A stretch of DNA of 64,000 nucleotides from Blastomonas sp. SL216 (lineage in GTDB: Bacteria > Pseudomonadota > Alphaproteobacteria > Sphingomonadales > Sphingomonadaceae), in NCBI GenBank assembly GCA_026625625.1, contig CP113055.1, positions 2,959,001-3,023,000 of the forward strand, read 5' to 3'. Of the stretch, positions 1 through 64,000 are shown piece after piece. The notes under the pieces are model-generated. The model saw only the letters and a list, made by a program, of their open reading frames with translations, had not been told where the DNA came from and ran no database searches. The translations under genes were made by a program, and so were the position numbers. Position 1 is the first letter of the stretch; the number at the start of each line of letters is the position of its first letter.

Positions 1-1038
1 CAGCGTCGCGCCGCCCATGTCCCAGTTCACTTCGAGCGACAGGCCGCCATCCTTGGTCTTGCCATTATAGGTGCGGCCGCGGGTAACGAACGCCTGGCGG
101 CTGAACGGATCGTTGAACGAGGTGATCGGCTGGCCGAGATCGCGCAGCACGTTGATGATGTTGTTGCCGGATGTCTGGAGCGGCGCCAGCGGCGTCGACG
201 GATTGTTCAGGTCACCGATCAGCGGGTTGAAATCGCGGCCCAGATAGACCGCGCCGCAGCAGCGTTCATCGCGGTTGGTATAGTCGGCGATGAAGCGGAA
301 CGAGACCGTGTCCACCGGCTCCCACAGCAGCTGACCCTTGACGAAATAGCGGTCGCGATTGTTCAGATCGATATTGTTGTTCACATCGCGCAGAAAGCCG
401 TCGCGCTTTTCGTAGACGCCATCGAAACGGGCTGCCAGCGTCTCGCTGATCGGACCGGTAAGACCGCCTGCGAAGCGGATATTGTCGAAATTGCCATAGG
501 TCGCTTCGCCAAAGCCGCCGAATTCGAATTCGGGCTTTTTGGAATAGACCGACAGGATACCGGCCGAGGCGTTGCGGCCGAACAGCGTGCCCTGCGGACC
601 GCGCAGCACTTCCACCCGGTCAATCTCGCCCAGTTCGTTGAGGCCGATGCCCGAGCGCGAGCGGTAGACGCCGTCGATGAACACCGCGACCGAGCTTTCG
701 AGGCCCGGATTGTCGCCCACCGTACCGATACCGCGGATACGCGCCGATCCGTTGGCCTCGTTGCCGGTCGAGGACACGAGCAGCGAGGGGACCACCTGGT
801 TGAGCTGGCGGATGTCATTGGCGCCCGTGTTTTCCAGCGTCTCTGCGTTCACCGCCGAGACCGCGACCGGAACGTCGGACAGCAGCTGTTCGCGGCCCTG
901 GGCCACGACGACGATGGTGTTGCTGTCGTTGATGCCTTCCTGATCCGTGTCCTGCGCCAGGGCCGGGCTGGCCATGGCGACAAGGCCGGCTGAAAGCATG
1001 AGGGACACACGGCTGGCTTTGCCGAAACGCATGGGCAT
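1..1038 (-). CDS. TonB-dependent receptor, N-terminal part (cut by window edge)
   Basis: This is the N-terminal 346 codons of an outer-membrane TonB-dependent receptor; the rest lies left of the window. The start is the ATG at 1038, preceded by an AGGAGAG ribosome site; a second in-frame ATG lies six bases downstream. A Sec signal peptide ends near SPALAQ. It is followed by a plug domain with the usual landmarks: VPVAVSAVNAE, a RIRGIGT block, a VAVFIDGVYRSR block, and EVLRGPQGTLFGRNASAG. The first barrel strands follow. The plug resembles the large sphingomonad receptor group for carbohydrates, aromatics or siderophores; the substrate cannot be told. It lies 152 bp downstream of pdeM on the same strand and probably has its own promoter. 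Confidence 0.93.
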   Translation of the reverse strand, partial: MPMRFGKASRVSLMLSAGLVAMASPALAQDTDQEGINDSNTIVVVAQGREQLLSDVPVAVSAVNAETLENTGANDIRQLNQVVPSLLVSSTGNEANGSARIRGIGTVGDNPGLESSVAVFIDGVYRSRSGIGLNELGEIDRVEVLRGPQGTLFGRNASAGILSVYSKKPEFEFGGFGEATYGNFDNIRFAGGLTGPISETLAARFDGVYEKRDGFLRDVNNNIDLNNRDRYFVKGQLLWEPVDTVSFRFIADYTNRDERCCGAVYLGRDFNPLIGDLNNPSTPLAPLQTSGNNIINVLRDLGQPITSFNDPFSRQAFVTRGRTYNGKTKDGGLSLEVNWDMGGATL

Positions 1039-1190
1039 ATCTCTCTCCTGATTGTGGTCTCTCTGGCGGTCATCTGCCGCCTTGACGTGAACGTTAGACC
1101 AAAATCGGCGGGATTCCAGCGGTTGCGCGGGGTCTCCGCAAAAATGCAGGCGGTTGTCGCAGAAACGCAACACCAGTTATGCAAGTGACC

Positions 1191-1871
1191 TTAGCCGCGC
1201 AAATCTGCGGTTTTTTGCAGGTTGAAGTGCAAGGCCTTGCTTTCCGTAGCGACAATGGCGCACGGCCCTGTCCCCATGACCGAAAGGATGGCGGGGTCGT
1301 CCGCATCCAGCCCGCCGGTAAGTGCCCCGAAGGCAGGCAGGATCAACCGGTCGCTGCACGCCACGAAACAGGGGCGAGAGACGGTGCGCCCGCGCAATCG
1401 CACGCGGATGCGCGGGTGAAAATGGCCCGAAAGCTCAGGCACGCTCATCCGCGATTCGGCCTTGTGCCTGAGCGCAAGACCGCCGAGCGCGCCTTCCTCG
1501 ATCACGCGCCCGCCAAAGCCGCAGTCGAGTGCGCTGTCATGGTTGCCGGTGATCCAGTGCAGCGCGATGCGGCGCGACAGGGCTTCCAGCCGCATCGCCA
1601 GCGCCGGGTCGAGCCGCGATGCGCCTTCGCTGTCGTGGAAATTGTCGCCCAGGCACCACAGGCTGGTCGCATCACAGGCCGCCAGCGCGCGCTCGAGCCG
1701 GTCGAGCGTTGCCGCGCTGTCATAAGGCGGCAGCATCTGCCCGCCGCGCGCATACCAGCTCGCCTTCTCGAAATGCAGGTCGGCAACGAACAGCGCCCGC
1801 TCCGCCGGCCAGAACAGACCGGCGCGGTCGACGATGACGAATTCCTGCCCGGCGAACGAAAGGGGAACCAT
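1191..1871 (-). CDS. pdeM: PdeM-type metallophosphoesterase (ligase-associated DNA repair endonuclease)
   Basis: A 226-residue calcineurin-like phosphoesterase. The metal-binding motifs are all visible: DLHFEK (D31, H33), GDNFHD (75-80), GNHD (109-112) and GHFH (149-152). The family is known as the ligase-associated DNA damage response endonuclease PdeM. It usually accompanies an ATP-dependent DNA ligase and a Lhr-type helicase, but neither is next to it here, so it is an isolated family member. It is transcribed divergently from trhO, with about 80 bp between the starts. The length is normal for the family. Assignment rests on motif pattern and length; the DNA-repair role is inferred from family naming. 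Confidence 0.85.
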   Translation of the reverse strand: MVPLSFAGQEFVIVDRAGLFWPAERALFVADLHFEKASWYARGGQMLPPYDSAATLDRLERALAACDATSLWCLGDNFHDSEGASRLDPALAMRLEALSRRIALHWITGNHDSALDCGFGGRVIEEGALGGLALRHKAESRMSVPELSGHFHPRIRVRLRGRTVSRPCFVACSDRLILPAFGALTGGLDADDPAILSVMGTGPCAIVATESKALHFNLQKTADLRG

Positions 1872-1951
1872 GCGCCCGCCATGCCGCAGTCTCGCCGCCT
1901 GTGCAAGCCCGGTCCTTGGCAGATCATCGCATCAGGATTATGGGGCAGCGC

Positions 1952-2725
1952 ATGACCTTGCCGACCCGATATGCGCTGACCGTCGCCGCGCTCTATCATT
2001 TCGCGCCGATCGCAGAGCCCGAAGCCGTGCGCGAGAGCCTGCACGCGCTGTGCGAGGCACAAGGTCTGTGCGGCACGCTGCTGATCGCGCGCGAGGGGGT
2101 GAATGGCACCATCGCAGGGCCAGATGCGGGCGTGGCCGCGCTGATCACCGCGATCCGCGCCCTGCCCGGCTTCGCGGCGATCGAGGTCAAATATTCGGGC
2201 GCGCAGGACCGCCCGTTCAAGCGGCTGAAGGTCAAGGTCAAGCGCGAGATCGTCACCATGGGGGTGCCCGATATCGATCCGGTGCACGGCCAGGGCGCCT
2301 ATGTCGATCCGGCCGACTGGAACGCGCTGATCAGCGATCCCGACACGGTGGTGATCGATACGCGCAACAGTTTCGAATGCGCGCAAGGGACGTTTGCCGG
2401 ATCGGTTGATCCGGGCACCGAGCGCTTTACCCAGTTTCCCGCCTGGTTCGACGAACAGGCCGATACGCTGCGCCAGTCGGGCAAGAAGATCGCGATGTTC
2501 TGCACCGGCGGCATCCGCTGCGAAAAGGCCACCGCCTATGTTCGCGCCCAAGGCTTTGAAGAGGTCTACCACTTGAAGGGCGGCATCCTCAAATATCTCG
2601 AAGAGGTGCCGGCCGACCAGTCACTGTTCGATGGCGGATGCTTCGTCTTCGACGAGCGCGTGGCGCTGGGCCAGGGGCTGGAACTGCTCGATGTCGAGCG
2701 CGCGGTGGCGAAGGGCGGGGATTAA
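1952..2725 (+). CDS. trhO: tRNA uridine(34) hydroxylase / rhodanese-domain protein
   Basis: A 257-residue YceA/TrhO family protein, which in Escherichia coli performs oxygen-dependent hydroxylation of tRNA U34 on the route to cmo5U or mcmo5U. The N-terminal acylphosphatase-like domain (about 1-95) is followed by a rhodanese domain whose active loop is FCTGGIRCEKA, with catalytic Cys at about residue 184. The conserved KVKVKREIVTMG segment links them. The chosen ATG at 1952 gives the family-like N-terminus MTLPTRYALTV. An upstream in-frame ATG at 1940 and an alternative at 1901 would only add residues unlike the family. The ribosome site is weak (GGGGCAG). Confidence 0.88.
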   Translation: MTLPTRYALTVAALYHFAPIAEPEAVRESLHALCEAQGLCGTLLIAREGVNGTIAGPDAGVAALITAIRALPGFAAIEVKYSGAQDRPFKRLKVKVKREIVTMGVPDIDPVHGQGAYVDPADWNALISDPDTVVIDTRNSFECAQGTFAGSVDPGTERFTQFPAWFDEQADTLRQSGKKIAMFCTGGIRCEKATAYVRAQGFEEVYHLKGGILKYLEEVPADQSLFDGGCFVFDERVALGQGLELLDVERAVAKGGD

Positions 2726-2745
2726 GCTCCCCACGCTCCCTACCG

Positions 2746-2770
2746 TCACCCCCGCGCCGGCGGGGGTCCC
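2746..2770. repeat. GC-rich palindromic repeat (GTCACCCCCGC type)
   Basis: CCCCCGC and GCGGGGG face each other across a GCCG loop (2749-2766), preceded by GTCAC. Related units occur at 20578-20600 and 27821-27864, always between genes. It sits between the convergent trhO and desaturase genes, where it could also act as a transcription stop, though it has no T-run. Confidence 0.6.
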
Positions 2771-2823
2771 GCTTCTTGCTTCAAACTCAGCCCGTAAGCC
2801 GGATTCAAATTTTTCGCGGGCGT

Positions 2824-3924
2824 TCAGCGCCGTCCGAAGGTGCTCCTGACCAGCCGCCCCACCAGGCCGCCAAGGCTGCGATAATTGGCAAGGCTGTAGG
2901 TCGATTGCGCGCCAAGCTCGCGCGACAGGCGGCGATGCGCTTCGGGCAGCGCGTGATAGGGCACGCCCGGCAGCAGGTGGTGCAGCGCATGATAGCGCAG
3001 GCCCACCGGTGCCCATAGCTCGGGCAGCAGTCCGGGCGGCGGCACGTTGACGCTGTCGAGATACTGCGCCGTCACACTCATCGCCTCGTCCTCGTTCTCC
3101 CACAGATGCGCGACCAGCGTGCGCACCTGGTTGAGCACCATGGTGCCCGAGACAATGGCAAGGCCGATCAGGAATGAGCGCAAGGGAAGCGTGCCGGTCG
3201 CGACCAGCGCGATCAGCGTCATCGCCCAGGCGCTGGCCAGCGTCTCCAGCACCAGCCAATGGCGGCGTGCCGCACCTTCGGGCATGGCGCGGCGAAAGGC
3301 CGGGTTGATTACCAGCCCCGAATAGCGCTCGACCACGATCCTGCGCAGCGGCGGGATGAGCAGCGACAACGGTGCCAGCACGCCATAGCGCACGATCAGC
3401 CCGATCGGCCCCAGCGCCGCCACCGCGACGAACAGCGGCACCGTCCATGGCTTCATCAGCGCGAGCGGCAGATATTCCGGGTCCTTCACCGTGCCATAGC
3501 GCAACCGCTGATGGTGCAGATTGTGCACGCCTTCGTACATGAAGCTGGGGATCAGCAGCGGCACGCCGACAAAGGCGTTCCAGCCGGTGTTGAAGCCGGG
3601 AACCGCATCGGGCCGCAAATGGGTGAGTTCGTGGATGAAGCTGCCCGCGCGGTACAAGGCCAGCACCGCGACCAGCCCGCACAGCAGCGCCAGCGCCAGG
3701 CCATCGGCCAGGATCGCACCGGCCAGCGCGCCATAGCCGATGCCGACTGACACCAGCATGTCGGCCCAATAGACGCCAGGCCGCGCCGCATTGAGATCAC
3801 GCGTCAGCGAGGCTGCGGCGCGGATCATCGCCATGTCGTCGGGCACCTGTCCGGTCACGCGGGCATGGGCCTTGCCCTGCACACTGGCCGGATCGGCATT
3901 CGAAAGGGGGAAACTGCTAGCCAT
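2824..3924 (-). CDS. Membrane fatty-acid desaturase family protein
   Basis: A 366-residue integral membrane protein with the three histidine boxes of the di-iron desaturase superfamily: HELTH at 98-102, HNLHH at 134-138 and HALHH at 312-316. Hydrophobic segments lie around 56-92, 118-130, 150-180 and 220-250. The C-terminal HxxHH followed by LPGVPYHALPEAHR is typical of desaturases and carotenoid or sphingolipid hydroxylases. The substrate (acyl lipid, sphingolipid or carotenoid) cannot be decided. The reading frame stays open far upstream over the divergent neighbour. I chose the ATG at 3924 because it falls in the intergenic gap and precedes all recognisable domain sequence. Confidence 0.87.
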   Translation of the reverse strand: MASSFPLSNADPASVQGKAHARVTGQVPDDMAMIRAAASLTRDLNAARPGVYWADMLVSVGIGYGALAGAILADGLALALLCGLVAVLALYRAGSFIHELTHLRPDAVPGFNTGWNAFVGVPLLIPSFMYEGVHNLHHQRLRYGTVKDPEYLPLALMKPWTVPLFVAVAALGPIGLIVRYGVLAPLSLLIPPLRRIVVERYSGLVINPAFRRAMPEGAARRHWLVLETLASAWAMTLIALVATGTLPLRSFLIGLAIVSGTMVLNQVRTLVAHLWENEDEAMSVTAQYLDSVNVPPPGLLPELWAPVGLRYHALHHLLPGVPYHALPEAHRRLSRELGAQSTYSLANYRSLGGLVGRLVRSTFGRR

Positions 3925-3999
3925 AAAATTCCTGTACTGATCGCCCGCTTTAGCCAGAGCAACGTGGCAGCATGATGGCAATATCTGGCCCGCATTTCC

Positions 4000-5232
4000 T
4001 TGACACAGATCATGGCGCAGCGACAAAGGGCGCGGCCCCATCGGGCGAACTTGCAGGCAAAGGAAACGGTTTTGGCGGACCAGCACGAGATAAGGGTCAG
4101 CCCGGTCCATGACAAGGCAGGGCTGAAGGCGTTCATCGAAATTGCTTATGAGCTGAACGCATCGGACCCCGCCTGGGTGCCGCCGCTGCGCGCTGAAATT
4201 CAAGAGATGTTCAACCCCGCCAAGAACCCGTTCTATGGCCATGCCACCGTGCAGCCGATGATCGCCACGCGCGGCGGCAGGGTGGTCGGGCGCATTTCCG
4301 CGCATATCGATCATCTGGCGCTGACCCAGCCGGTGGAACAGGGCATGGGCCCCGGCACCGGCAATTTCGGCATGTTCGAGGCAGCCGACGAACAGGTCGG
4401 CCGCGCGCTGCTGGAAGCGGCCGAGCAATGGCTGCGCGACCAGGGCATGACCCGCGCGCTGGGCCCCTTGAGCCTGTCGATCTGGGACGAGCCGGGGCTG
4501 CTGACTTCGGGCCATGATCGGCCGCCGATCATCATGATGGGCCATCACAACCGCGCCTATCAGGGCTGGATCGAGCGCGCGGGCTATGCGCCGGTGAAGA
4601 AGCTGCTGTCCTACGAGCTGCCCATTGTCGAGGGCTTCTCCCCGCTGATCCAGCGCATCGTCGCTGCCGGGCGCAAGAACGACCGCATCCGGCTGCGCAA
4701 GGTGGACAAGAGCCGGTTTGACGAGGATGCGGCGATCATCCTGTCGATCCTCAACGATGCCTGGGGCCAGAACTGGGGCTTCGTCCCGATCACCGATGCG
4801 GAGATCGCCTATATCGGCAAGAAGCTGCGCCCGCTGGTGCGCGAGGATCTGATCATGATCGCCGAATATGATGACCGGCCGGTCGCGTTCCTGATGACGC
4901 TGCCCGATATCAACACCGTCATCGCACCGCTCAAGGGTTCGCTCTTCCCCTTCGGCTGGGCCAAGCTGTTGTGGTGGCTGCGGACATGCCGTTCGCCCAG
5001 CGTCCGCGTGCCGCTGATGGGCGTGGTCAGCGAGCTGCAGAATTCGCGGCTTGCAGCGCAGCTTGCCTTCATGCTGATCGAGACGATCCGCGTCGAGGCG
5101 GTCAAGCATTACGGCACGGTGCGCGGCGAGATCGGCTGGGTGCTGGAGGACAATCAGGGCATGAATGCCATTGCCGATGCCATCCAGAGCAAGATCAACC
5201 GCGAATATCTGATCTACGAAAAGCCGCTCTGA
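4000..5232 (+). CDS. GNAT-like N-acetyltransferase family protein, function unknown
   Basis: A 410-residue soluble protein. The N-terminal half has a weak acyltransferase-like pattern (DPAWVPPLRAEIQEMFNP, then FGMFEAADEQVGRALLEAAEQWLRDQG). Homologues of this type in many proteobacteria are labelled GNAT-like or, wrongly, dATP pyrophosphohydrolase. The middle GPLSLSIWDEPGLLTSGHD and the C-terminal GEIGWVLEDNQGMNAIADAI are the best conserved-looking blocks. There is no signal peptide. The start is uncertain: ATG 4000, ATG 4012, or a TTG near 4072, since similarity to the family probably begins near HEIRVSPV. It is divergent from the desaturase and 142 bp upstream of ugd. No specific substrate is assigned. 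Confidence 0.8.
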   Translation: MTQIMAQRQRARPHRANLQAKETVLADQHEIRVSPVHDKAGLKAFIEIAYELNASDPAWVPPLRAEIQEMFNPAKNPFYGHATVQPMIATRGGRVVGRISAHIDHLALTQPVEQGMGPGTGNFGMFEAADEQVGRALLEAAEQWLRDQGMTRALGPLSLSIWDEPGLLTSGHDRPPIIMMGHHNRAYQGWIERAGYAPVKKLLSYELPIVEGFSPLIQRIVAAGRKNDRIRLRKVDKSRFDEDAAIILSILNDAWGQNWGFVPITDAEIAYIGKKLRPLVREDLIMIAEYDDRPVAFLMTLPDINTVIAPLKGSLFPFGWAKLLWWLRTCRSPSVRVPLMGVVSELQNSRLAAQLAFMLIETIRVEAVKHYGTVRGEIGWVLEDNQGMNAIADAIQSKINREYLIYEKPL

Positions 5233-5374
5233 TCCCCGATGCACTGGGCAGGCGCATTCAGATCATTGCAACATTCTGCCGCTATGGCCCGGCGTCCGCA
5301 TGCCGTGGCGCAGGATTTGACGCCCGGTGTGACGCCATCTAGACGGGCCGAAACGCTCTGGAGCTTATCCTGAC

Positions 5375-6676
5375 ATGAAGATTGCGATGATTGGTTCGGG
5401 CTATGTAGGCCTGGTGTCTGGCGCCTGTTTTGCAGATTTCGGGCATGACGTGGTGTGCGTGGACAAGGATCCGGCGAAGATCGCGTCGCTGCTGGCGGGC
5501 GTGATGCCGATTTACGAGCCGGGGCTGGACAATCTGGTGGCGGCCAATGTGAAGGCTGGGCGGCTGTCGTTTTCGACCGATCTGCCGACGAGCGTGGCTG
5601 ATGCCGATGCGGTGTTCATCGCGGTGGGCACGCCTTCGCGCCGGGGGGACGGCTTTGCGGACCTGAGCTATGTGCGCGATGCCGCGCGCGAGATCGGCTT
5701 GTCGATCGCCAAGCGCTGCGTCGTCGTCACCAAGTCGACCGTGCCGGTGGGCACCGGCGACGAGGTCGAGAAGATCATCCGCCAGGCTGCGCCGGATGCC
5801 GATTTCGAGGTCGTCTCGAACCCCGAATTCCTGCGCGAGGGTGCCGCGATCGGCGATTTCAAGCGGCCCGACCGCATCGTCGTGGGCACCGAGACCGAAT
5901 GGGCGCGCGATTACATGCGCGAGATCTACCAGCCGCTGTTCCTCAACGAATCGCCGATCCTGTTCGTCTCGCGCCGCACGTCGGAAGTGATCAAATATGC
6001 CGCCAACGCGTTCCTGGCGACCAAGATCACCTTCATCAACGAGATGGCCGATCTGTGCGAGAAGGTGGGGGCAAATGTCCAGGACGTCTCGCGCGGGATC
6101 GGGCTCGATGGCCGGATCGGGTCGAAGTTCCTGCATGCAGGACCGGGCTATGGCGGCAGCTGCTTCCCCAAGGACACGCTGGCGCTGATGAAGACCGCGC
6201 AGGACCATGAGGCGCCGCTGCAGATCGTGGAAGCCGTGGTGCGGGTCAACGACCTGCGCAAGCGCGCAATGGCGCGCAAGGTGATCGCGGCGATGGGCGG
6301 CAGCGTCGAGGGCAAGCGCATCGCGCTGCTGGGCCTGACGTTCAAGCCCAATACCGATGACATGCGCGATGCGCCGGCGATCGTGATCGCGCAGGGGCTG
6401 GTCGATGCAGGGGCGCACGTGACCGCGTTCGACCCCGAGGGCATGGAGGCCGCCGCCGCGCTGATGCCCGATGTCGAGATGGCGCAAGGCAGCTATGAAG
6501 CGTTGCAGGACGCCGATTGCGCGGTGATCGTCACCGAATGGGACGTGTTCCGCGCGCTCGACCTGCCGCGCGTGCTCAAGACCATGCGCGGCAACACGCT
6601 GGTCGATCTGCGCAACATCTACAAGCCCGAGCAGATGAAGGCCGCCGGCTTCGAATATGCCAGCGTCGGACGCTGA
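5375..6676 (+). CDS. ugd: UDP-glucose 6-dehydrogenase
   Basis: A 433-residue NAD-dependent nucleotide-sugar dehydrogenase that oxidises UDP-glucose to UDP-glucuronate for exopolysaccharide or glycan synthesis. The Rossmann motif GSGYVGLVSG starts at residue 7. The catalytic cysteine lies in GYGGSCFPKDT (C263), and the TKSTVPVGTG and SNPEFLREG blocks are intact. The C-terminal FKPNTDDMRDAPA block marks the UDP-binding domain. Length is normal. The next gene, wecB, begins 28 bp after the stop, so the two likely form a nucleotide-sugar operon. A related UDP-sugar dehydrogenase cannot be excluded, but the motif set fits Ugd well. Confidence 0.93.
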   Translation: MKIAMIGSGYVGLVSGACFADFGHDVVCVDKDPAKIASLLAGVMPIYEPGLDNLVAANVKAGRLSFSTDLPTSVADADAVFIAVGTPSRRGDGFADLSYVRDAAREIGLSIAKRCVVVTKSTVPVGTGDEVEKIIRQAAPDADFEVVSNPEFLREGAAIGDFKRPDRIVVGTETEWARDYMREIYQPLFLNESPILFVSRRTSEVIKYAANAFLATKITFINEMADLCEKVGANVQDVSRGIGLDGRIGSKFLHAGPGYGGSCFPKDTLALMKTAQDHEAPLQIVEAVVRVNDLRKRAMARKVIAAMGGSVEGKRIALLGLTFKPNTDDMRDAPAIVIAQGLVDAGAHVTAFDPEGMEAAAALMPDVEMAQGSYEALQDADCAVIVTEWDVFRALDLPRVLKTMRGNTLVDLRNIYKPEQMKAAGFEYASVGR

Positions 6677-6704
6677 TAACGGCGCAAATACGGGAGAAAT
6701 CGGC

Positions 6705-7841
6705 ATGGCACGGCGTATCGCAGTCATCTTCGGCACCCGGCCAGAGGCGATCAAGCTGTTCCCTGTGGTGGCAGCGCTCAAGGCCGCGCCGGGGCTCGAA
6801 CCCGTGGTGCTGGTTACCGGCCAGCATCGCGAGATGCTCGACCAGGTGCTGGAGATTGCCGGGCTGGTCCCCGATCATGACCTGGCCCTGATGCAGCCGG
6901 GCCAGAGCCTCGACGAGATCAGCGCCCGCCTGCTCACCGGGATCGGCAGCGTACTCGACGCCGAAAAGCCCGACATGGTGATCGTGCAGGGCGATACCGC
7001 GACCGCGATGTGCGGCGCGCTCGCCGCCTATTATCGCAAAATTCCGGTTGCGCATGTCGAGGCGGGTCTGCGCTCGGGCAATATCTATCATCCCTGGCCC
7101 GAAGAGGTGAACCGCAAGATCATCGGCAGTTTTGCCGACCTGCATTTCGCCCCGACCGAGACCGCCGCGAATGCGCTGCGCCGCGAGGCGGTGGACGAGG
7201 CGAAGATTCTGGTCACTGGCAACACCGTGATCGACGCGCTGCACTGGGTGACCGACAAGCTCGCCGCCGATCCGGGCCAGGCGAACGTGATCGCGCCCGT
7301 CGAACAGTGCTTTGCGGGCAAGCGGATCATCGGCGTCACCACGCACCGGCGCGAGAATTTCGGCACCGGGATGGACGATATCGCACATGCCATCCGTGAC
7401 CTGGCCGCGCGCGACGATGTCGCGATCATCTTCCCGGTGCACCTCAACCCGCAGGTGCGCGCGGCTATGCTGCCGATCCTGGGCGGGCTGGACAATGTCG
7501 CACTGCTCGAACCGCTCGATTATCTGAACTTCACCCGGCTGCTGCAGATTGCCGAACTCATGCTGACCGATAGCGGCGGGGTGCAGGAAGAGGCGCCGGC
7601 TCTGGGCAAGCCGGTGCTGGTGATGCGCGACACGACCGAGCGGCCTGAGGGCGTCGCGGCGGGCACCGCCAGGCTTGTCGGCACCGACCGCGCGACGATC
7701 ATCGCCGAAGCGACCCGGCTGCTCGATGATCCGGCAGCCTATGCCGCGATGGCACAGGCGCATAACCCCTTTGGCGACGGGCAGAGTTCGGCGCGCATCT
7801 GCGCCGCGATCAGCGCCTGGTTTGCGCCTGCCGCGCTATAG
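6705..7841 (+). CDS. wecB: UDP-N-acetylglucosamine 2-epimerase, non-hydrolysing
   Basis: A 378-residue epimerase interconverting UDP-GlcNAc and UDP-ManNAc for surface polysaccharides. Landmarks are FGTRPEAIKLFPV near the start, VQGDTATAMCGALAAYY, HVEAGLRSGNIYHPWPEE, THRRENFG, and the UDP-binding LTDSGGVQEEAPALGKPVL near the C-terminus. The chosen ATG at 6705 follows a CGGGAGAAA ribosome site and gives the standard MARRIAVIFGTRPE start. It probably shares a transcript with ugd, whose UDP-sugar dehydrogenase family also includes UDP-ManNAc dehydrogenases. Its 3' end overlaps the convergent LytTR gene by 6 bp. Confidence 0.94.
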   Translation: MARRIAVIFGTRPEAIKLFPVVAALKAAPGLEPVVLVTGQHREMLDQVLEIAGLVPDHDLALMQPGQSLDEISARLLTGIGSVLDAEKPDMVIVQGDTATAMCGALAAYYRKIPVAHVEAGLRSGNIYHPWPEEVNRKIIGSFADLHFAPTETAANALRREAVDEAKILVTGNTVIDALHWVTDKLAADPGQANVIAPVEQCFAGKRIIGVTTHRRENFGTGMDDIAHAIRDLAARDDVAIIFPVHLNPQVRAAMLPILGGLDNVALLEPLDYLNFTRLLQIAELMLTDSGGVQEEAPALGKPVLVMRDTTERPEGVAAGTARLVGTDRATIIAEATRLLDDPAAYAAMAQAHNPFGDGQSSARICAAISAWFAPAAL

Positions 7842-8693
7842 CCAGCCCTCGCGGCGCAGCACCGGCTGCATCGCTCTGGAGACCGGGGCAACCAGCCCGT
7901 CTGCAAGGTCCAGCTCCATCCGGCCCGATTGCTGGCGCACCGTGCGGATGGCGCTGCGCGCGATCCACCAGCTGCGATGCACCCGCGCGCCGTTGCTGCC
8001 CTCGAGCAGCGCGCAGGCATCGGCCATGCGCATCAGCACCAGATCGCTGCCCAGATCGGTATGCACGCGCAGATAATGGTCCTCCGCCTCGATCGCCAGC
8101 AACCGGCCTGCGCGCAACCGATGCGGCAGCTTTTCGGCGAGCAGCGCCGGGATGGCATCGCACGCGGCGGCTGATGGCGCGGCCGGTGCCGGCAAGGGCG
8201 GACCGGATTCGGGACCTGCAGGGGCAGCGGTCGCCATAGGCATGGAGTCTTGAGCTTGATCGGTCGAAGCCAGATAGTTGATCGCCGCCAGCACCAGCGC
8301 AATCATCAGCACCGCCAGCCAGAATTGCAGCACGACCATCGGCGTGATCATGCCGATGCCGAAGAACAGCGCGCTGACCACGATCACGACAAAGCTGTGC
8401 GGGATCGAGATGAGCAGCGCCACCAGCCCCGCCTCGAGCCAGCGGTGGCGGAGGAGCCCGCCCCAGCTGCGCACCAGGGTGGTGATGGCCAGGCCCAGCA
8501 GCGATCCCGGCAGGATCACCGCCCCCCAATAGGCCAGGCGCTGGACAAAGGGCGCATCCTGCGTGCCCAGCGCGCCGAGATAGGCCAGCACCACCGCCGC
8601 TGCGAGACCGATGACCAGCCCGCGAACCGCCTGCGTTTTCACGGCAAATGCATTTCGCGAAGCGTGAACGGCAGGCGGGGGCAACTCACGCAT
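7836..8693 (-). CDS. Membrane-anchored LytTR-family DNA-binding regulator
   Basis: About 285 residues. The N-terminal half holds four hydrophobic segments (VIGLAAAVVLAYLGALG, WGAVILPGSLLGLAITTLV, then VALLISIPHSFVVIVVSALFF and VVLQFWLAVLMIALVLAA). After a Pro/Ala linker the C-terminal about 100 residues are a LytTR DNA-binding domain: LLAIEAEDHYLRVHTDLG, ARVHRSWWIARSAIRTVRQQ, and VSRAMQPVLRREGWL. The domain order matches single-component transmembrane LytTR regulators common in sphingomonads. No sensor kinase is adjacent. The start is uncertain: ATG 8693 avoids overlap with the divergent DUF2141 gene, while the frame stays open to 8918. The target is unknown; the divergent pair at 8806 is the obvious candidate. 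Confidence 0.85.
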   Translation of the reverse strand: MRELPPPAVHASRNAFAVKTQAVRGLVIGLAAAVVLAYLGALGTQDAPFVQRLAYWGAVILPGSLLGLAITTLVRSWGGLLRHRWLEAGLVALLISIPHSFVVIVVSALFFGIGMITPMVVLQFWLAVLMIALVLAAINYLASTDQAQDSMPMATAAPAGPESGPPLPAPAAPSAAACDAIPALLAEKLPHRLRAGRLLAIEAEDHYLRVHTDLGSDLVLMRMADACALLEGSNGARVHRSWWIARSAIRTVRQQSGRMELDLADGLVAPVSRAMQPVLRREGWL

Positions 8694-8805
8694 CAGGGCG
8701 GGCAACTCGCGTATACGGGCAGGACAGGCCGGGTCTAACCGGGCCAGGGTGAAGCGGTCAAGGACGGCCCTGCCGACCCTAGCCACCCCAAGGAGGAACC
8801 CCGCC

Positions 8806-9261
8806 ATGAAAGCCCTGTATCTCGCCGCCACGTTTGCGCTCGCCACCGCCGGATGCGGCACTGCCTGGGCCGAGACTGCCGCTGCCACCCCGGCAGGCGT
8901 CGCCACGCTCACCGTCACCTTCGAGCAGATCGAGGCCCCGTCGGGCCAGATCCTGCTGAGCCTTTACGACAGCGAGGCCGCGCATGATGCTGGCGGCAAG
9001 CCGGTACGCGCCGCGATGGCCGAGGTCGACGGCCAGAACGTGACCGTCAGCTTCGAAGGCCTGGCGCCCGGTCGTTATGCCATCAAGGCGTTTCACGATG
9101 TCGATGGCGATGGCAAGATGAAGACCAACCCGTTCGGCATGCCGCTGGAGCCCTTTGCCTTTTCGAACAATGCCCGGCCCGAAGGCGGCCCTGCGCGCTG
9201 GCAGGCCTCAAGCTTTGCCGTGGCCGCCGGTGCCAACGCCACCCGCATCGCCATCCAGTAA
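8806..9261 (+). CDS. Exported DUF2141-domain protein
   Basis: A 151-residue secreted protein with a strong AAGGAGG ribosome site (8791-8797) and a Sec signal peptide ending near AWA/ET. The mature part matches the DUF2141 pattern: TLTVTFEQIEAPSGQILLSLYDSEA, FEGLAPGRYAIKAFHDVDGDGKMKTNPFGMPLEPF, then FSNNARPEGGPARW. The DxDGDGKMxTN stretch could bind calcium (inference). A Cys at residue 17 is in a poor lipobox context, so I do not call it a lipoprotein. Only 12 bp separate it from the carotenoid oxygenase gene, so they are probably co-transcribed. Its biochemical role is unknown. Confidence 0.85.
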   Translation: MKALYLAATFALATAGCGTAWAETAAATPAGVATLTVTFEQIEAPSGQILLSLYDSEAAHDAGGKPVRAAMAEVDGQNVTVSFEGLAPGRYAIKAFHDVDGDGKMKTNPFGMPLEPFAFSNNARPEGGPARWQASSFAVAAGANATRIAIQ

Positions 9262-9273
9262 GCGAGACACCCG

Positions 9274-10704
9274 ATGAACCGCCGCGACCTTCTGATCGGT
9301 GGAGGCCTGGCTGCGCTGGGCACGCTGGTCCCCGCCACCGCCCGCGCCGCTGCCGCTGCTGCTGCCAGGCCCGACTGGACCCTGGGCGTGACCGATGTGC
9401 TGGAGGATATCGCCGCCAGACCGCTCCGCCGCATCCATGGCCGCACGCCCGATCTTGCAGGCACGCTCTATCGCAACGGCCCGGCGCGGTTCCGCCGGGG
9501 GGCGAGCGCATCGGGCCATTGGTTCGATGGCGATGGGCTGGTGCGCGCCTGGCGGCTGCGCGGCAACGAGGCGAGCTTGGCCGCACGCTTTGTCGATACG
9601 CCCAAAAGGCGGCTCGAGGAAAAGCTCGGCCGCATCGTGCAGCCCGGCTTCGGCACCCTGCCCCAGCCCGGCGCGGAGGTCGGCAATTCGGATGACACCA
9701 ATGCCGCCAATACGCATGTGATCGCCGCCGGCGGCAAGCTGCTCGCCTTGTGGGAGGCAGGCTCTGCCACCGCGATGGACCCGAACACGCTCGACACGAT
9801 CGGCCAGGTCACATTTCGCGACGATCTGAAGCACATGCCGTTCCTCGCGCATCCACGCATCGAGCCCGATGGACGCATCTGGAACATCGGTTCGGGCGGG
9901 TCTGCCGCCTATGTCTGGCGGCTGTCGCGCGACGGCGCGTTCGAGGCGGGCGAAATGGTCCAGCTGCCGATGGCGAGCTATATCCACGATTTCACCGCGA
10001 CCGCGCGCCACCTTGTCATCCTGTGCCAGCCCTGGGTTGCAGGAGCGATGCGCCTGCCATTCTCGCAGAGCCTGTCATGGCAGCCCGAACGCGGATCGAA
10101 GGTACTGGTGATCGACAAGGACGACCTGTCGCGCCGCCGCGTCTATGATCTGCCGCCGCAGGCCTTTTTCCATCTGGGCGATGCCTGGGAGGAAAAGGAT
10201 GGCACGATCCGCTTCGATGGCTGCTTCCACAAGGACCCGAGCTTTGCGATCCTGGGCGCGCCGGGGCTGGTCGAGGGGCGATACGAGCATAGCGAGGAGC
10301 CCGAGCTGACCCTGGTCGCGCTGCGCCCCGATGGCCGCGCCACGCTGACGCCAGCCGGGATCACGGCGGAGTTTCCGCGCAACGCGCCCGAACGGGCCGG
10401 GCTGCCGCGATCGGCAACGGTCTATGTCGGCGGCTATAGCGGTGACCGGCCCTTTGCGCGCAGTGTCGGCAGCTGGGACTGGGTCAAGGGCCGCGCCGAT
10501 TCCTTCGATTTCGGCCCGCGCCAGCTGGTCGAGGAGTTCGTGCCCGCAGGCCCGCAGCATCTGATCGGCACGACGCTCAACCTCGATGCCCGCGCCACCG
10601 AACTGCATGTATTCGACGCCCGGCGCATCGCTGATGGTCCGGTGACCAGCTGGCGCAGCGATGTCGCGCTGCCGCTGAGCTTCCATGGCAGCTGGGTGGC
10701 ATGA
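9274..10704 (+). CDS. Carotenoid / lignostilbene oxygenase family protein with Tat-like signal
   Basis: A 476-residue member of the carotenoid cleavage dioxygenase (RPE65/lignostilbene) family. The four Fe(II)-binding histidines are recognisable: H193 (FLAHPR), H238 (SYIHDF), H300 (FFHLGDAW) and H471 (FHGSW). The N-terminus MNRRDLLIGGGLAALG ending in TARA is a twin-arginine-like signal (RRD), suggesting periplasmic location, which is unusual for carotenoid cleavage enzymes but seen in sphingomonads. It is in an apparent operon with the DUF2141 gene upstream. The substrate could be an apocarotenoid, a carotenoid or a stilbenoid lignin fragment; the sequence does not decide. Confidence 0.9.
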   Translation: MNRRDLLIGGGLAALGTLVPATARAAAAAAARPDWTLGVTDVLEDIAARPLRRIHGRTPDLAGTLYRNGPARFRRGASASGHWFDGDGLVRAWRLRGNEASLAARFVDTPKRRLEEKLGRIVQPGFGTLPQPGAEVGNSDDTNAANTHVIAAGGKLLALWEAGSATAMDPNTLDTIGQVTFRDDLKHMPFLAHPRIEPDGRIWNIGSGGSAAYVWRLSRDGAFEAGEMVQLPMASYIHDFTATARHLVILCQPWVAGAMRLPFSQSLSWQPERGSKVLVIDKDDLSRRRVYDLPPQAFFHLGDAWEEKDGTIRFDGCFHKDPSFAILGAPGLVEGRYEHSEEPELTLVALRPDGRATLTPAGITAEFPRNAPERAGLPRSATVYVGGYSGDRPFARSVGSWDWVKGRADSFDFGPRQLVEEFVPAGPQHLIGTTLNLDARATELHVFDARRIADGPVTSWRSDVALPLSFHGSWVA

Positions 10705-10808
10705 GGCAGAGGCGATAGGGCTGGTCCGATAGCCTGGCATCGGGTAAGGCCCTGGGCCTCTTGCCGCCGCATGCCGCCGCATTGCGGCCCGACCGGAAAG
10801 CGCGATCC

Positions 10809-11660
10809 ATGGCCTCTGGCTTTGTCACCCTGCAACATCTGCTGCCCCAGCAGGCCCTGTCCCGGCTGGCCGGGCGGGTGGCGGCCAGCGAGCAACCCTG
10901 GCTGCGCGACCTGCTGATCCGGCGCTTTGCCGCGGCCTATGACGTCGACATGGCCGACGCCGCGCGCAGCATCGGCCAGTTCCGCAGCTTCAACGACTTT
11001 TTCACGCGCGAACTGAAGCCCGGCGCGCGTCCGCTTGCCGATGCCGCGCAGCATATCCTGAGCCCCGCAGACGGCCAGGTCAGCCAGGCGGGCATCATTG
11101 CCGACGGGCGCATCGTCCAGGCCAAGGGCCGCAGCTATACGGTGGCGCAGCTGCTCGGCGATGACAGCGACGGTTGGCGCAGGTTCGATGGCGGGCAGTT
11201 CGCCACCATCTATCTCAGCCCGCGCGATTACCACCGGGTCCACATGCCGGCAGCCGGGACGCTGCAATCGACGACCTATCTTCCCGGCAAGCTGTTCTCG
11301 GTCAGCCAGAGCACAGCAGAAGGCGTCGACGCGCTGTTCGCGCGCAACGAGCGGCTCGCCTGTCTGTTCTCGGGCCCCGACGGCGGGTTCGCCAGCGTGA
11401 TGGTCGGCGCGATGATCGTCGCGGGGATCGACACGGTCTGGCCGCACCGCTTTTGCGACCATGAAAGCGCGCCGGTGCATGAGGATTTTGCCGATCACCG
11501 TCACGCCTTCAATGCGGGCGACGAGATGGGCCGGTTCTATCTGGGCTCCACCGTGGTGCTGCTGTTCGAACCGGGCCGTGTGGCCTGGCGCGACAACCTC
11601 GTGCCCGGCACCAAGCTCCGCATGGGCGAGGCGATCGGGCAGCGGCTGTCTGCCGGTTGA
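10809..11660 (+). CDS. psd: Phosphatidylserine decarboxylase, pyruvoyl-dependent
   Basis: A 284-residue proenzyme making phosphatidylethanolamine from phosphatidylserine at the inner membrane. The self-cleavage motif LGST lies at 245-248 (Ser247 becomes the pyruvoyl group). The conserved SPADGQVSQAG and YLSPRDYHRVHMP blocks are intact, and FFTRELKPGARPL is typical of the E. coli-length class. I chose the ATG at 10809 (MASGFVTLQHLLPQQALSR), which matches the E. coli-like start, over the upstream in-frame codon at 10761. It follows the carotenoid oxygenase by 104 bp on the same strand and may have its own promoter. No pssA is adjacent. Confidence 0.93.
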   Translation: MASGFVTLQHLLPQQALSRLAGRVAASEQPWLRDLLIRRFAAAYDVDMADAARSIGQFRSFNDFFTRELKPGARPLADAAQHILSPADGQVSQAGIIADGRIVQAKGRSYTVAQLLGDDSDGWRRFDGGQFATIYLSPRDYHRVHMPAAGTLQSTTYLPGKLFSVSQSTAEGVDALFARNERLACLFSGPDGGFASVMVGAMIVAGIDTVWPHRFCDHESAPVHEDFADHRHAFNAGDEMGRFYLGSTVVLLFEPGRVAWRDNLVPGTKLRMGEAIGQRLSAG

Positions 11661-11665
11661 GCCGA

Positions 11666-13159
11666 TCAGCCGCTGGCCAATGGCCTGCGCAGGACCAATG
11701 ACGGCGCGATAACGCTGGCGACCAGCCCGATCCCGATCAGGCCGAGCGCTGCATCGACGATCAGCGCCACCGGATCTGCCTGACCGATCAGCACGGGATG
11801 GGCGATGGCGAGCGTGACGAGCAGCGCACCGGTTGCGCCACGCCCGATCCGCGACAGCATTGCCGGTGACAGCACGGCCGAACTGGCGAGCGCAACGAGG
11901 CTCACCGCGCCCCAGACTGCGATCAGCGCTGGCACCGCCGGGCTGAACAGTCCCGCCCATGCCGCGCAGGCAAGGCCGAGCGGCTGGCCCCAGACCGTCG
12001 CGGTCCACAGCCTTTCCCAGCCCGGTGCGGGCCTGCCCTTGTCGCGCCTGCGCGCCAGCCAGATATGCACACCCCCGGCAGCAAGATAGCTGAGCCCCAG
12101 ACCCAGCAGCGCATAGGCCATCTTGATGATGGTGCCGCCATACCAGCCGAAATGCAGCCGTCCGAGCGAGCCCAGAATCTGCTCGCCCACATTGTTCGCG
12201 GCGGCCTTTTGCGCGTGATAGAGCCGCCCCTGGCGATCAAAGGCATAGCTGTCCGTATCGGCCAGCCGCGAGGACCCATCCGCGACCTCGAACAGCACCG
12301 CCGCCCCCATTTCTGTCGGATGCTCGACGAACAGATAGCTGATGCGGCCTTCGGGCGACTGCGCGGTCACCCTCGCAAACAACGGTTGCACGTCAACCGG
12401 AGGGGCAGGCCGGGCGTTTTCGGGCGGCGAGGGCGGTGTGAAAATGGCATAGACCTTGGCGGTATCGCCCTGGAATACCGCCAGCCCGATCGCGCCGATG
12501 ATGATCGAACTCAGCCCGAGCAGCGCGCCGGTGAGCGAGACGGTCAGGTGAAACGGCAGCGCCCAGACGCCGATGCGGTTGTGCAGATCAGCCTCTTGCA
12601 GCCGCCGCGAGCCGCCCAGCCGCAGGTGAAAGGCGTCCCGGAAGATCCGCGGATGCGCGAGCACGCCCGAGATGAGCGAGGAGAGCAGCGCGACACCGGT
12701 CAGCCCGACGATGAATATGCCCCAGCTTTGCGGCAGGTGGAGGTTGATGTGCAGGCGGGTGATGAATTTCGTCCAGCCCTCGCGCGATTCACCGGTGATG
12801 CGCCCCGTACTGTCGGCGATCCAGTTGGTCTGGCTGCCATCTGCGCCATCCACCCGCAGCGTTGGCCAGGGCCGGTCCTCGCTGGGCATCAGGATGAACA
12901 CATGCTCGACCGGGCCTTTGGCGCGGTCCAGGGCCGCGCGATAGGCAGCCTGGGTGGCTTGCGCCGAGAGCGTCTCCATGCGCTCTGCCTGCGGATTTTC
13001 CCAGCGCTGGTATTCGTTGGCGAACACCGCGATCGTTCCGGTCAGGCAGACCAGATAGAGCAATGCGGCAAAGGCCAGCCCCAGGCTGCTATGCCCCTTG
13101 AGCACCGCGCGCACGATATCGGGCGACAGGAAAGCTGTGCGTGTCTTTACCTTTGTCAT
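11666..13159 (-). CDS. PepSY-associated transmembrane protein (iron-uptake type)
   Basis: A 497-residue membrane protein of the PepSY-TM family. A first helix lies at about 25-50 (GLAFAALLYLVCLTGTIAVF), followed by a large periplasmic PepSY-like part, and helices near 180-200, 240-265 and 370-500. GHSSLGLAFAALLYLVCLTGTIAV followed by NEYQRWENPQAE is the family hallmark. Such proteins accompany siderophore or heme receptors and are thought to reduce or handle iron-chelates at the inner membrane (family-based inference). The ATG overlaps the stop of the upstream membrane gene (ATGA), so it is the third gene of the receptor operon. Confidence 0.87.
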   Translation of the reverse strand: MTKVKTRTAFLSPDIVRAVLKGHSSLGLAFAALLYLVCLTGTIAVFANEYQRWENPQAERMETLSAQATQAAYRAALDRAKGPVEHVFILMPSEDRPWPTLRVDGADGSQTNWIADSTGRITGESREGWTKFITRLHINLHLPQSWGIFIVGLTGVALLSSLISGVLAHPRIFRDAFHLRLGGSRRLQEADLHNRIGVWALPFHLTVSLTGALLGLSSIIIGAIGLAVFQGDTAKVYAIFTPPSPPENARPAPPVDVQPLFARVTAQSPEGRISYLFVEHPTEMGAAVLFEVADGSSRLADTDSYAFDRQGRLYHAQKAAANNVGEQILGSLGRLHFGWYGGTIIKMAYALLGLGLSYLAAGGVHIWLARRRDKGRPAPGWERLWTATVWGQPLGLACAAWAGLFSPAVPALIAVWGAVSLVALASSAVLSPAMLSRIGRGATGALLVTLAIAHPVLIGQADPVALIVDAALGLIGIGLVASVIAPSLVLRRPLASG

Positions 13160-13734
13160 GCAAACCCCCTGAACATCGCGGCCCCAAAGCCGATAATGGC
13201 CGTTCCTGCGAGCACGGCGGTCGCGCGCAGGATGCGGCTGTCGACCAAGGTCCAGGCCATCGCTCCGCCCCAGGCGAGGGGGACGAGCAAGCCGCCGATC
13301 AGCAGCCGCGTCTGCATTTCCCCCGGAGCCCAGACCGAATAGCTGACGCCGATCGCCATCGCGGCGATCATGCCGACGGGCCCCGCCAGCGACCAGCGCA
13401 GCGCGGTGCGCCATGCGCTTGGCGCTCGGGCTGCAGGTTCCGGTGCCAGCCCGGCGCGCGCGGTGCGGCCAGTCCTGGCACGCCTGTAGCTATAGCCGGA
13501 CGCGATCATGCCCAGCGCGGCGATGGCAAGCAGCGTCACGGCAATGAAAGGGCCGCGCGCAGGACCCAGTATCCAGGCGGGCCATAGCATGTTGCAGGCC
13601 AGCAGCAGCAGCCCTGCCCAACGCCATGGTGCCTTGCCGGTCCGCGCGCTCCACGCGCGGCGCAGCAGCCAGGCTCCCGCCAGGGCGATGCCCAGATTGG
13701 CCGTCATGGCGGCAAGGGCGGCCCCGCCGGTCAA
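13156..13734 (-). CDS. Small integral membrane protein in iron-uptake-like operon
   Basis: A 192-residue membrane protein with five or six hydrophobic segments (LGIALAGAWLLRRA, WAGLLLLACNMLW, FIAVTLLAIAALGMIASGYSY, GPVGMIAAMAIGVSYSVW, LLIGGLLVPLAWGGAMAWTL, VLAGTAIIGFGAAMF). I do not recognise a named domain; it resembles the small membrane proteins (DUF3649/DUF3325-like) found with PepSY proteins next to TonB receptors. The frame begins with a TTG at 13734 overlapping the receptor stop (TTGA); the first ATG is at 13707 without a clear ribosome site, so the start is open. Overlap with both neighbours supports translational coupling. Confidence 0.72.
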   Translation of the reverse strand: MTGGAALAAMTANLGIALAGAWLLRRAWSARTGKAPWRWAGLLLLACNMLWPAWILGPARGPFIAVTLLAIAALGMIASGYSYRRARTGRTARAGLAPEPAARAPSAWRTALRWSLAGPVGMIAAMAIGVSYSVWAPGEMQTRLLIGGLLVPLAWGGAMAWTLVDSRILRATAVLAGTAIIGFGAAMFRGFA

Positions 13735-15998
13735 AAGCCTGCTTCCAGGATCAGGCCGATGCTATGCGGCGTCCCGATGATCGCGAAATCGCCAGTGAAG
13801 CCGTTGACATACTGGTTGTACTTCTCGTCGAACAGGTTGTTGGCGAAGAGCGACAGGCTCCAGTGATCGGCCTGATAGCCGAACCGGGCATTGACCAGGG
13901 TCCGCGCGCCGACGCGGTTGTCCGCCTGGGGTATCGCCACATCGGTGAACACCGCGCTGCGATAGCTGGCGTTGAGATTGGCGTTGAACCCGCCACCGAA
14001 GCGCAGATTGGCTCCGCCGGCCAGCGTCCAGCGCGGAGCATAGGGAAATTCCAGCCCCGACAGATCGGTGATCGAGCCGACATCGGTGACGAACTCGTCG
14101 AACCGGGTTCGGGTATGGCCCAGGCTGGCATACCAGTCGAACGCGCCCGATACACGATGCGCCACCTCCAGCTCCAGCCCGTAGATGTGCGATTTCCCGG
14201 CATTGACGGTATGCGTGTCATAGACGCCATTGCCGAAATTGGCCGTGGTCTGCTGCTGCGTCCAATCGATGTAAAAGGCATTTGCATTGACCGTCAGCCG
14301 CCCATCGAGCCAGGCCGAGCGCAGCGAAAGCTCATAGTTCCAGGTGAACTCGGGATCATAGGGGAAGAGCTGCGAGCGCGCGGTGTTGAAGCCGCTGCCA
14401 CCCGAGCGATAGCCGCGCTGCACGACAAAGGCGGTGGCAAGATCAGGCGTCCAGGCCATCTCCACGCCCGCCTTGGGCAGAAAGGCGTTGAAGGTGCGCG
14501 TGCCGGTGGGGGCAGAACCGCTGGCATCCTCGACCAGCCCGAGCACGAAGCCGTTGAGCGCCGAGATCGCGCCATCGAGCGGTGCGGGATACAGAGCCGC
14601 ATTGGGCAGGGTGCCGACAAAGGTCGCGATCGCCGATCCGCTGATGCTGTTGCGTTCATGGTCGTAGCGAAAGCCGCCGAGCAGCGACAGGCGGTCGGTC
14701 AGGCGATAGCGCGCATCGGCAAACACCGCCATCGTTTCGACCCGGGTCGGAAAGTCAGAGGCATAATCGACCGGGATATTGGGCAGGGCCGCCGTATAGA
14801 GCGTCGCGATCTGCGCCGCCGTTGCCGCCCCCAGGCTGGGCGTCAATGCGCTGATGATGGTGCTGGCCGGGGTTGGTACCAGCGTGACCTGGCGCGAACG
14901 GCGATATTGGTCGCGGTTGTAATAGAACAGGCCGGCAAGCCCGCTCAGCCGATCGCCATCATAATTGAGCCGCAGTTCCTGGGTGAAGGTTTCGGCTCCA
15001 CCTGCAACATCGCTAAAGGCGCGCGACGCAGCGGAGAAATCGCCGTCATATTGCCGGATGAAACCGGTATCGGTCCAGGTTCCGAGCGCGCTGAGCGACA
15101 GCCCGCCACCCAGATCATAGCGCAGGTCGAGCGTCACCTGATCGTTCGTCACGTCGCTGCTGTTGGGATAGTCGGAAGGATTGGTGCGGTTGTCGAAATA
15201 ATCGTCCACCGAACGGTCGACATAGGTGAACAGATAGCCGCCCTGTGCCTCGAAGCGATGATAGCTGAGCCGCGCTTCCAGGCCCGGCAGCGATGAAGGC
15301 GTCCACAGCAATCTGGCGCGCACCGATGTCGAATCCAGCCCGGCTTCGGGCTCATTGCGGGTGATATTGCGGATGAAGCCATCCGAATCGCGCTTTTCCG
15401 CCGAGACGCGAAATGCCAGCTCGCCGTCTATCAGCGGCCCGCCGCCGGCGATGGCAAAATGGCTTGTGTCGAATGAGGAAACCAGTGCCCGGCCGCGCAC
15501 GCTCCAGTCGAATGTCGGGTCCTGGGTACGGATGTGCACGGCCCCGGCCAGCGCGTTCAGGCCCTGGATGGTCGATTGCGGGCCGCGAAAGATTTCGACC
15601 TGGGCGACGTCCCACATATCGGTCGGGCCATTGGAGAGCACATCCTGCGGCACCGGTGCGCCGTCGACGAAGACCGTGGCGGTCGCGGCATCGCCACCAG
15701 CCGATACGCCGCGCTGATCGATACCACGGATCGAGAAGCCCGACGCACCATAGGTTTCAGAGACATTGGCGGTGCGGTTGTAGATGTCCTGGATCGTCAG
15801 GATGTTCTCTTGCGACAGCTTCGTATCGGTGGTCACGCTGACAGAGGCGGTCGTCTCCTGAAGGCTGCGCGACGCCTTTTCCCCGGTGACGATGATGGCG
15901 TTCTGCTCGTCGTCAGACTCTGCCTCCTGCGCATGGCAAGGCGAGCCGGCGGCCAGCAGGCCAAGCAGCGATGTGGACAGCAGAATTTGACGCATCAT
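13731..15998 (-). CDS. TonB-dependent receptor, probably iron-siderophore
   Basis: A 755-residue complete outer-membrane receptor. The signal peptide MMRQILLSTSLLGLLAAGSP ends near HAQ. A TonB-box-like NAIIVTGEK follows, then the plug (TIQDIYNRTANVSETYG, FSIRGIDQRGV, ATVFVDGAP, VEIFRGPQSTIQGLNALAGAVHI). The barrel ends in the expected terminal aromatic (LILEAGF). The repertoire resembles receptors of the FecA/PupA/pesticin class. It heads an operon with a small membrane protein and a PepSY protein, a layout known for ferric-siderophore uptake. A Fur-box-like palindrome lies about 40 bp upstream of the start. The siderophore is unknown. Confidence 0.92.
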   Translation of the reverse strand: MMRQILLSTSLLGLLAAGSPCHAQEAESDDEQNAIIVTGEKASRSLQETTASVSVTTDTKLSQENILTIQDIYNRTANVSETYGASGFSIRGIDQRGVSAGGDAATATVFVDGAPVPQDVLSNGPTDMWDVAQVEIFRGPQSTIQGLNALAGAVHIRTQDPTFDWSVRGRALVSSFDTSHFAIAGGGPLIDGELAFRVSAEKRDSDGFIRNITRNEPEAGLDSTSVRARLLWTPSSLPGLEARLSYHRFEAQGGYLFTYVDRSVDDYFDNRTNPSDYPNSSDVTNDQVTLDLRYDLGGGLSLSALGTWTDTGFIRQYDGDFSAASRAFSDVAGGAETFTQELRLNYDGDRLSGLAGLFYYNRDQYRRSRQVTLVPTPASTIISALTPSLGAATAAQIATLYTAALPNIPVDYASDFPTRVETMAVFADARYRLTDRLSLLGGFRYDHERNSISGSAIATFVGTLPNAALYPAPLDGAISALNGFVLGLVEDASGSAPTGTRTFNAFLPKAGVEMAWTPDLATAFVVQRGYRSGGSGFNTARSQLFPYDPEFTWNYELSLRSAWLDGRLTVNANAFYIDWTQQQTTANFGNGVYDTHTVNAGKSHIYGLELEVAHRVSGAFDWYASLGHTRTRFDEFVTDVGSITDLSGLEFPYAPRWTLAGGANLRFGGGFNANLNASYRSAVFTDVAIPQADNRVGARTLVNARFGYQADHWSLSLFANNLFDEKYNQYVNGFTGDFAIIGTPHSIGLILEAGF

Positions 15999-16038
15999 GG
16001 ACTTCCCCCTCGTGTCAGGGGCGTCTAATTGATACCGT

Positions 16039-16053
16039 TATTGCGAGTCAATA
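16039..16053. promoter_or_regulatory. Fur-box-like palindrome upstream of the TonB receptor operon
   Basis: TATTG CGAGT CAATA is a 5-5-5 inverted repeat centred at 16046, about 40-55 bp before the receptor start. Its AT-rich arms and position resemble Fur-type operators in proteobacteria. The match is suggestive only; an Irr or other iron-regulator site is equally possible. Confidence 0.4.
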
Positions 16054-16362
16054 GCATATATTCATGTTGCAGGCTCAATGGGTTGTCGCGGACACCTGTC
16101 CGTAAGTCCGATCAGCGGCGCACCGATCGCCATCGGCATGCGGCCACAAGGCCCGCAGCGAGGTGCGGGGTTCAGCGGATCGGCGGGGAAATGATGGGGA
16201 TTGCAGCGCTGCCGCACGCCGATCACGGCCAAAGGTCAGGCGCGCATCGTCCAGCCAGTGATGCGACACCGGGCATGTCTACCGGAATGGGCATTTCATC
16301 TGGAGAGGCTGGCGACAGCCTTTCGGCGGCACCGACAGGGGGGAGAGCCAATCATCAGGCTC
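16054..16362. other. Intergenic stretch, no gene seen
   Basis: About 310 bp between the receptor promoter and tRNA-Leu. Short open frames cross it in several phases, but they have no ribosome sites and no recognisable domains, and the longest run through the antisense of the tRNA. It may hold the outer part of the receptor promoter and the end of the tRNA transcript. Confidence 0.5.
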
Positions 16363-16449
16363 TGGTGCGGTCAAGAAGACTCGAACTTCCACGGGCTTTC
16401 GCCCACAACGACCTCAACGTTGCGCGTCTACCAATTCCGCCATGACCGC
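16363..16449 (-). tRNA. tRNA-Leu (anticodon GAG)
   Basis: Read on the minus strand, the acceptor GCGGTCA (16449-16443) pairs with TGACCGC (16373-16367), followed by the discriminator A and an encoded CCA (16365-16363). The anticodon arm CAACG-TTGAGGT-CGTTG gives anticodon GAG. A long variable arm (GGGCGAAAGCCC) marks a class II tRNA, and GTTCGAGTC is the T-loop. At 87 nt it fits tRNA-Leu. Confidence 0.95.
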
Positions 16450-16572
16450 ACAGTCCCAGCTTCGCGGATCGAATGGGAGGCCCCCGTCCGCGTGGTAGGC
16501 AGCGCCATTAGCAAAGCGGCAAGCCCATAGCAACAAGCGAATGCTGCCTTGGGTGGACGGGCGATTGCAGGC

Positions 16573-17457
16573 CTAGCGGCGCTTGGCCCAGGCGATTTCG
16601 GCCGAGGTCGCAGAGCGCGGCACATCGACCATGGCCTGGCGGAAATCAGCCGATTGGCCGGGCTCGAGCCGCTCGACAGGCGGGTTGATGATCCAGTTGA
16701 ACACCACCCTGTCCTGCGCATCACGCAGCACCACCAGCATCGGCGGCACATCCTGCGCGCGCTGGCTGAGATTCCGGATCGTCCCCGATGCGCTGAAATA
16801 TTCGGTGCCATTGGGCAGGGTGCGCCGCTCCTGCTTCTTGGGCGGGAAATCGATCACCAGATCAGGCTCGACCTCGGCAAAGGGCAGGCTGTAATCGGCG
16901 ATGAAGCTGGGCAGGCCGAATGTCTGGATGGCGACGGCAGCACCCGACGCCAGCACGGCAAAGGCGACGGCGCCGATCATCCACAGTTTCGCAGGATTGC
17001 GGCGAGGGCGGAAAGGCGGTTCATGGCTGAAGCTGCTCGGTCGATCGGCCAGCGCGTCGTCGGCATAGCTCGCCGCAATGGGGCGGCTAACCGGCGGCAC
17101 GGGCCTGGGCAAAGGCGGCAAATCGGGCTCGGGCTCGGCCTCGCCAGGCGGCGGCGGCGGAACCGGCACGACGCTCGGCGCGGCAGCTTCGACCGGCGCT
17201 GCCCGCTCAGGCGGGGCGACCGATTCGGCGGGAGCGGCACTTGGCTGTGCCAACGGCGCCTCAGGCTCGGGCGCAGCCGCCGGTGCGGGGGCTGGCACAG
17301 GCGCGGACGCAGGAACCGAGTCAGGTGCAGCGATATCCGGCCCATGCTGGAACCAGCTGTGCCCGCATTTGGCACAGCGGACCGAGCGGCCATCGATACC
17401 GATGGCGCTGTCCGGGACCGCATAGCGGGTGTTGCACGCTGGGCACGCAATAATCAT
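16573..17457 (-). CDS. MJ0042-type zinc-ribbon membrane protein
   Basis: A 294-residue protein. The N-terminus MIIACPACNTRYAVPDSAIG followed by VRCAKCGHSWF is a CxxC...CxxC zinc ribbon of the MJ0042 type. A Pro/Ala/Glu-rich low-complexity linker covers about 45-140, one transmembrane helix (MIGAVAFAVLASGAAVAIQTF) follows, and the C-terminal domain (about 195-294; GTIRNLSQRAQDVPPMLVVLRDAQ) is DUF3426-like and probably periplasmic. The chosen ATG at 17457 starts directly at the zinc ribbon; 20 additional upstream codons are open but unlike the family. It is divergent from ftsE with about 200 bp between. Its function is unknown. Confidence 0.85.
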   Translation of the reverse strand: MIIACPACNTRYAVPDSAIGIDGRSVRCAKCGHSWFQHGPDIAAPDSVPASAPVPAPAPAAAPEPEAPLAQPSAAPAESVAPPERAAPVEAAAPSVVPVPPPPPGEAEPEPDLPPLPRPVPPVSRPIAASYADDALADRPSSFSHEPPFRPRRNPAKLWMIGAVAFAVLASGAAVAIQTFGLPSFIADYSLPFAEVEPDLVIDFPPKKQERRTLPNGTEYFSASGTIRNLSQRAQDVPPMLVVLRDAQDRVVFNWIINPPVERLEPGQSADFRQAMVDVPRSATSAEIAWAKRR

Positions 17458-17660
17458 GGCGTTTCTAAACACGCCGCGCGAATCGCCGCAAGGGCCTTGC
17501 ACCGCCTGCAAACGCATGTCGGGCCGTTTTCCACCGCTGATTGACCGTTCAGCGATTTTTCAACGGCTTGTCGGTGCACCTGCCCCCATCAGGCCGTACG
17601 ATGACGGCATGATGCGCATTCCCATTGCCTGCTGAGGTCCGCCCGCGCTATCGCCGCTGC

Positions 17661-18419
17661 ATGAGCGCGTCGCAGCTGGCCTCCCAGGTCGAAACCATCG
17701 TCCAGTTCGAGAATGTCGGGCTGCGCTATGGCACCGGGCCAGAGGCGCTGTCGGACCTGTCGTTCACGCTCTATTCCGGCCAGTTCTATTTCCTCACCGG
17801 GCCGTCGGGCGCGGGCAAATCCTCGCTGCTCAAGCTGCTCTATCTGGCGCAGCGGCCCAGCCGCGGCATGATCCGCCTGTTCGACAGCGACCTCATGACG
17901 CTGAACCGTGACCGGCTTCCCGGATTCCGCCGCCGCATCGGCGTCGTTTTCCAGGATTTCCGGCTGGTGCCGCATCTGTCGGCGTTCGACAATATCGCGC
18001 TGCCGCTGCGCATTGCCGGCATGCGCGATGCCGATATCGCCACGCCGGTGCGCGAGATTCTCGATTGGGTGGGCCTGAGCGCGCGCGGCGATGCCCTGCC
18101 CGCAACGCTGTCAGGCGGAGAGCAGCAGCGCGTCGCGATTGCCCGCGCGGTGATCACCCGGCCCGACATTCTGGTTGCCGACGAGCCGACCGGCAATGTC
18201 GATCCCGATATGGCGGTCAAGCTGCTGCGCCTGTTCGAGGCGCTCAACCGCATGGGCACGACGATCATCGTGGCCACCCACGATGTCCACCTGATGACCC
18301 GGATCAAGCGCGCGCAGATGATGCGGCTGGAAGGCGGCCGCCTGTCCGACCCCACTGGCGCGCTGCGCTATCCGCCGCGCCCGTCGGACCTGACCGGCTG
18401 GGAGGGCGAGGAACGCTGA
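17661..18419 (+). CDS. ftsE: Cell-division ABC transporter ATP-binding protein FtsE
   Basis: A 252-residue ATPase with a Walker A motif GPSGAGKSS, Q-loop VVFQDF, signature LSGGEQQRVAIARA, and Walker B ILVADEPTGNVD. VENVGLRY and SLLKLLYLAQRPSRGMIRLFD are FtsE-like. With FtsX it forms the inner-membrane complex that controls peptidoglycan hydrolases at the septum. The ATG at 17661 gives the shortest sensible N-terminus; 12 more codons are open upstream. The stop overlaps the ftsX start (ATGCTG within TGATG), so translation is coupled. Confidence 0.92.
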   Translation: MSASQLASQVETIVQFENVGLRYGTGPEALSDLSFTLYSGQFYFLTGPSGAGKSSLLKLLYLAQRPSRGMIRLFDSDLMTLNRDRLPGFRRRIGVVFQDFRLVPHLSAFDNIALPLRIAGMRDADIATPVREILDWVGLSARGDALPATLSGGEQQRVAIARAVITRPDILVADEPTGNVDPDMAVKLLRLFEALNRMGTTIIVATHDVHLMTRIKRAQMMRLEGGRLSDPTGALRYPPRPSDLTGWEGEER

Positions 18420-19315
18420 TGCTGGGATCGCTGTTCCCCACCGGCCATGACCGCCGGCTGATCCCGCAGGCACGGCTGACCGGGCCGATGCCCTGGGTGA
18501 TCGCGGTGATGCTGTTCCTGACGCTGCTGGCGAGCGCGGCCGCGCTGGCTCTGGGCAGCGCCGCGCGCCAGATCAATGCCGATCTGGCGGGCCGCGCCAC
18601 GGTGCAGATCGTCAATGCCGATCCGGACGCGCGGCAGAAACAGGCGCTGGCGGCAGAGGCCGTGCTGCGGTCCGACAAGGCTGTGGCCGCCGTGACCCAG
18701 GTGAGCGAGGCCGAAGTGCGCGGCCTGCTGACCCCCTGGCTGGGCAGCGGCGCGGTGAGCCGCGACATTCCCCTGCCCGCGCTGATCGATGTCGATTTTC
18801 GGAGCTCAGCCGATCCGGCCACGCTGTCGCGCCTGCGCCAAGCGCTCAAGCGCTCGGCCCCGGATGCGCGGATCGATGCGCATGGCCAATGGCTCAAACC
18901 GGTATTCGACCTGATCGGCACCCTGCGCTGGCTGGCGATCGCCCTGGTCGGGCTGCTGGCGCTCGCCACCACCGCCTCGGTGATGCTCTCGGCGCGCAGC
19001 AGCTTTGCCGCGCATGCCGAAACCATTGATATCATGCACCTTCTGGGCAGCACGCATCAGCAGATCGCCCGGCTGTTTCAGCGGCGGATCGCGCTCGATG
19101 CCGCGATGGGCGCGCTGATCGGATGTCTGCTGGCTGCACCGGTGCTGTGGATGCTGGGCCAGGCCGCGGCGCGGCTCGATTCGGGGCTGGTTTCAGCCGG
19201 GTCGTTCGGGCTGACCGACTGGCTGCTGCTTGCAACCGTGCCGATTGCGGGTATTGCGCTGGCTATATTCACCGCGCGGGTGACGGTGCTCGGCGCGCTC
19301 AGGAAAAAACTGTGA
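18419..19315 (+). CDS. ftsX: Cell-division protein FtsX
   Basis: A 298-residue permease-like protein. It has one N-terminal helix (VIAVMLFLTLLASAAALAL), a periplasmic domain of about 110 residues (QINADLAGRATVQIVNAD onward, with DLIGTLRW at its end), and three C-terminal helices (LAIALVGLLALATTASVML, GALIGCLLAAPVLWMLG, LLATVPIAGIALAIFTARVTV). The HAETIDIMHLLGSTHQQIARLFQRR loop is the classical FtsX cytoplasmic segment. It is divergent in the periplasmic domain, as usual for the family. It overlaps ftsE upstream and ydcF downstream by 4 bp (GTGA). Confidence 0.9.
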   Translation: MLGSLFPTGHDRRLIPQARLTGPMPWVIAVMLFLTLLASAAALALGSAARQINADLAGRATVQIVNADPDARQKQALAAEAVLRSDKAVAAVTQVSEAEVRGLLTPWLGSGAVSRDIPLPALIDVDFRSSADPATLSRLRQALKRSAPDARIDAHGQWLKPVFDLIGTLRWLAIALVGLLALATTASVMLSARSSFAAHAETIDIMHLLGSTHQQIARLFQRRIALDAAMGALIGCLLAAPVLWMLGQAAARLDSGLVSAGSFGLTDWLLLATVPIAGIALAIFTARVTVLGALRKKL

Positions 19316-19842
19316 TCGTTCGCCTGTTGTCATCGGTGCTGCTGGCCTGGATTCTGGGCTTCGCCTGGTTTGCCATCCTGCTGCCACAGCCGCTGGGCGA
19401 CCAGCGGACCGACGCGGTGGTGGTGCCGACCGGCGGGCCGCAGCGCATCGACCGCGGGCTGGAAGCGCTGCGCAACAAATGGGCCGACCGCCTGCTGATC
19501 TCCGGCGTCGACCGCGATGTCCGCCCGGCAGAGCTCAGCGCGCAATATCCCGGATCAGTGGCGCTTTTCGACTGCTGCGTGGACCTGGGCTTTCGCGCCT
19601 ATGACACGCGCTCCAACGGTCTGGAAACCGCGCGCTGGGCCAAGCAGCGCAAGGTGAAATCGGTGCGGCTGGTGACCACCGACTGGCATATGCGCCGCGC
19701 CGAATACGAGCTGCACCGCGCGCTGCCCGATGACATTGAGATCTATGCCGATGCGGTCTCCAGCAAGCCCAGCCTGATGACCCTGTGGCGCGAGTATAAC
19801 AAGCTGGTGCTGCGCGTGCTCGCCGGCCTGTTCGGGGTCTGA
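19312..19842 (+). CDS. YdcF/ElyC/SanA-family (DUF218) membrane protein
   Basis: A 176-residue protein starting with GTG at 19312, overlapping ftsX and preceded by AGGAAAA. The N-terminal helix is VIVRLLSSVLLAWILGFAWFAILL. The DUF218 domain shows TDAVVVPTGGPQRIDRGLEAL, DRLLISGVDR, and TTDWHMRRAEYELHRALP. ElyC, SanA and YdcF members affect envelope integrity and lipid II or undecaprenyl metabolism, although the activity is not settled. The location between FtsEX and a PlsC-type acyltransferase points to envelope biogenesis (inference). Confidence 0.85.
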   Translation: MIVRLLSSVLLAWILGFAWFAILLPQPLGDQRTDAVVVPTGGPQRIDRGLEALRNKWADRLLISGVDRDVRPAELSAQYPGSVALFDCCVDLGFRAYDTRSNGLETARWAKQRKVKSVRLVTTDWHMRRAEYELHRALPDDIEIYADAVSSKPSLMTLWREYNKLVLRVLAGLFGV

Positions 19843-19847
19843 TCATC

Positions 19848-20561
19848 ATGCTGCGCACCCTGCTCGCCGTGCTGCGATCGATCCTGTTCACCATCGCCTT
19901 TTATGGCGGATCGGTGTTCATCGTCATCATCGCCTTCATCATCCTGCCCTTCTCGCGCCACCGGCTGCAGGGCATGGCGCGCGGATGGGGCATGTTCCAT
20001 TATTGGTGCGCCTGGCTGTTCCTGGGCATCCGGGTGCGGATCGAGGGGCCCAAGCCGCAGGGCCAGGTGCTCTATGCGATGAAGCATGAGAGCTTTTTCG
20101 AGACCATCGAGCTGCTGCGCATCTTCAACCGCCCCGCCGTGGTCGCCAAGATCGAGCTGTCGCGCATTCCGCTGTGGAGCCATATCGCGCGCACCTATGG
20201 CATGATCTTCATCGATCGCGCTGGCGGCGCGGTGGCGCTGCGCAACATGATGGCAGAGGTCCGCCGCTTCGTTGCCGAGGGCCGGTCGATCGTCATCTAT
20301 CCCGAAGGCACCAGCATCCCGCCGGGCGAGCAGCCGCCGCTGCAGGCAGGCTTTGCCGGCCTCTACAAGCTGGCCAAGCTGCCGGTGGTGCCGATCGCGC
20401 TCGCCAGCGGCCATCTCTATCCCCGGCGCGGCTTCATCAAGCGGCCCGGCGTGGTCACCTATCGCTTTGGCGAGACGATTCCTGCAGGCCTGTCACGCGA
20501 AGAGATCGAGGCGCGGGTGCATGAGGCGATCAATGAGCTGAACGCGGTCGATCGGGGTTGA
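19848..20561 (+). CDS. plsC: 1-acyl-sn-glycerol-3-phosphate acyltransferase (PlsC family)
   Basis: A 237-residue LPLAT-family enzyme transferring an acyl chain to lysophosphatidate. It has an N-terminal helix at about 14-35 and then the acyltransferase motifs: block I is KHESFFE (H-X4-E instead of the usual H-X4-D), block II RIPLWSHIARTYGMIFIDRAGG, block III YPEGTS, block IV VVPIALASG. The H-X4-E form occurs in a known bacterial LPAAT subgroup with KHxSxxET, so it is probably active. It follows ydcF by 5 bp and ends the ftsEX operon. Confidence 0.9.
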   Translation: MLRTLLAVLRSILFTIAFYGGSVFIVIIAFIILPFSRHRLQGMARGWGMFHYWCAWLFLGIRVRIEGPKPQGQVLYAMKHESFFETIELLRIFNRPAVVAKIELSRIPLWSHIARTYGMIFIDRAGGAVALRNMMAEVRRFVAEGRSIVIYPEGTSIPPGEQPPLQAGFAGLYKLAKLPVVPIALASGHLYPRRGFIKRPGVVTYRFGETIPAGLSREEIEARVHEAINELNAVDRG

Positions 20562-20577
20562 AGCCCGCCCCGCGTCC

Positions 20578-20600
20578 GTCACCCCCGCAAGCGCGGGTAC
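20578..20600. repeat. GTCACCC-type palindromic repeat
   Basis: GTCACCCCCGCAAGCGCGGGTAC has opposing CCCGC and GCGGG arms around a short loop. It lies between the convergent plsC and parB genes and is related to the units at 2746 and 27821. Confidence 0.55.
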
Positions 20601-20623
20601 ATGACGATAAATAACTCTAAAAC

Positions 20624-21595
20624 CTAGATAATTTCGCCAGACAGGCGCTGGCAGATCAGATCGAGCTGGTCCAGGTTGCCGTAGCGGATCGTCACGCTGC
20701 CGCTGCGCTGGTTGGCATCGGCAGTGATCTTGACCTTGAGGCCCAGCAGATCTTCCAGATGCCGCTCGACCGCCTCGATATCGGCATTGCTGCCACCCTC
20801 GCCTGTCCCGCCCGAGCGCGCCTTGCCGCCAGACTTGCCGCCAGCATCGCTGCGTGCGCGGCGGACGAGCTTCTCGACCTCGCGCACCGAAAGGCCGCGA
20901 TCGACCACCTCGGCAGCAATGGCCTCGGCATCGAGCACATTGATCAGCGCGCGGGCATGGCCCATGCTCAGGCTCTTGTCCGCGACCATCTTGAGCACCG
21001 GCTGCGGCAGCGCGAGCAGGCGCATCAGATTGGCGATATGGCTGCGCGACTTGTCGACCATGCGCGCGACCTCGACCGGCGTATAGCCCTGGTCGCCGAC
21101 CAGCCGCTGATAGGCCTCAGCCTCTTCGACCGGGTTCAGGTCCTCGCGCTGGATATTCTCGATCAGCGCCAGCGCCAGCGTATCGGGGTCGCTCAGTTCG
21201 CGAACGATCGCGGGAATTTCATGCAGCCGCGCCCGTTGCGCGGCGCGCCAACGGCGCTCGCCTGCCACGAGCTCGTACCCACCCTGTTGGCGCGGGCGGA
21301 CGATGACCGGCTGGATCACGCCGCGCTGCGCTATCGAGCGAGCAAGATCGTCCAGCGCTTCCTCGTCGAAATAGCGACGCGGCTGCCCGGGGTGCGGGCG
21401 AATGTCGGCCAGCGCGAGCGTGCGCAGCCCGGTCGCAGGCGCGGCCTGGCCTTCGCCCTTGGCCTCAGTGCGGACCAGCGGCTCCTCGCGCCCCGCCTCG
21501 CCAAGCAGGGCGTTCAATCCCCGCCCCAGCCCGGTGGGCCGCTTGCGCCCCAGCGCCTTGGCGATATCAGGCAGACCGCTCGTATCTTCGGCCAT
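20624..21595 (-). CDS. parB: Chromosome-partitioning protein ParB
   Basis: A 323-residue ParB/Spo0J centromere-binding CTPase. It shows KRPTGLGRGLNALLGE near the N-terminus, the ParB domain (IRPHPGQPRRYFDEEALDDLARSI, VAGERRWRAAQ, LALIENIQREDLNPVEEAEAY), a helix-turn-helix (YTPVEVARMVDKSRSHIANLMRLL), and a C-terminal dimer region (ERHLEDLLGLKVKI). The ATG at 21595 overlaps the parA stop (ATGA). Its likely binding sites, parS, are visible in the neighbouring rsmG and mnmE genes. Together with ParA it segregates the origin region. Confidence 0.95.
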   Translation of the reverse strand: MAEDTSGLPDIAKALGRKRPTGLGRGLNALLGEAGREEPLVRTEAKGEGQAAPATGLRTLALADIRPHPGQPRRYFDEEALDDLARSIAQRGVIQPVIVRPRQQGGYELVAGERRWRAAQRARLHEIPAIVRELSDPDTLALALIENIQREDLNPVEEAEAYQRLVGDQGYTPVEVARMVDKSRSHIANLMRLLALPQPVLKMVADKSLSMGHARALINVLDAEAIAAEVVDRGLSVREVEKLVRRARSDAGGKSGGKARSGGTGEGGSNADIEAVERHLEDLLGLKVKITADANQRSGSVTIRYGNLDQLDLICQRLSGEII

Positions 21596-22380
21596 CAGGC
21601 TGCTTCCTCTTTCATCCGGGGCATGCGGGAGATGAACTCGCGCGCAAGCGCGATATAGGCTTCCGATCCGACGCAACGGTGATCGTAGATCAAGGCGGGC
21701 ATGCCATGGCTGGGTGCCTCGGATAGCCGCACGTTGCGTGGGATGACGGTATCGAACACCAGACGTCCCAGCACCGCGCGGACATCGTCGGAAACCTGAT
21801 CGGTCAGCCGGTTGCGCCGGTCATACATGGTCAGCACCACGCCGATGATCGACAGGCCAGGGTTGAAGCGCTGCTGCACCCGCTCGACCGTCTGCAGCAG
21901 CTGACTCAGCCCTTCGAGCGCGAAGAACTCGCATTGCAGTGGCACAAGCACCTGATCGGTCGCGACCAGCGCGTTGAGCGTCAACAGGCCGAGCGAAGGC
22001 GGACAATCGATCAGACACACCTGCCAGCGACCTTCTGGCGCATTGTCCATCGCCGCTTTCAAGCGATGGGTCCGATGGTCAAGGTCGACTAGTTCGATTT
22101 CCGCACCCGACAGATCGACCGTCGCAGGGATCACGTCGAGCCCGGGAATCTGGCTCGGCACACTGCACTGCGCCAGTGAGCTTTCGTTGGTCAGCAGATC
22201 ATAGCTCGAATATTCGCGGTCGTTGCGCGCGATGCCCAGCCCGGTCGAGGCATTGCCCTGCGGGTCGAGATCGATCAGCAGCACCGACAGGCCGGTGGCC
22301 GCCAGCGCGGTTGCCAGGTTGATCGCGGTGGTCGTCTTGCCCACCCCGCCCTTCTGATTCGCGACAGCAATGCGGATCAT
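21595..22380 (-). CDS. parA: Chromosome-partitioning ATPase ParA
   Basis: A 261-residue Walker-type ATPase that drives segregation of ParB-parS complexes. The deviant Walker A is KGGVGKTTTAINLATALAA (residues 10-28), with DLDPQGNASTGLG, CLIDCPPSLGLLTLNALVA and the C-terminal DTVIPRNVRLSEAPSHG. The start ATG at 22380 overlaps the rsmG stop (ATGA), continuing a chain of 4-bp overlaps running mnmG-rsmG-parA-parB. The motif set and position next to parB are those of the chromosomal Soj-type ParA rather than a plasmid one. Confidence 0.95.
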   Translation of the reverse strand: MIRIAVANQKGGVGKTTTAINLATALAATGLSVLLIDLDPQGNASTGLGIARNDREYSSYDLLTNESSLAQCSVPSQIPGLDVIPATVDLSGAEIELVDLDHRTHRLKAAMDNAPEGRWQVCLIDCPPSLGLLTLNALVATDQVLVPLQCEFFALEGLSQLLQTVERVQQRFNPGLSIIGVVLTMYDRRNRLTDQVSDDVRAVLGRLVFDTVIPRNVRLSEAPSHGMPALIYDHRCVGSEAYIALAREFISRMPRMKEEAA

Positions 22381-23066
22381 CACTTGCTCCTGTGTGAGCG
22401 CACGGTCTTGCGGCGCTGCGGCTGTGGCGACGGTTGGGAAGCAGCACGGCCCGTTCCAACGAGAATCGCCGCGTCGGCATCGGTCAGGCTCTGTTCCACG
22501 TGAAACACATGTTGCCACGCAGGCGTGACGCTTTCCAGTTCCGCGCGCGCATTGCGTCCCTTTGGCAGCAACCAGCGCGTCTTTTCTGTGGAAAAGCGTC
22601 CCGCGCCTTCGAGCAGTCGCGGCAAAGGCGCAAAAGCACGCGCCGAAATATAGTCCGCAGCAAAGCCAGGCACCTTGTCGAGCGCCATTCCCGCGACCTC
22701 CACCCGATCTCTCAGCCCGAACATGTCGATGGCCTTGTCGAGATAGGCGATTCGCAGGCCGCGCGATTCGACCAGAGTGACACGGCAGGGCGTGAGCAGC
22801 GCGATGACCAGCCCGGGAAAGCCCGCGCCGCTGCCGAGGTCCATCCAATGCTCGCCCGCTTGCGGATCGGCGAACTGGAGCAGCTGCGCACTATCGGCAA
22901 TATGGCGCCGCCACATCAACGGCAGGGTCGCTGCCGATACGAGATTCTGATGGCGCGCTTCGTCGGCCACGTACGCAGCGAGCCGGTCGAGTGCCTCCAT
23001 TGTTTCACGTGAAACGCCGGGGCGCTGACTGACCCAATGGCGTGCGCTGTCTTCGCTGTCGATCAT
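22380..23066 (-). CDS. rsmG: 16S rRNA (guanine(527)-N7)-methyltransferase
   Basis: A 228-residue RsmG (GidB) methyltransferase modifying G527 of 16S rRNA with S-adenosylmethionine. The SAM motif is [18 protein letters not shown], followed by [18 protein letters not shown] and [19 protein letters not shown]. The C-terminal 35 residues ([18 protein letters not shown]) are basic and may be a lineage extension. The coding sequence contains two parS-like sites (22492 and 23001), which is common for rsmG near the origin. It overlaps mnmG upstream and parA downstream. Confidence 0.94.
22492..22507. other. parS: parS centromere site (15 of 16)
   Basis: TGTTCCACGTGAAACA differs at one base from the universal parS TGTTTCACGTGAAACA. 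It lies in the 3' part of rsmG, 0.9 kb upstream of the parB coding start, and is a likely ParB nucleation site. Confidence 0.85.
23001..23016. other. parS: parS centromere site (15 of 16)
   Basis: TGTTTCACGTGAAACG matches the parS consensus except the last base. It lies near the start of rsmG, in codons for GVSRET. Confidence 0.9.
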
Positions 23067-24913
23067 GCTGCGCGCTTGCGAGCATGCACGAGGATCGCCG
23101 CGAGTGCCGCCGGCGTCACGCCGCGTACCCGTCCTGCTTCCGCCAGGGTCTCGGGCCGTGCCAGCGACAGCCGCTCGACCATCTCGTTCGACAGGCCGGT
23201 GATCGCGCGATAATCGATATCCGCGCCCAGCAGCACCCGCTCGTTGGCGCGAAGGTCGCGCAGCTCTGCATCCTGCCGCGCGAGATAGGGCGCATAGACT
23301 GCGTCCTCCTCGATCTCGGCACGCAGATCCTCGGGCAACCCGGCCAGGTCATCGGTCAGAAGCGGTGCCAATCCGTCGAGGTTGATCGCCGGGAATCGCA
23401 GCCAGTCGTACAGGCTCTGCCGCGTGCCATCGGCCTTGACCGGAAGACCAAGCGCCGCAAGTTCGGTGCAACTGGCCTGACGCTCAAGCTGTTCCAGCAA
23501 CCGCGCCTTGTCCGCTTGGCGCTGCCCGAACCAGGCTTGCCGTTCAGCGCCCACCGCGCCATTGGCGATGGCGAGCCCGGTCAGCCGCTCCGACGCGTTG
23601 TTGGCGCGCAGCCGCAGACGGTATTCGGCGCGTGCGGTGAGCATGCGATAGGGTTCGGTGACGCCCTGTAGAACGAGATCGTCGATCATCACGGCAAGAT
23701 AGCTGCTGGCCCGATCGGGCAGCGTGATGTCCCTGCCCAGCACCGCACCGGCTGCCGACATGCCAGCGACCAGACCCTGCGCCGCTGCTTCCTCGTAACC
23801 GGTGGTGCCATTGATCTGGCCGGCACAATAGAGGCCGGGCATGGCACGCACTTCCAGCCGGTGGTCGAGCGCGCGCGGATCGATATGGTCATATTCGACC
23901 GCATAGCCCGGCACGACAATCTCGGCGCGCTCCAGCCCCGCCATGCTGCGCACAAAGGCCAATTGCACATCGGTCGGCAGCGATGTGGAAATGCCGTTGG
24001 GATAGACCAGATGCGTGTCGAGCCCTTCGGGTTCCAGAAACACTTGATGCCCGTCGCGGTCGCCGAACCGGTGAATCTTGTCCTCGATCGACGGGCAGTA
24101 ACGCGGCCCCTGCGCGCCGATCGCGCCGCTGAACAGCGGCGACCGGTCGAGGCTCGCGCGGATGATGTCATGCGTCTGCTGGCTGGTGCGGGTGATAGCG
24201 CAGAACACCTGCGGCACGGTGCGGCGCGCGGACAGCGGCGACATGGTCCATGGCTCGCCATCACTGGGCTGCTCGTCGAGCACCGCCCAATCGATGGTGC
24301 GCCCATCGATCCTGGGCGGGGTCCCGGTCTTCAGCCGCGCCATCGGCAGGTCCGCGGCACGCAGCTGCTGGGCCAGCAGGCTGGCACCAGGTTCGCCGAT
24401 CCGCCCACCCTCCAGCCGCTCCTCACCCCGGAAAAGCCGTCCGCCGAGGAACGTCCCGGTCGCCAGAACGACGGCGCGGGCAGCGATCGCGGTGCCGTCG
24501 GCCAGATCGATCCCGGCAACCCGGCCGCCCTCCAGCCGCAAAGCCGCCACCTCGCCCTCGATGATCGCAAGACCGGACTGCTCGCCCAGCATCTTCTGAA
24601 TCGCGGCCTTGTACAGAGTGCGGTCAGCCTGGACGCGTGGGCCCTGCACCGCGCTGCCCTTGGAGCTGTTGAGCATGCGATAGTGGATTGCGGCAGCATC
24701 AGCGGCGCGCGCGATCAGCCCGTCAAACGCATCGACCTCGCGCACCAGATGGCCCTTGCCGAGTCCGCCGATCGCCGGATTGCACGACATCGCGCCAATC
24801 GCCTCGCGGGTAAAGCTGACCAGCGCGACGCGCGCGCCCATGCGCGCGGCCACTGCCGCAGCCTCGCACCCGGCATGACCGCCGCCGACAACCAGAACAT
24901 CAAATTGCTGCAT
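23063..24913 (-). CDS. mnmG: tRNA uridine-5-carboxymethylaminomethyl modification enzyme MnmG
   Basis: A 616-residue FAD protein that, with MnmE, builds the cmnm5 group on wobble uridines. The FAD-binding [19 protein letters not shown] is at the N-terminus. [19 protein letters not shown], the [12 protein letters not shown] block and [22 protein letters not shown] are typical, and the C-terminal MnmE-binding region is complete. I chose ATG 24913 ([11 protein letters not shown]); ATG 24925 would add four residues. It is followed by rsmG with a 4-bp overlap, the classical gid arrangement. Confidence 0.95.
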
Positions 24914-25008
24914 GAGCGCGCCCATAGCGCAATTGCAGGATTCGGTCGAGAGGCAGGCGATTTGATACGGGCTTCGACAGATGTCGAGCGGCAGGAAGCG
25001 ATCCGGCG

Positions 25009-26310
25009 CTATTTGCCGATGCAGAAGGCACCGAACAACGCATCGAGCATATCCTCGACATGCGTCCGCCCGAGCAGCTGATCGAGCGCCAGCCGGGCAA
25101 GGCGCAGCGCCTCTGCGCGAAGCAGCAGATCACTCTGTGCCGCCGCCTGCTCAAGCGCGGCTCCGCATTCGCTCAGCAGGCGATGCTGGCGGGCATTGAG
25201 GGCTACTTCGCCGCTTGCTGGCAGCATAGTCCGAGCCGCAGCGATCAGATCGGCGACCAGCGCATCCAGACCTTCACCGGTGCGCGCCGATAGGCGGTGG
25301 CGTGCGCCCTGCTTTGTTTCACGTGAAACAGCGGCACGGTCGGTCTGCGCTTCCACCTCCCACAAAACGGGATGATCGGGGCCCTCTCCCTCCGGTCCCA
25401 GCCACAGCACGATGTCTGCCGCCGTCATGGCCTGATGCGCTCGCTCGATACCTATGGCTTCGATCGCTTCGGCACCATGGTCGCGCAATCCCGCAGTATC
25501 GGTGAGCACGAACGGTACTCCGCCCAGCGCCACCGGCGCCTCGATCACGTCGCGCGTGGTCCCGGCAATGTCGGACACGATCGCCGCGTCGCGTTGCAGC
25601 AGCGCATTGAGCAAGGTCGATTTACCCGCATTGGGTGGCCCTGCCAGAACGACGCGGATGCCATCGCGCAACCGCTCTGCGCGAGGACGCGCCAGTGCAT
25701 CTTCGATCTGCCCGGAAAGCGCAGCGATCCCCTCACCCACCGCATCATCGGCATGTTCGGGCACATCGTCTTCATCCGAAAAATCGAGCGCCGCCTCGAC
25801 CAGTGCGGAGAGCCGCAACAGGTCGGTCCGCCACGCCTCGACCTGGCGCGACAGATGGCCGCTCGCCACCCGCACCGCGGCCACGCGCTGCGCCTCGGTT
25901 TCGGCAAACAGAAGGTCGGACAGGCCCTCGGCCTCAGCCAGATCGATGCGGCCGTTGAGGAACGCCCGCCGCGTGAACTCGCCCGGCTCGGCGAGCCTCA
26001 ACCCTGCCATGCCGGACAAAGCATCTTCCACCGCCCGCACCACAGCCCTGCCTCCATGCAGGTGCAGTTCGGCCAGGTCCTCGCCCGTGGCATTGGCAGG
26101 GCCGGGAAACCACAGCACGACGGCGCGATCGAGCAGCTCATGCGATTCAGGGTGGGATAGCGTCCGCAAAGAGGCGCGGCGTGGCTGCGGAACGGTGCCG
26201 CACAACGCCTTCAGCGCCAGGCCAGCCTCAGGCCCGCTGATGCGGATGATCGCCAATGCAGCGGGTGGTGCGCCGCTTGACAGCGCATAGATCGTCTCAC
26301 CCGCATGCAT
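25009..26310 (-). CDS. mnmE: tRNA modification GTPase MnmE
   Basis: A 433-residue GTPase partner of MnmG. The N-terminal folate-binding domain begins [13 protein letters not shown]. The G-domain has [17 protein letters not shown] and [11 protein letters not shown], and the C-terminal CIGK catalytic motif is present. NKXD and the helical domains are in place. The protein is normal in length. A perfect parS site lies inside the gene (25315-25330). It precedes mnmG by 95 bp on the same strand and probably starts the mnmE-mnmG-rsmG-parA-parB transcript. Confidence 0.95.
25315..25330. other. parS: parS centromere site (perfect)
   Basis: TGTTTCACGTGAAACA is an exact 16-bp match to the universal parS palindrome. 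It lies within mnmE, in codons for VSRETK, and about 8 kb left of the proposed origin. Confidence 0.95.
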
Positions 26311-26329
26311 GGCTCAAGTTACGGGAGTG

Positions 26330-26581
26330 TCAGTCCGAAGACTTCTTGCCGCTGGCTCCGGCGGCAGCGGCATCCATGATCTGCTGGAAAAAGCGCAGGC
26401 CCATCTCGCCCATCGGCGCGATGTTCTTGGCTATGTTCTGCAGCTGATCGACATTGCTGGTGCCCTTCATCGCATTGACGACACCGTCGACATAGGTGCG
26501 GTTGACATCAGACACATCGGGCAGCCCCATGAAACGACGCATTTCTTCCGGGGAACAATCGACTTCGATATTCACTTTCAT
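26330..26581 (-). CDS. Small conserved protein, probably DUF6489 family
   Basis: An 83-residue soluble protein (MKVNIEVDCSPEEMRRFMGLPDV at its start, later FFQQIMDAAAAG). I recall this start pattern from small sphingomonad proteins annotated as DUF6489; no function is known. The start ATG at 26581 is preferred to upstream codons because the family begins at MKVNIEVDC. It is on the same strand as mnmE, 19 bp upstream of the mnmE start, so it likely opens the mnmE-parB operon. Confidence 0.75.
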   Translation of the reverse strand: MKVNIEVDCSPEEMRRFMGLPDVSDVNRTYVDGVVNAMKGTSNVDQLQNIAKNIAPMGEMGLRFFQQIMDAAAAGASGKKSSD

Positions 26582-26695
26582 GGCAATACCCTTATTCAGC
26601 GCAAAGGCCCCCAAGCCCCGGATTCACGCTTATCAGCATGGTCAAAGTGGGTATAAACGGGTCACAAATCAATCGAATTGATGATGGAGAGCATA

Positions 26696-27406
26696 ATGGG
26701 TTCGACGCACAGCATCCCGACTTTCGACCATGACGCCAGCTTCAACGCCTATGTCGCCCAGCCTGTGGGCACACCGAAAGCCGCGATCATCGTCATCCAG
26801 GAGATTTTCGGCGTCAACGAAGGCATTCGCCGCAAATGCGATGGCTGGGCTGCGCTGGGCTATCTCGCGGTGGCGCCAGATCTGTTCTGGCGGATCAAGC
26901 CGGGAATCGAGCTCGACCCCGATGTCGAGGCGGAGCTGCAGGAAGCGTTCGGCTATTTCGGCCAGTACGATCCCAATGACGGGGTCAAGGATATCGAGGC
27001 GACCATCCGCGCCATCCGTTCCGGCGTTGGCGGGCTCGAGGGCGTCGCCAAGGTCGGTGCGGTCGGATACTGTCTCGGCGGAAAGCTTGCCTATATGGTC
27101 GCCGCGCGCACCGATGTGGACGCCAGCGTCGGCTATTACGGCGTGATGATCGACCAGATGCTGAACGAATCGCATGCCATTGCCCAGCCGCTGATGCTGC
27201 ACATTCCCACGGCCGATCACCTGGTTGGCCCCGAAGCGCAGGCGACGATCCATGCCGGGCTGGACGATCACCCCAAGGTGACGCTGCACGATTACGAGGG
27301 GCTGGACCATGGCTTTGCCGCCGAAATGGGCAACCGCCGCAATGATGCCGGTGCCGAGCTCGCCGATGGCCGTACCGCCGCCTTCTTTGCCGAGCATTTG
27401 GCATGA
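26696..27406 (+). CDS. Dienelactone hydrolase family protein
   Basis: A 236-residue alpha/beta hydrolase of the dienelactone hydrolase family. The catalytic triad is Cys126 (GYCLGGK), Asp174 (PTADHLV) and His205 (LDHGF), and the Glu36 of QEIFG is the usual charge relay. The ATG at 26696 follows GGAGA with good spacing; three upstream in-frame starts are less well placed. It may act in aromatic degradation or on other esters; no pathway genes are next to it. It overlaps the next gene by 4 bp (ATGA), so both are probably co-transcribed. Confidence 0.9.
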   Translation: MGSTHSIPTFDHDASFNAYVAQPVGTPKAAIIVIQEIFGVNEGIRRKCDGWAALGYLAVAPDLFWRIKPGIELDPDVEAELQEAFGYFGQYDPNDGVKDIEATIRAIRSGVGGLEGVAKVGAVGYCLGGKLAYMVAARTDVDASVGYYGVMIDQMLNESHAIAQPLMLHIPTADHLVGPEAQATIHAGLDDHPKVTLHDYEGLDHGFAAEMGNRRNDAGAELADGRTAAFFAEHLA

Positions 27407-27801
27407 GCGCCGCGCAAGCCGGAATCGCCGCCTGGCATGACTATATGCACGGCGGATCGGAGCCCGAAAAGCTGAGCGCGATGCTGGCGGACGATGCGGT
27501 GTTTCACTCGCCTGTCGTCCACACCCCGCAGGAAGGCAAGGCCAAGGTCTTCGCCTATCTGCACGCAGCATCGTACGTGCTGGGCAATGACAGCTTCCAT
27601 TATGTCCGCGAGATCGTCGACGGCGATACCGCCGTGCTCGAGTTCGCGCTGGTGCTCGATGGCATCGCGGTCAACGGCGTCGACATGATCCGCTGGAATG
27701 CCGACGGCCAGATCGAGGACTTCAAGGTGATGGTCCGTCCGTTGAAGGCGATCAACAAGGTATGGGAGAAGATGGGCGAAATGCTTGCCAAGGCGGGTTG
27801 A
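27403..27801 (+). CDS. NTF2-like (SnoaL-type) protein
   Basis: A 132-residue cone-fold protein: MLADDAVFHSPVVHTPQEGKA, then VREIVDGDTAVLEFALVLDG and IRWNADGQIEDFKVMVRPLKAI. This pattern fits the SnoaL/NTF2 superfamily of small enzymes or binding proteins. There is no signal peptide. The start overlaps the stop of the dienelactone hydrolase (ATGA), suggesting a shared metabolic job, but the reaction is unknown. Confidence 0.8.
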   Translation: MSAAQAGIAAWHDYMHGGSEPEKLSAMLADDAVFHSPVVHTPQEGKAKVFAYLHAASYVLGNDSFHYVREIVDGDTAVLEFALVLDGIAVNGVDMIRWNADGQIEDFKVMVRPLKAINKVWEKMGEMLAKAG

Positions 27802-27820
27802 GCGTTTTTCGCCGGTTTTC

Positions 27821-27864
27821 GTCATTCAACGCGAACGCGGGAATCCCGCTTTCGCGCGGGTGAC
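27821..27864. repeat. GTCA-bounded GC-rich inverted repeat
   Basis: GCGAACGCGGG and CCCGCTTTCGC face each other across AAT (27831-27855), flanked by GTCA and TGAC. It lies between the convergent NTF2-like and cytochrome genes. It belongs with the units at 2746 and 20578. Confidence 0.6.
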
Positions 27865-27885
27865 GAGAAAGCGTAACCCAATAGG

Positions 27886-28263
27886 TTAATTATCCGCCAT
27901 CAGATAGACGATGATTGCTTCGCGTTCCTCGGCCTTGCGCAAACCGAAAAAACCCATCTGGTTGCCGGGCACCACCGCCTGGGGATCGGTGAGGAAGCGG
28001 TCGAGCAGTTCGGCGGTCCAGCGCCGATTATGGGCCGCAAAGTCCTTGAAAGCCCTGGAATAGGCAAAGGTCTTGTCGCCTGCCAGCGGTCGCTGGCCCA
28101 GGCGGTCGAGATTCGGCCCGCTGAGCCCCTTTTCCTCCTTTTTGATCGAATGGCAGCTGTAACAGCGCTGGAACGCACGTTCACCAGATGGGTTCCCGGC
28201 TTGCGCCACGGCAGCACCCGGAATCAGCGCCAGCAGCAGCGGCATCACCGATCGCAATCTCAT
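27886..28263 (-). CDS. Exported c-type cytochrome, class I
   Basis: A 125-residue protein with a Sec signal (cleavage near AVAQ). The heme motif CYSCH is at 34-38 and a distal Met ligand is in GNQMGFFG (M103). PNLDRLGQRP and a FAYSRAFKDF stretch are typical of mono-heme cytochrome c2-like domains. It is expected in the periplasm as an electron carrier. Its ATG overlaps the stop of the upstream propeller gene (ATGA), so it is the second gene of a two-gene operon and may be the electron acceptor for that protein (inference). Confidence 0.9.
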   Translation of the reverse strand: MRLRSVMPLLLALIPGAAVAQAGNPSGERAFQRCYSCHSIKKEEKGLSGPNLDRLGQRPLAGDKTFAYSRAFKDFAAHNRRWTAELLDRFLTDPQAVVPGNQMGFFGLRKAEEREAIIVYLMADN

Positions 28264-29261
28264 TTGTCGGTTCGCACCACCATCAAGCGTTCGGTGCCCG
28301 ATTCCGGCAGGAACACCTCGCCCTTGCGGCCCAGGATCTGGCGGACATTGGCGCCTTCGCCGCTGCCCGGATAGCGAGCGGTGAACTTCTCGGTGCGCGG
28401 GTTGAACACCCGGGTCGAATTGTCCCCGAAATCGCTGACCCAGACCATGTCACGCTCATCGACATAGACGGCATAGGCCTTGGGCGCGTCGCCGGGCAGC
28501 TTCCAGGTCTTCCAGCTCCTGTTCGACGGACGATAGCGATACAGCTCGCCGCTGTTCCAGCCGGTGATCCACAAGTCGCCCTTGCTGTCCGCCCAGACCC
28601 GGCGCAGCCCTGCCCCCTTGGTCGGTGGCTCGATGACCGTGATCTGCCCGCTGGCGCTGTCGATCCGGGCGAGATGGCTGCCCGCCAGCGACACATACCA
28701 GACATTGCCATCGGGCGCGGTGGCGATGCCATAAGGCCCCCTGCCCTTGGGATCCTTCCACAGCTCGACATTGCCGCCTGCAGCAGCAACCCGGCCATAG
28801 ACGCCGTTCTGCCCGGTGAACCAGTGCGTCCCCTTGCCGTCAAAGGCCCCGGTGTTGAGGTTGGCATAGCCGCTGTCCGCCGGAAGCTTCCAGATGTCGA
28901 GCTTGGCGGTAGCGGGATTGTAGCGGACGATCGCGTTCTGCCCGCCATCGGTGATCCAGGCCATGCCGTCGGGGCCCTGGATAACGCCATGTGGCGCGGA
29001 GTCAGCGCCAAGGGGCACCTGCACCACCTGGCCGGTTGCCGGATCGAGAATGCCAAGCGCGCCCTGGCCCTGCGCGGTGTACCAGATCTTGCCATCGGGT
29101 GCGGGCGCCACATCGTGCGGGCGCGATCCCTTGGGCAGCTCGAACAGGGTGATGTTGCGGCCGATCTCGGCCGATGCGGCGATCTGCGCCTTTTCCTTCG
29201 CGATCAGCGGACCACTCGCGAGACAGGCCAGCGCCATTCCGGAAAGCAACACCTGCTTCAT
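28260..29261 (-). CDS. Exported Vgb-like (virginiamycin B lyase family) beta-propeller
   Basis: A 333-residue exported protein with signal MKQVLLSGMALACLASGPL and cleavage near IAKE. The rest is a seven-bladed propeller with repeated PDG-x-W strands (PDGKIWYT, PDGMAWIT, PDGNVWYV, KGDLWIT, RDMVWVS). The fold is that of streptogramin B lyase, yet family members near cytochromes are not antibiotic lyases as far as the context shows. It forms a 4-bp-overlapping pair with a c-type cytochrome. Enzyme activity is unknown; I do not assign resistance. An Sgl/SMP-30 lactonase-like propeller is the alternative. Confidence 0.82.
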   Translation of the reverse strand: MKQVLLSGMALACLASGPLIAKEKAQIAASAEIGRNITLFELPKGSRPHDVAPAPDGKIWYTAQGQGALGILDPATGQVVQVPLGADSAPHGVIQGPDGMAWITDGGQNAIVRYNPATAKLDIWKLPADSGYANLNTGAFDGKGTHWFTGQNGVYGRVAAAGGNVELWKDPKGRGPYGIATAPDGNVWYVSLAGSHLARIDSASGQITVIEPPTKGAGLRRVWADSKGDLWITGWNSGELYRYRPSNRSWKTWKLPGDAPKAYAVYVDERDMVWVSDFGDNSTRVFNPRTEKFTARYPGSGEGANVRQILGRKGEVFLPESGTERLMVVRTDK

Positions 29262-29343
29262 GCAAAAATCCTCCCCGACCGATGTCCGATCCTATCAGGG
29301 ATCCAGCACCGGTGGAGAGGAAATATTGCGCGTTACAGTGCGA

Positions 29344-30015
29344 TCAGCCGAACAGCGTCACGACGCCGACACTGGGGTCGACAAAACCGTCATAGATCAT
29401 CTTGCCGGCGACATAGAGGATCACGGCGAGGCCGATATAGGCGATCCAGCGATAGCGCTCGATGTATTTGGCGATGAAGTTCGCCGCAATGCCCATCAGC
29501 GCCACCGATAGGATCAGGCCGACGATAAGGATGCCGGGATGCTCGCGCGCCGCACCAGCAACGGCCAGCACATTGTCGAGACTCATGCTGACATCGGCCA
29601 CCGCAACCGCCCAGGCGGCAGCGGCAAAGCTCTTGGCAGGCCGGATTCCGCTATGCTCGTCGCCCTCGATCTCGGGGGATCCGCCTGACGGGCCTGCCGG
29701 TTGCAGCTCGCGGTACATTTTCCACGAGACCCATAGCAGCAACAGGCCGCCGGCGAAGATCAGGCCGACAATCTGCATCAGCTGGGTCACGACCAGCGCA
29801 AAGGCGATGCGCAGCACGAGCGCAGCCATGATCCCGATCAGGATCACCTTGCGCCGCTGTTCGGCGGGCAGGCCCGCTGCCAGCGCGCCGACAACGATCG
29901 CGTTGTCGCCGGCCAGCAGCACGTCGATCATCAGCACCTGACCGAAGGCGGCCAGAGCGGAAGGGGAGCCGATATTCGAAAAATCGGCAACAATATGGTT
30001 CCACAATTCCATCAT
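29344..30015 (-). CDS. TerC/Alx-family membrane protein
   Basis: A 223-residue integral membrane protein with six or seven helices and the TerC signature VLLAGDNAIVVGALAAGLP (about 35-53) plus AVADVSMSLDNVLAVAGAA. The acidic residues in these helices are typical. TerC relatives are thought to export Mn2+ or to serve metalation of exported proteins. The 3' helices (AKYIERYRWIAYIGLAVILY) are intact. It starts 24 bp after the rho stop on the same strand, so rho-terC may share a transcript. Confidence 0.9.
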   Translation of the reverse strand: MMELWNHIVADFSNIGSPSALAAFGQVLMIDVLLAGDNAIVVGALAAGLPAEQRRKVILIGIMAALVLRIAFALVVTQLMQIVGLIFAGGLLLLWVSWKMYRELQPAGPSGGSPEIEGDEHSGIRPAKSFAAAAWAVAVADVSMSLDNVLAVAGAAREHPGILIVGLILSVALMGIAANFIAKYIERYRWIAYIGLAVILYVAGKMIYDGFVDPSVGVVTLFG

Positions 30016-30039
30016 GATGGGTGTCGCAGCCCTGCAGGA

Positions 30040-31296
<1,257 letters not shown>

Positions 31297-31617
31297 GGGG
31301 TGCAATAGTCCGTGGGAAGGGTGCCGCCAAAAATGGGAACGCGGCAGTCAGGAAAGAGATGCTGGACGCCCGGCCGGTAATCCGGTCACTGGTGGAGTGG
31401 GTCGTCAAAGGTCCCGGACGGGACGCATCGCAAATAGGCCGCAGGCACGCGAAAGTCAATCCGGACTGCGATGGGGCGAGGGACGCATCTCTCCCCTCCC
31501 GCATGCAGGAGGGGTGGCCGAAGGCCGGGGTGGGCCTGACCACCCTTAGTGCTCCTATCCCACCCCGGCGCGGAAGACCGGGCCTGCCCCTCCCCAAACG
31601 GAGGGGAGAAGGGGAAA
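31297..31617. other. Intergenic stretch with hairpin repeats between rho and hemJ
   Basis: About 320 bp with no credible gene. It carries two CCCCTCC/GGAGGGG hairpins (see 31493) and presumably the rho promoter. A short open frame across it is only the translation of the repeats. Confidence 0.6.
31493..31606. repeat. Pair of CCCCTCC...GGAGGGG hairpins
   Basis: CCCCTCC at 31493-31499 pairs with GGAGGGG at 31508-31514, and CCCCTCC at 31587-31593 with GGAGGGG at 31600-31606. They sit 12 and 105 bp downstream of the hemJ stop. Similar CTCTCCC/GGGAGAG hairpins occur near nusG at 46631. Confidence 0.6.
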
Positions 31618-32082
31618 TCAGAACGGTTTGACGATCACCAGGATCACGATGACCGCCGCGGCGATGCCAGGCACTTCGTTGATCAGCCGCAACTGCTTGC
31701 CGGTGAGCTTGCGCTCGCCCCGGGCCAGCTTTTTCGAATAGCCGATCATCCAGCCATGATAGCCGCTCAGCAGCAGCACGAAGAACAGCTTGGCGTGGAG
31801 CCATCCGGCCACCCACCAATTGCCCTGGCTCGCCAGGATCAGTCCCAGCACCCAGACGATGATCATCGAGGGGTTGAGGATGATGTTCTTGAGCTTGGAT
31901 TCGCGGTCGGTCCAGCGGGTCGCCTCTTCCGATCCATGCTCCGCCTCCTGGTGATAGACCAGGAAGCGCGGCATCATGAACAGGCCAGCCATCCAGAAGA
32001 TGACGAAAATGAGGTGCGCCGCTTTCAGCCAGAGATAGAGCATGGAGAGAACATAATCCGTTGTCAGAAGAAGCTCGTTCAT
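31618..32082 (-). CDS. hemJ: Protoporphyrinogen IX oxidase HemJ
   Basis: A 154-residue inner-membrane protein. LWLKAAHLIFVIFWMAGLFMMPRFLVYH is the classical HemJ block, with the conserved histidine near residue 23, and LHAKLFFVLLLSGYHGWMIGYSKKLARGE is the second. Four hydrophobic segments are visible. It oxidises protoporphyrinogen IX in heme synthesis. Its partner hemE lies 41 bp upstream, so hemE-hemJ are probably one transcript. The start could be 32082 or a few codons later. Confidence 0.93.
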   Translation of the reverse strand: MNELLLTTDYVLSMLYLWLKAAHLIFVIFWMAGLFMMPRFLVYHQEAEHGSEEATRWTDRESKLKNIILNPSMIIVWVLGLILASQGNWWVAGWLHAKLFFVLLLSGYHGWMIGYSKKLARGERKLTGKQLRLINEVPGIAAAVIVILVIVKPF

Positions 32083-32123
32083 GGGTTCTGCCGCCAGTCA
32101 CACCGGTTTAGGCGGCAGGGCGG

Positions 32124-33155
32124 TCATACGCCCTGCTTCACCAGTGTAAGCAGTGCGTGCACGTGTTCAATGGGCGTCTGCTGCAATATGCCATGCCCCA
32201 GATTGAAAATATGCGGCCGCCCCTCGAACGTGCGGATGATGTGCCTGACCGCGCTTTCCATCTGCTCGCCGCCCGCCAGCAGCGCCAGCGGATCGAGATT
32301 GCCCTGTACCGGCAGATGCGCCGGGATGTTGGCTGCAGCCCAGACCGGATCGATCGTCTCGTCCAGACCCAGTGCATCGACGCCGGTCTCGCGCGCGTAG
32401 GCGGCAAGCTTTTCGCCCGCGCCCTTGGGGAAACCGATCACCGGAACGCCGGGCCGCGCGGCGTGAATGGCCGCCGCGATGCGCGCATTGGGCGCGATCA
32501 CCCAGCGTTCGAACTGCGCCGGGGCAAGCGATCCCGACCAGCTGTCGAAAATCTGCACCGCATCGACGCCGGCATCGATCTGGCCGATCAGATACTGGAT
32601 GGTGAGGTCGACGATGGCATCGATCAGCGCCTGAAAGCCAGCGGGATCGCGATAGGCATATTCGCGCGTGGCATGCTGGTCCTTGCTGCCCTCGCCATTG
32701 ACCATATAGGTCGCGACGGTCCAGGCAGACCCTGCAAAGCCCAGAAACGCCTTTTCAGGCGCGAGCTCGGCCTTCACCAGGCGCACGGTCTCATAAATGG
32801 CCTCAAGCCGCTGGTGGACCGGCACAAGGCTCTCCAGCGCATGATCGAGCAGCCGGGGCGACAGATGCGGCCCCTCGCCCACCAGGAACTTCAGATCCTG
32901 GCCCATGGCATAAGGCACGATCAGGATATCGGAAAACAGGATGGCGGCATCGAGATCGAACCGGCGCAGCGGCTGCAGCGTGATCTCGGCAGCGGCGGGG
33001 CTGTCATAGACCAGCTCCAGAAAGCCGCCTTTCTCTGCCCGCAAAGCCCGGTACTCGGGCAGGTAGCGTCCGGCCTGACGCATCATCCACATCGGCGGCA
33101 CCTTGGCCACCTGACCCGCCAGGCAATCGAGCAATGGCGCCTTGCGCGCCGTCAT
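32124..33155 (-). CDS. hemE: Uroporphyrinogen decarboxylase
   Basis: A 343-residue cytosolic enzyme converting uroporphyrinogen III to coproporphyrinogen III. The N-terminal PPMWMMRQAGRYLPEYRALR motif, the catalytic Asp of FSDILIVP, FAGSAWTVATYM, and GVDAVQIFDSW are all intact. I chose ATG 33155 (MTARKAPLLDCLAGQ); ATG 33176 would add seven residues (MGGDTTQ). It reads leftward away from the proposed origin, and in Caulobacter and Rickettsia hemE flanks the replication origin. Confidence 0.95.
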   Translation of the reverse strand: MTARKAPLLDCLAGQVAKVPPMWMMRQAGRYLPEYRALRAEKGGFLELVYDSPAAAEITLQPLRRFDLDAAILFSDILIVPYAMGQDLKFLVGEGPHLSPRLLDHALESLVPVHQRLEAIYETVRLVKAELAPEKAFLGFAGSAWTVATYMVNGEGSKDQHATREYAYRDPAGFQALIDAIVDLTIQYLIGQIDAGVDAVQIFDSWSGSLAPAQFERWVIAPNARIAAAIHAARPGVPVIGFPKGAGEKLAAYARETGVDALGLDETIDPVWAAANIPAHLPVQGNLDPLALLAGGEQMESAVRHIIRTFEGRPHIFNLGHGILQQTPIEHVHALLTLVKQGV

Positions 33156-33272
33156 CTGAGTTGTGTCCCCACCCATCTTAATTCTTATATCCTTTATATA
33201 GGGATTGTTGTTGAAGAAGGCCGCTGGAAAACCGGCATGACGCTTTCTTGCCTTATGTATCGACAGATTGAC

Positions 33273-33309
33273 AGTCGGCAAATCGCCCGAGGCTGACGAG
33301 TCGGCAAAT
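33273..33309. repeat. 11-bp direct repeat within the origin
   Basis: AGTCGGCAAAT occurs at 33273-33283 and again at 33299-33309, with start points 26 bp apart. The second copy abuts the TTATCCCAG box. It could be an initiator or regulator site, or chance. Confidence 0.6.
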
Positions 33310-33349
33310 TTATCCCAGCTTTCAACAGGCTGTGGGAAAACCTGTCCCG

Positions 33350-33358
33350 TGTGGATAA
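33350..33358 (-). promoter_or_regulatory. DnaA box (perfect)
   Basis: On the minus strand the nine bases read TTATCCACA, the strong consensus DnaA-binding site. It lies in the proposed origin, about 100 bp before the PPSR start. Confidence 0.8.
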
Positions 33359-33460
33359 GCCCCGTGATGAATCTCCGGTCAGGGGGGAGCGATTCCATCC
33401 CCGGTTTTGCCCACAATATCATGCCTTGATTTATCCCCGCGCTGCCCACAGACCAGAGGC

Positions 33461-34315
33461 ATGAGCCGCTTCCACCTCCATCTCTTGTCAGATTCCACCG
33501 GTGAGACGCTGGAGAACATCGCCAAGGCGGCGCTGGCCCAGTTCGACGCGGTCGAGATCATCAAGCATTTCTGGCCGATGGTCCGATCGGAGACGCATCT
33601 CGACCGGATATTGGACGAGGTCGCCGCCAATCCCGGGCTGGTGCTGTTCACGCTGGTCAATCCCGATATCCGCGCCAAGCTCGAACGGCGGTGCCGGGTG
33701 CTGGGCCTGCCGATGGTGCCCGCGCTCGATGCGGTGACCGACGCCTTGTCCAACCTGCTCGGCCAGGCGGCCAAGGCGCGTCCGGGCCGGCAGCATGTGC
33801 TCGATGCCGCCTATTTTGCGCGTGTCGAGGCGATCCAGTTCACCATCGCGCATGACGATGGGCAGAATTGGGAGAATTGGGAGGCGGCGGACATCGTGCT
33901 TGCCGGCGTGTCGCGATCGTCGAAGACGCCGACCTCGATCTATCTTGCCAATCGCGGCTACAAGACCGCGAATATCCCGATCGTCGTCGAATCCCCGCCG
34001 CCTTCTGCGCTGTTCACGCTCAGGCACCCGCTTGTCGTCGGGCTGACGACCAATCCGGAACGGCTGATCGCGGTGCGCCGCAACCGGCTGTTGTCCTTGA
34101 ACCAGGCCCCCGAAACCGACTATGTCAATGACGAGAAGGTCAAGGCCGAGCTGGCCTTTGCCCGGCGGATGTTTGCGGATAATGGTTGGCCGGTGATCGA
34201 CGTGACGCGCCGGTCGATCGAGGAATCGGCAGCGGCGATCATCAACCTGTTCAACGAGCGTGAAGCCGCGCGCGAGAACAGGCGCCAGGCAACAGACCCA
34301 GTGGACAAGGCCTGA
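33461..34315 (+). CDS. Bifunctional kinase/pyrophosphorylase regulatory protein (PPSR family)
   Basis: A 284-residue DUF299 protein. The N-terminal LLSDSTGETLENIAKAAL, the IVLAGVSRSSKTPTSIYLANRGY P-loop, and GLTTNPERLIAVRRNRL are hallmarks. The family phosphorylates and dephosphorylates PEP synthetase or PPDK with ADP and Pi. Whether a PPDK or PpsA is the target here is not visible. Homologues of this gene (RP001 in Rickettsia) flank the origin in alphaproteobacteria. The start ATG 33461 (MSRFHLHLLSDSTG) is preferred over the upstream open frame from 33407. Confidence 0.92.
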   Translation: MSRFHLHLLSDSTGETLENIAKAALAQFDAVEIIKHFWPMVRSETHLDRILDEVAANPGLVLFTLVNPDIRAKLERRCRVLGLPMVPALDAVTDALSNLLGQAAKARPGRQHVLDAAYFARVEAIQFTIAHDDGQNWENWEAADIVLAGVSRSSKTPTSIYLANRGYKTANIPIVVESPPPSALFTLRHPLVVGLTTNPERLIAVRRNRLLSLNQAPETDYVNDEKVKAELAFARRMFADNGWPVIDVTRRSIEESAAAIINLFNEREAARENRRQATDPVDKA

Positions 34316-34342
34316 TTTGGATAAGGCATAAGGACGATACAC

Positions 34343-34936
34343 ATGCTGATACTCGCATCGCAAAGCACCGCGCGCCGGGCCATGCTCGATGCCGCCGACG
34401 TGCCCTTTTCGGTGGTGGCGGCGCATATCGATGAATCGTCCATCCGCGCCTCGCTGCACGCCGACGGCACGTCCCCCCGCGACATTGCCGATGCCCTGGC
34501 CGAGGCGAAGGCGATGCGTGTCGGCACGCGCCGCCCCGAAGCGATGGTGCTCGGCTCCGACCAGATCCTGGAAACCGCGAGCGGCGAGATGCTGACCAAG
34601 CCGCAGACGCCCGAGGATGCGATCCGCCAGCTCGAAACGCTGTCGGGCAAGGCGCACAAATTGTGGAGCGCAGCCGTGATCGTCGAAGGCGGCCGCCCGA
34701 TCTGGCGGCATGTCGACAAGGCGGTGATGCACGTGCGTCCGCTGGGCAGCGCCTTTGTGCGCGACTATGTGGAAAAGCACTGGGAAACCATTGGATATAC
34801 GGTGGGCTGCTATGAGATCGAGGGCGCTGGAGCCCAGCTTTTCAGCCATATCGAAGGCAATCTGTTCACCGTGCAAGGCATGCCGCTGCTGCCGCTGCTC
34901 GGTTTCCTGCGCGAACGCGAACTGATGCCGAGCTGA
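34343..34936 (+). CDS. maf: Maf family nucleoside triphosphate pyrophosphatase
   Basis: A 197-residue Maf/Ham1-like protein. It begins MLILASQSTARRAMLDAADVPF, and has the conserved GSDQILE segment, TPEDAIRQLETLSGKAHKLWSA, and the C-terminal GCYEIEGAGAQLFSHIEGNLFTVQGMPLLPLLGFL. The family hydrolyses nucleotides such as m7GTP, dTTP or UTP and houses-cleans non-canonical forms. Downstream of PPSR by 27 bp and before aroE by 16 bp, it is in the origin-proximal rightward operon. Confidence 0.93.
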   Translation: MLILASQSTARRAMLDAADVPFSVVAAHIDESSIRASLHADGTSPRDIADALAEAKAMRVGTRRPEAMVLGSDQILETASGEMLTKPQTPEDAIRQLETLSGKAHKLWSAAVIVEGGRPIWRHVDKAVMHVRPLGSAFVRDYVEKHWETIGYTVGCYEIEGAGAQLFSHIEGNLFTVQGMPLLPLLGFLRERELMPS

Positions 34937-34952
34937 TCCGGCTGCATTGACC

Positions 34953-35768
34953 ATGACAGGCACCCCTTATGCCGAGGTGATCGGCGACCCGATCGCGCAC
35001 AGCAAATCGCCGCTGATCCATGGATTCTGGCTCAAGGCTCTGGGCATGGAGGCGGAGTATCGCGCCTGCCATGTCACGCCCGAGGGGCTTGGTGATTATA
35101 TCGCCGCACGACGCGACGATCCGCTGTGGCGCGGCTGCAACGTCACCATCCCGCACAAGATCGCGGTGATGGAACTTGTCGCCGATCCGGGCGGTGTGCG
35201 CAGTTCGATCGGCGCGATGAACACCATCGCGCGCGATGAGAAGGGCGCGCTGATCGGCACCAATACCGATGCGGGCGGGTTCTACGCGCCGCTCGGCCAG
35301 AGCGATTTTTCCGGGGCCGATGTCGCGGTGATCGGCGCAGGCGGGGCCGCGCGGGCGGTGCTGTTCGCGCTCTCGCGGATGGAGGTCGGCAGCGTCACCA
35401 TCCATGCGCGCAATGCGCTGAAAGCGATGGGGCTGCTTGCCGGTTTCGGGCTCAAGGGTCAGGTGCGCGGCATGGCCGATGCGCTGGGCGAGGTCGATCT
35501 GCTGGTCAATACCAGCCCGCTCGGCATGAAGGGCTTCGATCCGCTGGTGGTCGATCTGGATCCGCTGCCCGACGGCGCGCTGGTCTATGACATTGTCTAC
35601 AATCCGCTGGAAACCGGGCTGCTCAAGGCGGCGCGCGCACGCGGGCTGGAGACGGTCGACGGGCTGGACATGCTGATCGGCCAGGCCGCGCTCGCCTTCG
35701 AGATATTCTTTGACGCTGCACCGCCGCGTGATCGCGATGCAGAGCTGCGGGCGCTGCTCATCGCATGA
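34953..35768 (+). CDS. aroE: Shikimate dehydrogenase
   Basis: A 271-residue NADP-dependent enzyme of the shikimate pathway. It has AEVIGDPIAHSKSPLIHGFW, the catalytic lysine region NVTIPHKIAVMELV, NTDAGGFYAPL, and the NADP-binding VIGAGGAARAVLFALS. The start ATG at 34953 is preferred; an in-frame TTG precedes it. It overlaps coaE by 4 bp (ATGA). Confidence 0.95.
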   Translation: MTGTPYAEVIGDPIAHSKSPLIHGFWLKALGMEAEYRACHVTPEGLGDYIAARRDDPLWRGCNVTIPHKIAVMELVADPGGVRSSIGAMNTIARDEKGALIGTNTDAGGFYAPLGQSDFSGADVAVIGAGGAARAVLFALSRMEVGSVTIHARNALKAMGLLAGFGLKGQVRGMADALGEVDLLVNTSPLGMKGFDPLVVDLDPLPDGALVYDIVYNPLETGLLKAARARGLETVDGLDMLIGQAALAFEIFFDAAPPRDRDAELRALLIA

Positions 35769-36403
35769 TGGCCCCGATCAAGCGTCTGCCGCCGCACCAC
35801 CGGCATCGCCCGATGGTGCTGGGGCTGACGGGATCGATCGGCATGGGCAAATCCGCGGTGGCCAAGATGCTGCGTGCGCAAGGCATACCGGTGTTCGATG
35901 CCGATGCCGAGGTGCATGTGCTCCAGGGGCCGGGCGGCGCCCTGCTGCCCGCGATCGAGGCGGCATTCCCCGGCACTACCGGTCCCAAAGGGGTTGATCG
36001 GGCCAGACTGGGCGCGGCGGTGTTCGGCAATCCGGCAGCGCTCAAGCGGCTCGAGCATATCGTCCATCCCGCGGTCGGCCGCTCGCGCGCCGCCTTCGTG
36101 CGCGCCAACCGGTCGCGCCGCATCATCGTGTTCGATATTCCGCTGCTGTTCGAGAAAGGCGGCACGCAGAATGTCGACGGCATCATCGTGGTGTCCGCCG
36201 CGCTTTGGCAGCAGCGCAAGCGCGTGCTCGCCCGACCGGGCATGACCGCGGCACGGCTGCGCCATATCCGCCACCTGCAGATGGCCGATCATCACAAGCG
36301 CGCGCATGCCGACTGGGTGATCCCCACCGGCGGGACCAAATTGGCGACGCGACAAGCGGTGCGAAAGCTGCTGGGGAATTTGCGCTCGTCTCTTGCGCGA
36401 TGA
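35765..36403 (+). CDS. coaE: Dephospho-CoA kinase
   Basis: A 212-residue kinase for the last step of CoA synthesis. The P-loop is LTGSIGMGKSAVAKML (residues about 21-36), with VFDADAEVHVL, and HIVHPAVGRSR, VFDIPLLFEKGG and ADWVIPTGG near the end. The N-terminal about 16 residues before MVLGLTGS are extra; the start at 35765 is chosen because of its ATGA overlap with aroE, but 35813 is possible. Confidence 0.92.
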   Translation: MMAPIKRLPPHHRHRPMVLGLTGSIGMGKSAVAKMLRAQGIPVFDADAEVHVLQGPGGALLPAIEAAFPGTTGPKGVDRARLGAAVFGNPAALKRLEHIVHPAVGRSRAAFVRANRSRRIIVFDIPLLFEKGGTQNVDGIIVVSAALWQQRKRVLARPGMTAARLRHIRHLQMADHHKRAHADWVIPTGGTKLATRQAVRKLLGNLRSSLAR

Positions 36404-36428
36404 CCAAATCGGTCCAATAGTAGATGGA

Positions 36429-37130
36429 ATGAGAGAGATAATCTTCGATACCGAAACCACCGGCCTGTCACCTGATGAAGGACACAGGATGGTGGAAATC
36501 GGATGTATCGAGATGGTCGGTCGCAGCCTGACAGGACGCACCTTCCACGCCTATTTCAACCCGCAGATCCCGATGCCGCCCGAAGCCGAAAGGGTGCATG
36601 GCCTTGGCGATGCGTTTCTGGCCGACAAGCCGCTGTTTGCTGCCGGGGTCGATGATCTGATCGAATTTCTGGGCGATGCGACCCTGGTCGCGCACAATGC
36701 CGGGTTCGACATGCGCTTCCTCAATGCAGAGCTTGCGATGGTCGGACGGCCGGCGATCGCGATGAGCCGCGTGATTGATACCGTTGCCATGGCGCGCGCG
36801 AAATTCCCCGGATCGCCTGCCAGCCTCGACGCCCTGTGCAAGCGCTTCGGCGTCGATCGCAGCCACCGCGTGCTGCACGGCGCGCTGCTCGATGCCGAGC
36901 TGCTCGCGCAGGTCTATATCGAGCTGACCGGCGGCCGACAGATCGGTCTTGGCCTGGCCGATGACAGCGCCGACGATTCGACCGGCACCGCTGCCCGGCC
37001 GCGTCTCATCCCAGGCGTCCAGCGCCCGCACCGCCTGCCCCGGCCCTTTGCCGCGAGCGAGGCGGAACTGGCCGCGCATGCCGAATTCCTGGGCAAGATC
37101 AAGCAGCCGCTCTGGCTGTCGACACGCTAG
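36429..37130 (+). CDS. dnaQ: DNA polymerase III epsilon subunit (3'-5' exonuclease)
   Basis: A 233-residue proofreading subunit. The ExoI motif FDTETTGLSPDEGHRMVEIG (with D and E for metal binding), ExoII VAHNAGFDMRFLNAEL, and ExoIII HGALLDAELLAQVYIELTGG are intact. The C-terminal region binds the alpha subunit. ATG 36429 starts directly at MREIIFDTETTG. It lies 25 bp downstream of coaE in the origin-proximal operon. The C-terminus is rich in Arg and Pro and may be lineage-specific. Confidence 0.95.
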   Translation: MREIIFDTETTGLSPDEGHRMVEIGCIEMVGRSLTGRTFHAYFNPQIPMPPEAERVHGLGDAFLADKPLFAAGVDDLIEFLGDATLVAHNAGFDMRFLNAELAMVGRPAIAMSRVIDTVAMARAKFPGSPASLDALCKRFGVDRSHRVLHGALLDAELLAQVYIELTGGRQIGLGLADDSADDSTGTAARPRLIPGVQRPHRLPRPFAASEAELAAHAEFLGKIKQPLWLSTR

Positions 37131-37270
37131 GCTCAGTGCTCAAATCCATCACGGAAAGGAGGTCTTTACCCCAATTGTCACCCCATCCTTAGCGTAGTCC
37201 GCTCAAGGATAATCTGGTCCGGCCGGTCGCGGCAGTGATCCGCTGACAGGCCCTAGTCATGGAGAACATC

Positions 37271-37837
37271 ATGGACATTCGTATTTCTGGTCATCAGGTC
37301 GACACCGGCGAAGCGCTGAAGGTGCATGTCGAGGACCGACTCAATGCGATTGTCGAAAAGTATTTCTCCAAGGCGATATCCAGCCATGTGACATTCGGGC
37401 GAGGGCCGCACGACCAGTTTCAGTGCGATATCGTCACCCATGTCATGCAGGGCCTGATCCTCAAGGGGCATGGCCTGGCGCATAATGCGCATGTCGGTTT
37501 CGACGGCGCGGCGGACAAGATCGAAAAGCAGCTGCGCCGCTATATGGGCCGGCTCAAGGGCCGTCACGAACAGTTCCAGCACGCCGCGCGCGAGGAAGAG
37601 GCCGCTTATGTGGTGTTCGAAAGCGCCAATGAGGAAGAAGAGGTCCTCGGCGATGCGCCGGTGGTGATCGCCGAAACCCGGGTCGACGTGCCCGAGGCGA
37701 CGGTGTCCGATGCGGTGATGATGCTCGATCTGCGCAACACCAATGCGCTGTTCTTCAAGAACACCGGCACCGGGCGGCACAATATGGTCTATCGCCGCCC
37801 CGATGGTTCGATCGGCTGGGTCGAGCCGCGCGTCTGA
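37271..37837 (+). CDS. hpf: Ribosome hibernation-promoting factor, long form
   Basis: A 188-residue long-form HPF (RaiA family). The N-terminal domain (MDIRISGHQVDTGEALKVHVEDRLNAIVEKYF) binds the 30S subunit, and the C-terminal dimerisation domain covers about 130-188 (KNTGTGRHNMVYRRPDGSIGWVEPRV). The start ATG at 37271 follows GGAG with good spacing. ATG 37259 would add four residues. The protein dimerises 70S ribosomes in stationary phase. In many proteobacteria it sits with rpoN and ptsN; rpoN is absent here, but ptsN is the next gene. Confidence 0.94.
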   Translation: MDIRISGHQVDTGEALKVHVEDRLNAIVEKYFSKAISSHVTFGRGPHDQFQCDIVTHVMQGLILKGHGLAHNAHVGFDGAADKIEKQLRRYMGRLKGRHEQFQHAAREEEAAYVVFESANEEEEVLGDAPVVIAETRVDVPEATVSDAVMMLDLRNTNALFFKNTGTGRHNMVYRRPDGSIGWVEPRV

Positions 37838-38035
37838 TAAATCGCGCTGGCTGTGCGCCAGTGCATCGCACGGCTTGGTTTTTCAGCCGATATGGTGCAT
37901 GGGCGCGGCAGCAACGCGTCGGCGGGATGAGGCAACCCCCTCCCGGCAGGGCCGACGATGATCTGATGAACATTCGTGCGCGCCGTCCCCGCAACGATCG
38001 GGGGCGGCGCGACAGAATCGAGAATTTTGACTGTC

Positions 38036-38497
38036 ATGGCATGGTTCGAACTCCATAAGCAGGCGGTGCTGATCTCTGCCCGCGTCGCGGACAAGCACCA
38101 GGCGCTGGAACTGGCGTCCGAACAGTTCGGGCATTGTTACGGTCTCGATCCCGACAAGGTGCTCGCCTGCCTGCTCGAGCGTGAGCAGCTGGGCTCGACC
38201 GGCTTTGGTCGCCGTGTCGCCATCCCTCATGGCAAGCTGGACGGGCTCGACCATTCGGTGGCGGTCGTGCTGCGCCTCGGCAAGCCGATCGAATTCGGCT
38301 CGATCGACAATCTGCCGGTCGATCTGGTGATCGCGCTGCTGTCGCCGGTCGCCACGGGTGCAATGCATCTGCAGGCGCTGGCGCATATCTCTCGCCTTAC
38401 CCGCGACGAAAAGACGCTCGCCAAGATCAAGGGTACCGATGATCCCGATGCCATCTATGCGCTGGTGACCGCCGAGCTGGACCGTGACGCTGCCTGA
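38036..38497 (+). CDS. ptsN: Nitrogen-regulatory PTS EIIA component
   Basis: A 153-residue EIIA-Ntr domain protein. The phosphorylatable His is in VAIPHGKLDGLDH (H65). GCYGLDPDKVLACLLEREQLGSTG-like and LLSPVATGAMHLQALAHISRL segments fit the fructose/nitrogen family. It belongs to a phosphorelay with EI-Ntr and NPr that tunes potassium and carbon/nitrogen state; the partners are not in the window. The start could also be the upstream GTG at 37976; I take ATG 38036. It follows hpf and overlaps the paaI-like gene by 14 bp. Confidence 0.9.
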   Translation: MAWFELHKQAVLISARVADKHQALELASEQFGHCYGLDPDKVLACLLEREQLGSTGFGRRVAIPHGKLDGLDHSVAVVLRLGKPIEFGSIDNLPVDLVIALLSPVATGAMHLQALAHISRLTRDEKTLAKIKGTDDPDAIYALVTAELDRDAA

Positions 38498-38972
38498 CCA
38501 GGCAGCAGGGTCGGGCGAAGAGGCGCATTTTCGCGCGCTGGAACGCCTGTATGCAGCCGCCGCAATCAACCGCCTTTTCCCTTCGCGGCTGACGATTACC
38601 GGGGCCGGCAAGGCGCGGATCGATTTCGATGTGACGCCCGAGCATTTCCACGCCGCCGGAGCCGCGCACGGCACCTTGTATTTCAAGATGCTCGACGATG
38701 CGGCCTTTTATGCCTGCAACGCGCTGGTCACCGACCGCTTCCTGCTCACCACCGCCTTCAACCTGCATTTCACCGCGCCGGTGCGCGCCGGGCCGGTCTA
38801 TGCCGAGGGTCATTGGGTGAGCGGACGCCGCCGCGTCTGGGTCGGCGAATCGCGGCTGGTCGACAGCCATGGCGAAGAGATTGCCCGCGGCACCGGCACC
38901 TTCATGCGCTCGCATATCGCGCTTTCGGGGCTTGAAGGGTACAAGCGGCCGCCATCAGAGGATGGTCGGTGA
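38484..38972 (+). CDS. Hotdog-fold thioesterase (PaaI family)
   Basis: A 162-residue hotdog protein with the PaaI-like core: NRLFPSRLTITGAGKARIDFDVTPEHFHAAGAAHGTLYFKMLDDAAF. HAAGAAHG contains the usual His/Asp region, and LTTAFNLHFTAPVRAG is the second conserved strand. It is a probable acyl-CoA thioesterase. The start is GTG at 38484, within the ptsN end. It overlaps the DUF1491 gene by 4 bp (GTGA). Confidence 0.85.
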   Translation: MTLPDQAAGSGEEAHFRALERLYAAAAINRLFPSRLTITGAGKARIDFDVTPEHFHAAGAAHGTLYFKMLDDAAFYACNALVTDRFLLTTAFNLHFTAPVRAGPVYAEGHWVSGRRRVWVGESRLVDSHGEEIARGTGTFMRSHIALSGLEGYKRPPSEDGR

Positions 38973-39322
38973 TCGAGCCCCGGCTGGCGGCGCATGTCCG
39001 GATCGAGGCGCTCAAACGCCTGACCTCTGCCGCTGGCGGATTTGCCACCATCATCGCCAGGGGTGACCCGGTATCGGGTGCGATCCTGATCGCGCGGACC
39101 GTGCGCGGGCAGGACAATGCGCTGCTCGAATCCTTTCTAGGATTCGATGGAAAACCCGATTGGCAGGAGGTCTGGGCAGAGGATTCGGCGCAGGACACGG
39201 CCAAGGGCAGCATGGCCGAATATGTCGAAAGACGCCGGGCGCGCGACACCGATTTGTGGATTATCGAACTGGATGTCGCCAGCCGCGCACAGTTCAACGC
39301 GATAATCGCGCAGGCGAGTTGA
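38969..39322 (+). CDS. DUF1491-family protein
   Basis: A 117-residue protein typical of DUF1491: RLAAHVRIEALKRLTSAAGGFATIIARGDPVSGAILIARTV at the front and DTDLWIIELDVASRAQF at the end. The family is alphaproteobacterial, with no known function. It begins with GTG at 38969 overlapping the thioesterase stop. Confidence 0.88.
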   Translation: MIEPRLAAHVRIEALKRLTSAAGGFATIIARGDPVSGAILIARTVRGQDNALLESFLGFDGKPDWQEVWAEDSAQDTAKGSMAEYVERRRARDTDLWIIELDVASRAQFNAIIAQAS

Positions 39323-39517
39323 CTCGCTTCACCCGCTGCTAGAGGGGCCGCTGCACCGATTAACGCGCAGGCGGCTCATATGGTTCCCCGGCTTTTTTAA
39401 GCCAGAGAAGAACAGGGCTAGCACGCAGACGGGGGGTTTCCCTTCCGGAACTGACCGGGCCCTGGTGCCTGATTGCTGTTCCGGCTGTGGTGATCCACCG
39501 CACAGTCAAAGTTTGTA

Positions 39518-40177
39518 ATGAGTAAGATCCTCAAGGTCGCCAGCATGGCCGCCATGGCAGTATATTCGATTGCCACACTCTCTCTCACCGACGCCTCAGC
39601 CGCCTTTGCATCGCCGCTGATCGCCGACATGATCCAGCCGGTTCCCGCCCAGAGCAGCGATGATACCGCATCCAGCGCCACCGAAGCTGCTGTCGATGCC
39701 TCTGCCCAGGCCGAAACCGCTCCCCAGCAGATCGACACGCAGACCGCCCAGCCGCCGCTCAAGGCCGAAAGCCTGGCGCAGCTCGTGGCGATGTCCGACC
39801 TTCCCGCCGACATGGACGAAGAGACCCGCTGCCTGGCGGGTGCCGTCTATTTCGAATCCAAGGGCGAAACTCTGAATGGCCAGCTTGCCGTCGCCAAGGT
39901 GGTGATCGCGCGCCGCGATTCGGGCCGCTTTGCCAGCAGCCTGTGCGGCGTGGTCTATCAGCCCAGCCAGTTCTCGTTCGTTCGCGGCGGCCGGATGCCC
40001 GCCATCCCCACCGCCAGCCAGGACTGGAAGGAAGCCGTCGCCATCGCCCAGATCGCGATCAAGGATGCCTGGGAAAGCCCGGTGGAAGGCGCGCTGTTCT
40101 TCCATGCGCGCCGCGTCTCGCCCGGCTGGCGCATGCAGCGCCTGGCGGCGGTCGACAATCACGTTTTCTATCGCTGA
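39518..40177 (+). CDS. Exported cell-wall hydrolase, SleB family
   Basis: A 219-residue protein. A Sec signal sequence ends near ASA or FASP. A low-complexity Gln/Ala/Thr linker follows, and the C-terminal SleB (hydrolase_2) domain covers about 105-219: RCLAGAVYFESKGETLNGQLAVAKVVIARRDSGRF, GVVYQPSQFSFV, and FFHARRVSPGW. In spore-formers SleB is a cortex-lytic transglycosylase; in alphaproteobacteria it is a cell-wall hydrolase. The upstream ~200 bp gap has no gene. It ends in a strong terminator at 40239. Confidence 0.88.
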   Translation: MSKILKVASMAAMAVYSIATLSLTDASAAFASPLIADMIQPVPAQSSDDTASSATEAAVDASAQAETAPQQIDTQTAQPPLKAESLAQLVAMSDLPADMDEETRCLAGAVYFESKGETLNGQLAVAKVVIARRDSGRFASSLCGVVYQPSQFSFVRGGRMPAIPTASQDWKEAVAIAQIAIKDAWESPVEGALFFHARRVSPGWRMQRLAAVDNHVFYR

Positions 40178-40238
40178 TCCCGGCTGCCTGCCGGCGGCCG
40201 ATCCAGCATCGAGCTAGTCCTTTGGGTCGCAAAGGACT

Positions 40239-40275
40239 GAGGCGGGCGCACCAGTTGCGTCCGCCTCGACTTTTT
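40239..40275 (+). terminator. Rho-independent terminator after the SleB gene
   Basis: GAGGCGGGCGCA pairs with TGCGTCCGCCTC around a CCAGT loop, one mismatch aside, and a TTTTT run follows at 40271-40275. Confidence 0.88.
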
Positions 40276-40295
40276 GGGGCATAGGCCGGGTACAC

Positions 40296-40328
40296 AGAAA
40301 AAGACCGGCAGCTTGGGGGCTGCCGGTC
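40296..40328 (-). terminator. Rho-independent terminator for urcA
   Basis: On the minus strand GACCGGCAGC (40328-40319) and GCTGCCGGTC (40312-40303) form a perfect 10-bp stem with a 6-base loop, followed by a T-rich tail (TTTTTCTG). It lies 40 bp after the urcA stop. Confidence 0.88.
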
Positions 40329-40367
40329 CAGTCGGGTTTTACCAAGGGTGTGGTAATCTGGAAGGGC

Positions 40368-40757
40368 TTAGCTGCCGACAGCGATGCGCTCGCCGGCCTT
40401 GAAGCGCTCACCGGCCTCGGCGCGGGCGACCAGGGTCACCATGGCGCGCTGGCCGCTGGCCATGGTCTCGCTGACACAGGTGCGATAGTCGATCTGCTCG
40501 CTCAGCGGGCCGCGCGGCAGGCTGCCGCAAACCTGGTTGGTGGCGGAGCGCAGCCGGGTCTTGAGCGTTTCGGCTCCCTCCGGCGTGGTGAGGTCGAGAT
40601 CGACAAAACGCACTTCGACGCTGCGCACGACGCGGTTGGCGGAGACCTGCTCGGTCACGGCCGGCTTGGCCTGGGCGGTGGCGGAAAAGATGATGGCCGA
40701 GGCGGCAGCAGCGGCCAGGGCACGAGAGGCGAACGGGGCAAGAGCACGGGCGAACAT
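40368..40757 (-). CDS. UrcA-family exported protein
   Basis: A 129-residue secreted protein. The signal peptide (MFARALAPFASRALAAAAASAI) ends near AQA/KP. The UrcA core is visible: VRFVDLDLTTPEGAETLKTRLRSATNQVCGSLPR and YRTCVSETMASGQRAMVTL, with two cysteines (C in NQVCGS and YRTCV) that could form a disulfide. UrcA proteins are sphingomonad-rich and function-unknown. The ATG at 40757 follows AAAGGA. The frame is open further upstream, but without a signal peptide. Confidence 0.88.
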   Translation of the reverse strand: MFARALAPFASRALAAAAASAIIFSATAQAKPAVTEQVSANRVVRSVEVRFVDLDLTTPEGAETLKTRLRSATNQVCGSLPRGPLSEQIDYRTCVSETMASGQRAMVTLVARAEAGERFKAGERIAVGS

Positions 40758-41144
40758 GGGGGTGGGGTCCTTTCTTCGGGGGCAAGCTGAACGTCGGGCC
40801 GGTCCTTCCGGCAAGGGTCCCATCAGGACCGGCCCTGTTTTCGTTTGCCGCCGATGTCCGGCCTGGGGAGCTATGGAGCATCGGCGACATCTTTGGGATA
40901 GGCCGGTGCGTGGCCAGGGTCGCGCCATGCTCGACAAGGGCGCAGCAGGCGTCGCTCAACGACTACAGGTGTCGACGAACGACAGTGCCGTATCGACGAA
41001 TGTTACTTATGCAAAGAAACTGTCACCGAATCGGCAAGATTCGGTCATGTTGCCGCTACGGAAAGCTGCCCGCCCGTCTCATCGGGCAATTGAGCAAGCG
41101 ATGGCCGTCCGCCGGGGCCACTCCGGTTCCACGTGGAACCGGTT
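40758..41144. other. Intergenic region with hairpin between urcA and thiSG
   Basis: About 390 bp without a gene. It presumably holds the urcA promoter. ACCGAATC at 41025-41032 pairs with GATTCGGT at 41038-41045 across a 5-base loop, an 8-bp perfect hairpin. A parS-like palindrome lies at 41125. Confidence 0.6.
41125..41140. other. Perfect palindrome GGTTCCACGTGGAACC, degenerate parS candidate
   Basis: This 16-bp palindrome shares the GTTYCACGTGRAAC core with parS, with four changes from the universal site, all symmetrical. It directly follows the thiSG stop and lies about 7.7 kb right of the proposed origin. It could be a fourth parS or a transcription hairpin without T-run. Confidence 0.45.
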
Positions 41145-42155
41145 TCAGATCAGCCCGGCGAGCGGACTGGAAGGATCGGCATATTTGCGCGTGCCCATGC
41201 GCCCGGCCAGATAGGCATCACGGCCTGCCTCGACCGCCAGCTTCATCGCGCGCGCCATGCGGATCGGATCCTTCGCCTCGGCAATGGCGGTGTTCATCAG
41301 CACGCCGTCGCAGCCCAGCTCCATCGCGATTGCCGCATCGGACGCGGTACCGACGCCTGCATCGACCAGCACCGGCACCTTGGCGTTCTCGACGATCAGC
41401 CGGATGGTGACGCGGTTCTGGATGCCCAGCCCCGATCCGATCGGCGCGCCCAGCGGCATGATCGCCACCGCGCCTGCGTCTTCCAGCCGCTTGGCGCCGA
41501 TCGGATCATCGACGCAATAGACCATCGGCTTGAAGCCTTCCTTGGCCAGGATCTCGGTGGCGCGCAGCGTCTCGTGCATATCGGGGTAGAGCGTCTTGGC
41601 CTCGCCCAGCACCTCCAGCTTGACCAGATCCCATCCGCCTGCCTCGCGCGCCAGGCGCAGCGTGCGGATTGCTTCCTCGCCGGTGAAGCAGCCTGCGGTA
41701 TTGGGCAGATAGGTGATCTTCTTCGGATCGATAAAGTCGGTCAGCATCGGCGCACTGGGGTCCGACACGTTGACCCGGCGCACCGCGACGGTGACGATCT
41801 CCGCGCCCGAGGCTTCGAGGGCTGCTGCGTTCTGCGCAAAGTCCTTGTACTTGCCGGTGCCGACAATCAGGCGCGAACGGAAATGGTGGCCCGCCACGCT
41901 CCAGCCATCATCGGCGGGCGCATGGTCGCCGCCGCCGACGAAATGGACGATCTCCAGCCGGTCGCCGTCCTGCACCATCACCTCGGCAAGCGTCGACCGC
42001 GGCACGATCTCCAGGTTGCGCTCGACCGCGACCTTGGCGGTATCAAGCCCCAGGGTACCGACCAGGGCGGCAATGCTGTGCCCGGCGGGCACGCGGCGCG
42101 GCTCGCCATTGATATGGATGCTGATCTGAGCGGTGTCGGTGGAGGTGCTGGTCAT
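41145..42155 (-). CDS. thiSG: Fused sulfur-carrier ThiS and thiazole synthase ThiG
   Basis: A 336-residue fusion protein. Residues about 10-76 are a ThiS sulfur carrier: [22 protein letters not shown] and [13 protein letters not shown]. Residues about 85-336 are ThiG with [11 protein letters not shown], Schiff-base lysine K179 (VKLEVLG), and the phosphate-binding [29 protein letters not shown]. Free ThiS ends in Gly-Gly for thiocarboxylation; here the GGG (74-76) is internal and followed by DHAPADDGW. The protein makes the thiazole phosphate of thiamine. The ATG 42155 is preferred. The fusion occurs in other sphingomonads. No thiE or thiF is adjacent. Confidence 0.93.
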
Positions 42156-42219
42156 AGGCCGCGACTCTTGGCGCGGATAAAGGGGCAAGGGCAAGCCCCA
42201 ATATTGGCAATCGCGGTGA

Positions 42220-42597
42220 TCAGTGCTGACGCGCGGCGCGATAGTTGAGCAGATGCGCGATGCTCAGCAGGGCGACGCCGACAAAGGTCAGCGCATATTC
42301 CCAGGGTCCGCCATGCGGAACCGTCATCGCGGCGAGCATCGCGGCGATACCGAACGTACCGATTGCCAGCGGCAGCCGCGCACCATGCAGCCTCAACCCG
42401 TGGCCGAGCGCCAGCGCAGCCATCACCGCAGCCAGGACAAAGCCGATCTCATGCACCCAGGGGGAGAGGAAAATGCCGCCCATCGAGGCGAATCCCGCAA
42501 CCAGCCAGATGCCTGCCGCGCAGTGCACCATGCACAGCGCAGACAGCGCAATCGCGGCCGAATCGAGCTGGCCGGACCGGGTGATACGAGACAACAT
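42220..42597 (-). CDS. MerC-domain membrane protein
   Basis: A protein of about 125 residues. The CMVHC pair of cysteines (about 22 and 26) in the first helix [23 protein letters not shown] and three more helices define the MerC fold. MerC moves mercury in mer operons, but stand-alone chromosomal MerC-domain proteins often sit under zinc control. No merR, merA or merT is present, so I do not infer mercury resistance. The Zur-like palindrome just upstream supports zinc regulation. The start may be ATG 42597 or GTG 42606. Confidence 0.88.
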
Positions 42598-42611
42598 GGC
42601 CCGCACATAGG

Positions 42612-42624
42612 TGATATGATATCA
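42612..42624. promoter_or_regulatory. Zur-box-like palindrome between merC and ctaA
   Basis: TGATAT G ATATCA is a 6-1-6 perfect inverted repeat, 15 bp from the merC start. It resembles alphaproteobacterial Zur operators, TGTTATNATAACA-like, but is not identical. Confidence 0.45.
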
Positions 42625-42724
42625 TTGCGCAATGCATTGCTTCGCATTTGATGCTGCAACCGCGACCAGCCGAGCCAAAAAACCCCTTGCAAGCCGAAGC
42701 CTTGCATCCGAAATGCAGCAGATC

Positions 42725-43792
42725 ATGACCAGCCTTTCGCAGCCCCGGATCGCCACGCCCCTGTCGCATGACCGCACCGCGCCGCAAGCGATCGCGGTGT
42801 GGCTCTATGGCGTTGCGCTGCTGGTCTTCTGCATGGTGGTTGTCGGCGGCATCACCCGGCTGACCGAATCGGGCCTGTCTATCACCGAATGGAATGTCGT
42901 CACCGGCACGCTGCCGCCGCTCTCCGAATCCGCCTGGGTATCGGAGTTCGAGAAGTACAAGCGCATCCCCGAATATATCGAGGTCAATGCCGGGATGACG
43001 CTGGCCGAGTTCAAGACCATCTATTTCTGGGAATATGTCCATCGGCTGCTCGGGCGGCTGGTCGGGCTTGCCTTTGCGCTGCCCTTTGCCTGGTTCGCGA
43101 TCCGCCGCGCTATTCCGCAGGGCTATGGCTGGCGGCTGTTCGCGCTGTTTGCGCTGGGCGGGCTGCAGGGGGCGATCGGCTGGTGGATGGTGGCATCGGG
43201 CCTGACCGAGCGCACCGATGTCAGCCATTTCCGGCTCGCGGTGCATCTGCTCAACGCGCTGTTCATCATGTCCGGGCTGATCTGGACCGCGCGCGACCTT
43301 CAGGTGCTGGCACGCGATCCCGCCGCGCGCCCTGCCCGGATGACCGGTCTGGCGCTGGCGGCGATCCTCATCCTGTTCGTCCAGCTGCTACTTGGCGCCT
43401 GGGTCGCGGGGCTCAACGCCGGCTATGCCGCCAAGAGCTGGCCGCTGATGAATGGCAGCTTCGTGCCGGTGGATATCGACTGGTCCAAGGGCGTGCTGCA
43501 CGCGCTGACCTATGATCCGTTCCTGCTGCACTTCCTGCACCGCTGGTGGGCCTTTGCTGCGGTTGCCGCGCTGGTGGTGCTGGCGCGCGCGGTGCGCAAG
43601 GCGGACCGCGCAGCGTCGATTGCCATCCACAGCGCCTTCGGCGTGCAGGTGCTGCTGGGCATCGCCACGGTGATGAGCAGCGTCGACCTGCATCTGGCGG
43701 TGCTCCACCAGGCCGTCGGCGCGATCCTGGTCGGCACTGTCGCCTGGGGTGCGCACAGCCTGGGCCGAGCGTCCCTGCCGGCAGCATCATGA
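42725..43792 (+). CDS. ctaA: Heme A synthase (COX15/CtaA)
   Basis: A 355-residue eight-helix membrane protein that oxidises heme O to heme A for cytochrome oxidase. MVVVGGITRLTESGLSITEWN is the classical first helix, with the heme-binding histidines in EYVHRLLGR, SHFRLAVHLLNA, FLHRWWAF and HLAVLHQAVGA. NAGYAAKSWPLMNGSFVP is the second loop. Start at ATG 42725 is preferred; upstream ATGs at 42713 and 42632 are possible. It overlaps cutA (ATGA). Confidence 0.94.
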   Translation: MTSLSQPRIATPLSHDRTAPQAIAVWLYGVALLVFCMVVVGGITRLTESGLSITEWNVVTGTLPPLSESAWVSEFEKYKRIPEYIEVNAGMTLAEFKTIYFWEYVHRLLGRLVGLAFALPFAWFAIRRAIPQGYGWRLFALFALGGLQGAIGWWMVASGLTERTDVSHFRLAVHLLNALFIMSGLIWTARDLQVLARDPAARPARMTGLALAAILILFVQLLLGAWVAGLNAGYAAKSWPLMNGSFVPVDIDWSKGVLHALTYDPFLLHFLHRWWAFAAVAALVVLARAVRKADRAASIAIHSAFGVQVLLGIATVMSSVDLHLAVLHQAVGAILVGTVAWGAHSLGRASLPAAS

Positions 43793-44136
43793 TCGATCCG
43801 GTCAGCGAGGCCAGCGATATCCGGCTGGTCTATTGCCCCTTTGCCGATGAGGAAGAAGCCCGGACCATCGCCCGCACGGTGGTGCGCGAACAGCTGGCCG
43901 CCTGCGCCAATGTGCTCGCGCCGGTCCAGTCGATCTTCCACTGGGAAGGCGCGCTGACCGAGCAGGCCGAAGTGCCGGTGCTGTTCAAGACCGCGCTGCC
44001 CCAGTCCAAGGCGCTGGTCGCGCGTATCGTCCATCTGCACAGCTATGACGAGCCTGCGGTGCTGGTGCTGCCGGTCGAATATTGCCCGCCCAGCTTCCGC
44101 GCCTGGGTGCTCGGCCAGACGCTGGCGACCGACTGA
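43789..44136 (+). CDS. cutA: Divalent-cation tolerance protein CutA
   Basis: A 115-residue CutA1 protein. DIRLVYCPFADEEEARTIARTVVREQLAACANVLAPVQSIFHWEG and LFKTALPQSKALVARIVHLHSYDEPAVLVLPV are the family blocks. CutA trimers bind copper and other divalent metals. The ATG at 43789 overlaps the ctaA stop, so ctaA-cutA are co-transcribed, linking heme A and metal handling. The 258 bp to rplM hold a promoter and palindrome. Confidence 0.92.
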   Translation: MIDPVSEASDIRLVYCPFADEEEARTIARTVVREQLAACANVLAPVQSIFHWEGALTEQAEVPVLFKTALPQSKALVARIVHLHSYDEPAVLVLPVEYCPPSFRAWVLGQTLATD

Positions 44137-44203
44137 CGAGACGCTTGCGCCGCAGCGCGAATCGCGGCTTTTGTCGGGCTTGATGCGGGGCCGAATATCC
44201 GGT

Positions 44204-44217
44204 GGTATTATAATACC
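44204..44217. promoter_or_regulatory. Perfect palindrome GGTATTATAATACC upstream of rplM
   Basis: A 14-bp perfect inverted repeat in the gap between cutA and rplM. It contains a TATAAT-like core, and could be a regulator site or part of a promoter. The function is unknown. Confidence 0.4.
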
Positions 44218-44240
44218 CCTCACCAATAGCCCCAAAATGC

Positions 44241-44268
44241 TTGACGAATCGGGGGTTGATCGTCATTA
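44241..44268 (+). promoter_or_regulatory. Possible rplM-rpsI promoter
   Basis: TTGACG (44241-44246) and TCATTA (44263-44268) lie 16 bp apart. They would give a leader of about 120 nt with a GGACC-TTTCAA-GGTCC hairpin near 44341, which may be an L13 regulatory element. Confidence 0.4.
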
Positions 44269-44393
44269 GCCGCGCTTCGTTCAGGCCTGCCTAGCTGCGG
44301 CCTGTCGTGTCACGGAAATCTGTCAGCCGGTCGCAGGCGGGACCTTTCAAGGTCCGGCATCGCAGCGGAGGACGTTTTGGAAGGTTGAAGGCC

Positions 44394-44873
44394 ATGAAGG
44401 CTTTGCTCAAGACCACCAAGTCGATCAAGCCGGCTGAGGTGGAAAAGAAATGGCATATTATCGATGCCGATGGACTGGTGGTCGGCCGCGTCGCGGTGAT
44501 CATCGCCAACATCCTGCGCGGCAAGCACAAGCCGAGCTACACCCCGCATGTCGATTGCGGTGACCATGTCATCGTCATCAACGCCGGCAAGGTGCAGCTG
44601 ACCGGCAACAAGCGCAGCGACAAGGTCTATTACAAGCACACCGGTTATATCGGTGGCATCAAGGAAGTGACCGCCGCCAAGGTGCTGGACGGCCGCTTCC
44701 CCGAGCGCGTGCTTGAAAAGGCGGTGGAGCGCATGGTTCCCCGTGGTCCGCTGGGTCGCCAGCAGATGCGCAACCTGCACCTCTTCACCGGAACCGAACA
44801 TCCGCATGCCGGCCAGCAGCCCGAAGTGCTCGACGTGGCCTCGCTCAACCGCAAGAACAAGGTGGGTGCATAA
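44394..44873 (+). CDS. rplM: 50S ribosomal protein L13
   Basis: A 159-residue L13. It begins [20 protein letters not shown] and contains [58 protein letters not shown] and [20 protein letters not shown], as in E. coli L13. The ATG at 44394 lies within AAGGTTGAAGGCC, a fair ribosome site. It is coupled to rpsI by one-base overlap (TAATG). Confidence 0.97.
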
Positions 44874-45379
44874 TGTCTGATACCGTGCAATCCCTGTCCG
44901 ACATCAAGGACATCGCTGCCGACATCGAAACCCCCGGCACCCCCGCCGTCAAGGTTTCGAACGCCCCGCTGCGCGAGCAGGAACTGGACAAGCAGGGCCG
45001 CGCCTATGCCACCGGTCGCCGCAAGGACGCCGTGGCCCGCGTGTGGCTGAAGCCCGGCACCGGCAAGATCATCATCAACAAGCGCGACCAGGAAGTGTAT
45101 TTCGCACGTCCGACGCTGCGTCTCGTCATCAACCAGGTGTTCGACATTACCGAGCGCCAGGGCCAGTATGACGTGATCTGCACCGTCAAGGGCGGCGGAC
45201 TTTCGGGCCAGGCCGGCGCGGTCAAGCATGGCATCAGCCAGGCGCTGACCAAGTACGAGCCTGCGCTGCGCAGCACGGTCAAGGCGGCAGGCTTCCTGAC
45301 CCGCGACAGCCGTACCGTCGAGCGTAAGAAGTACGGCAAGGCCAAGGCGCGCAAGAGCTTCCAGTTCTCGAAGCGCTGA
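44873..45379 (+). CDS. rpsI: 30S ribosomal protein S9
   Basis: A 168-residue S9 with an N-terminal extension of about 40 residues before the core, as in other alphaproteobacteria. [27 protein letters not shown] and the C-terminal [17 protein letters not shown] are diagnostic. It ends in the conserved basic tail that reaches the P-site tRNA. It forms an operon with rplM and is followed by a large terminator. Confidence 0.97.
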
Positions 45380-45433
45380 TGCGTCTGGTCGCCAGCGTCC
45401 TGCTTGGGCGCTACGCGATGCCGGAATGAAAAA

Positions 45434-45500
45434 CGGGGTGATCGCCCCCGCTGGACGCCCCTTCGGGCGCTTCCATCGGGCCAGCGATCGCCCCGATTTT
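45434..45500 (+). terminator. Large hairpin terminator after rpsI
   Basis: CGGGG-GATCGC and GCTGG in the left arm pair with CCAGC-GATCG-CCCCG in the right arm, with an inner CGCCCCTTCGGGCG hairpin, and ATTTTCGTTTT follows at 45496. Confidence 0.82.
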
Positions 45501-45577
45501 CGTTTTGGTGCAAAAGGCACGCACGCCAGCGCTTGCGCCGCGTGCCTGCACCCGCTAAGGGCGTCGCCTGCCCGCGA

Positions 45578-45653
45578 AGGAGTGTAGCTCAGCTGGTAGA
45601 GCGTCGGTCTCCAAAACCGAATGCCGGGGGTTCGAGTCCCTCCACTCCTGCCA
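45578..45653 (+). tRNA. tRNA-Trp (anticodon CCA)
   Basis: The acceptor AGGAGTG pairs with CACTCCT, followed by discriminator G and encoded CCA (45651-45653). The anticodon arm CGGTC-TCCAAAA-CCG gives CCA, and GGTTCGAGTCC is the T-loop. It is 76 nt. It lies just upstream of secE, a common proteobacterial order. Confidence 0.97.
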
Positions 45654-45847
45654 GCGGCGATCAATCCCTCCCCCGATGGGGAGTCCCCCATCCATTGAAT
45701 CCCCTTGCCCTTCCGGATTTGCGCGGCTATGGGGCTGTCTTTCTCCGACAGGGTGCATATATCGTGTTTCAGCCGGGCAGGGCTGGCGGCGATGTGCCTG
45801 CAACAGCGGATATGCCCGCCTTTCGGAACAAGGAAAGTGACAAGGCC

Positions 45848-46054
45848 ATGGCCAGCGAAGGAAAGAAGACCAGCCCCGGCGAATTCGTGCGACAGGTGCG
45901 TACGGAAGCGTCCAAGGTCGTCTGGCCGAGCCGCCAGGAAACGGTCACCACGTCGATCATGGTGTTTATCCTGATGACGATCCTGGCGATCTTCTTCCTG
46001 ACCGTCGATTCGGTCTTCGGCGCCATCGTCAAATGGCTGCTCACGCTCGCGTGA
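45848..46054 (+). CDS. secE: Protein translocase subunit SecE
   Basis: A 68-residue short-form SecE with one helix (TTSIMVFILMTILAIFFLTVDSVF). GEFVRQVRTEASKVVWPSRQETVTTS is the conserved cytoplasmic amphipathic part. ATG 45848 follows AAGGAAA. With SecY and SecG it forms the translocon. It is followed by nusG. Confidence 0.95.
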   Translation: MASEGKKTSPGEFVRQVRTEASKVVWPSRQETVTTSIMVFILMTILAIFFLTVDSVFGAIVKWLLTLA

Positions 46055-46086
46055 GAGTACCAAACCGTTTTGTGAGAGAGAACTGA

Positions 46087-46623
46087 ATGTCGCGCTGGTA
46101 CATCATTCACGCTTATTCCGGCTTTGAGAACAAGGTCCGCGACGCGATTCTCGCCGATGCAGAGCGCATGGGCCTGTCGGCGCTGGTCGAGCAGGTCGAG
46201 GTGCCCACCGAAACCGTGACCGAGGTGCGTCGCGGCAAGAAGGTGCAGACCGAGCGCAAGTTCTTCCCCGGCTATGTGCTGGCCAAGCTCAAGATGACCG
46301 ACGATGTCTATCACGTCGTCAAGAACACGCCCAAGGTCACCGGCTTCCTGGGCCCCAATGGCAAGCCGCAGGCGATCAGCGACGCCGAGGCCGCCCGCAT
46401 CCTGAACACCAAGGAAGAAGCCGCCAACGCGCCGCGCGCCCGCATCGATGTCGATTACGAGATCGGTGATTCGGTCAAGGTGCTCGAAGGTCCGTTCGCC
46501 AGCTTCAACGGCATCGTCGAGGAACTCGATTTCGACAAGGCCCGCGTCAAGGTCTCGGTCTCGATCTTCGGCCGCGCAACGCCCGTCGATCTCGACTTCG
46601 AGCATGTCGAACTGGCAAAGTAA
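46087..46623 (+). CDS. nusG: Transcription termination/antitermination protein NusG
   Basis: A 178-residue NusG. The NGN domain starts MSRWYIIHAYSGFENKV, with FFPGYVLAKLKMTDDVYHVVKNTPKVTGFLG, and a C-terminal KOW domain (about 125-178; YEIGDSVKVLEGPFASFNGIVEELD). It couples RNA polymerase with Rho and the ribosome. The gene is 32 bp after secE. A repeat element separates it from rplK. Confidence 0.97.
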   Translation: MSRWYIIHAYSGFENKVRDAILADAERMGLSALVEQVEVPTETVTEVRRGKKVQTERKFFPGYVLAKLKMTDDVYHVVKNTPKVTGFLGPNGKPQAISDAEAARILNTKEEAANAPRARIDVDYEIGDSVKVLEGPFASFNGIVEELDFDKARVKVSVSIFGRATPVDLDFEHVELAK

Positions 46624-46630
46624 GGTTTCA

Positions 46631-46779
46631 CCCTCTCCCTTTACGGGAGAGGGACAGCTTCGCGTAAGCGAAGCAGGGAGAGGGCTGGGAGCACAATTCG
46701 CGCCCAGACATGCCCTCTCCAACTCCGCCTAGGCAGCGAAGCTGCCAAGGCTCCATATCCTCTCCCGTAAAGGGAGAGG
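46631..46779. repeat. Inverted-repeat element with CCCTCTCCC hairpins between nusG and rplK
   Basis: CCCTCTCCCTTTACGGGAGAGGG (46631-46653) and its exact inverse core CCTCTCCCGTAAAGGGAGAGG (46759-46779) bound about 150 bp. An inner GCTTCGC-GTAA-GCGAAGC hairpin is at 46657-46674. It resembles REP/BIME or small MITE-like elements found in sphingomonads, lying within a ribosomal operon. Confidence 0.75.
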
Positions 46780-46865
46780 ATAAAACGTGCGGGAGACGGG
46801 CCTCAACCCGTCGCTTGACCGCTTAATTTGAGGGCAACCGCCCGATAGAATGAAGGAGTGCCATC

Positions 46866-47297
46866 GTGGCAAAGAAGATTGAAGGCTATATCAAGCTGCA
46901 GGTGCCTGCGGGCTCTGCCAACCCCTCTCCGCCGATCGGCCCGGCTCTGGGTCAGCGCGGCGTGAACATCATGGAATTCTGCAAGCAGTTCAACGCTGCC
47001 ACGCAGGAAATGGAAAAGGGCACGCCCCTTCCGACCGTGATCACCGTCTATGGTGACCGCAGCTTCACCTTCGTGACCAAGACTCCGCCGGCGAGCTATC
47101 TGATCAAGAAGGCGGCCAACCTGAAGAGCGGTTCGAAGCTTCCGGGCAAGGAAAGCGCCGGAACCATCAAGCGTTCGCAGCTGGCCGAAATCGCCCAGGC
47201 GAAGATGGCTGACCTCAATGCCAACGACATCAAGGCAGCAACGAAGATTATCGAAGGCTCGGCTACGTCGATGGGCCTCGAAGTGGTGGAGGGCTGA
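46866..47297 (+). CDS. rplK: 50S ribosomal protein L11
   Basis: A 143-residue L11. [44 protein letters not shown] and the C-terminal [26 protein letters not shown] are diagnostic. It is the stalk-base protein and the target of thiostrepton. GTGAAGGAGTG before the ATG supplies a good ribosome site. It is 4 bp before rplA. Confidence 0.98.
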
Positions 47298-47301
47298 TAT
47301 C

Positions 47302-48000
47302 ATGGCAAAAGTGACCAAGAAGGCAAAGGCTCTCGCCGCCAAGCTCGACGCTGAAAAGCTGTACGGCGTTGATGAAGCCATCAAGACCATCAAGGAACTG
47401 GCGACGTCGAAGTTCGACGAAACCATCGAAGTCGCGCTGAACCTGGGCGTTGACCCGCGTCATGCCGACCAGATGGTCCGCGGTGTCGTGTCGCTGCCCT
47501 CGGGCACCGGCAAGGACGTGCGCGTCGCCGTGTTTGCTCGCGGTGACAAGGCCGAAGCGGCTCTGGCTGCTGGCGCCGAGCGTGCGGGCGCCGAAGACCT
47601 GATGGAAGAGATCCAGAACGGCAAGATCGATTACGACCGCATCATCGCCACCCCCGACATGATGGGTGTGGTCGGTCGTCTCGGCAAGCTGCTGGGTCCC
47701 AAGGGCCTGATGCCGAACCCGAAGCTGGGCACCGTGACCCCGAACGTCGCCGAAGCCGTCAAGGCGGCCAAGGGCGGCCAGGTGGAATTCCGCGTCGAAA
47801 AGGCCGGTATCATCCATTCGGGCATCGGCAAGGCGAGCTTCTCGGACGAGGCGCTGCGCGCCAATTTCGATGCATTCGTCGATGCGATTGTCAAGGCAAA
47901 GCCCTCGGGCTCCAAGGGCAAGTATCTGCGCAAGATTTCGGTCAGCTCGTCGATGGGCCCCGGCCTGAAGGTCGATGTGTCGGAAGTGCACGCAGGCTGA
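47302..48000 (+). CDS. rplA: 50S ribosomal protein L1
   Basis: A 232-residue L1. [57 protein letters not shown], and [22 protein letters not shown] are all typical. It binds 23S rRNA and probably represses its own rplK-rplA operon. A strong terminator follows the stop, so the operon ends here rather than continuing to rplJ. Confidence 0.98.
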
Positions 48001-48029
48001 TTGTCACAACAATCGGTTAAACCCATTCA

Positions 48030-48060
48030 GGGGTCGAAGGGGAACCTTCGGCCCCTTTTT
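48030..48060 (+). terminator. Terminator after rplA
   Basis: GGGGTCGAAGG pairs with CCTTCGGCCCC across GGAA, with one mismatch, followed by TTTTT. It ends the rplKA transcript. Confidence 0.9.
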
Positions 48061-48121
48061 GGTGTCTGGCTTCGATGAGCCAGTCCTTTGGCCCATCGCC
48101 CTCTTGCCGGAGCCCCCATCC

Positions 48122-48916
48122 ATGACCCTCGATCTGCACGTCACGCTGACCTATGACATGGAGGTGCCGACCGACATCCTGCTCCAGGTCGAAGCCGCTG
48201 CCATCCCCGAGCAGCGGATCGAATGGGCGCATATCGAGGCATCGACCTGCGATCATTTCGTCCGGGTGGCGGCGCTGGACGGGATCGGCGACCGGATATG
48301 GCTGCGCACCAGTGGTCGGCTCAGCATCGATTATCGCGCGCGGATGACGGTGCTGCGCGACCTGGCCGATGTCGCCACCCTGCCGCAGATGCCGCTGCAC
48401 CTGCTGCCGGGCGAGACGGTGCAATATCTGTTCGATTCGCATTATTGCCCGGCGACCAAGTTCCACAGCTTTGTCGACACCGAGTTCGGCGAGCTGACCG
48501 GCGGCGCGCGGATCACGGCGATGCGCGACTGGATTGCCGAACATTTCGTCTATCAGCCGGGCAGTTCCGACGGCACGACCACCGCGCTCGACAGCTTCGT
48601 GATGCGCCAGGGCGTCTGCCGCGATTATGCGCATGTGATGATCGTGCTCGCCCGCGCCTGCTCGATCCCCGCGCGCTTTGCCAGCGTCTATGCGCCCGAT
48701 GTGTCGCCGCCCGATTTCCATGCGGTGGCAGAGGTGTTTCTGGGCGATCCCTCGGGCGAGGGCGGTGCCTGGCACCTGATCGATCCGACCGGCATGGCGA
48801 CCGCTTCCGACATGGTGAAGATCGGCGTCGGCCGCGATGCGCTCGACGTGGCCTTTCTCACCGCGTTCGGCACCGTCGAACTGGTCGAGCAGCAGGTCAG
48901 CGTCACCCGCGCCTGA
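48122..48916 (+). CDS. Transglutaminase-like protein
   Basis: A 264-residue cytoplasmic-looking protein. Residues about 1-115 are the N-terminal beta domain (HVTLTYDMEVPTDILLQVEAAA). The transglutaminase-like domain follows with the Cys-His-Asp triad C166 (GVCRDYAHVM), H200 (DFHAVAEVF) and D221 (WHLIDPTG). The family includes proteases as well as cross-linkers; no substrate is visible. It sits after the rplA terminator, in an insertion that splits the usual rplA-rplJ order. Its codon use looks like the neighbours. Confidence 0.88.
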   Translation: MTLDLHVTLTYDMEVPTDILLQVEAAAIPEQRIEWAHIEASTCDHFVRVAALDGIGDRIWLRTSGRLSIDYRARMTVLRDLADVATLPQMPLHLLPGETVQYLFDSHYCPATKFHSFVDTEFGELTGGARITAMRDWIAEHFVYQPGSSDGTTTALDSFVMRQGVCRDYAHVMIVLARACSIPARFASVYAPDVSPPDFHAVAEVFLGDPSGEGGAWHLIDPTGMATASDMVKIGVGRDALDVAFLTAFGTVELVEQQVSVTRA

Positions 48917-48923
48917 GGATCGG

Positions 48924-49574
48924 TCATTCGGTCAGGTCAGGCCGCCAATCCGCCGCCAGCCTGCGGCCAGGGGGAGGGGCCTGGGGTTCGTCCGACAGCT
49001 CGGCCACGTCGAGCAGCCGGGCCAGCAGCCTTTTGCCGAAGGGCCAGTCGCCCAGATCCGATTCGGCATTGATATGGCCGGCGCGGCCCGCATCGACATG
49101 GTCCGCGCCCCAGAAGCTGGCGAGCCGATAGGCTCGGTCGGGGCTGATATAGGGGTCGTCGCGGCTGCTCACCAACAGGCTGGGGAAGGGGAGTACCCCG
49201 CGCGCCGAGGGCGCAAAGCTGTTGAGCCGCGGGTCGGCAGGCGCATTGTCGACCTCTGGCGGGGCGACCAGCAACGCGCCGACCACCTTTCCGCCCGCGC
49301 GGGGCCGCTCGAGCGCAGCCCACCAGGCCACCGCATGGCAGCCCAGCGAATGCGCGACCAGCACGATCGGCCCTTCGGTCTGGCGAATCGCCAGGTTCAG
49401 CCGGTTGACCCAGGCATTGCGGTTGGGGGTGTGCCAGTTGCCCATATCGACGCGGTGGCAATTGAGCCATTGGCGCTCCCACAGGCTCTGCCAATGCGCG
49501 GGGCCGCTATTGTCGAGTCCGGGAACCAGGAGGATATTAGGATCGCTGTGCGAACGGGAATGAAAACCGGTCAT
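48924..49574 (-). CDS. RBBP9/YdeN-type alpha/beta serine hydrolase
   Basis: A 216-residue hydrolase. ILLVPGLDNSGPAHWQSLWERQW is the RBBP9/YdeN hallmark, with nucleophile S76 in LVAHSLGCHA, a DD in SSRDDPYIS and a His near GHINAES as triad members. Length fits. The ATG 49574 is supported by GGAAGG upstream. The substrate is unknown. It is convergent with the transglutaminase and divergent from rplJ. Confidence 0.88.
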   Translation of the reverse strand: MTGFHSRSHSDPNILLVPGLDNSGPAHWQSLWERQWLNCHRVDMGNWHTPNRNAWVNRLNLAIRQTEGPIVLVAHSLGCHAVAWWAALERPRAGGKVVGALLVAPPEVDNAPADPRLNSFAPSARGVLPFPSLLVSSRDDPYISPDRAYRLASFWGADHVDAGRAGHINAESDLGDWPFGKRLLARLLDVAELSDEPQAPPPGRRLAADWRPDLTE

Positions 49575-49710
49575 GAGGCACCTTCCATTTCGAGTCGGCC
49601 CGTCCGGGGAGTGGCGGACCATGACCAGACAATAACTCAACTAAACTAGTAGACAAGTGATCTGCGACACATCGAAGCCGCGCTGCGCCGGGCCGAAACA
49701 GCGACAAGGC

Positions 49711-49738
49711 TTGACTCACGGGCCAGTGCTGCTATTGG
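49711..49738 (+). promoter_or_regulatory. Possible rplJL promoter
   Basis: TTGACT (49711-49716) and TATTGG (49733-49738) are 16 bp apart. They would start a leader of more than 300 nt before rplJ. Confidence 0.4.
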
Positions 49739-49739
49739 C

Positions 49740-50065
49740 CCGCCCTGACCGGACACGCCGCAAGGCCTGTCCGATCGCCGTCCGAGACAGTTGGTGCGGG
49801 GGATTTGCCCCGCTTAATTTCCAGCCTAGACGGGGACATGTTTTTCACTGCTTCCGGCTTCGACCGGAACAGACGCTGCCATTTTCGTCCCTCTGGCGCT
49901 TTGGCGCAGCAGGGGCTTCGGCTCGGCAAACACCCCCACGGACAGACGGAGCAGAGCGGCAGGGACCGGCAACGGCCCTTTTCGCGCTGCACAAGCAACC
50001 GGGCGCACCGGTGGATGATCGCCGATCGTCCGCAAGCCGATGCGCTCATGTGGAAGGAGAACGGC
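49740..50065 (+). ncRNA. Probable L10 leader of rplJ-rplL
   Basis: A gene-less 325 bp lies directly upstream of rplJ. Bacteria usually carry the L10 leader here, to which the L10-(L12)4 complex binds for autoregulation. TTCCGG-CTTCGA-CCGGAA (49853-49870) is one hairpin and further GC-rich pairs are seen. I infer the leader from position; I have not verified the L10 kink-turn. Confidence 0.5.
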
Positions 50066-50581
50066 ATGGATCGTGCTGAAAAGAAAGCCGCTGTTGCCTC
50101 GCTGAACGCAACCTTCGGTGAAGCCGGTGTGGTGGTGGTGACCCGTAATCTGGGTCTGACCGTTGCCAAGTCGACCGAGCTTCGCACGAAGATGCGCGCA
50201 GAAGGCGCCAGCTACAAAGTGACCAAGAACCGGCTGGCCAAGCTTGCCGCTCAGGGCACGCCTTATGCCTCGATCGCTGACCTGTTCACCGGCCCTGTCG
50301 CGCTTGCGACTTCGGGTGACCCGGTGGCAGCGGCCAAGGTCGCGGTCAATTTCGCCAAGGATAACGACAAGCTCGAAATCGTTGGCGGCGCGATGGGCGA
50401 CGTCGTTCTGGATGCCGAAGGTGTCAAGGCGCTCGCCTCGATGCCCTCGCTCGACGAACTGCGCGCCAAGATCATTGGTCTCGTCAATGCCCCGGCAACC
50501 AAGGTTGTCCAGGTCATTCAGGCTCCGGCCGGGCAGCTTGCCCGCGTGTTCGGCGCCTATGCGGCCAAGGAAGACGCATAA
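50066..50581 (+). CDS. rplJ: 50S ribosomal protein L10
   Basis: A 171-residue L10. MDRAEKKAAVASLNATFGEAGVVVVTRNLGLTVAKSTELRTKMRAEGASYKVTKNRLAKLA is diagnostic, and the C-terminal helix (AGQLARVFGAYAAKEDA) anchors L7/L12 dimers. A GAAGGAGA ribosome site precedes ATG 50066. The frame is open further upstream through the leader. It is followed by rplL 76 bp on. Confidence 0.97.
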   Translation: MDRAEKKAAVASLNATFGEAGVVVVTRNLGLTVAKSTELRTKMRAEGASYKVTKNRLAKLAAQGTPYASIADLFTGPVALATSGDPVAAAKVAVNFAKDNDKLEIVGGAMGDVVLDAEGVKALASMPSLDELRAKIIGLVNAPATKVVQVIQAPAGQLARVFGAYAAKEDA

Positions 50582-50657
50582 GCTTTTGTACCCCCTGTCG
50601 CAGGCCCGGCACGGTCCGGCTGCGGCAAGCAACATTATCTAGAATTGGAGACTTAAA

Positions 50658-51032
50658 ATGGCAGATATCGCAAACCTGGTCGAAGAACTCTCGAAGCTGA
50701 CCGTTCTGGAAGCCGCTGAACTCTCGAAGGCCCTGGAAGAAGCATGGGGCGTTTCGGCCGCTGCTGCTGTGGCTGTTGCTGCTCCCGCCGCTGGCGGCGC
50801 TGCTGCAGTTGTCGAAGAGCAGACCGAATTCGACGTCATCCTGACCGGCGACGGCGGCAAGAAGATCCAGGTCATCAAGGAAGTCCGCGCGATCACCAAC
50901 CTGGGCCTGACCGAAGCCAAGACCCTGGTCGAAAGCGCTCCGAAGGCGATCAAGGAAGGCGTCAGCAAGGCTGAAGCCGAAGACATCAAGGCGAAGATCG
51001 AAGCAGCCGGCGGCACCGTCGAGCTCAAGTAA
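50658..51032 (+). CDS. rplL: 50S ribosomal protein L7/L12
   Basis: A 124-residue L7/L12. It has the N-terminal dimer domain ([30 protein letters not shown]), the Ala-rich hinge ([18 protein letters not shown]) and the C-terminal domain ([35 protein letters not shown]-like) complete. A terminator follows at once; rpoB is not downstream as it would be in most bacteria. Confidence 0.98.
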
Positions 51033-51071
51033 TCTTTCGCTCCCGCGCCTTCGGGCCTGGGGATGAAGAAA

Positions 51072-51105
51072 AGGGCGGCCTGCACTGCGCAGGTCGCCCT
51101 TTTTC
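51072..51105 (+). terminator. Terminator after rplL
   Basis: AGGGCGGCCTGC pairs with GCAGGTCGCCCT, one mismatch aside, around a short loop and followed by TTTT. It ends the rplJL transcript. Confidence 0.9.
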
Positions 51106-51156
51106 TTTGGGGCCGCAGGGGTTCACGCGAAGCCGCGAAGGTTCATGGAACATCCT

Positions 51157-51232
51157 GTTCTCCGGCGAAAGCCGGAGCCCAGAAGTCAGATTGCGCGACA
51201 TCGCCCCTGGACTCCGGCTTTCGCCGGAGAAC
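51157..51232. repeat. 21-bp inverted repeat pair (GTTCTCCGGCGAAAGCCGGAG)
   Basis: The unit at 51157-51177 is the exact reverse complement of 51212-51232 (CTCCGGCTTTCGCCGGAGAAC). Each half is itself a hairpin (CTCCGGC-GAAA-GCCGGAG). The pair lies between rplL and convergent dapD. Confidence 0.8.
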
Positions 51233-51249
51233 GGGAAGGAGATAGGCAA

Positions 51250-52088
<839 letters not shown>

Positions 52089-52092
<4 letters not shown>

Positions 52093-52763
52093 CCTGCAGT
52101 CTCCTGTGTCAGCGCCGCGAGCCACTCGCCCAGCGCGGTAATTTCATGGTCGATATAGCTGTGGTCATGGTCATGATTGCCACCATCGGAGCCATTGTTC
52201 ATCCACACCGTGGTCATGCCCAGCTGCTTGGCGGGCCTCAGGTTGCGCGCCAGATCGTCGACGAACAGCGCGGTCGCAGGATCGATATCCAGCGCGTCGA
52301 CCAGGCTCGCATAGGCCGCTTCATGCGGCTTGGGCTGGTAGCGCGTCGCATGGATGTCGTGGATCGCCTCGAATTGGTCGTCCAGCCCCAGCCGGGCCAG
52401 CACGCGGCTGGCATATTTGACATCGCCATTGGTGAAGATGAGCTTGCGCCCCGGCAGCTGCGCAAGGCCAGCGGCGGTCACCGGGCACGGCTGCACCCGG
52501 TCCATGTCGATGTCGTGCACATAATCGAGGAAATGGTGCGGATCGACCCCATGGTCGAGCATCAGGCCGGCCAGCGTTGTGCCATGCTGGTAATAATAGG
52601 CCTTCTGGATGCGGCGGGCCTCGCCCACGTCGACCTTCATCAGCTCGGCGACATAGGTCCCCATGCGTTCGTCGATCAGCGCGAAAAGATCGGTCTCCGC
52701 CGGGTAGAGCGTGTTGTCCAGATCGAAGATCCAGGTGCGGACATGATCGAAGGGCGGGCGCAT
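52089..52763 (-). CDS. Pyrimidine 5'-nucleotidase, HAD superfamily
   Basis: A 224-residue HAD phosphatase. The first motif is [21 protein letters not shown], the second [20 protein letters not shown], the third K region is [11 protein letters not shown], and the fourth is [11 protein letters not shown]. It matches the pyrimidine 5'-nucleotidase (SDT1/PPM1-like) group that dephosphorylates UMP/CMP. It ends in a His-rich stretch ([14 protein letters not shown]) of possible metal-binding interest. It is coupled with dapD and 13 bp downstream of queG. Confidence 0.88.
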
Positions 52764-52776
52764 GATGCCCAAGCGC

Positions 52777-53940
52777 CTAGACGCGCGCGGGCGCATCGGC
52801 AAGCCGCCATTCTGCCTGCACCTGCGGATCGGCCTCCGTCGCGGCCCGCATCGCACGCTCGGCAGCCGCCCTGTCCGGATCGAGCCTCGCCAGTGCCCAG
52901 ACCGCCGCGCCGCGCACCACCGGATCAGCGTCATCCAGCAGCCGGGCAACCGGCACTACCAGCGCGGGATCGCCGCTATTGCCCGCCGCTACAGCCGCAT
53001 TGCGCACCATCCGTCCGCGTCCGCTGCGCTTGATCGGCGATCCGGAAAAGAGCGCGCGGAAACCTGTGTCATCGAGCGCCAGCAGATCGGCGAGCGACGG
53101 CGCGACCAGCTCGGCGCGCGGAAGGAAGGCGCGGTGGCGGTGCGCGGTATCGGCGAACTTGTTCCATGGGCAGACGGCCAGGCAATCGTCGCAGCCATAG
53201 ACATGGTTGCCGATTCCCTCGCGCAGATTGCGCGGGATGGGTCCTGCATGTTCGATCGTCAGATACGAGATGCAGCGGCGGGCATCGAGCCGATAGGGCG
53301 CAGGGAATGCCTGGGTCGGGCAGATGGTCTGGCAGGCGGTGCACGATCCGCAGCGGTCCTGGCCGGCCCGGCTGGGTGACAGCTCCAGCGTCGTGTAGAT
53401 CGCGCCCAGGAACAGCCAGCTGCCATGGCTGCGGCTGACCAGGTTGCTGTGCTTGCCCTGCCAGCCCAGCCCGGCCGCCATGGCGAGCGGCTTTTCCATG
53501 ACCGGTGCGGTATCGACGAACACCTTGACCCCGACAGCCTCCGGCGTGGCTTCCGCCTGCTCGACGATCCAGCGCGCCAGTGCCTTGAGCGCGGACTTGA
53601 CCGTCTTGTGATAGTCGCCGCCTTGCGCATAGACCGAGATGCGTCCCCGGTCCGGATGCGCCTCCAGCGCGAAGGGATCGCGCCCCGGCGCATAGCTCAT
53701 CCCCAGCATGATCACCGATCGCACATCGCTCCACAGCACCTGCGGTTCGGCGCGCTGGTCGGCGCGCGCCTCCATCCACAGCATCTCGCCATGGCAGCCT
53801 TCGTCCAGCCATTGCCGGAAGCGCGCGGCGTTCTGCGGCCCCAATGTGGCGGGCGCAAAACCGCAATCGGCAAAGCCCAGAAGGGCCGCCTGTTCCGCTA
53901 TCTCTGCCTCAAGGTTTCGCTTGCCGCTCGCCATGGTCAT
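52777..53940 (-). CDS. queG: Epoxyqueuosine reductase
   Basis: A 387-residue cobalamin and 4Fe-4S enzyme, last step of queuosine synthesis in tRNA. The two 4Fe-4S clusters are visible in CGSCTACQTICP (C197, C200, C203, C207) and C223 plus CDDCLAVCPW (C250, C253, C257). VFVDTAPVMEKPLA contains the catalytic Asp143. C-terminal about 75 residues form HEAT-like helices. Two Mets, 53940 and 53934, are possible. It starts the queG-nucleotidase-dapD operon. Confidence 0.95.
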   Translation of the reverse strand: MTMASGKRNLEAEIAEQAALLGFADCGFAPATLGPQNAARFRQWLDEGCHGEMLWMEARADQRAEPQVLWSDVRSVIMLGMSYAPGRDPFALEAHPDRGRISVYAQGGDYHKTVKSALKALARWIVEQAEATPEAVGVKVFVDTAPVMEKPLAMAAGLGWQGKHSNLVSRSHGSWLFLGAIYTTLELSPSRAGQDRCGSCTACQTICPTQAFPAPYRLDARRCISYLTIEHAGPIPRNLREGIGNHVYGCDDCLAVCPWNKFADTAHRHRAFLPRAELVAPSLADLLALDDTGFRALFSGSPIKRSGRGRMVRNAAVAAGNSGDPALVVPVARLLDDADPVVRGAAVWALARLDPDRAAAERAMRAATEADPQVQAEWRLADAPARV

Positions 53941-54012
53941 CCGCTACCCGATTACCGGGTTTCGACCAAGTGCGACGGCCCATCCGGAGAGACGCTTGAC
54001 CAAGGATCGCCC

Positions 54013-54957
54013 GTGACCGCCAACGCCATCGAAGCGCATGGCCTCGTGAAGATTTTCGGACGGCAGCGCGCGGTGGACGGGGTGGACCTCACCGTGCCCG
54101 CCGGCAGCATCTTCGGCATTCTCGGCCCCAATGGCGCGGGCAAGACCACGACGCTGCGCATGCTGCTGGGGATTGTCGATCCCGATGAGGGGACGCGCAC
54201 GCTGCTGGGCACCGATCACCCGCTCGATGTCGCGCGCCGCGTGGGCTACCTGCCCGAAGAGCGCGGCTTGTACCCGTCGATGAAGGCCTATGACGCCATC
54301 GCGTTCATGGGCGCGCTGCGCGGGCTGCCGCTCGCCGAAGGGCGCAGGCGCGGCCGCGCGATGCTGGAGGAGCATGGCCTCGGCAAGGCGGTGGACAAGG
54401 AGGTGCGCACGCTCTCCAAGGGCATGGCGCAGACGGTGCAGCTGCTCGGCACCCTGGTGCACGAGCCCGAGCTGATCGTGCTCGACGAGCCGTTTTCGGG
54501 GCTCGATGCGCTCAACCAGGCCAAGCTGGAACGGTTGATCCGGGCCCAGGCCGCGCGCGGCGTGACCGTGATCTTTTCCACCCATGTCATCGCGCATGCC
54601 GAACGGCTGTGCGAGCGCATCGCGATCATTGCAGGCGGCAAGGTGCCCTTTGCAGGGTCGGTCTCCGAAGCGCGCGACCGGCTGCGCCCGCAGGTGCGGC
54701 TCGAGACGCGCGCGCTCGAGGGGCCGTGGCGCGCAGCCTTGCCAGCGGACGCGGTTCCGGAGGGGCATTTCTGGCACTTTACCCTGCCCGAAACCGGGGT
54801 CGAGCCGCTGCTGCGCGCGCTGATCGAGGGCGAGGCGGGCATCCAGTCGCTGTCGATCGAGCGGCCAGGCCTGCACGATGCCTTTGTCGCGATTGCCGGG
54901 GCCGATGCCGCGCGCCAGCTCGAAGAAGATCAGCAGCAGGAGAGCGCCGATGCCTGA
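54013..54957 (+). CDS. ABC transporter ATP-binding protein (NatA-like)
   Basis: A 314-residue ATPase with Walker A GPNGAGKTT, RVGYLPEERGLYPSMKAYDAI, signature LSKGMAQTVQL (a variant of LSGGQ), and Walker B LIVLDEPFSGLD. The C-terminal about 90 residues are the DUF4162-like tail of NatA-type exporters. The start is GTG at 54013 with AAGGA before it. It overlaps the permease by 8 bp. The exporter may move Na+ or other small substrates; not decided. Confidence 0.92.
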   Translation: MTANAIEAHGLVKIFGRQRAVDGVDLTVPAGSIFGILGPNGAGKTTTLRMLLGIVDPDEGTRTLLGTDHPLDVARRVGYLPEERGLYPSMKAYDAIAFMGALRGLPLAEGRRRGRAMLEEHGLGKAVDKEVRTLSKGMAQTVQLLGTLVHEPELIVLDEPFSGLDALNQAKLERLIRAQAARGVTVIFSTHVIAHAERLCERIAIIAGGKVPFAGSVSEARDRLRPQVRLETRALEGPWRAALPADAVPEGHFWHFTLPETGVEPLLRALIEGEAGIQSLSIERPGLHDAFVAIAGADAARQLEEDQQQESADA

Positions 54958-56143
54958 ACTCATCCGCGCCGCCTGGGTCATCGCCCGGCGCGATTTTGCC
55001 GCGATCATCTTTTCCAAGGCGTTCTTCTTCTTCCTGCTCGGCCCTGTCTTCCCGCTCGCCATCGGGATTGCCGCCGGCAGTATCGGCGGGCAGGTCGCGC
55101 GCGATATCGACCGGTCCAGCTTCGCGCTGGTGATGGACAGCGCCGACAGCGGCGCAGCGCTCAAGGCGCGCGCCAGCCTGGCCGAGCAGCTGGGCGAACA
55201 GCGCGTGCCGGTGCTGGTCGCGGTGGAAACCGATGACCCGCAGAGCGTGATCGCATCGGGCAAGGACACGCGCTTTCTGGGCGTGCTCACCGGGACGCTG
55301 GCCAAGCCCCGGCTGATCGGAACCAAGGGCGAGGTCGAACGCTGGCAGGGCCCGCTCGAATTGCTGGTCGAGCGCGCCCGCGAGGGCGCGGCGGCAGCCC
55401 CTGCAACGCTCGAAACGCAGCTGGTGGCCGAAAGCAGCGGATCGCTGGAACAGGGCCGGCTGGTGACCGCGCAGGTCGGCCAAGCGCTGCTGGTGCTGCT
55501 CACCATGCTGCTCGCCGGCATGGTGCTGTCGAACCTGGTCGAGGAAAAGACCAACAAGATCATCGAGATTCTCGCCGCCGCCGTGCCGATCGATGCGATC
55601 TTCCTGGGCAAGCTGTTCGCGATGGTGGGCATGGCAATGATCGGCATTGCCTGCTGGACGTCGCTGGCGCTAGTGGCTGTCCTGCTCGCGGCCAATGGCC
55701 TGCCCGCGCTGCCGACCCCGGCGATCGGCTGGCCCATGTTCCTGGCGCTCGGCATTGCCTATTTCGCCATGGCCTATCTGCTGCTCGGCTCGCTGTTCCT
55801 GGGGATCGGCGCGATGGCATCCACTGTGCGCGAGGTGCAGACCCTGTCCATGCCTGCCACGATGGGCCAGCTGCTGTTCTTCTTTCTCGCCTCTTTCTCG
55901 GTCACCCGGCTGGGCGAGCCGATCGAGATCTTCGCTGCAATCTTTCCGTTCAGCTCGCCCTTTGCGATGCTCGCCCGCGCGGCGCAGCAGGACGTTCTGT
56001 GGCAGCATCTGCTCGCGCTCGGCTGGCAGGCTTTCTGGGTGCTGGTGCTGATCCGCTTCGGCGCACGGCTGTTCCGGCGCAATGTGCTGAAATCGGGTGG
56101 CGGCAAGCGCGGGCTGATCGCCGGGCTGTTCGCGCGGAGCTGA
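54950..56143 (+). CDS. ABC transporter permease (NatB-like ABC-2)
   Basis: A 397-residue ABC-2 membrane protein. The N-terminal helix (IIFSKAFFFFLLGPVFPLAIGI) precedes a large periplasmic loop of about 150 residues (DIDRSSFALVMDSADSGAAL), and five to six helices follow (VLLTMLLAGMVLSNL, LFAMVGMAMIGIACWTSLALV, FLALGIAYFAMAYLLLGSLF, MPATMGQLLFFFLASF). NLVEEKTNKIIEILAAAVP is the NatB hallmark. The start is ATG 54950 after GGAG. The substrate is unknown. Confidence 0.9.
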   Translation: MPELIRAAWVIARRDFAAIIFSKAFFFFLLGPVFPLAIGIAAGSIGGQVARDIDRSSFALVMDSADSGAALKARASLAEQLGEQRVPVLVAVETDDPQSVIASGKDTRFLGVLTGTLAKPRLIGTKGEVERWQGPLELLVERAREGAAAAPATLETQLVAESSGSLEQGRLVTAQVGQALLVLLTMLLAGMVLSNLVEEKTNKIIEILAAAVPIDAIFLGKLFAMVGMAMIGIACWTSLALVAVLLAANGLPALPTPAIGWPMFLALGIAYFAMAYLLLGSLFLGIGAMASTVREVQTLSMPATMGQLLFFFLASFSVTRLGEPIEIFAAIFPFSSPFAMLARAAQQDVLWQHLLALGWQAFWVLVLIRFGARLFRRNVLKSGGGKRGLIAGLFARS

Positions 56144-56151
56144 CACAGAAA

Positions 56152-56179
56152 GGGCCGCGACGGTCACCCGGCGCGGCCC
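56152..56179. terminator. Possible bidirectional hairpin between convergent genes
   Basis: GGGCCGCG (56152-56159) pairs with CGCGGCCC (56172-56179). It lies between the stop codons of the ABC permease and phbB. It has no T-run. Confidence 0.45.
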
Positions 56180-56203
56180 CATTGGTTAGGGATCAGACGC
56201 CCG

Positions 56204-56926
56204 TCAGTACATGTGCTGGCCACCGTTGATCGACAGCGTCGATCCGGTGATGAAGGCAGCCTCTTCGGCAGTCAGGAAGACCACGCCGCGCGCGATTTCC
56301 TCTGCATTGCCCAGCCGTCCGACCGGAATCTGCGCGACGATCTTGTCCATCACGTTCTGCGGGATGGTGGAGAGCATTTCGGTGGCGATATAGCCCGGCG
56401 CGATCGCGTTGGCGGTGACGCCGTATTTCGCGCCTTCCATCGCCAGCGACTTGGTGAAGCCGTGGATGCCCGATTTGGCGGCGGCATAGTTGACCTGGCC
56501 GATCTGGCCGCCCTGGCCGTTGACCGACCCGATATTGACGATGCGGCCCCATCCGCGCGTGCGCATGCCAGGGAAGCATGCCTTGGCCATGTTGAAGCAG
56601 CCGGTCAGGTCGACGCGAATCACCTCGTCCCACTGTTCCCAGGTCATCTTCATCATCGTCGCATCGCGGGTGATGCCGGCATTGTTGACCAGGATATCGA
56701 CCGGGCCGAAATCCGCCTCGATCTTGGCGACCGCATCCAGGCTCTGCTGATGATCGCCGACATCCCATTTCTGCACGGCGATGCCGGTGCGATCGGCAAA
56801 GGCCTTGGCCGCCTCGTCATTGCCGCCATAGCTGGCGATGACATGCGCGCCTGCGTCCTTGAGCGCCAGGCTGATCGCCTCGCCAATGCCGCGCGTTCCG
56901 CCAGTCACGATTGCGATTCGGCCCAT
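56204..56926 (-). CDS. phbB: Acetoacetyl-CoA reductase
   Basis: A 240-residue NADPH-dependent short-chain dehydrogenase. The Rossmann TGGTRGIGEAISLAL and the NNAGITRDATMMKMTWEQWDEVIRVDL and catalytic Tyr-x3-Lys of NYAAAKSG are the PhaB/PhbB pattern. It makes (R)-3-hydroxybutyryl-CoA for polyhydroxybutyrate. The start ATG 56926 has a GGGAG site; two more ATGs precede it directly (ATGATGATG). phaA and phaC are not adjacent. FabG is the alternative, but the NxxSVNGQGGQIGQVNYAA strongly suggests PhbB. Confidence 0.9.
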   Translation of the reverse strand: MGRIAIVTGGTRGIGEAISLALKDAGAHVIASYGGNDEAAKAFADRTGIAVQKWDVGDHQQSLDAVAKIEADFGPVDILVNNAGITRDATMMKMTWEQWDEVIRVDLTGCFNMAKACFPGMRTRGWGRIVNIGSVNGQGGQIGQVNYAAAKSGIHGFTKSLAMEGAKYGVTANAIAPGYIATEMLSTIPQNVMDKIVAQIPVGRLGNAEEIARGVVFLTAEEAAFITGSTLSINGGQHMY

Positions 56927-57047
56927 CATCATCTCCCTCATTGCCCGGAAATCGGTGCGTTCAGGGCCACACTAGGAAGGCCTTGCGCGCAAGACAAGTT
57001 GACGCGCACGGGAAGCGTTGGGGTTCTGGTTTCGGGTTCACGCGAAC

Positions 57048-57079
57048 AAAAAGGGCGGCACCAACCGGTACCGCCCCTT
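57048..57079 (-). terminator. Terminator after the Do-family protease gene
   Basis: On the minus strand GGGCGG (57076-57071) pairs with CCGCCC (57058-57053), followed by TTTTTG. It lies 23 bp after the protease stop. Confidence 0.85.
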
Positions 57080-57101
57080 TTGCTTGCTGCTTGACCCGCC
57101 G

Positions 57102-58628
57102 TTACTTGGTGCGCAGGCGGACCGGCAGGAACTGCGGCTGGCCGGTGCGGCGCTGGACGCGCAGCAGCACGGCTTCGCGATTGGCAGAGCGTGCCTCGGC
57201 AATCACCCGGTCGACCTCGGCCGAGGTGGCCACGGGCCGGTTGTTGATCGACAGGATCACGTCGCCGCGCCGGATACCCTTGGTGGCGGCATCGCCCGAC
57301 GGATCGACCGCCGCGACGACCACACCCTTGAGCTCGGGCGGAACGCCGATCTGGCGCGCGATCTGCGGCGTCAGTTCGGTCACGGCCATGCCCAGCGCCT
57401 GGCGGGTTGCGGTTTCGCTGTCCTGCTCGTCCTGGTCGGAAAAATCTTCTGCCGCTTCGGGGTTGAAGGTCTGCGCCGCCAGCTCTTCCTCGCTGGGGCG
57501 ACGGCCCACCGTGGCACTGAGCGTCAGCCGCTCGCCATTGCGGACGACGACGACCGGGATCTTCTTGCCCGGCGCGGTATTGGCGACGATGAACGACAGC
57601 GTCTGGTCGGGGGTGACATCCTTGCCATCGACCGAGATGACGACGTCGCCGGCCTTGATGCCTGCCTTTTCGGCAGCCTCGCCCGGCTCGACACGCTGGA
57701 CGAACTCACCGCGACGCTTGGGCAGGCCCAGCGATGCCGCCAGGTCATCGGTCAGCGGATTGATGCCGATGCCCAGATAACCACGCTCGATCGCAGCACC
57801 ACTGCGCAGCTTCTCGACGATCGGGGCGGCGACTTCAGCGGGGATCGCAAAGCCGATGCCGACGCTGCCGCCGGTGGGCGAGATGATGGCGTTGTTGATG
57901 CCGATGACATTGCCGTTGAGGTCGAACATCGGGCCGCCCGAATTGCCGCGGTTGATCGCGGCGTCGGTCTGCAGATAGCGGTCATAGGCGCCGCCTTGGC
58001 CGGTGTTGCGATAGACCGCCGAGATGATTCCCGAGGTCACCGTACCGCCCAGGCCGAACGGGTTGCCGATGGCGATGATCCAGTCGCCGACGCGCGTCTT
58101 GGTCGAATCGCCGAAGCGCACGAACGGGAAGGGCTTGGTGCCGCTGATCTTGAGCACGGCCAGGTCCGACTGCGGATCGCGGCCGATCAGCCGGGCAGGA
58201 TATTCGGTGCCGTCGGGCATGGTCACGGTGATCGATTCGACCGAGGCATTGCCCTCTGCGGCGATCACATGATTGTTGGTGACGACATAGCCGTCCGCCG
58301 AGATGATGAAGCCTGATCCCAGCGATTGCGCCTCGCGGGTGCCGCCGCCGCCGCCTTCGGGCGCGCCGAACAGGCCGCCAAACGGGGTTCCGGCAAACGG
58401 ATTGTTGGGCACGCGCACGCGCTGGCGGGTGGAGATGTTGACCACCGCCGGCTGCAACTGCTCGGTCAGGTCGGCAAAGCTCATCGGCGCGCCCGCACGC
58501 GGGGCTGCGGCGAGCATCGCGCTCTGGTCGTTCTGGGCAACCTGTGCGCCCAGCGGCTGGCCGGTCGCCAGAACGATCGCGCTGCCACCCAGCAAAAGGG
58601 CCGACGTCACTGCATAGGCATATCGCAC
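57102..58628 (-). CDS. Do-family periplasmic serine protease (DegP/MucD-like)
   Basis: A 508-residue protease. The start is GTG at 58628 with an AAGAGGA site (58642-58636); the first about 28 residues are a Sec signal. The triad is H120 (TNNHVI), D155 (QSDLAVL), S230 (RGNSGGPM). Two PDZ domains follow (about 300-380 and 415-500). FADLTEQLQPAVVNISTRQ is the DegP N-terminus. It functions in periplasmic protein quality control. It is downstream of hflKC. Confidence 0.93.
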   Translation of the reverse strand: MRYAYAVTSALLLGGSAIVLATGQPLGAQVAQNDQSAMLAAAPRAGAPMSFADLTEQLQPAVVNISTRQRVRVPNNPFAGTPFGGLFGAPEGGGGGTREAQSLGSGFIISADGYVVTNNHVIAAEGNASVESITVTMPDGTEYPARLIGRDPQSDLAVLKISGTKPFPFVRFGDSTKTRVGDWIIAIGNPFGLGGTVTSGIISAVYRNTGQGGAYDRYLQTDAAINRGNSGGPMFDLNGNVIGINNAIISPTGGSVGIGFAIPAEVAAPIVEKLRSGAAIERGYLGIGINPLTDDLAASLGLPKRRGEFVQRVEPGEAAEKAGIKAGDVVISVDGKDVTPDQTLSFIVANTAPGKKIPVVVVRNGERLTLSATVGRRPSEEELAAQTFNPEAAEDFSDQDEQDSETATRQALGMAVTELTPQIARQIGVPPELKGVVVAAVDPSGDAATKGIRRGDVILSINNRPVATSAEVDRVIAEARSANREAVLLRVQRRTGQPQFLPVRLRTK

Positions 58629-58774
58629 GTACAAATCCTCTTCATTGATCAAGAAGCGTCCACCGGCGTGCCCCAGATCGCCGGAAAACCGGCACACACC
58701 ATGGCCATATCCGGTTTGCAATCCACGCCTGAACGCAGATTGAATGGCGGGCGCGCATTCACGCCCGCAGTCTC

Positions 58775-59626
58775 TTATCGATTCCCCCGACCCTGAAATT
58801 CGCGCAGATATTCGTTGTTCGGCGACAGGATGATCGAGGTCTCGCCCGATCCGCCCAGGAACGTCCGCTCATAGCTCTGCATCGCGCGGTAGAACTCATA
58901 GAAGGACGCATCCTTGCCGAAGCTGTTGGCATAGGTCCGCGATGCGGATGCATCGGCCTCTGCCCGGATGATCTGGGCGTTCTTCTGGCCCTGCGCGGTG
59001 ATGGTGCGCGCTTCCTGCTCGCGCGCGGTGCGCATCCGCTGGAAGGCGCTCTGCAGCGGCGTACCCTGGGGCAGGTCGGCGCGCTTGATCTGCACATCGA
59101 CGATCTGTGCGCCGTACTGAGCGGCGATGCGATCAAGCCCGGCCTGGATGCGGTCCATGATGCCGCCGCGTTCCGGGCTCAAAAGGGCGGCGAACTGGCG
59201 CTTGCCCAGCTCGTTGCGCAGCGCCGAACCCAGAATCGGGCGCAATTCCGCCGCGACGCGCTCGACGCTGCCGGCCGAGACGTACATGCGCTCGGGATCG
59301 ACGATGCGGAAGCGGGCATAGGCGTCCACCTCCAGCCGCAGCTGGTCGGTGGACAGCACCTGCTGCTGTTCCATTTCGACCGCGATCACGCGCTTGTCGA
59401 CCCAGACGATCTGTTCGGCAAACGGGATGCGCGCGATGAGACCCGCGCCGGTCTGGCCGAATTCCTCATTCTCGCGATAGACGTTGAAGGTGCGCACCGG
59501 CTGGCCGAAGCGGACGATCACCGCCTGCTTGGTTTCGGGGACGACCGCGACCGAGCTTGCCAGCACGATCAGCAGCAGCGCGAGCAGGCCCAGCAGCAGC
59601 ATGGGGCGTTGCATCAGATTGTTCAT
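58775..59626 (-). CDS. hflC: FtsH-protease modulator HflC
   Basis: A 283-residue SPFH/band-7 protein with an N-terminal helix (PMLLLGLLALLLIVLASSVAVV). The VPETKQAVIVRFGQPVRTFN band-7 start and YGAQIVDVQIKRADLP and REQEARTITAQGQKNAQIIRAEADA are typical. It forms a complex with HflK that controls FtsH in the inner membrane. Its ATG overlaps the hflK stop (ATGA). Confidence 0.95.
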   Translation of the reverse strand: MNNLMQRPMLLLGLLALLLIVLASSVAVVPETKQAVIVRFGQPVRTFNVYRENEEFGQTGAGLIARIPFAEQIVWVDKRVIAVEMEQQQVLSTDQLRLEVDAYARFRIVDPERMYVSAGSVERVAAELRPILGSALRNELGKRQFAALLSPERGGIMDRIQAGLDRIAAQYGAQIVDVQIKRADLPQGTPLQSAFQRMRTAREQEARTITAQGQKNAQIIRAEADASASRTYANSFGKDASFYEFYRAMQSYERTFLGGSGETSIILSPNNEYLREFQGRGNR

Positions 59627-60738
59627 CAGTTCGACCCCCCCTGCGCCCGCGGGGCTTCCACGGTGGTGCTCTCCTGCATCTTCTTGCGCAGTTCGGGCAG
59701 CGGCAGATACGGGGTCACGTTGCCCGGTTCGATGATCGTCTTGTCAAGCTTGGACAGCACGCGCTCCATGGTCTCGTAATACATGCGTCGGCGGGTGACT
59801 TCGGGCGCGAGGCGATATTCCTCGTACACCTTGTCGAACGCGGCGGCCTCGCCCTGGGCAGCGGCGGTGAGCTGCTGCGCATAGGCGCGGGCCTCGTTGA
59901 GATAGGTCTGCGCTTCCTGCTGCGCGGCGGACACGGCCTTGAACGCCTCGTTCACCGCTTCGGGCGGGTCGGCCTTCTTGATCGCGACGCCCTGCACCTG
60001 GATGCCCGAACGATAGCTGTCGAGCAGCTCCTTCATCCGCTGTTCGACCTTCTGTTCGACCTCGATACGGCCGGGGCCGATGGCATCGTCCAGCGTCACT
60101 TCGGCAACGCTCGCGCGCATCGCGGCTTCGGCGGCTTCGCGGATGGTCGCCTCGGGGTCGGCCAGCTGGAACAGGTAGAGCGTCGGGTCCTTGATCGTCC
60201 AGCGCACCGAATAGGCGAGGTCGACCAGATTCTGGTCGCCGGTGAGGATCAGGTTTTCCTGCGTGCCAGCCGCCGGAATATCGATGGTGCGGATGTTCTG
60301 CACATCGACCGTCTCGAACGATTCGATCGGTGCTGGCAGGGTCAGCGCGATGCCGGGATCGACCGTGCGCGAATAGCTGCCCAGAAAGGTGACGACGCCG
60401 CGTTCCTGCGGGCCGACACGGTGAAAGCTCGAAAGCACCAGCCAGGCCACGACCACTACGCCGATTGCGATCGGTACATAGCTCTTGCCGTTGGGGCGCT
60501 TGGGCAGGCCGCCAAAGCCGCCGCCCCTGAAACCGCCGCCGCCACCGCCACCGGGACGCCGCTTGAACAGGTCCTCGATATTGCTGGCCTTGCGCCCGCC
60601 GCTGCCGCCATTGGCTTGCGGCTGCCAGGGGTTGCGCGGGCCGTTGCTGCTACCGTTGCCATCGCTGCCGCCTGAGCCGGAATCGCCGGAGCCGCCCGAA
60701 CCTCCCGATCCGCTGCCCCAGGGGCTGTTATTGGCCAT
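59626..60738 (-). CDS. hflK: FtsH-protease modulator HflK
   Basis: A 370-residue SPFH protein. The N-terminal about 85 residues are a very Gly/Ser-rich cytoplasmic region (SGSGGSGGSGDSGSGGSDG, then PGGGGGGGFRGGGFGG), followed by a helix (VPIAIGVVVVAWLVLSSF) and the SPFH domain (VGPQERGVVTFLGSYSRTVDPG). The start ATG 60738 (MANNSPWG) is preferred; an in-frame ATG at 60777 has a weak AAAGG site. Operon with hflC. Confidence 0.94.
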   Translation of the reverse strand: MANNSPWGSGSGGSGGSGDSGSGGSDGNGSSNGPRNPWQPQANGGSGGRKASNIEDLFKRRPGGGGGGGFRGGGFGGLPKRPNGKSYVPIAIGVVVVAWLVLSSFHRVGPQERGVVTFLGSYSRTVDPGIALTLPAPIESFETVDVQNIRTIDIPAAGTQENLILTGDQNLVDLAYSVRWTIKDPTLYLFQLADPEATIREAAEAAMRASVAEVTLDDAIGPGRIEVEQKVEQRMKELLDSYRSGIQVQGVAIKKADPPEAVNEAFKAVSAAQQEAQTYLNEARAYAQQLTAAAQGEAAAFDKVYEEYRLAPEVTRRRMYYETMERVLSKLDKTIIEPGNVTPYLPLPELRKKMQESTTVEAPRAQGGSN

Positions 60739-60921
60739 CGTCAATATGCGGGGGAACCACCCGGTCAGTCTTGTCATATGACCTTTATAGGTTGTGGCTT
60801 CGCAAAAAACAGGGGGTTCATGCGCTTCTGTTGTGCGTGGACGCGCATTTCGTCTAGGCGGGTGGGTGCGTCTGCCCGCAAGGCTTGCCTCGCAGGCGCG
60901 CACCGCATTATGCGCGAGGGG

Positions 60922-61905
60922 ATGATGGCAGAGCAGAACGAGATCGAGGCCGTAGCGGCAGGTGCCAGCGAGGGCAGGGCCAGCGCGGTCAAACTGCGCG
61001 AGGGCGGCGTGGTGTCGCTGGTGCTCGACGTCGCCGGGCTCGACGGCCTGGCGCGCGACAAGCTGGAAATCGCGGTCAAGGGCGCGCTGCTGAAGGTGCA
61101 GGACGTCACCAAGGTGCAGGTGGCGATGACCGCCGAACGCCGCCCGCCGCGGCTGATCGTCGTCGGCAGCGGCAAGGGCGGGGTGGGCAAGTCCACCTTC
61201 TCGGCCAATCTGGCGGTGGCGCTGCACCGGGCCGGGCGCAAGGTCGGGCTGGTCGATGCCGATATCTACGGCCCCAGCCAGCCGCGCCTGTTCGATTGCG
61301 AGGACCAGAAGCCGACCGCGCGCGACCAGAAGCTGGTGCCGGTGCCCAATGATTTCGGCGTGCCGATCCTGTCGATGGGCCATCTGGTCCAGCCGGGTCA
61401 GGCAATCGCGTGGCGCGGCCCGATGGCGGGCAATGCGCTGGGCCAGCTGATCGATGCACATTGGGGCGACATTACCGACATCATCGTCGATCTGCCGCCG
61501 GGCACCGGCGATGTGCAGCTTTCGATGCTGCAGAAGCACAAGCCGGCAGGCGCGGTGATCGTTTCCACCCCGCAGGACCTGGCGCTGATGGACGCGGTCC
61601 GCGCGATCAGCCTGTTCGAACAGGGCAGCGTCCCGATCATCGGCCTGATCGAGAACATGGCAGGCTATGTCTGCCCGCATTGCGGCGAACTGTCCGACCC
61701 GTTCGGCATCGGCGGCGCGGAAGCGGCGGCCAAGTCGATGAACCTGCCGTTCCTGGGCCGGGTGCCGCTCGACATGGCGATCCGCAAGTCATCGGATGCC
61801 GGCGTGCCCCCGGCTTCGGGCGAGGGGTTGATCGCGGATTCGTTCGGCGCGATCGCGGCCCGCATTTCGACCTGGATCGACAACCGCTTCGGCACGGCGG
61901 GCTGA
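60922..61905 (+). CDS. apbC: Mrp/ApbC-type Fe-S cluster carrier ATPase
   Basis: A 327-residue P-loop ATPase (Mrp/NBP35 family). Walker A is GSGKGGVGKST (about 75-85), with LVDADIYGPSQPRLF, the WRGPMAGNALGQLI and IVDLPPGTGDVQLS blocks, and the CPHCG cysteine pair near the C-terminus for Fe-S binding. The N-terminal region is MIP18/DUF59-like but short (about 60 residues). The start may be 60910, 60922 or 60925. Seven bases separate it from the next gene, so it is probably co-transcribed with the molybdenum hydroxylase gene and could help in its Fe-S maturation (inference). Confidence 0.93.
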   Translation: MMAEQNEIEAVAAGASEGRASAVKLREGGVVSLVLDVAGLDGLARDKLEIAVKGALLKVQDVTKVQVAMTAERRPPRLIVVGSGKGGVGKSTFSANLAVALHRAGRKVGLVDADIYGPSQPRLFDCEDQKPTARDQKLVPVPNDFGVPILSMGHLVQPGQAIAWRGPMAGNALGQLIDAHWGDITDIIVDLPPGTGDVQLSMLQKHKPAGAVIVSTPQDLALMDAVRAISLFEQGSVPIIGLIENMAGYVCPHCGELSDPFGIGGAEAAAKSMNLPFLGRVPLDMAIRKSSDAGVPPASGEGLIADSFGAIAARISTWIDNRFGTAG

Positions 61906-61911
61906 CCGCGC

Positions 61912-64000
61912 ATGGCGATGATCACGCGGCGCGGGCTGCTGATCACGGCGGCGGCGGGCACCGGGCTGACCGTCGCCTGGGCGCTCTGGCCGCGCCGATA
62001 CGACAATCCGCCGGGCATGGACGGCAAGGAAGCGGCGTTCGGCGCGTTCCTGCGCATCGCATCCAACGGCACGGTGATCGTGAGCAACCCGCATTGCGAA
62101 ATGGGGCAGGGCGTCGGCACGGTGCTTGCGCAGATCGTGGCGGAAGAGCTGGGCGCGGACTGGCGCACCATCGCGCTTGAACCCGCACCGCCCGCGCCGG
62201 TCTTTGCCAACGCCCGGCTGGCGAGCGAATGGGTGCCGCTGCTGCTGCCCCCCGCGCTGGGGCTGCAGCCCGACGGCAATGATATCCTCATCCGCCGCTG
62301 GGCCGCGATGCGCGATTTCGTGGTGACCGCAGGCGATACCGAGATCACGGCCTATGAAGCCAGCTATCGCGCCGCCGCCGCTACTGCCCGCGCGCTGCTG
62401 TGCCAGGCCGCGGCCGATCGCTGGGGCGCGGCGGTGGAAGAGACCGACACGCGCGACGGCTTTGTCGTCTGGGGCAACGAGAAGCTGCGCTTTGCCGAAC
62501 TCGCGGCCGAGGCGGTCGGCTATCCGGTGCCCGATCCTGCACCCCTGCGCACCAGCCTGCCCGGCAATGTCCGGGCCGAGCCGATCGGCGATGCGCCGCC
62601 CTTTGCGCGGCTCGACCTGCCCGCCAAGGTCGATGGCAGCGCGACCTTTGCCGGCGATGTCCGGCTGCCCGACATGGTCTATGCCGCGATCCGCCAGGGC
62701 CCGGTTGGCGCGGTGCGGCTGGAAAGCGTCAGCCGCAAGCCGGCACACGGCGTCACCGGGCTGATCGATGTGATCACGGGCGATGACTGGGTGGCGGCAG
62801 CGGCGACGAGCTGGTGGGGGGCGGACAAGGCGGTGCGGCTGTTGCGCCCGCGCTTTGCTCATATCGGCGGCCGTTTGAGCGGCGACGAGATTGCCGAGCG
62901 GCTCGACAAGGCGCTGGATGGCCCGGACAAGGGCGGGCGCACTGGCTATCGCCTGTTCGCACGCGGCGAGGAGGACGCAGGCTTTGCTGCGGGCAAGGGT
63001 ATCGCCGCACGCTATTCGATCGCTGCTGCGCCGCATGCCACGCTGGAAACCGGGGCGGTGACCGCGCGTTTTGCCGACAACCGGCTCGAGCTGTGGGTGG
63101 CGAGCCAGGCCCCGCAGGTCGCGCGCCGCCGTGCCGCCGCTGCGCTCGGCATTCCTGCTGCACAGGTGCAGATCTATCCGATGCCGGCAGGCGGATCGTT
63201 CGACCGGCGGCTGGATGACGATCTGGTGGCGCCTGCAGCGATCCTGGCGCGCGATCTGCGCCGCCCGGTGCAGCTGATGCGCTCGCGCATGGAAGAGACC
63301 GCTCGCGATCCGGTGCGCACGCCCGCTGCCGCGCGCGTCGCCGCGCTCACCGACGCACAGGCGAATATCCGGGCCTTGTCGGTCAAGATTGCCTGCCCGC
63401 CCAGCGCGCGCGAATTCGCGCAGCGGCTGTTCAACGATGCGCACGGCACCGATGCCATCGATTCGACCAGCGGTGAGGCGGACCGGATGGCGGTGGCAGG
63501 CGCGATGGTGCCCTATGACATCCCGAACCTGGCGGTCGATCATTATCCTGTCCGGATCGACGTGCCCACCGGGCGCTGGCGCGGCAATTCGGCGACCTAT
63601 GGCGTGTTCGTCACGGAAACGTTCATCGACGAGCTGGCGGCGCGGGCGCGGCGCGAGCCCTTGTCCTATCGGGTGCAGATGCTGGGGCAGAATATCCGCC
63701 TCGCCAACTGCCTGACGCGCGTGGCGGGCCTGGCCGAATGGGATGGCGGGCTCGACAATAGCGGGCAGGGCGTGGCCTGTGCCTCGTGGAACAATGCGCA
63801 TATCGCGGTGATCGCCAGCGCCTCGCGCGCCAGCGACGGTCCCGATGGCAGCGCAGGGCGCGGCGGCTTCCGCGTCGAGCGCCTTTCGGCGGTGGTCGAT
63901 GCCGGTCGCATCATCAATCACGACATAGCCTTGCAACAGATCGAGGGCGGCATGATATTCGGCCTGGCGATGGCGATGGGGTGCGCCACCGGCTGGACCG
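61912..64000 (+). CDS. Molybdenum hydroxylase large subunit (IorB-like), cut by window edge
   Basis: At least 696 residues of a xanthine-dehydrogenase-family molybdopterin-binding subunit. The N-terminus MAMITRRGLLITAAAGTG is a twin-arginine-type signal. VSNPHCEMGQGVGTVLAQIVAEELGADW, DLPAKVDGSATFAGDVRLPDMVYAAI and the C-terminal LSAVVDAGRIINHDIALQQIEGGMIFG match the isoquinoline 1-oxidoreductase (IorB) beta-subunit class. The common GGGFGRR motif is altered to GGSFDRR. The active-site Glu lies beyond the window. The usual 2Fe-2S small subunit is not upstream and could be downstream, outside the window. Confidence 0.9.
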   Translation, partial: MAMITRRGLLITAAAGTGLTVAWALWPRRYDNPPGMDGKEAAFGAFLRIASNGTVIVSNPHCEMGQGVGTVLAQIVAEELGADWRTIALEPAPPAPVFANARLASEWVPLLLPPALGLQPDGNDILIRRWAAMRDFVVTAGDTEITAYEASYRAAAATARALLCQAAADRWGAAVEETDTRDGFVVWGNEKLRFAELAAEAVGYPVPDPAPLRTSLPGNVRAEPIGDAPPFARLDLPAKVDGSATFAGDVRLPDMVYAAIRQGPVGAVRLESVSRKPAHGVTGLIDVITGDDWVAAAATSWWGADKAVRLLRPRFAHIGGRLSGDEIAERLDKALDGPDKGGRTGYRLFARGEEDAGFAAGKGIAARYSIAAAPHATLETGAVTARFADNRLELWVASQAPQVARRRAAAALGIPAAQVQIYPMPAGGSFDRRLDDDLVAPAAILARDLRRPVQLMRSRMEETARDPVRTPAAARVAALTDAQANIRALSVKIACPPSAREFAQRLFNDAHGTDAIDSTSGEADRMAVAGAMVPYDIPNLAVDHYPVRIDVPTGRWRGNSATYGVFVTETFIDELAARARREPLSYRVQMLGQNIRLANCLTRVAGLAEWDGGLDNSGQGVACASWNNAHIAVIASASRASDGPDGSAGRGGFRVERLSAVVDAGRIINHDIALQQIEGGMIFGLAMAMGCATGWT

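Follow-up and report, generated by a model that had tools for sequence, protein, structure and literature searches.

Where does replication of the Blastomonas sp. SL216 chromosome begin, and how is the DNA opened there? The question is raised by a 284 bp intergenic gap (33177..33460, unstranded) with 51% GC in a window of about 65% GC. By window we mean the whole stretch of DNA analysed, 64,000 nucleotides long (G000:C1:2959001-3023000), which sits in a single contig of 3,863,332 bases, 99.99% complete; unless the contig is named, positions up to 64,000 are those of the window and larger ones those of the contig. A preliminary description of this DNA had placed the gap between hemE and PPSR and read it as the active origin of the chromosome. 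Profile matches bear out both boundary genes, the divergent hemE on the left (32124..33176, minus strand; TIGR01464, 379.8 bits; start uncertain, with ATG at 33176 or 33155) and PPSR, the PEP synthase / PPDK regulator gene, on the right (33461..34315, plus strand; NF003742, 330.1 bits). PPSR has one match in the chromosome. A second hemE-linked region, which that description had named as the case against an origin here, was looked for, and hemE too has one match in the chromosome. The flanking genes had been described as all running outward. This holds for hemJ (UPF0093), rho and a TerC/YjbE-type gene to the left and for maf, aroE, coaE, dnaQ, hpf and ptsN to the right, but not for the genes of a dienelactone hydrolase (26678-27406), a SnoaL-like protein (27403-27801) and an acyltransferase (19848-20561) on the left or for thiS-thiG (41145-42194) on the right, all of them oriented toward the gap. 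Our answer to the first part of the question is that the gap is almost certainly the DnaA-dependent origin of the chromosome. The earlier reading is supported by GC skew and GGGNAGGG polarity, which switch in the region, by a dif-like site opposite, by parS sites, by conservation and by the gene pair.

We sampled skew in 20 evenly spaced stretches of 20 kb, plus the window split at the candidate, giving 22 segments that cover 12% of the chromosome. An origin in the window and a terminus near 0.95 Mb fit the GC skew in 21 of the 22: it was positive in all 10 segments from 2,992,301 through the contig end to 792,000, and negative in 11 of the 12 from 965,001 to 2,992,300, the exception being 1,737,001-1,757,000. 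The polarity of GGGNAGGG agreed at 103 of 121 sites (right replichore, 47 forward and 8 reverse; left replichore, 10 and 56); it ran against the trend in two segments (2,702,001 and 3,667,001) with few sites each. The sole dif-like site found, with two mismatches to the typed pattern, lies at 949,720, or 0.471 of the chromosome from the gap, and the direction of GGGNAGGG flips between the 945-950 kb and 950-955 kb bins, again on few sites. As a separate observation on base composition, contig positions 1-20000 (L017) have a GC content of 0.554, compared with 0.62-0.67 in the other sampled segments, and are possibly a foreign island.

Sites for segregation were found close to the gap. Within two mismatches, parS occurs at four places. 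Three of them have at most one mismatch and lie 8.0-10.8 kb left of the gap, one perfect (25315..25330) and two with a single mismatch (23001..23016 and 22492..22507; all three unstranded), and the fourth, with two mismatches, is about 67 kb to the left. The first three adjoin parB (20624..21676, minus strand; PF02195, PF17762, PF23552) and an open frame with parA (21595..22848, minus strand; PF13614, 200.2 bits), in which the domain begins at residue 160, the true start being inside the frame. We scanned eight genomes with large contigs, own included. In seven of them, 19 parS sites with no more than one mismatch were found, all 6.7-16.4 kb from the gap, with no match in G016; in six there was one dif-like site each, at 0.38-0.49 of the contig, with no match in G027 and G028 (these fractions are approximate for G006, G009 and G016, which are not single contigs).

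In many bacteria the origin lies at dnaA, and the closest pair of perfect DnaA boxes in the chromosome is found at 2.0636 Mb, but an origin at either place has practically no chance: dnaA (3.543 Mb) is 551 kb from the gap, with no perfect box near and positive skew on both sampled sides (3,474,001 and 3,667,001), and the box pair (2,063,580-2,063,613) has negative skew on both sampled sides (1,930,001 and 2,123,001) and is far from both switches. The pair itself is inverted, with the boxes 16 bases apart (L003 1501-1534), downstream of a DUF3429 gene and an argininosuccinate synthase gene; it could be a DnaA-titrating site or a terminator stem.

At a finer scale composition is less precise. 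A skew minimum near 33.3 kb had been predicted, and the GC minimum of the window alone (34,117) agrees with it loosely, but the keto curve is lowest at 54,038, and over 2,855,001-3,083,000 the two minima are found at 2,915,126 (GC, 77 kb left of the gap) and 3,013,038 (keto, 21 kb right). The GC curve wavers to about 2,991 kb with no one clear trough and rises steadily only past about 3,015 kb. Over the same region GGGNAGGG has its best single switch at 3,004.7 kb, 12 kb right of the gap, and 31 of 45 sites agree with it. Local skew and GGGNAGGG both switch away from the gap and thus did not pinpoint it; composition resolves the origin to no better than about 100 kb. Inside that interval, we chose the gap because of the gene pair, the boxes, the AT tract, parS and conservation. 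The gap could also be imagined as a divergent promoter region with conserved regulatory sites, with the true origin elsewhere in the ~100 kb of the composition switch. This would suit the local switches that fall off the gap, and conserved blocks also come from divergent promoters. We consider it very improbable, given the density of DnaA boxes in the gap, the gene pair and the layout of AT tract plus box kept across the order, and the similar distance of parS in seven of the eight genomes.

The evidence from the boxes is as follows. The one perfect DnaA box that had been reported, TTATCCACA (33350..33358, minus strand), is indeed the sole perfect box in the window. In an alignment of nine congeneric genomes it is perfect in two and has one mismatch (TTGTCCACA) in the rest. 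The description had added several near-boxes, a statement that depends on the threshold: there are four with two mismatches but none with one in the gap (33177-33460). The four are GTATCGACA (33257..33265, plus strand), inside a block (33255-33277) invariant in the nine congeneric genomes, TTTCCCACA (33331..33339, minus strand), TTGCCCACA (33407..33415, plus strand), also invariant in the nine, and TTATCCCCG (33431..33439, plus strand). Such a cluster is above chance, at least five sites within two mismatches per 284 bp being found in 0.03% of 678,892 overlapping sampling windows from 688 kb of the chromosome, the gap itself included. Over the whole chromosome TTATCCACA occurs 6 times, compared with 15 times for the same letters read backwards; perfect boxes may be avoided outside the origin.

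The gene pair was followed in two sets of genomes. PPSR was found in 39 of the 40 genomes searched, own included, and was missing in G014 (86% complete, 7% contaminated). It stands beside a divergent hemE in all 39, and again in all 80 GTDB loci taken as the best 80 of 541 confirmed relatives; these loci repeat five genomes of the first set, and removal of identical gaps left 114 unique gaps. Among the matches listed, the closest named ones for PPSR (94-98% identity) belong to Sphingomonas ursincola, Blastomonas natatoria, Blastomonas sp. AAP53, Sphingomonas sp. 35-24ZXX and Blastomonas aquatica. In nine Blastomonas genomes, own included, 184 of the 284 gap columns are invariant; the corresponding counts in PPSR are 97 of 260 for third codon positions and 34 of 129 for four-fold sites. 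To judge from these alignments, the gap is under constraint and more conserved than the adjacent synonymous sites, a signal that alone cannot tell an origin from promoters. One deposited sequence deserves mention here: the single contig of G036 starts 72 bases before its PPSR match (L067, G036:C1:1-2336), and apparently its depositors set the chromosome start at the hemE-PPSR origin.

Similar origins have been described before. The oriC of Sphingopyxis granuli was placed by hemE, and this location is predicted for most Sphingomonadaceae in DoriC (PMC4741004, from the part of the text available). Since a hemE-linked oriC in Sphingomonadaceae is thus in print, the Blastomonas origin is a further case of a known type. 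With the oriC of S. granuli TFA it shares the position at hemE, the conserved neighbourhood, several DnaA boxes and a putative DUE, a likeness of layout rather than of letter-by-letter comparison; it differs in that the Blastomonas box beside the DUE has two or three mismatches. The Caulobacter-type origin and those of Rickettsiales relatives (PMC1914354, partial text) are also alike in the hemE boundary gene, the DnaA boxes and an AT-rich stretch. In contrast to the CtrA-controlled origin of the Caulobacter type, no TTAA-N7-TTAA CtrA site was found in any of the 39 gaps.

Methylation sites are a further feature of the gap. GANTC, predicted here as a CcrM-type target, is found at 33298..33302 (unstranded) and again at 33369 and 33391, that is, three times where 0.37 are expected per 284 bp. 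At least three were reached by 1.1% of all sampling windows and 2.9% of those with low GC in the sampled chromosome. Over the 114 gaps GANTC was the most enriched of the 16 palindromes of its form, with 460 occurrences against 163 in dinucleotide-shuffled sequences and 86 expected from flanking DNA, and it occurs within 110 bp of hemE in 84 of them (41 when shuffled). A RAMA-domain protein is encoded at 717 kb, where the open frame, judged by eye, looks like a CcrM-type methyltransferase. In ori2 of A. tumefaciens hemimethylated GANTC was proposed to prevent refiring (PMC11514494, partial text). That the Blastomonas origin might be kept from refiring through GANTC is only an idea, taken by analogy.

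We turn now to the second part of the question, the opening of the DNA, where the short repeats give this origin its one unusual feature, their letters. The AT-rich tract mentioned in the preliminary description is present at the hemE end of the gap, which has 64% AT over 50 bases, a value equalled by 990 of 686,383 50-mers in 688 kb of the chromosome. The tract proper (33177..33204, unstranded) has 75% AT and is proposed as the unwinding element (DUE). It is followed on the plus strand by the array TTG-TTG-TTG-AAG-AAG (33205..33219), proposed as variant DnaA-trios under the rule N[AT]G, then by a spacer GCC and by GCTGGAAAA (33223..33231, plus strand), a degenerate anchor box with three mismatches at the site where other genera have TGTGGA(T/A)A. 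The anchor carries three mismatches in eight of the nine Blastomonas genomes and two in the remaining one. Runs of at least five N[AT]G were found 140 times in 688 kb of the chromosome, and only the array at 33205-33219 is preceded by 30 bases that are at least 70% AT. The same layout, reading from hemE, is common to many relatives: an AT-rich tract, a trinucleotide array phased by G, a short GC-rich spacer and TGTGGA(T/A)A or a degenerate form of it. In 38 of 39 genomes, the half of the gap next to hemE holds the AT-richest 40-mer.

This arrangement is close to the basal unwinding system (BUS) with DnaA-trios (PMC8287927, PMC10721633, both partial texts), with which it shares the AT tract, the trinucleotide array, the short GC spacer, the DnaA box and the expected strand; it differs in an array that is mostly T-centred, an anchor box with three mismatches and the failure of the published rule. 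That rule (PMC8287927, partial text) is a DnaA box with up to two mismatches located 0-16 bp from at least three NAN trinucleotides. Scanning forward and reverse, we found no such combination in the own genome; among the 39 genomes it was found in 17 forward and 12 reverse, with 4.1 expected from mononucleotide shuffles. When the rule was relaxed to N[AT]G, 69 of the 114 unique gaps had at least three consecutive trinucleotides; dinucleotide-shuffled sequences gave 20.8 and the opposite strand gave 1. When a single middle base was allowed, the number of gaps was 33 for T (4.2 shuffled), 4 for A (0.9) and 3 for C (0.8). Taking one genome per genus, the N[AT]G array appeared in 17 of 29 genera, against 4.5 with mononucleotide shuffles. 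These statistics are a lead, not proof, the rule having been relaxed after inspecting the data, the gaps being related to one another and the array region being picked by its AT content. T-centred trinucleotides are common at the opening site in the Sphingomonadales, and trios without a middle adenine were suspected among the origins that could not be scored in PMC8287927 (partial text).

From the observed place, polarity, neighbours, conservation and box cluster, we infer DnaA binding, opening and firing. DnaA would bind at 33350, where the box is perfect, and at the weaker boxes nearby, and would fill toward the degenerate anchor at 33223. Guided onto the plus-strand array TTG-TTG-TTG-AAG-AAG (33205-33219), it would hold single-stranded DNA and open the AT tract at 33177-33204, where the helicases would be loaded. 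Two forks would then run outward to meet near the dif-like site at 949,720, and the new origins would be moved apart by ParB sitting on parS, 8-11 kb to the left of the gap.

The opening step alone might proceed as in E. coli, with single-stranded TTGT and TTATT drawn to box-bound DnaA and the array not read as DnaA-trios. To this we give close to an even chance. It agrees with the failure of the published trio rule in the own genome, and we take it to be about as good a reading because the E. coli DUE needs TTGT (PMC5742627, PMC10316083, partial texts) and TTGTTGTTG contains it. The likeness to the E. coli DUE with its TTGT and TTATT (PMC5742627, partial text) extends to the place of TTGT, on the strand with TGTGGATAA orientation beside the AT-rich element, but the Blastomonas array is phased in threes. 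Over the 114 gaps, G at each third base beside the anchor exceeded the shuffles and was strand-specific, and TTGT alone needs no such phasing.

A reading of the array as variant trios leads to the DnaA protein itself. In B. subtilis Asn187 holds the middle adenine of the trio; a T there works poorly for the protein and slows strand separation and growth (PMC10721633, partial text). We aligned the Blastomonas DnaA with chain 8btg_A, whose listing names DnaA only and which we took as the B. subtilis protein because its residues at these numbers match those named in PMC10721633. Asn is found at the place of residue 187, Glu183, Lys222 and Glu228 are retained, and Ile190 is changed to Val, Asn196 to Gly, Arg202 to Lys and Glu223 to Asn. 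In ten of ten relatives, from ten other genera and mapped by tblastn, Asn is replaced at the contact position by Val, Ile, Phe, Tyr or Leu. We looked for dnaA in three congeners by assumed synteny in 20 stretches with no match; the contact Asn is therefore known for one Blastomonas genome only. As a separate matter, Pfam Bac_DnaA scores much lower in the family of the window (E about 1e-50, three genomes and own) than in other families of the order (about 1e-70, seven).

A strict match of residue to middle base was not seen, G026 (Tyr) and G027 (Phe) having TAG arrays, and the link between the change of contact residue and T-centred trios is loose. Tentatively, and as less likely than not, we suggest that the Sphingomonadales may use a variant unwinding code, in which DnaA would read phased and often T-centred trinucleotides (TTG, ATG) with loss of the Asn that holds adenine. 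Blastomonas has the Asn, its anchor box is decayed and the two trios closest to that box are A-centred; on this view it would be an intermediate or a reversal. In the literature searched (titles, starts of abstracts and few subscription papers) we found no report of T-centred trios or of the DnaA residue change in Sphingomonadales, which is weak evidence of absence.

With the origin placed, gene dosage, replichores and strand bias in the genus can be referred to a fixed point. Besides, origins in which T-centred trinucleotides abound occur naturally in the Sphingomonadales, in combination with DnaA proteins changed at the contact residue.
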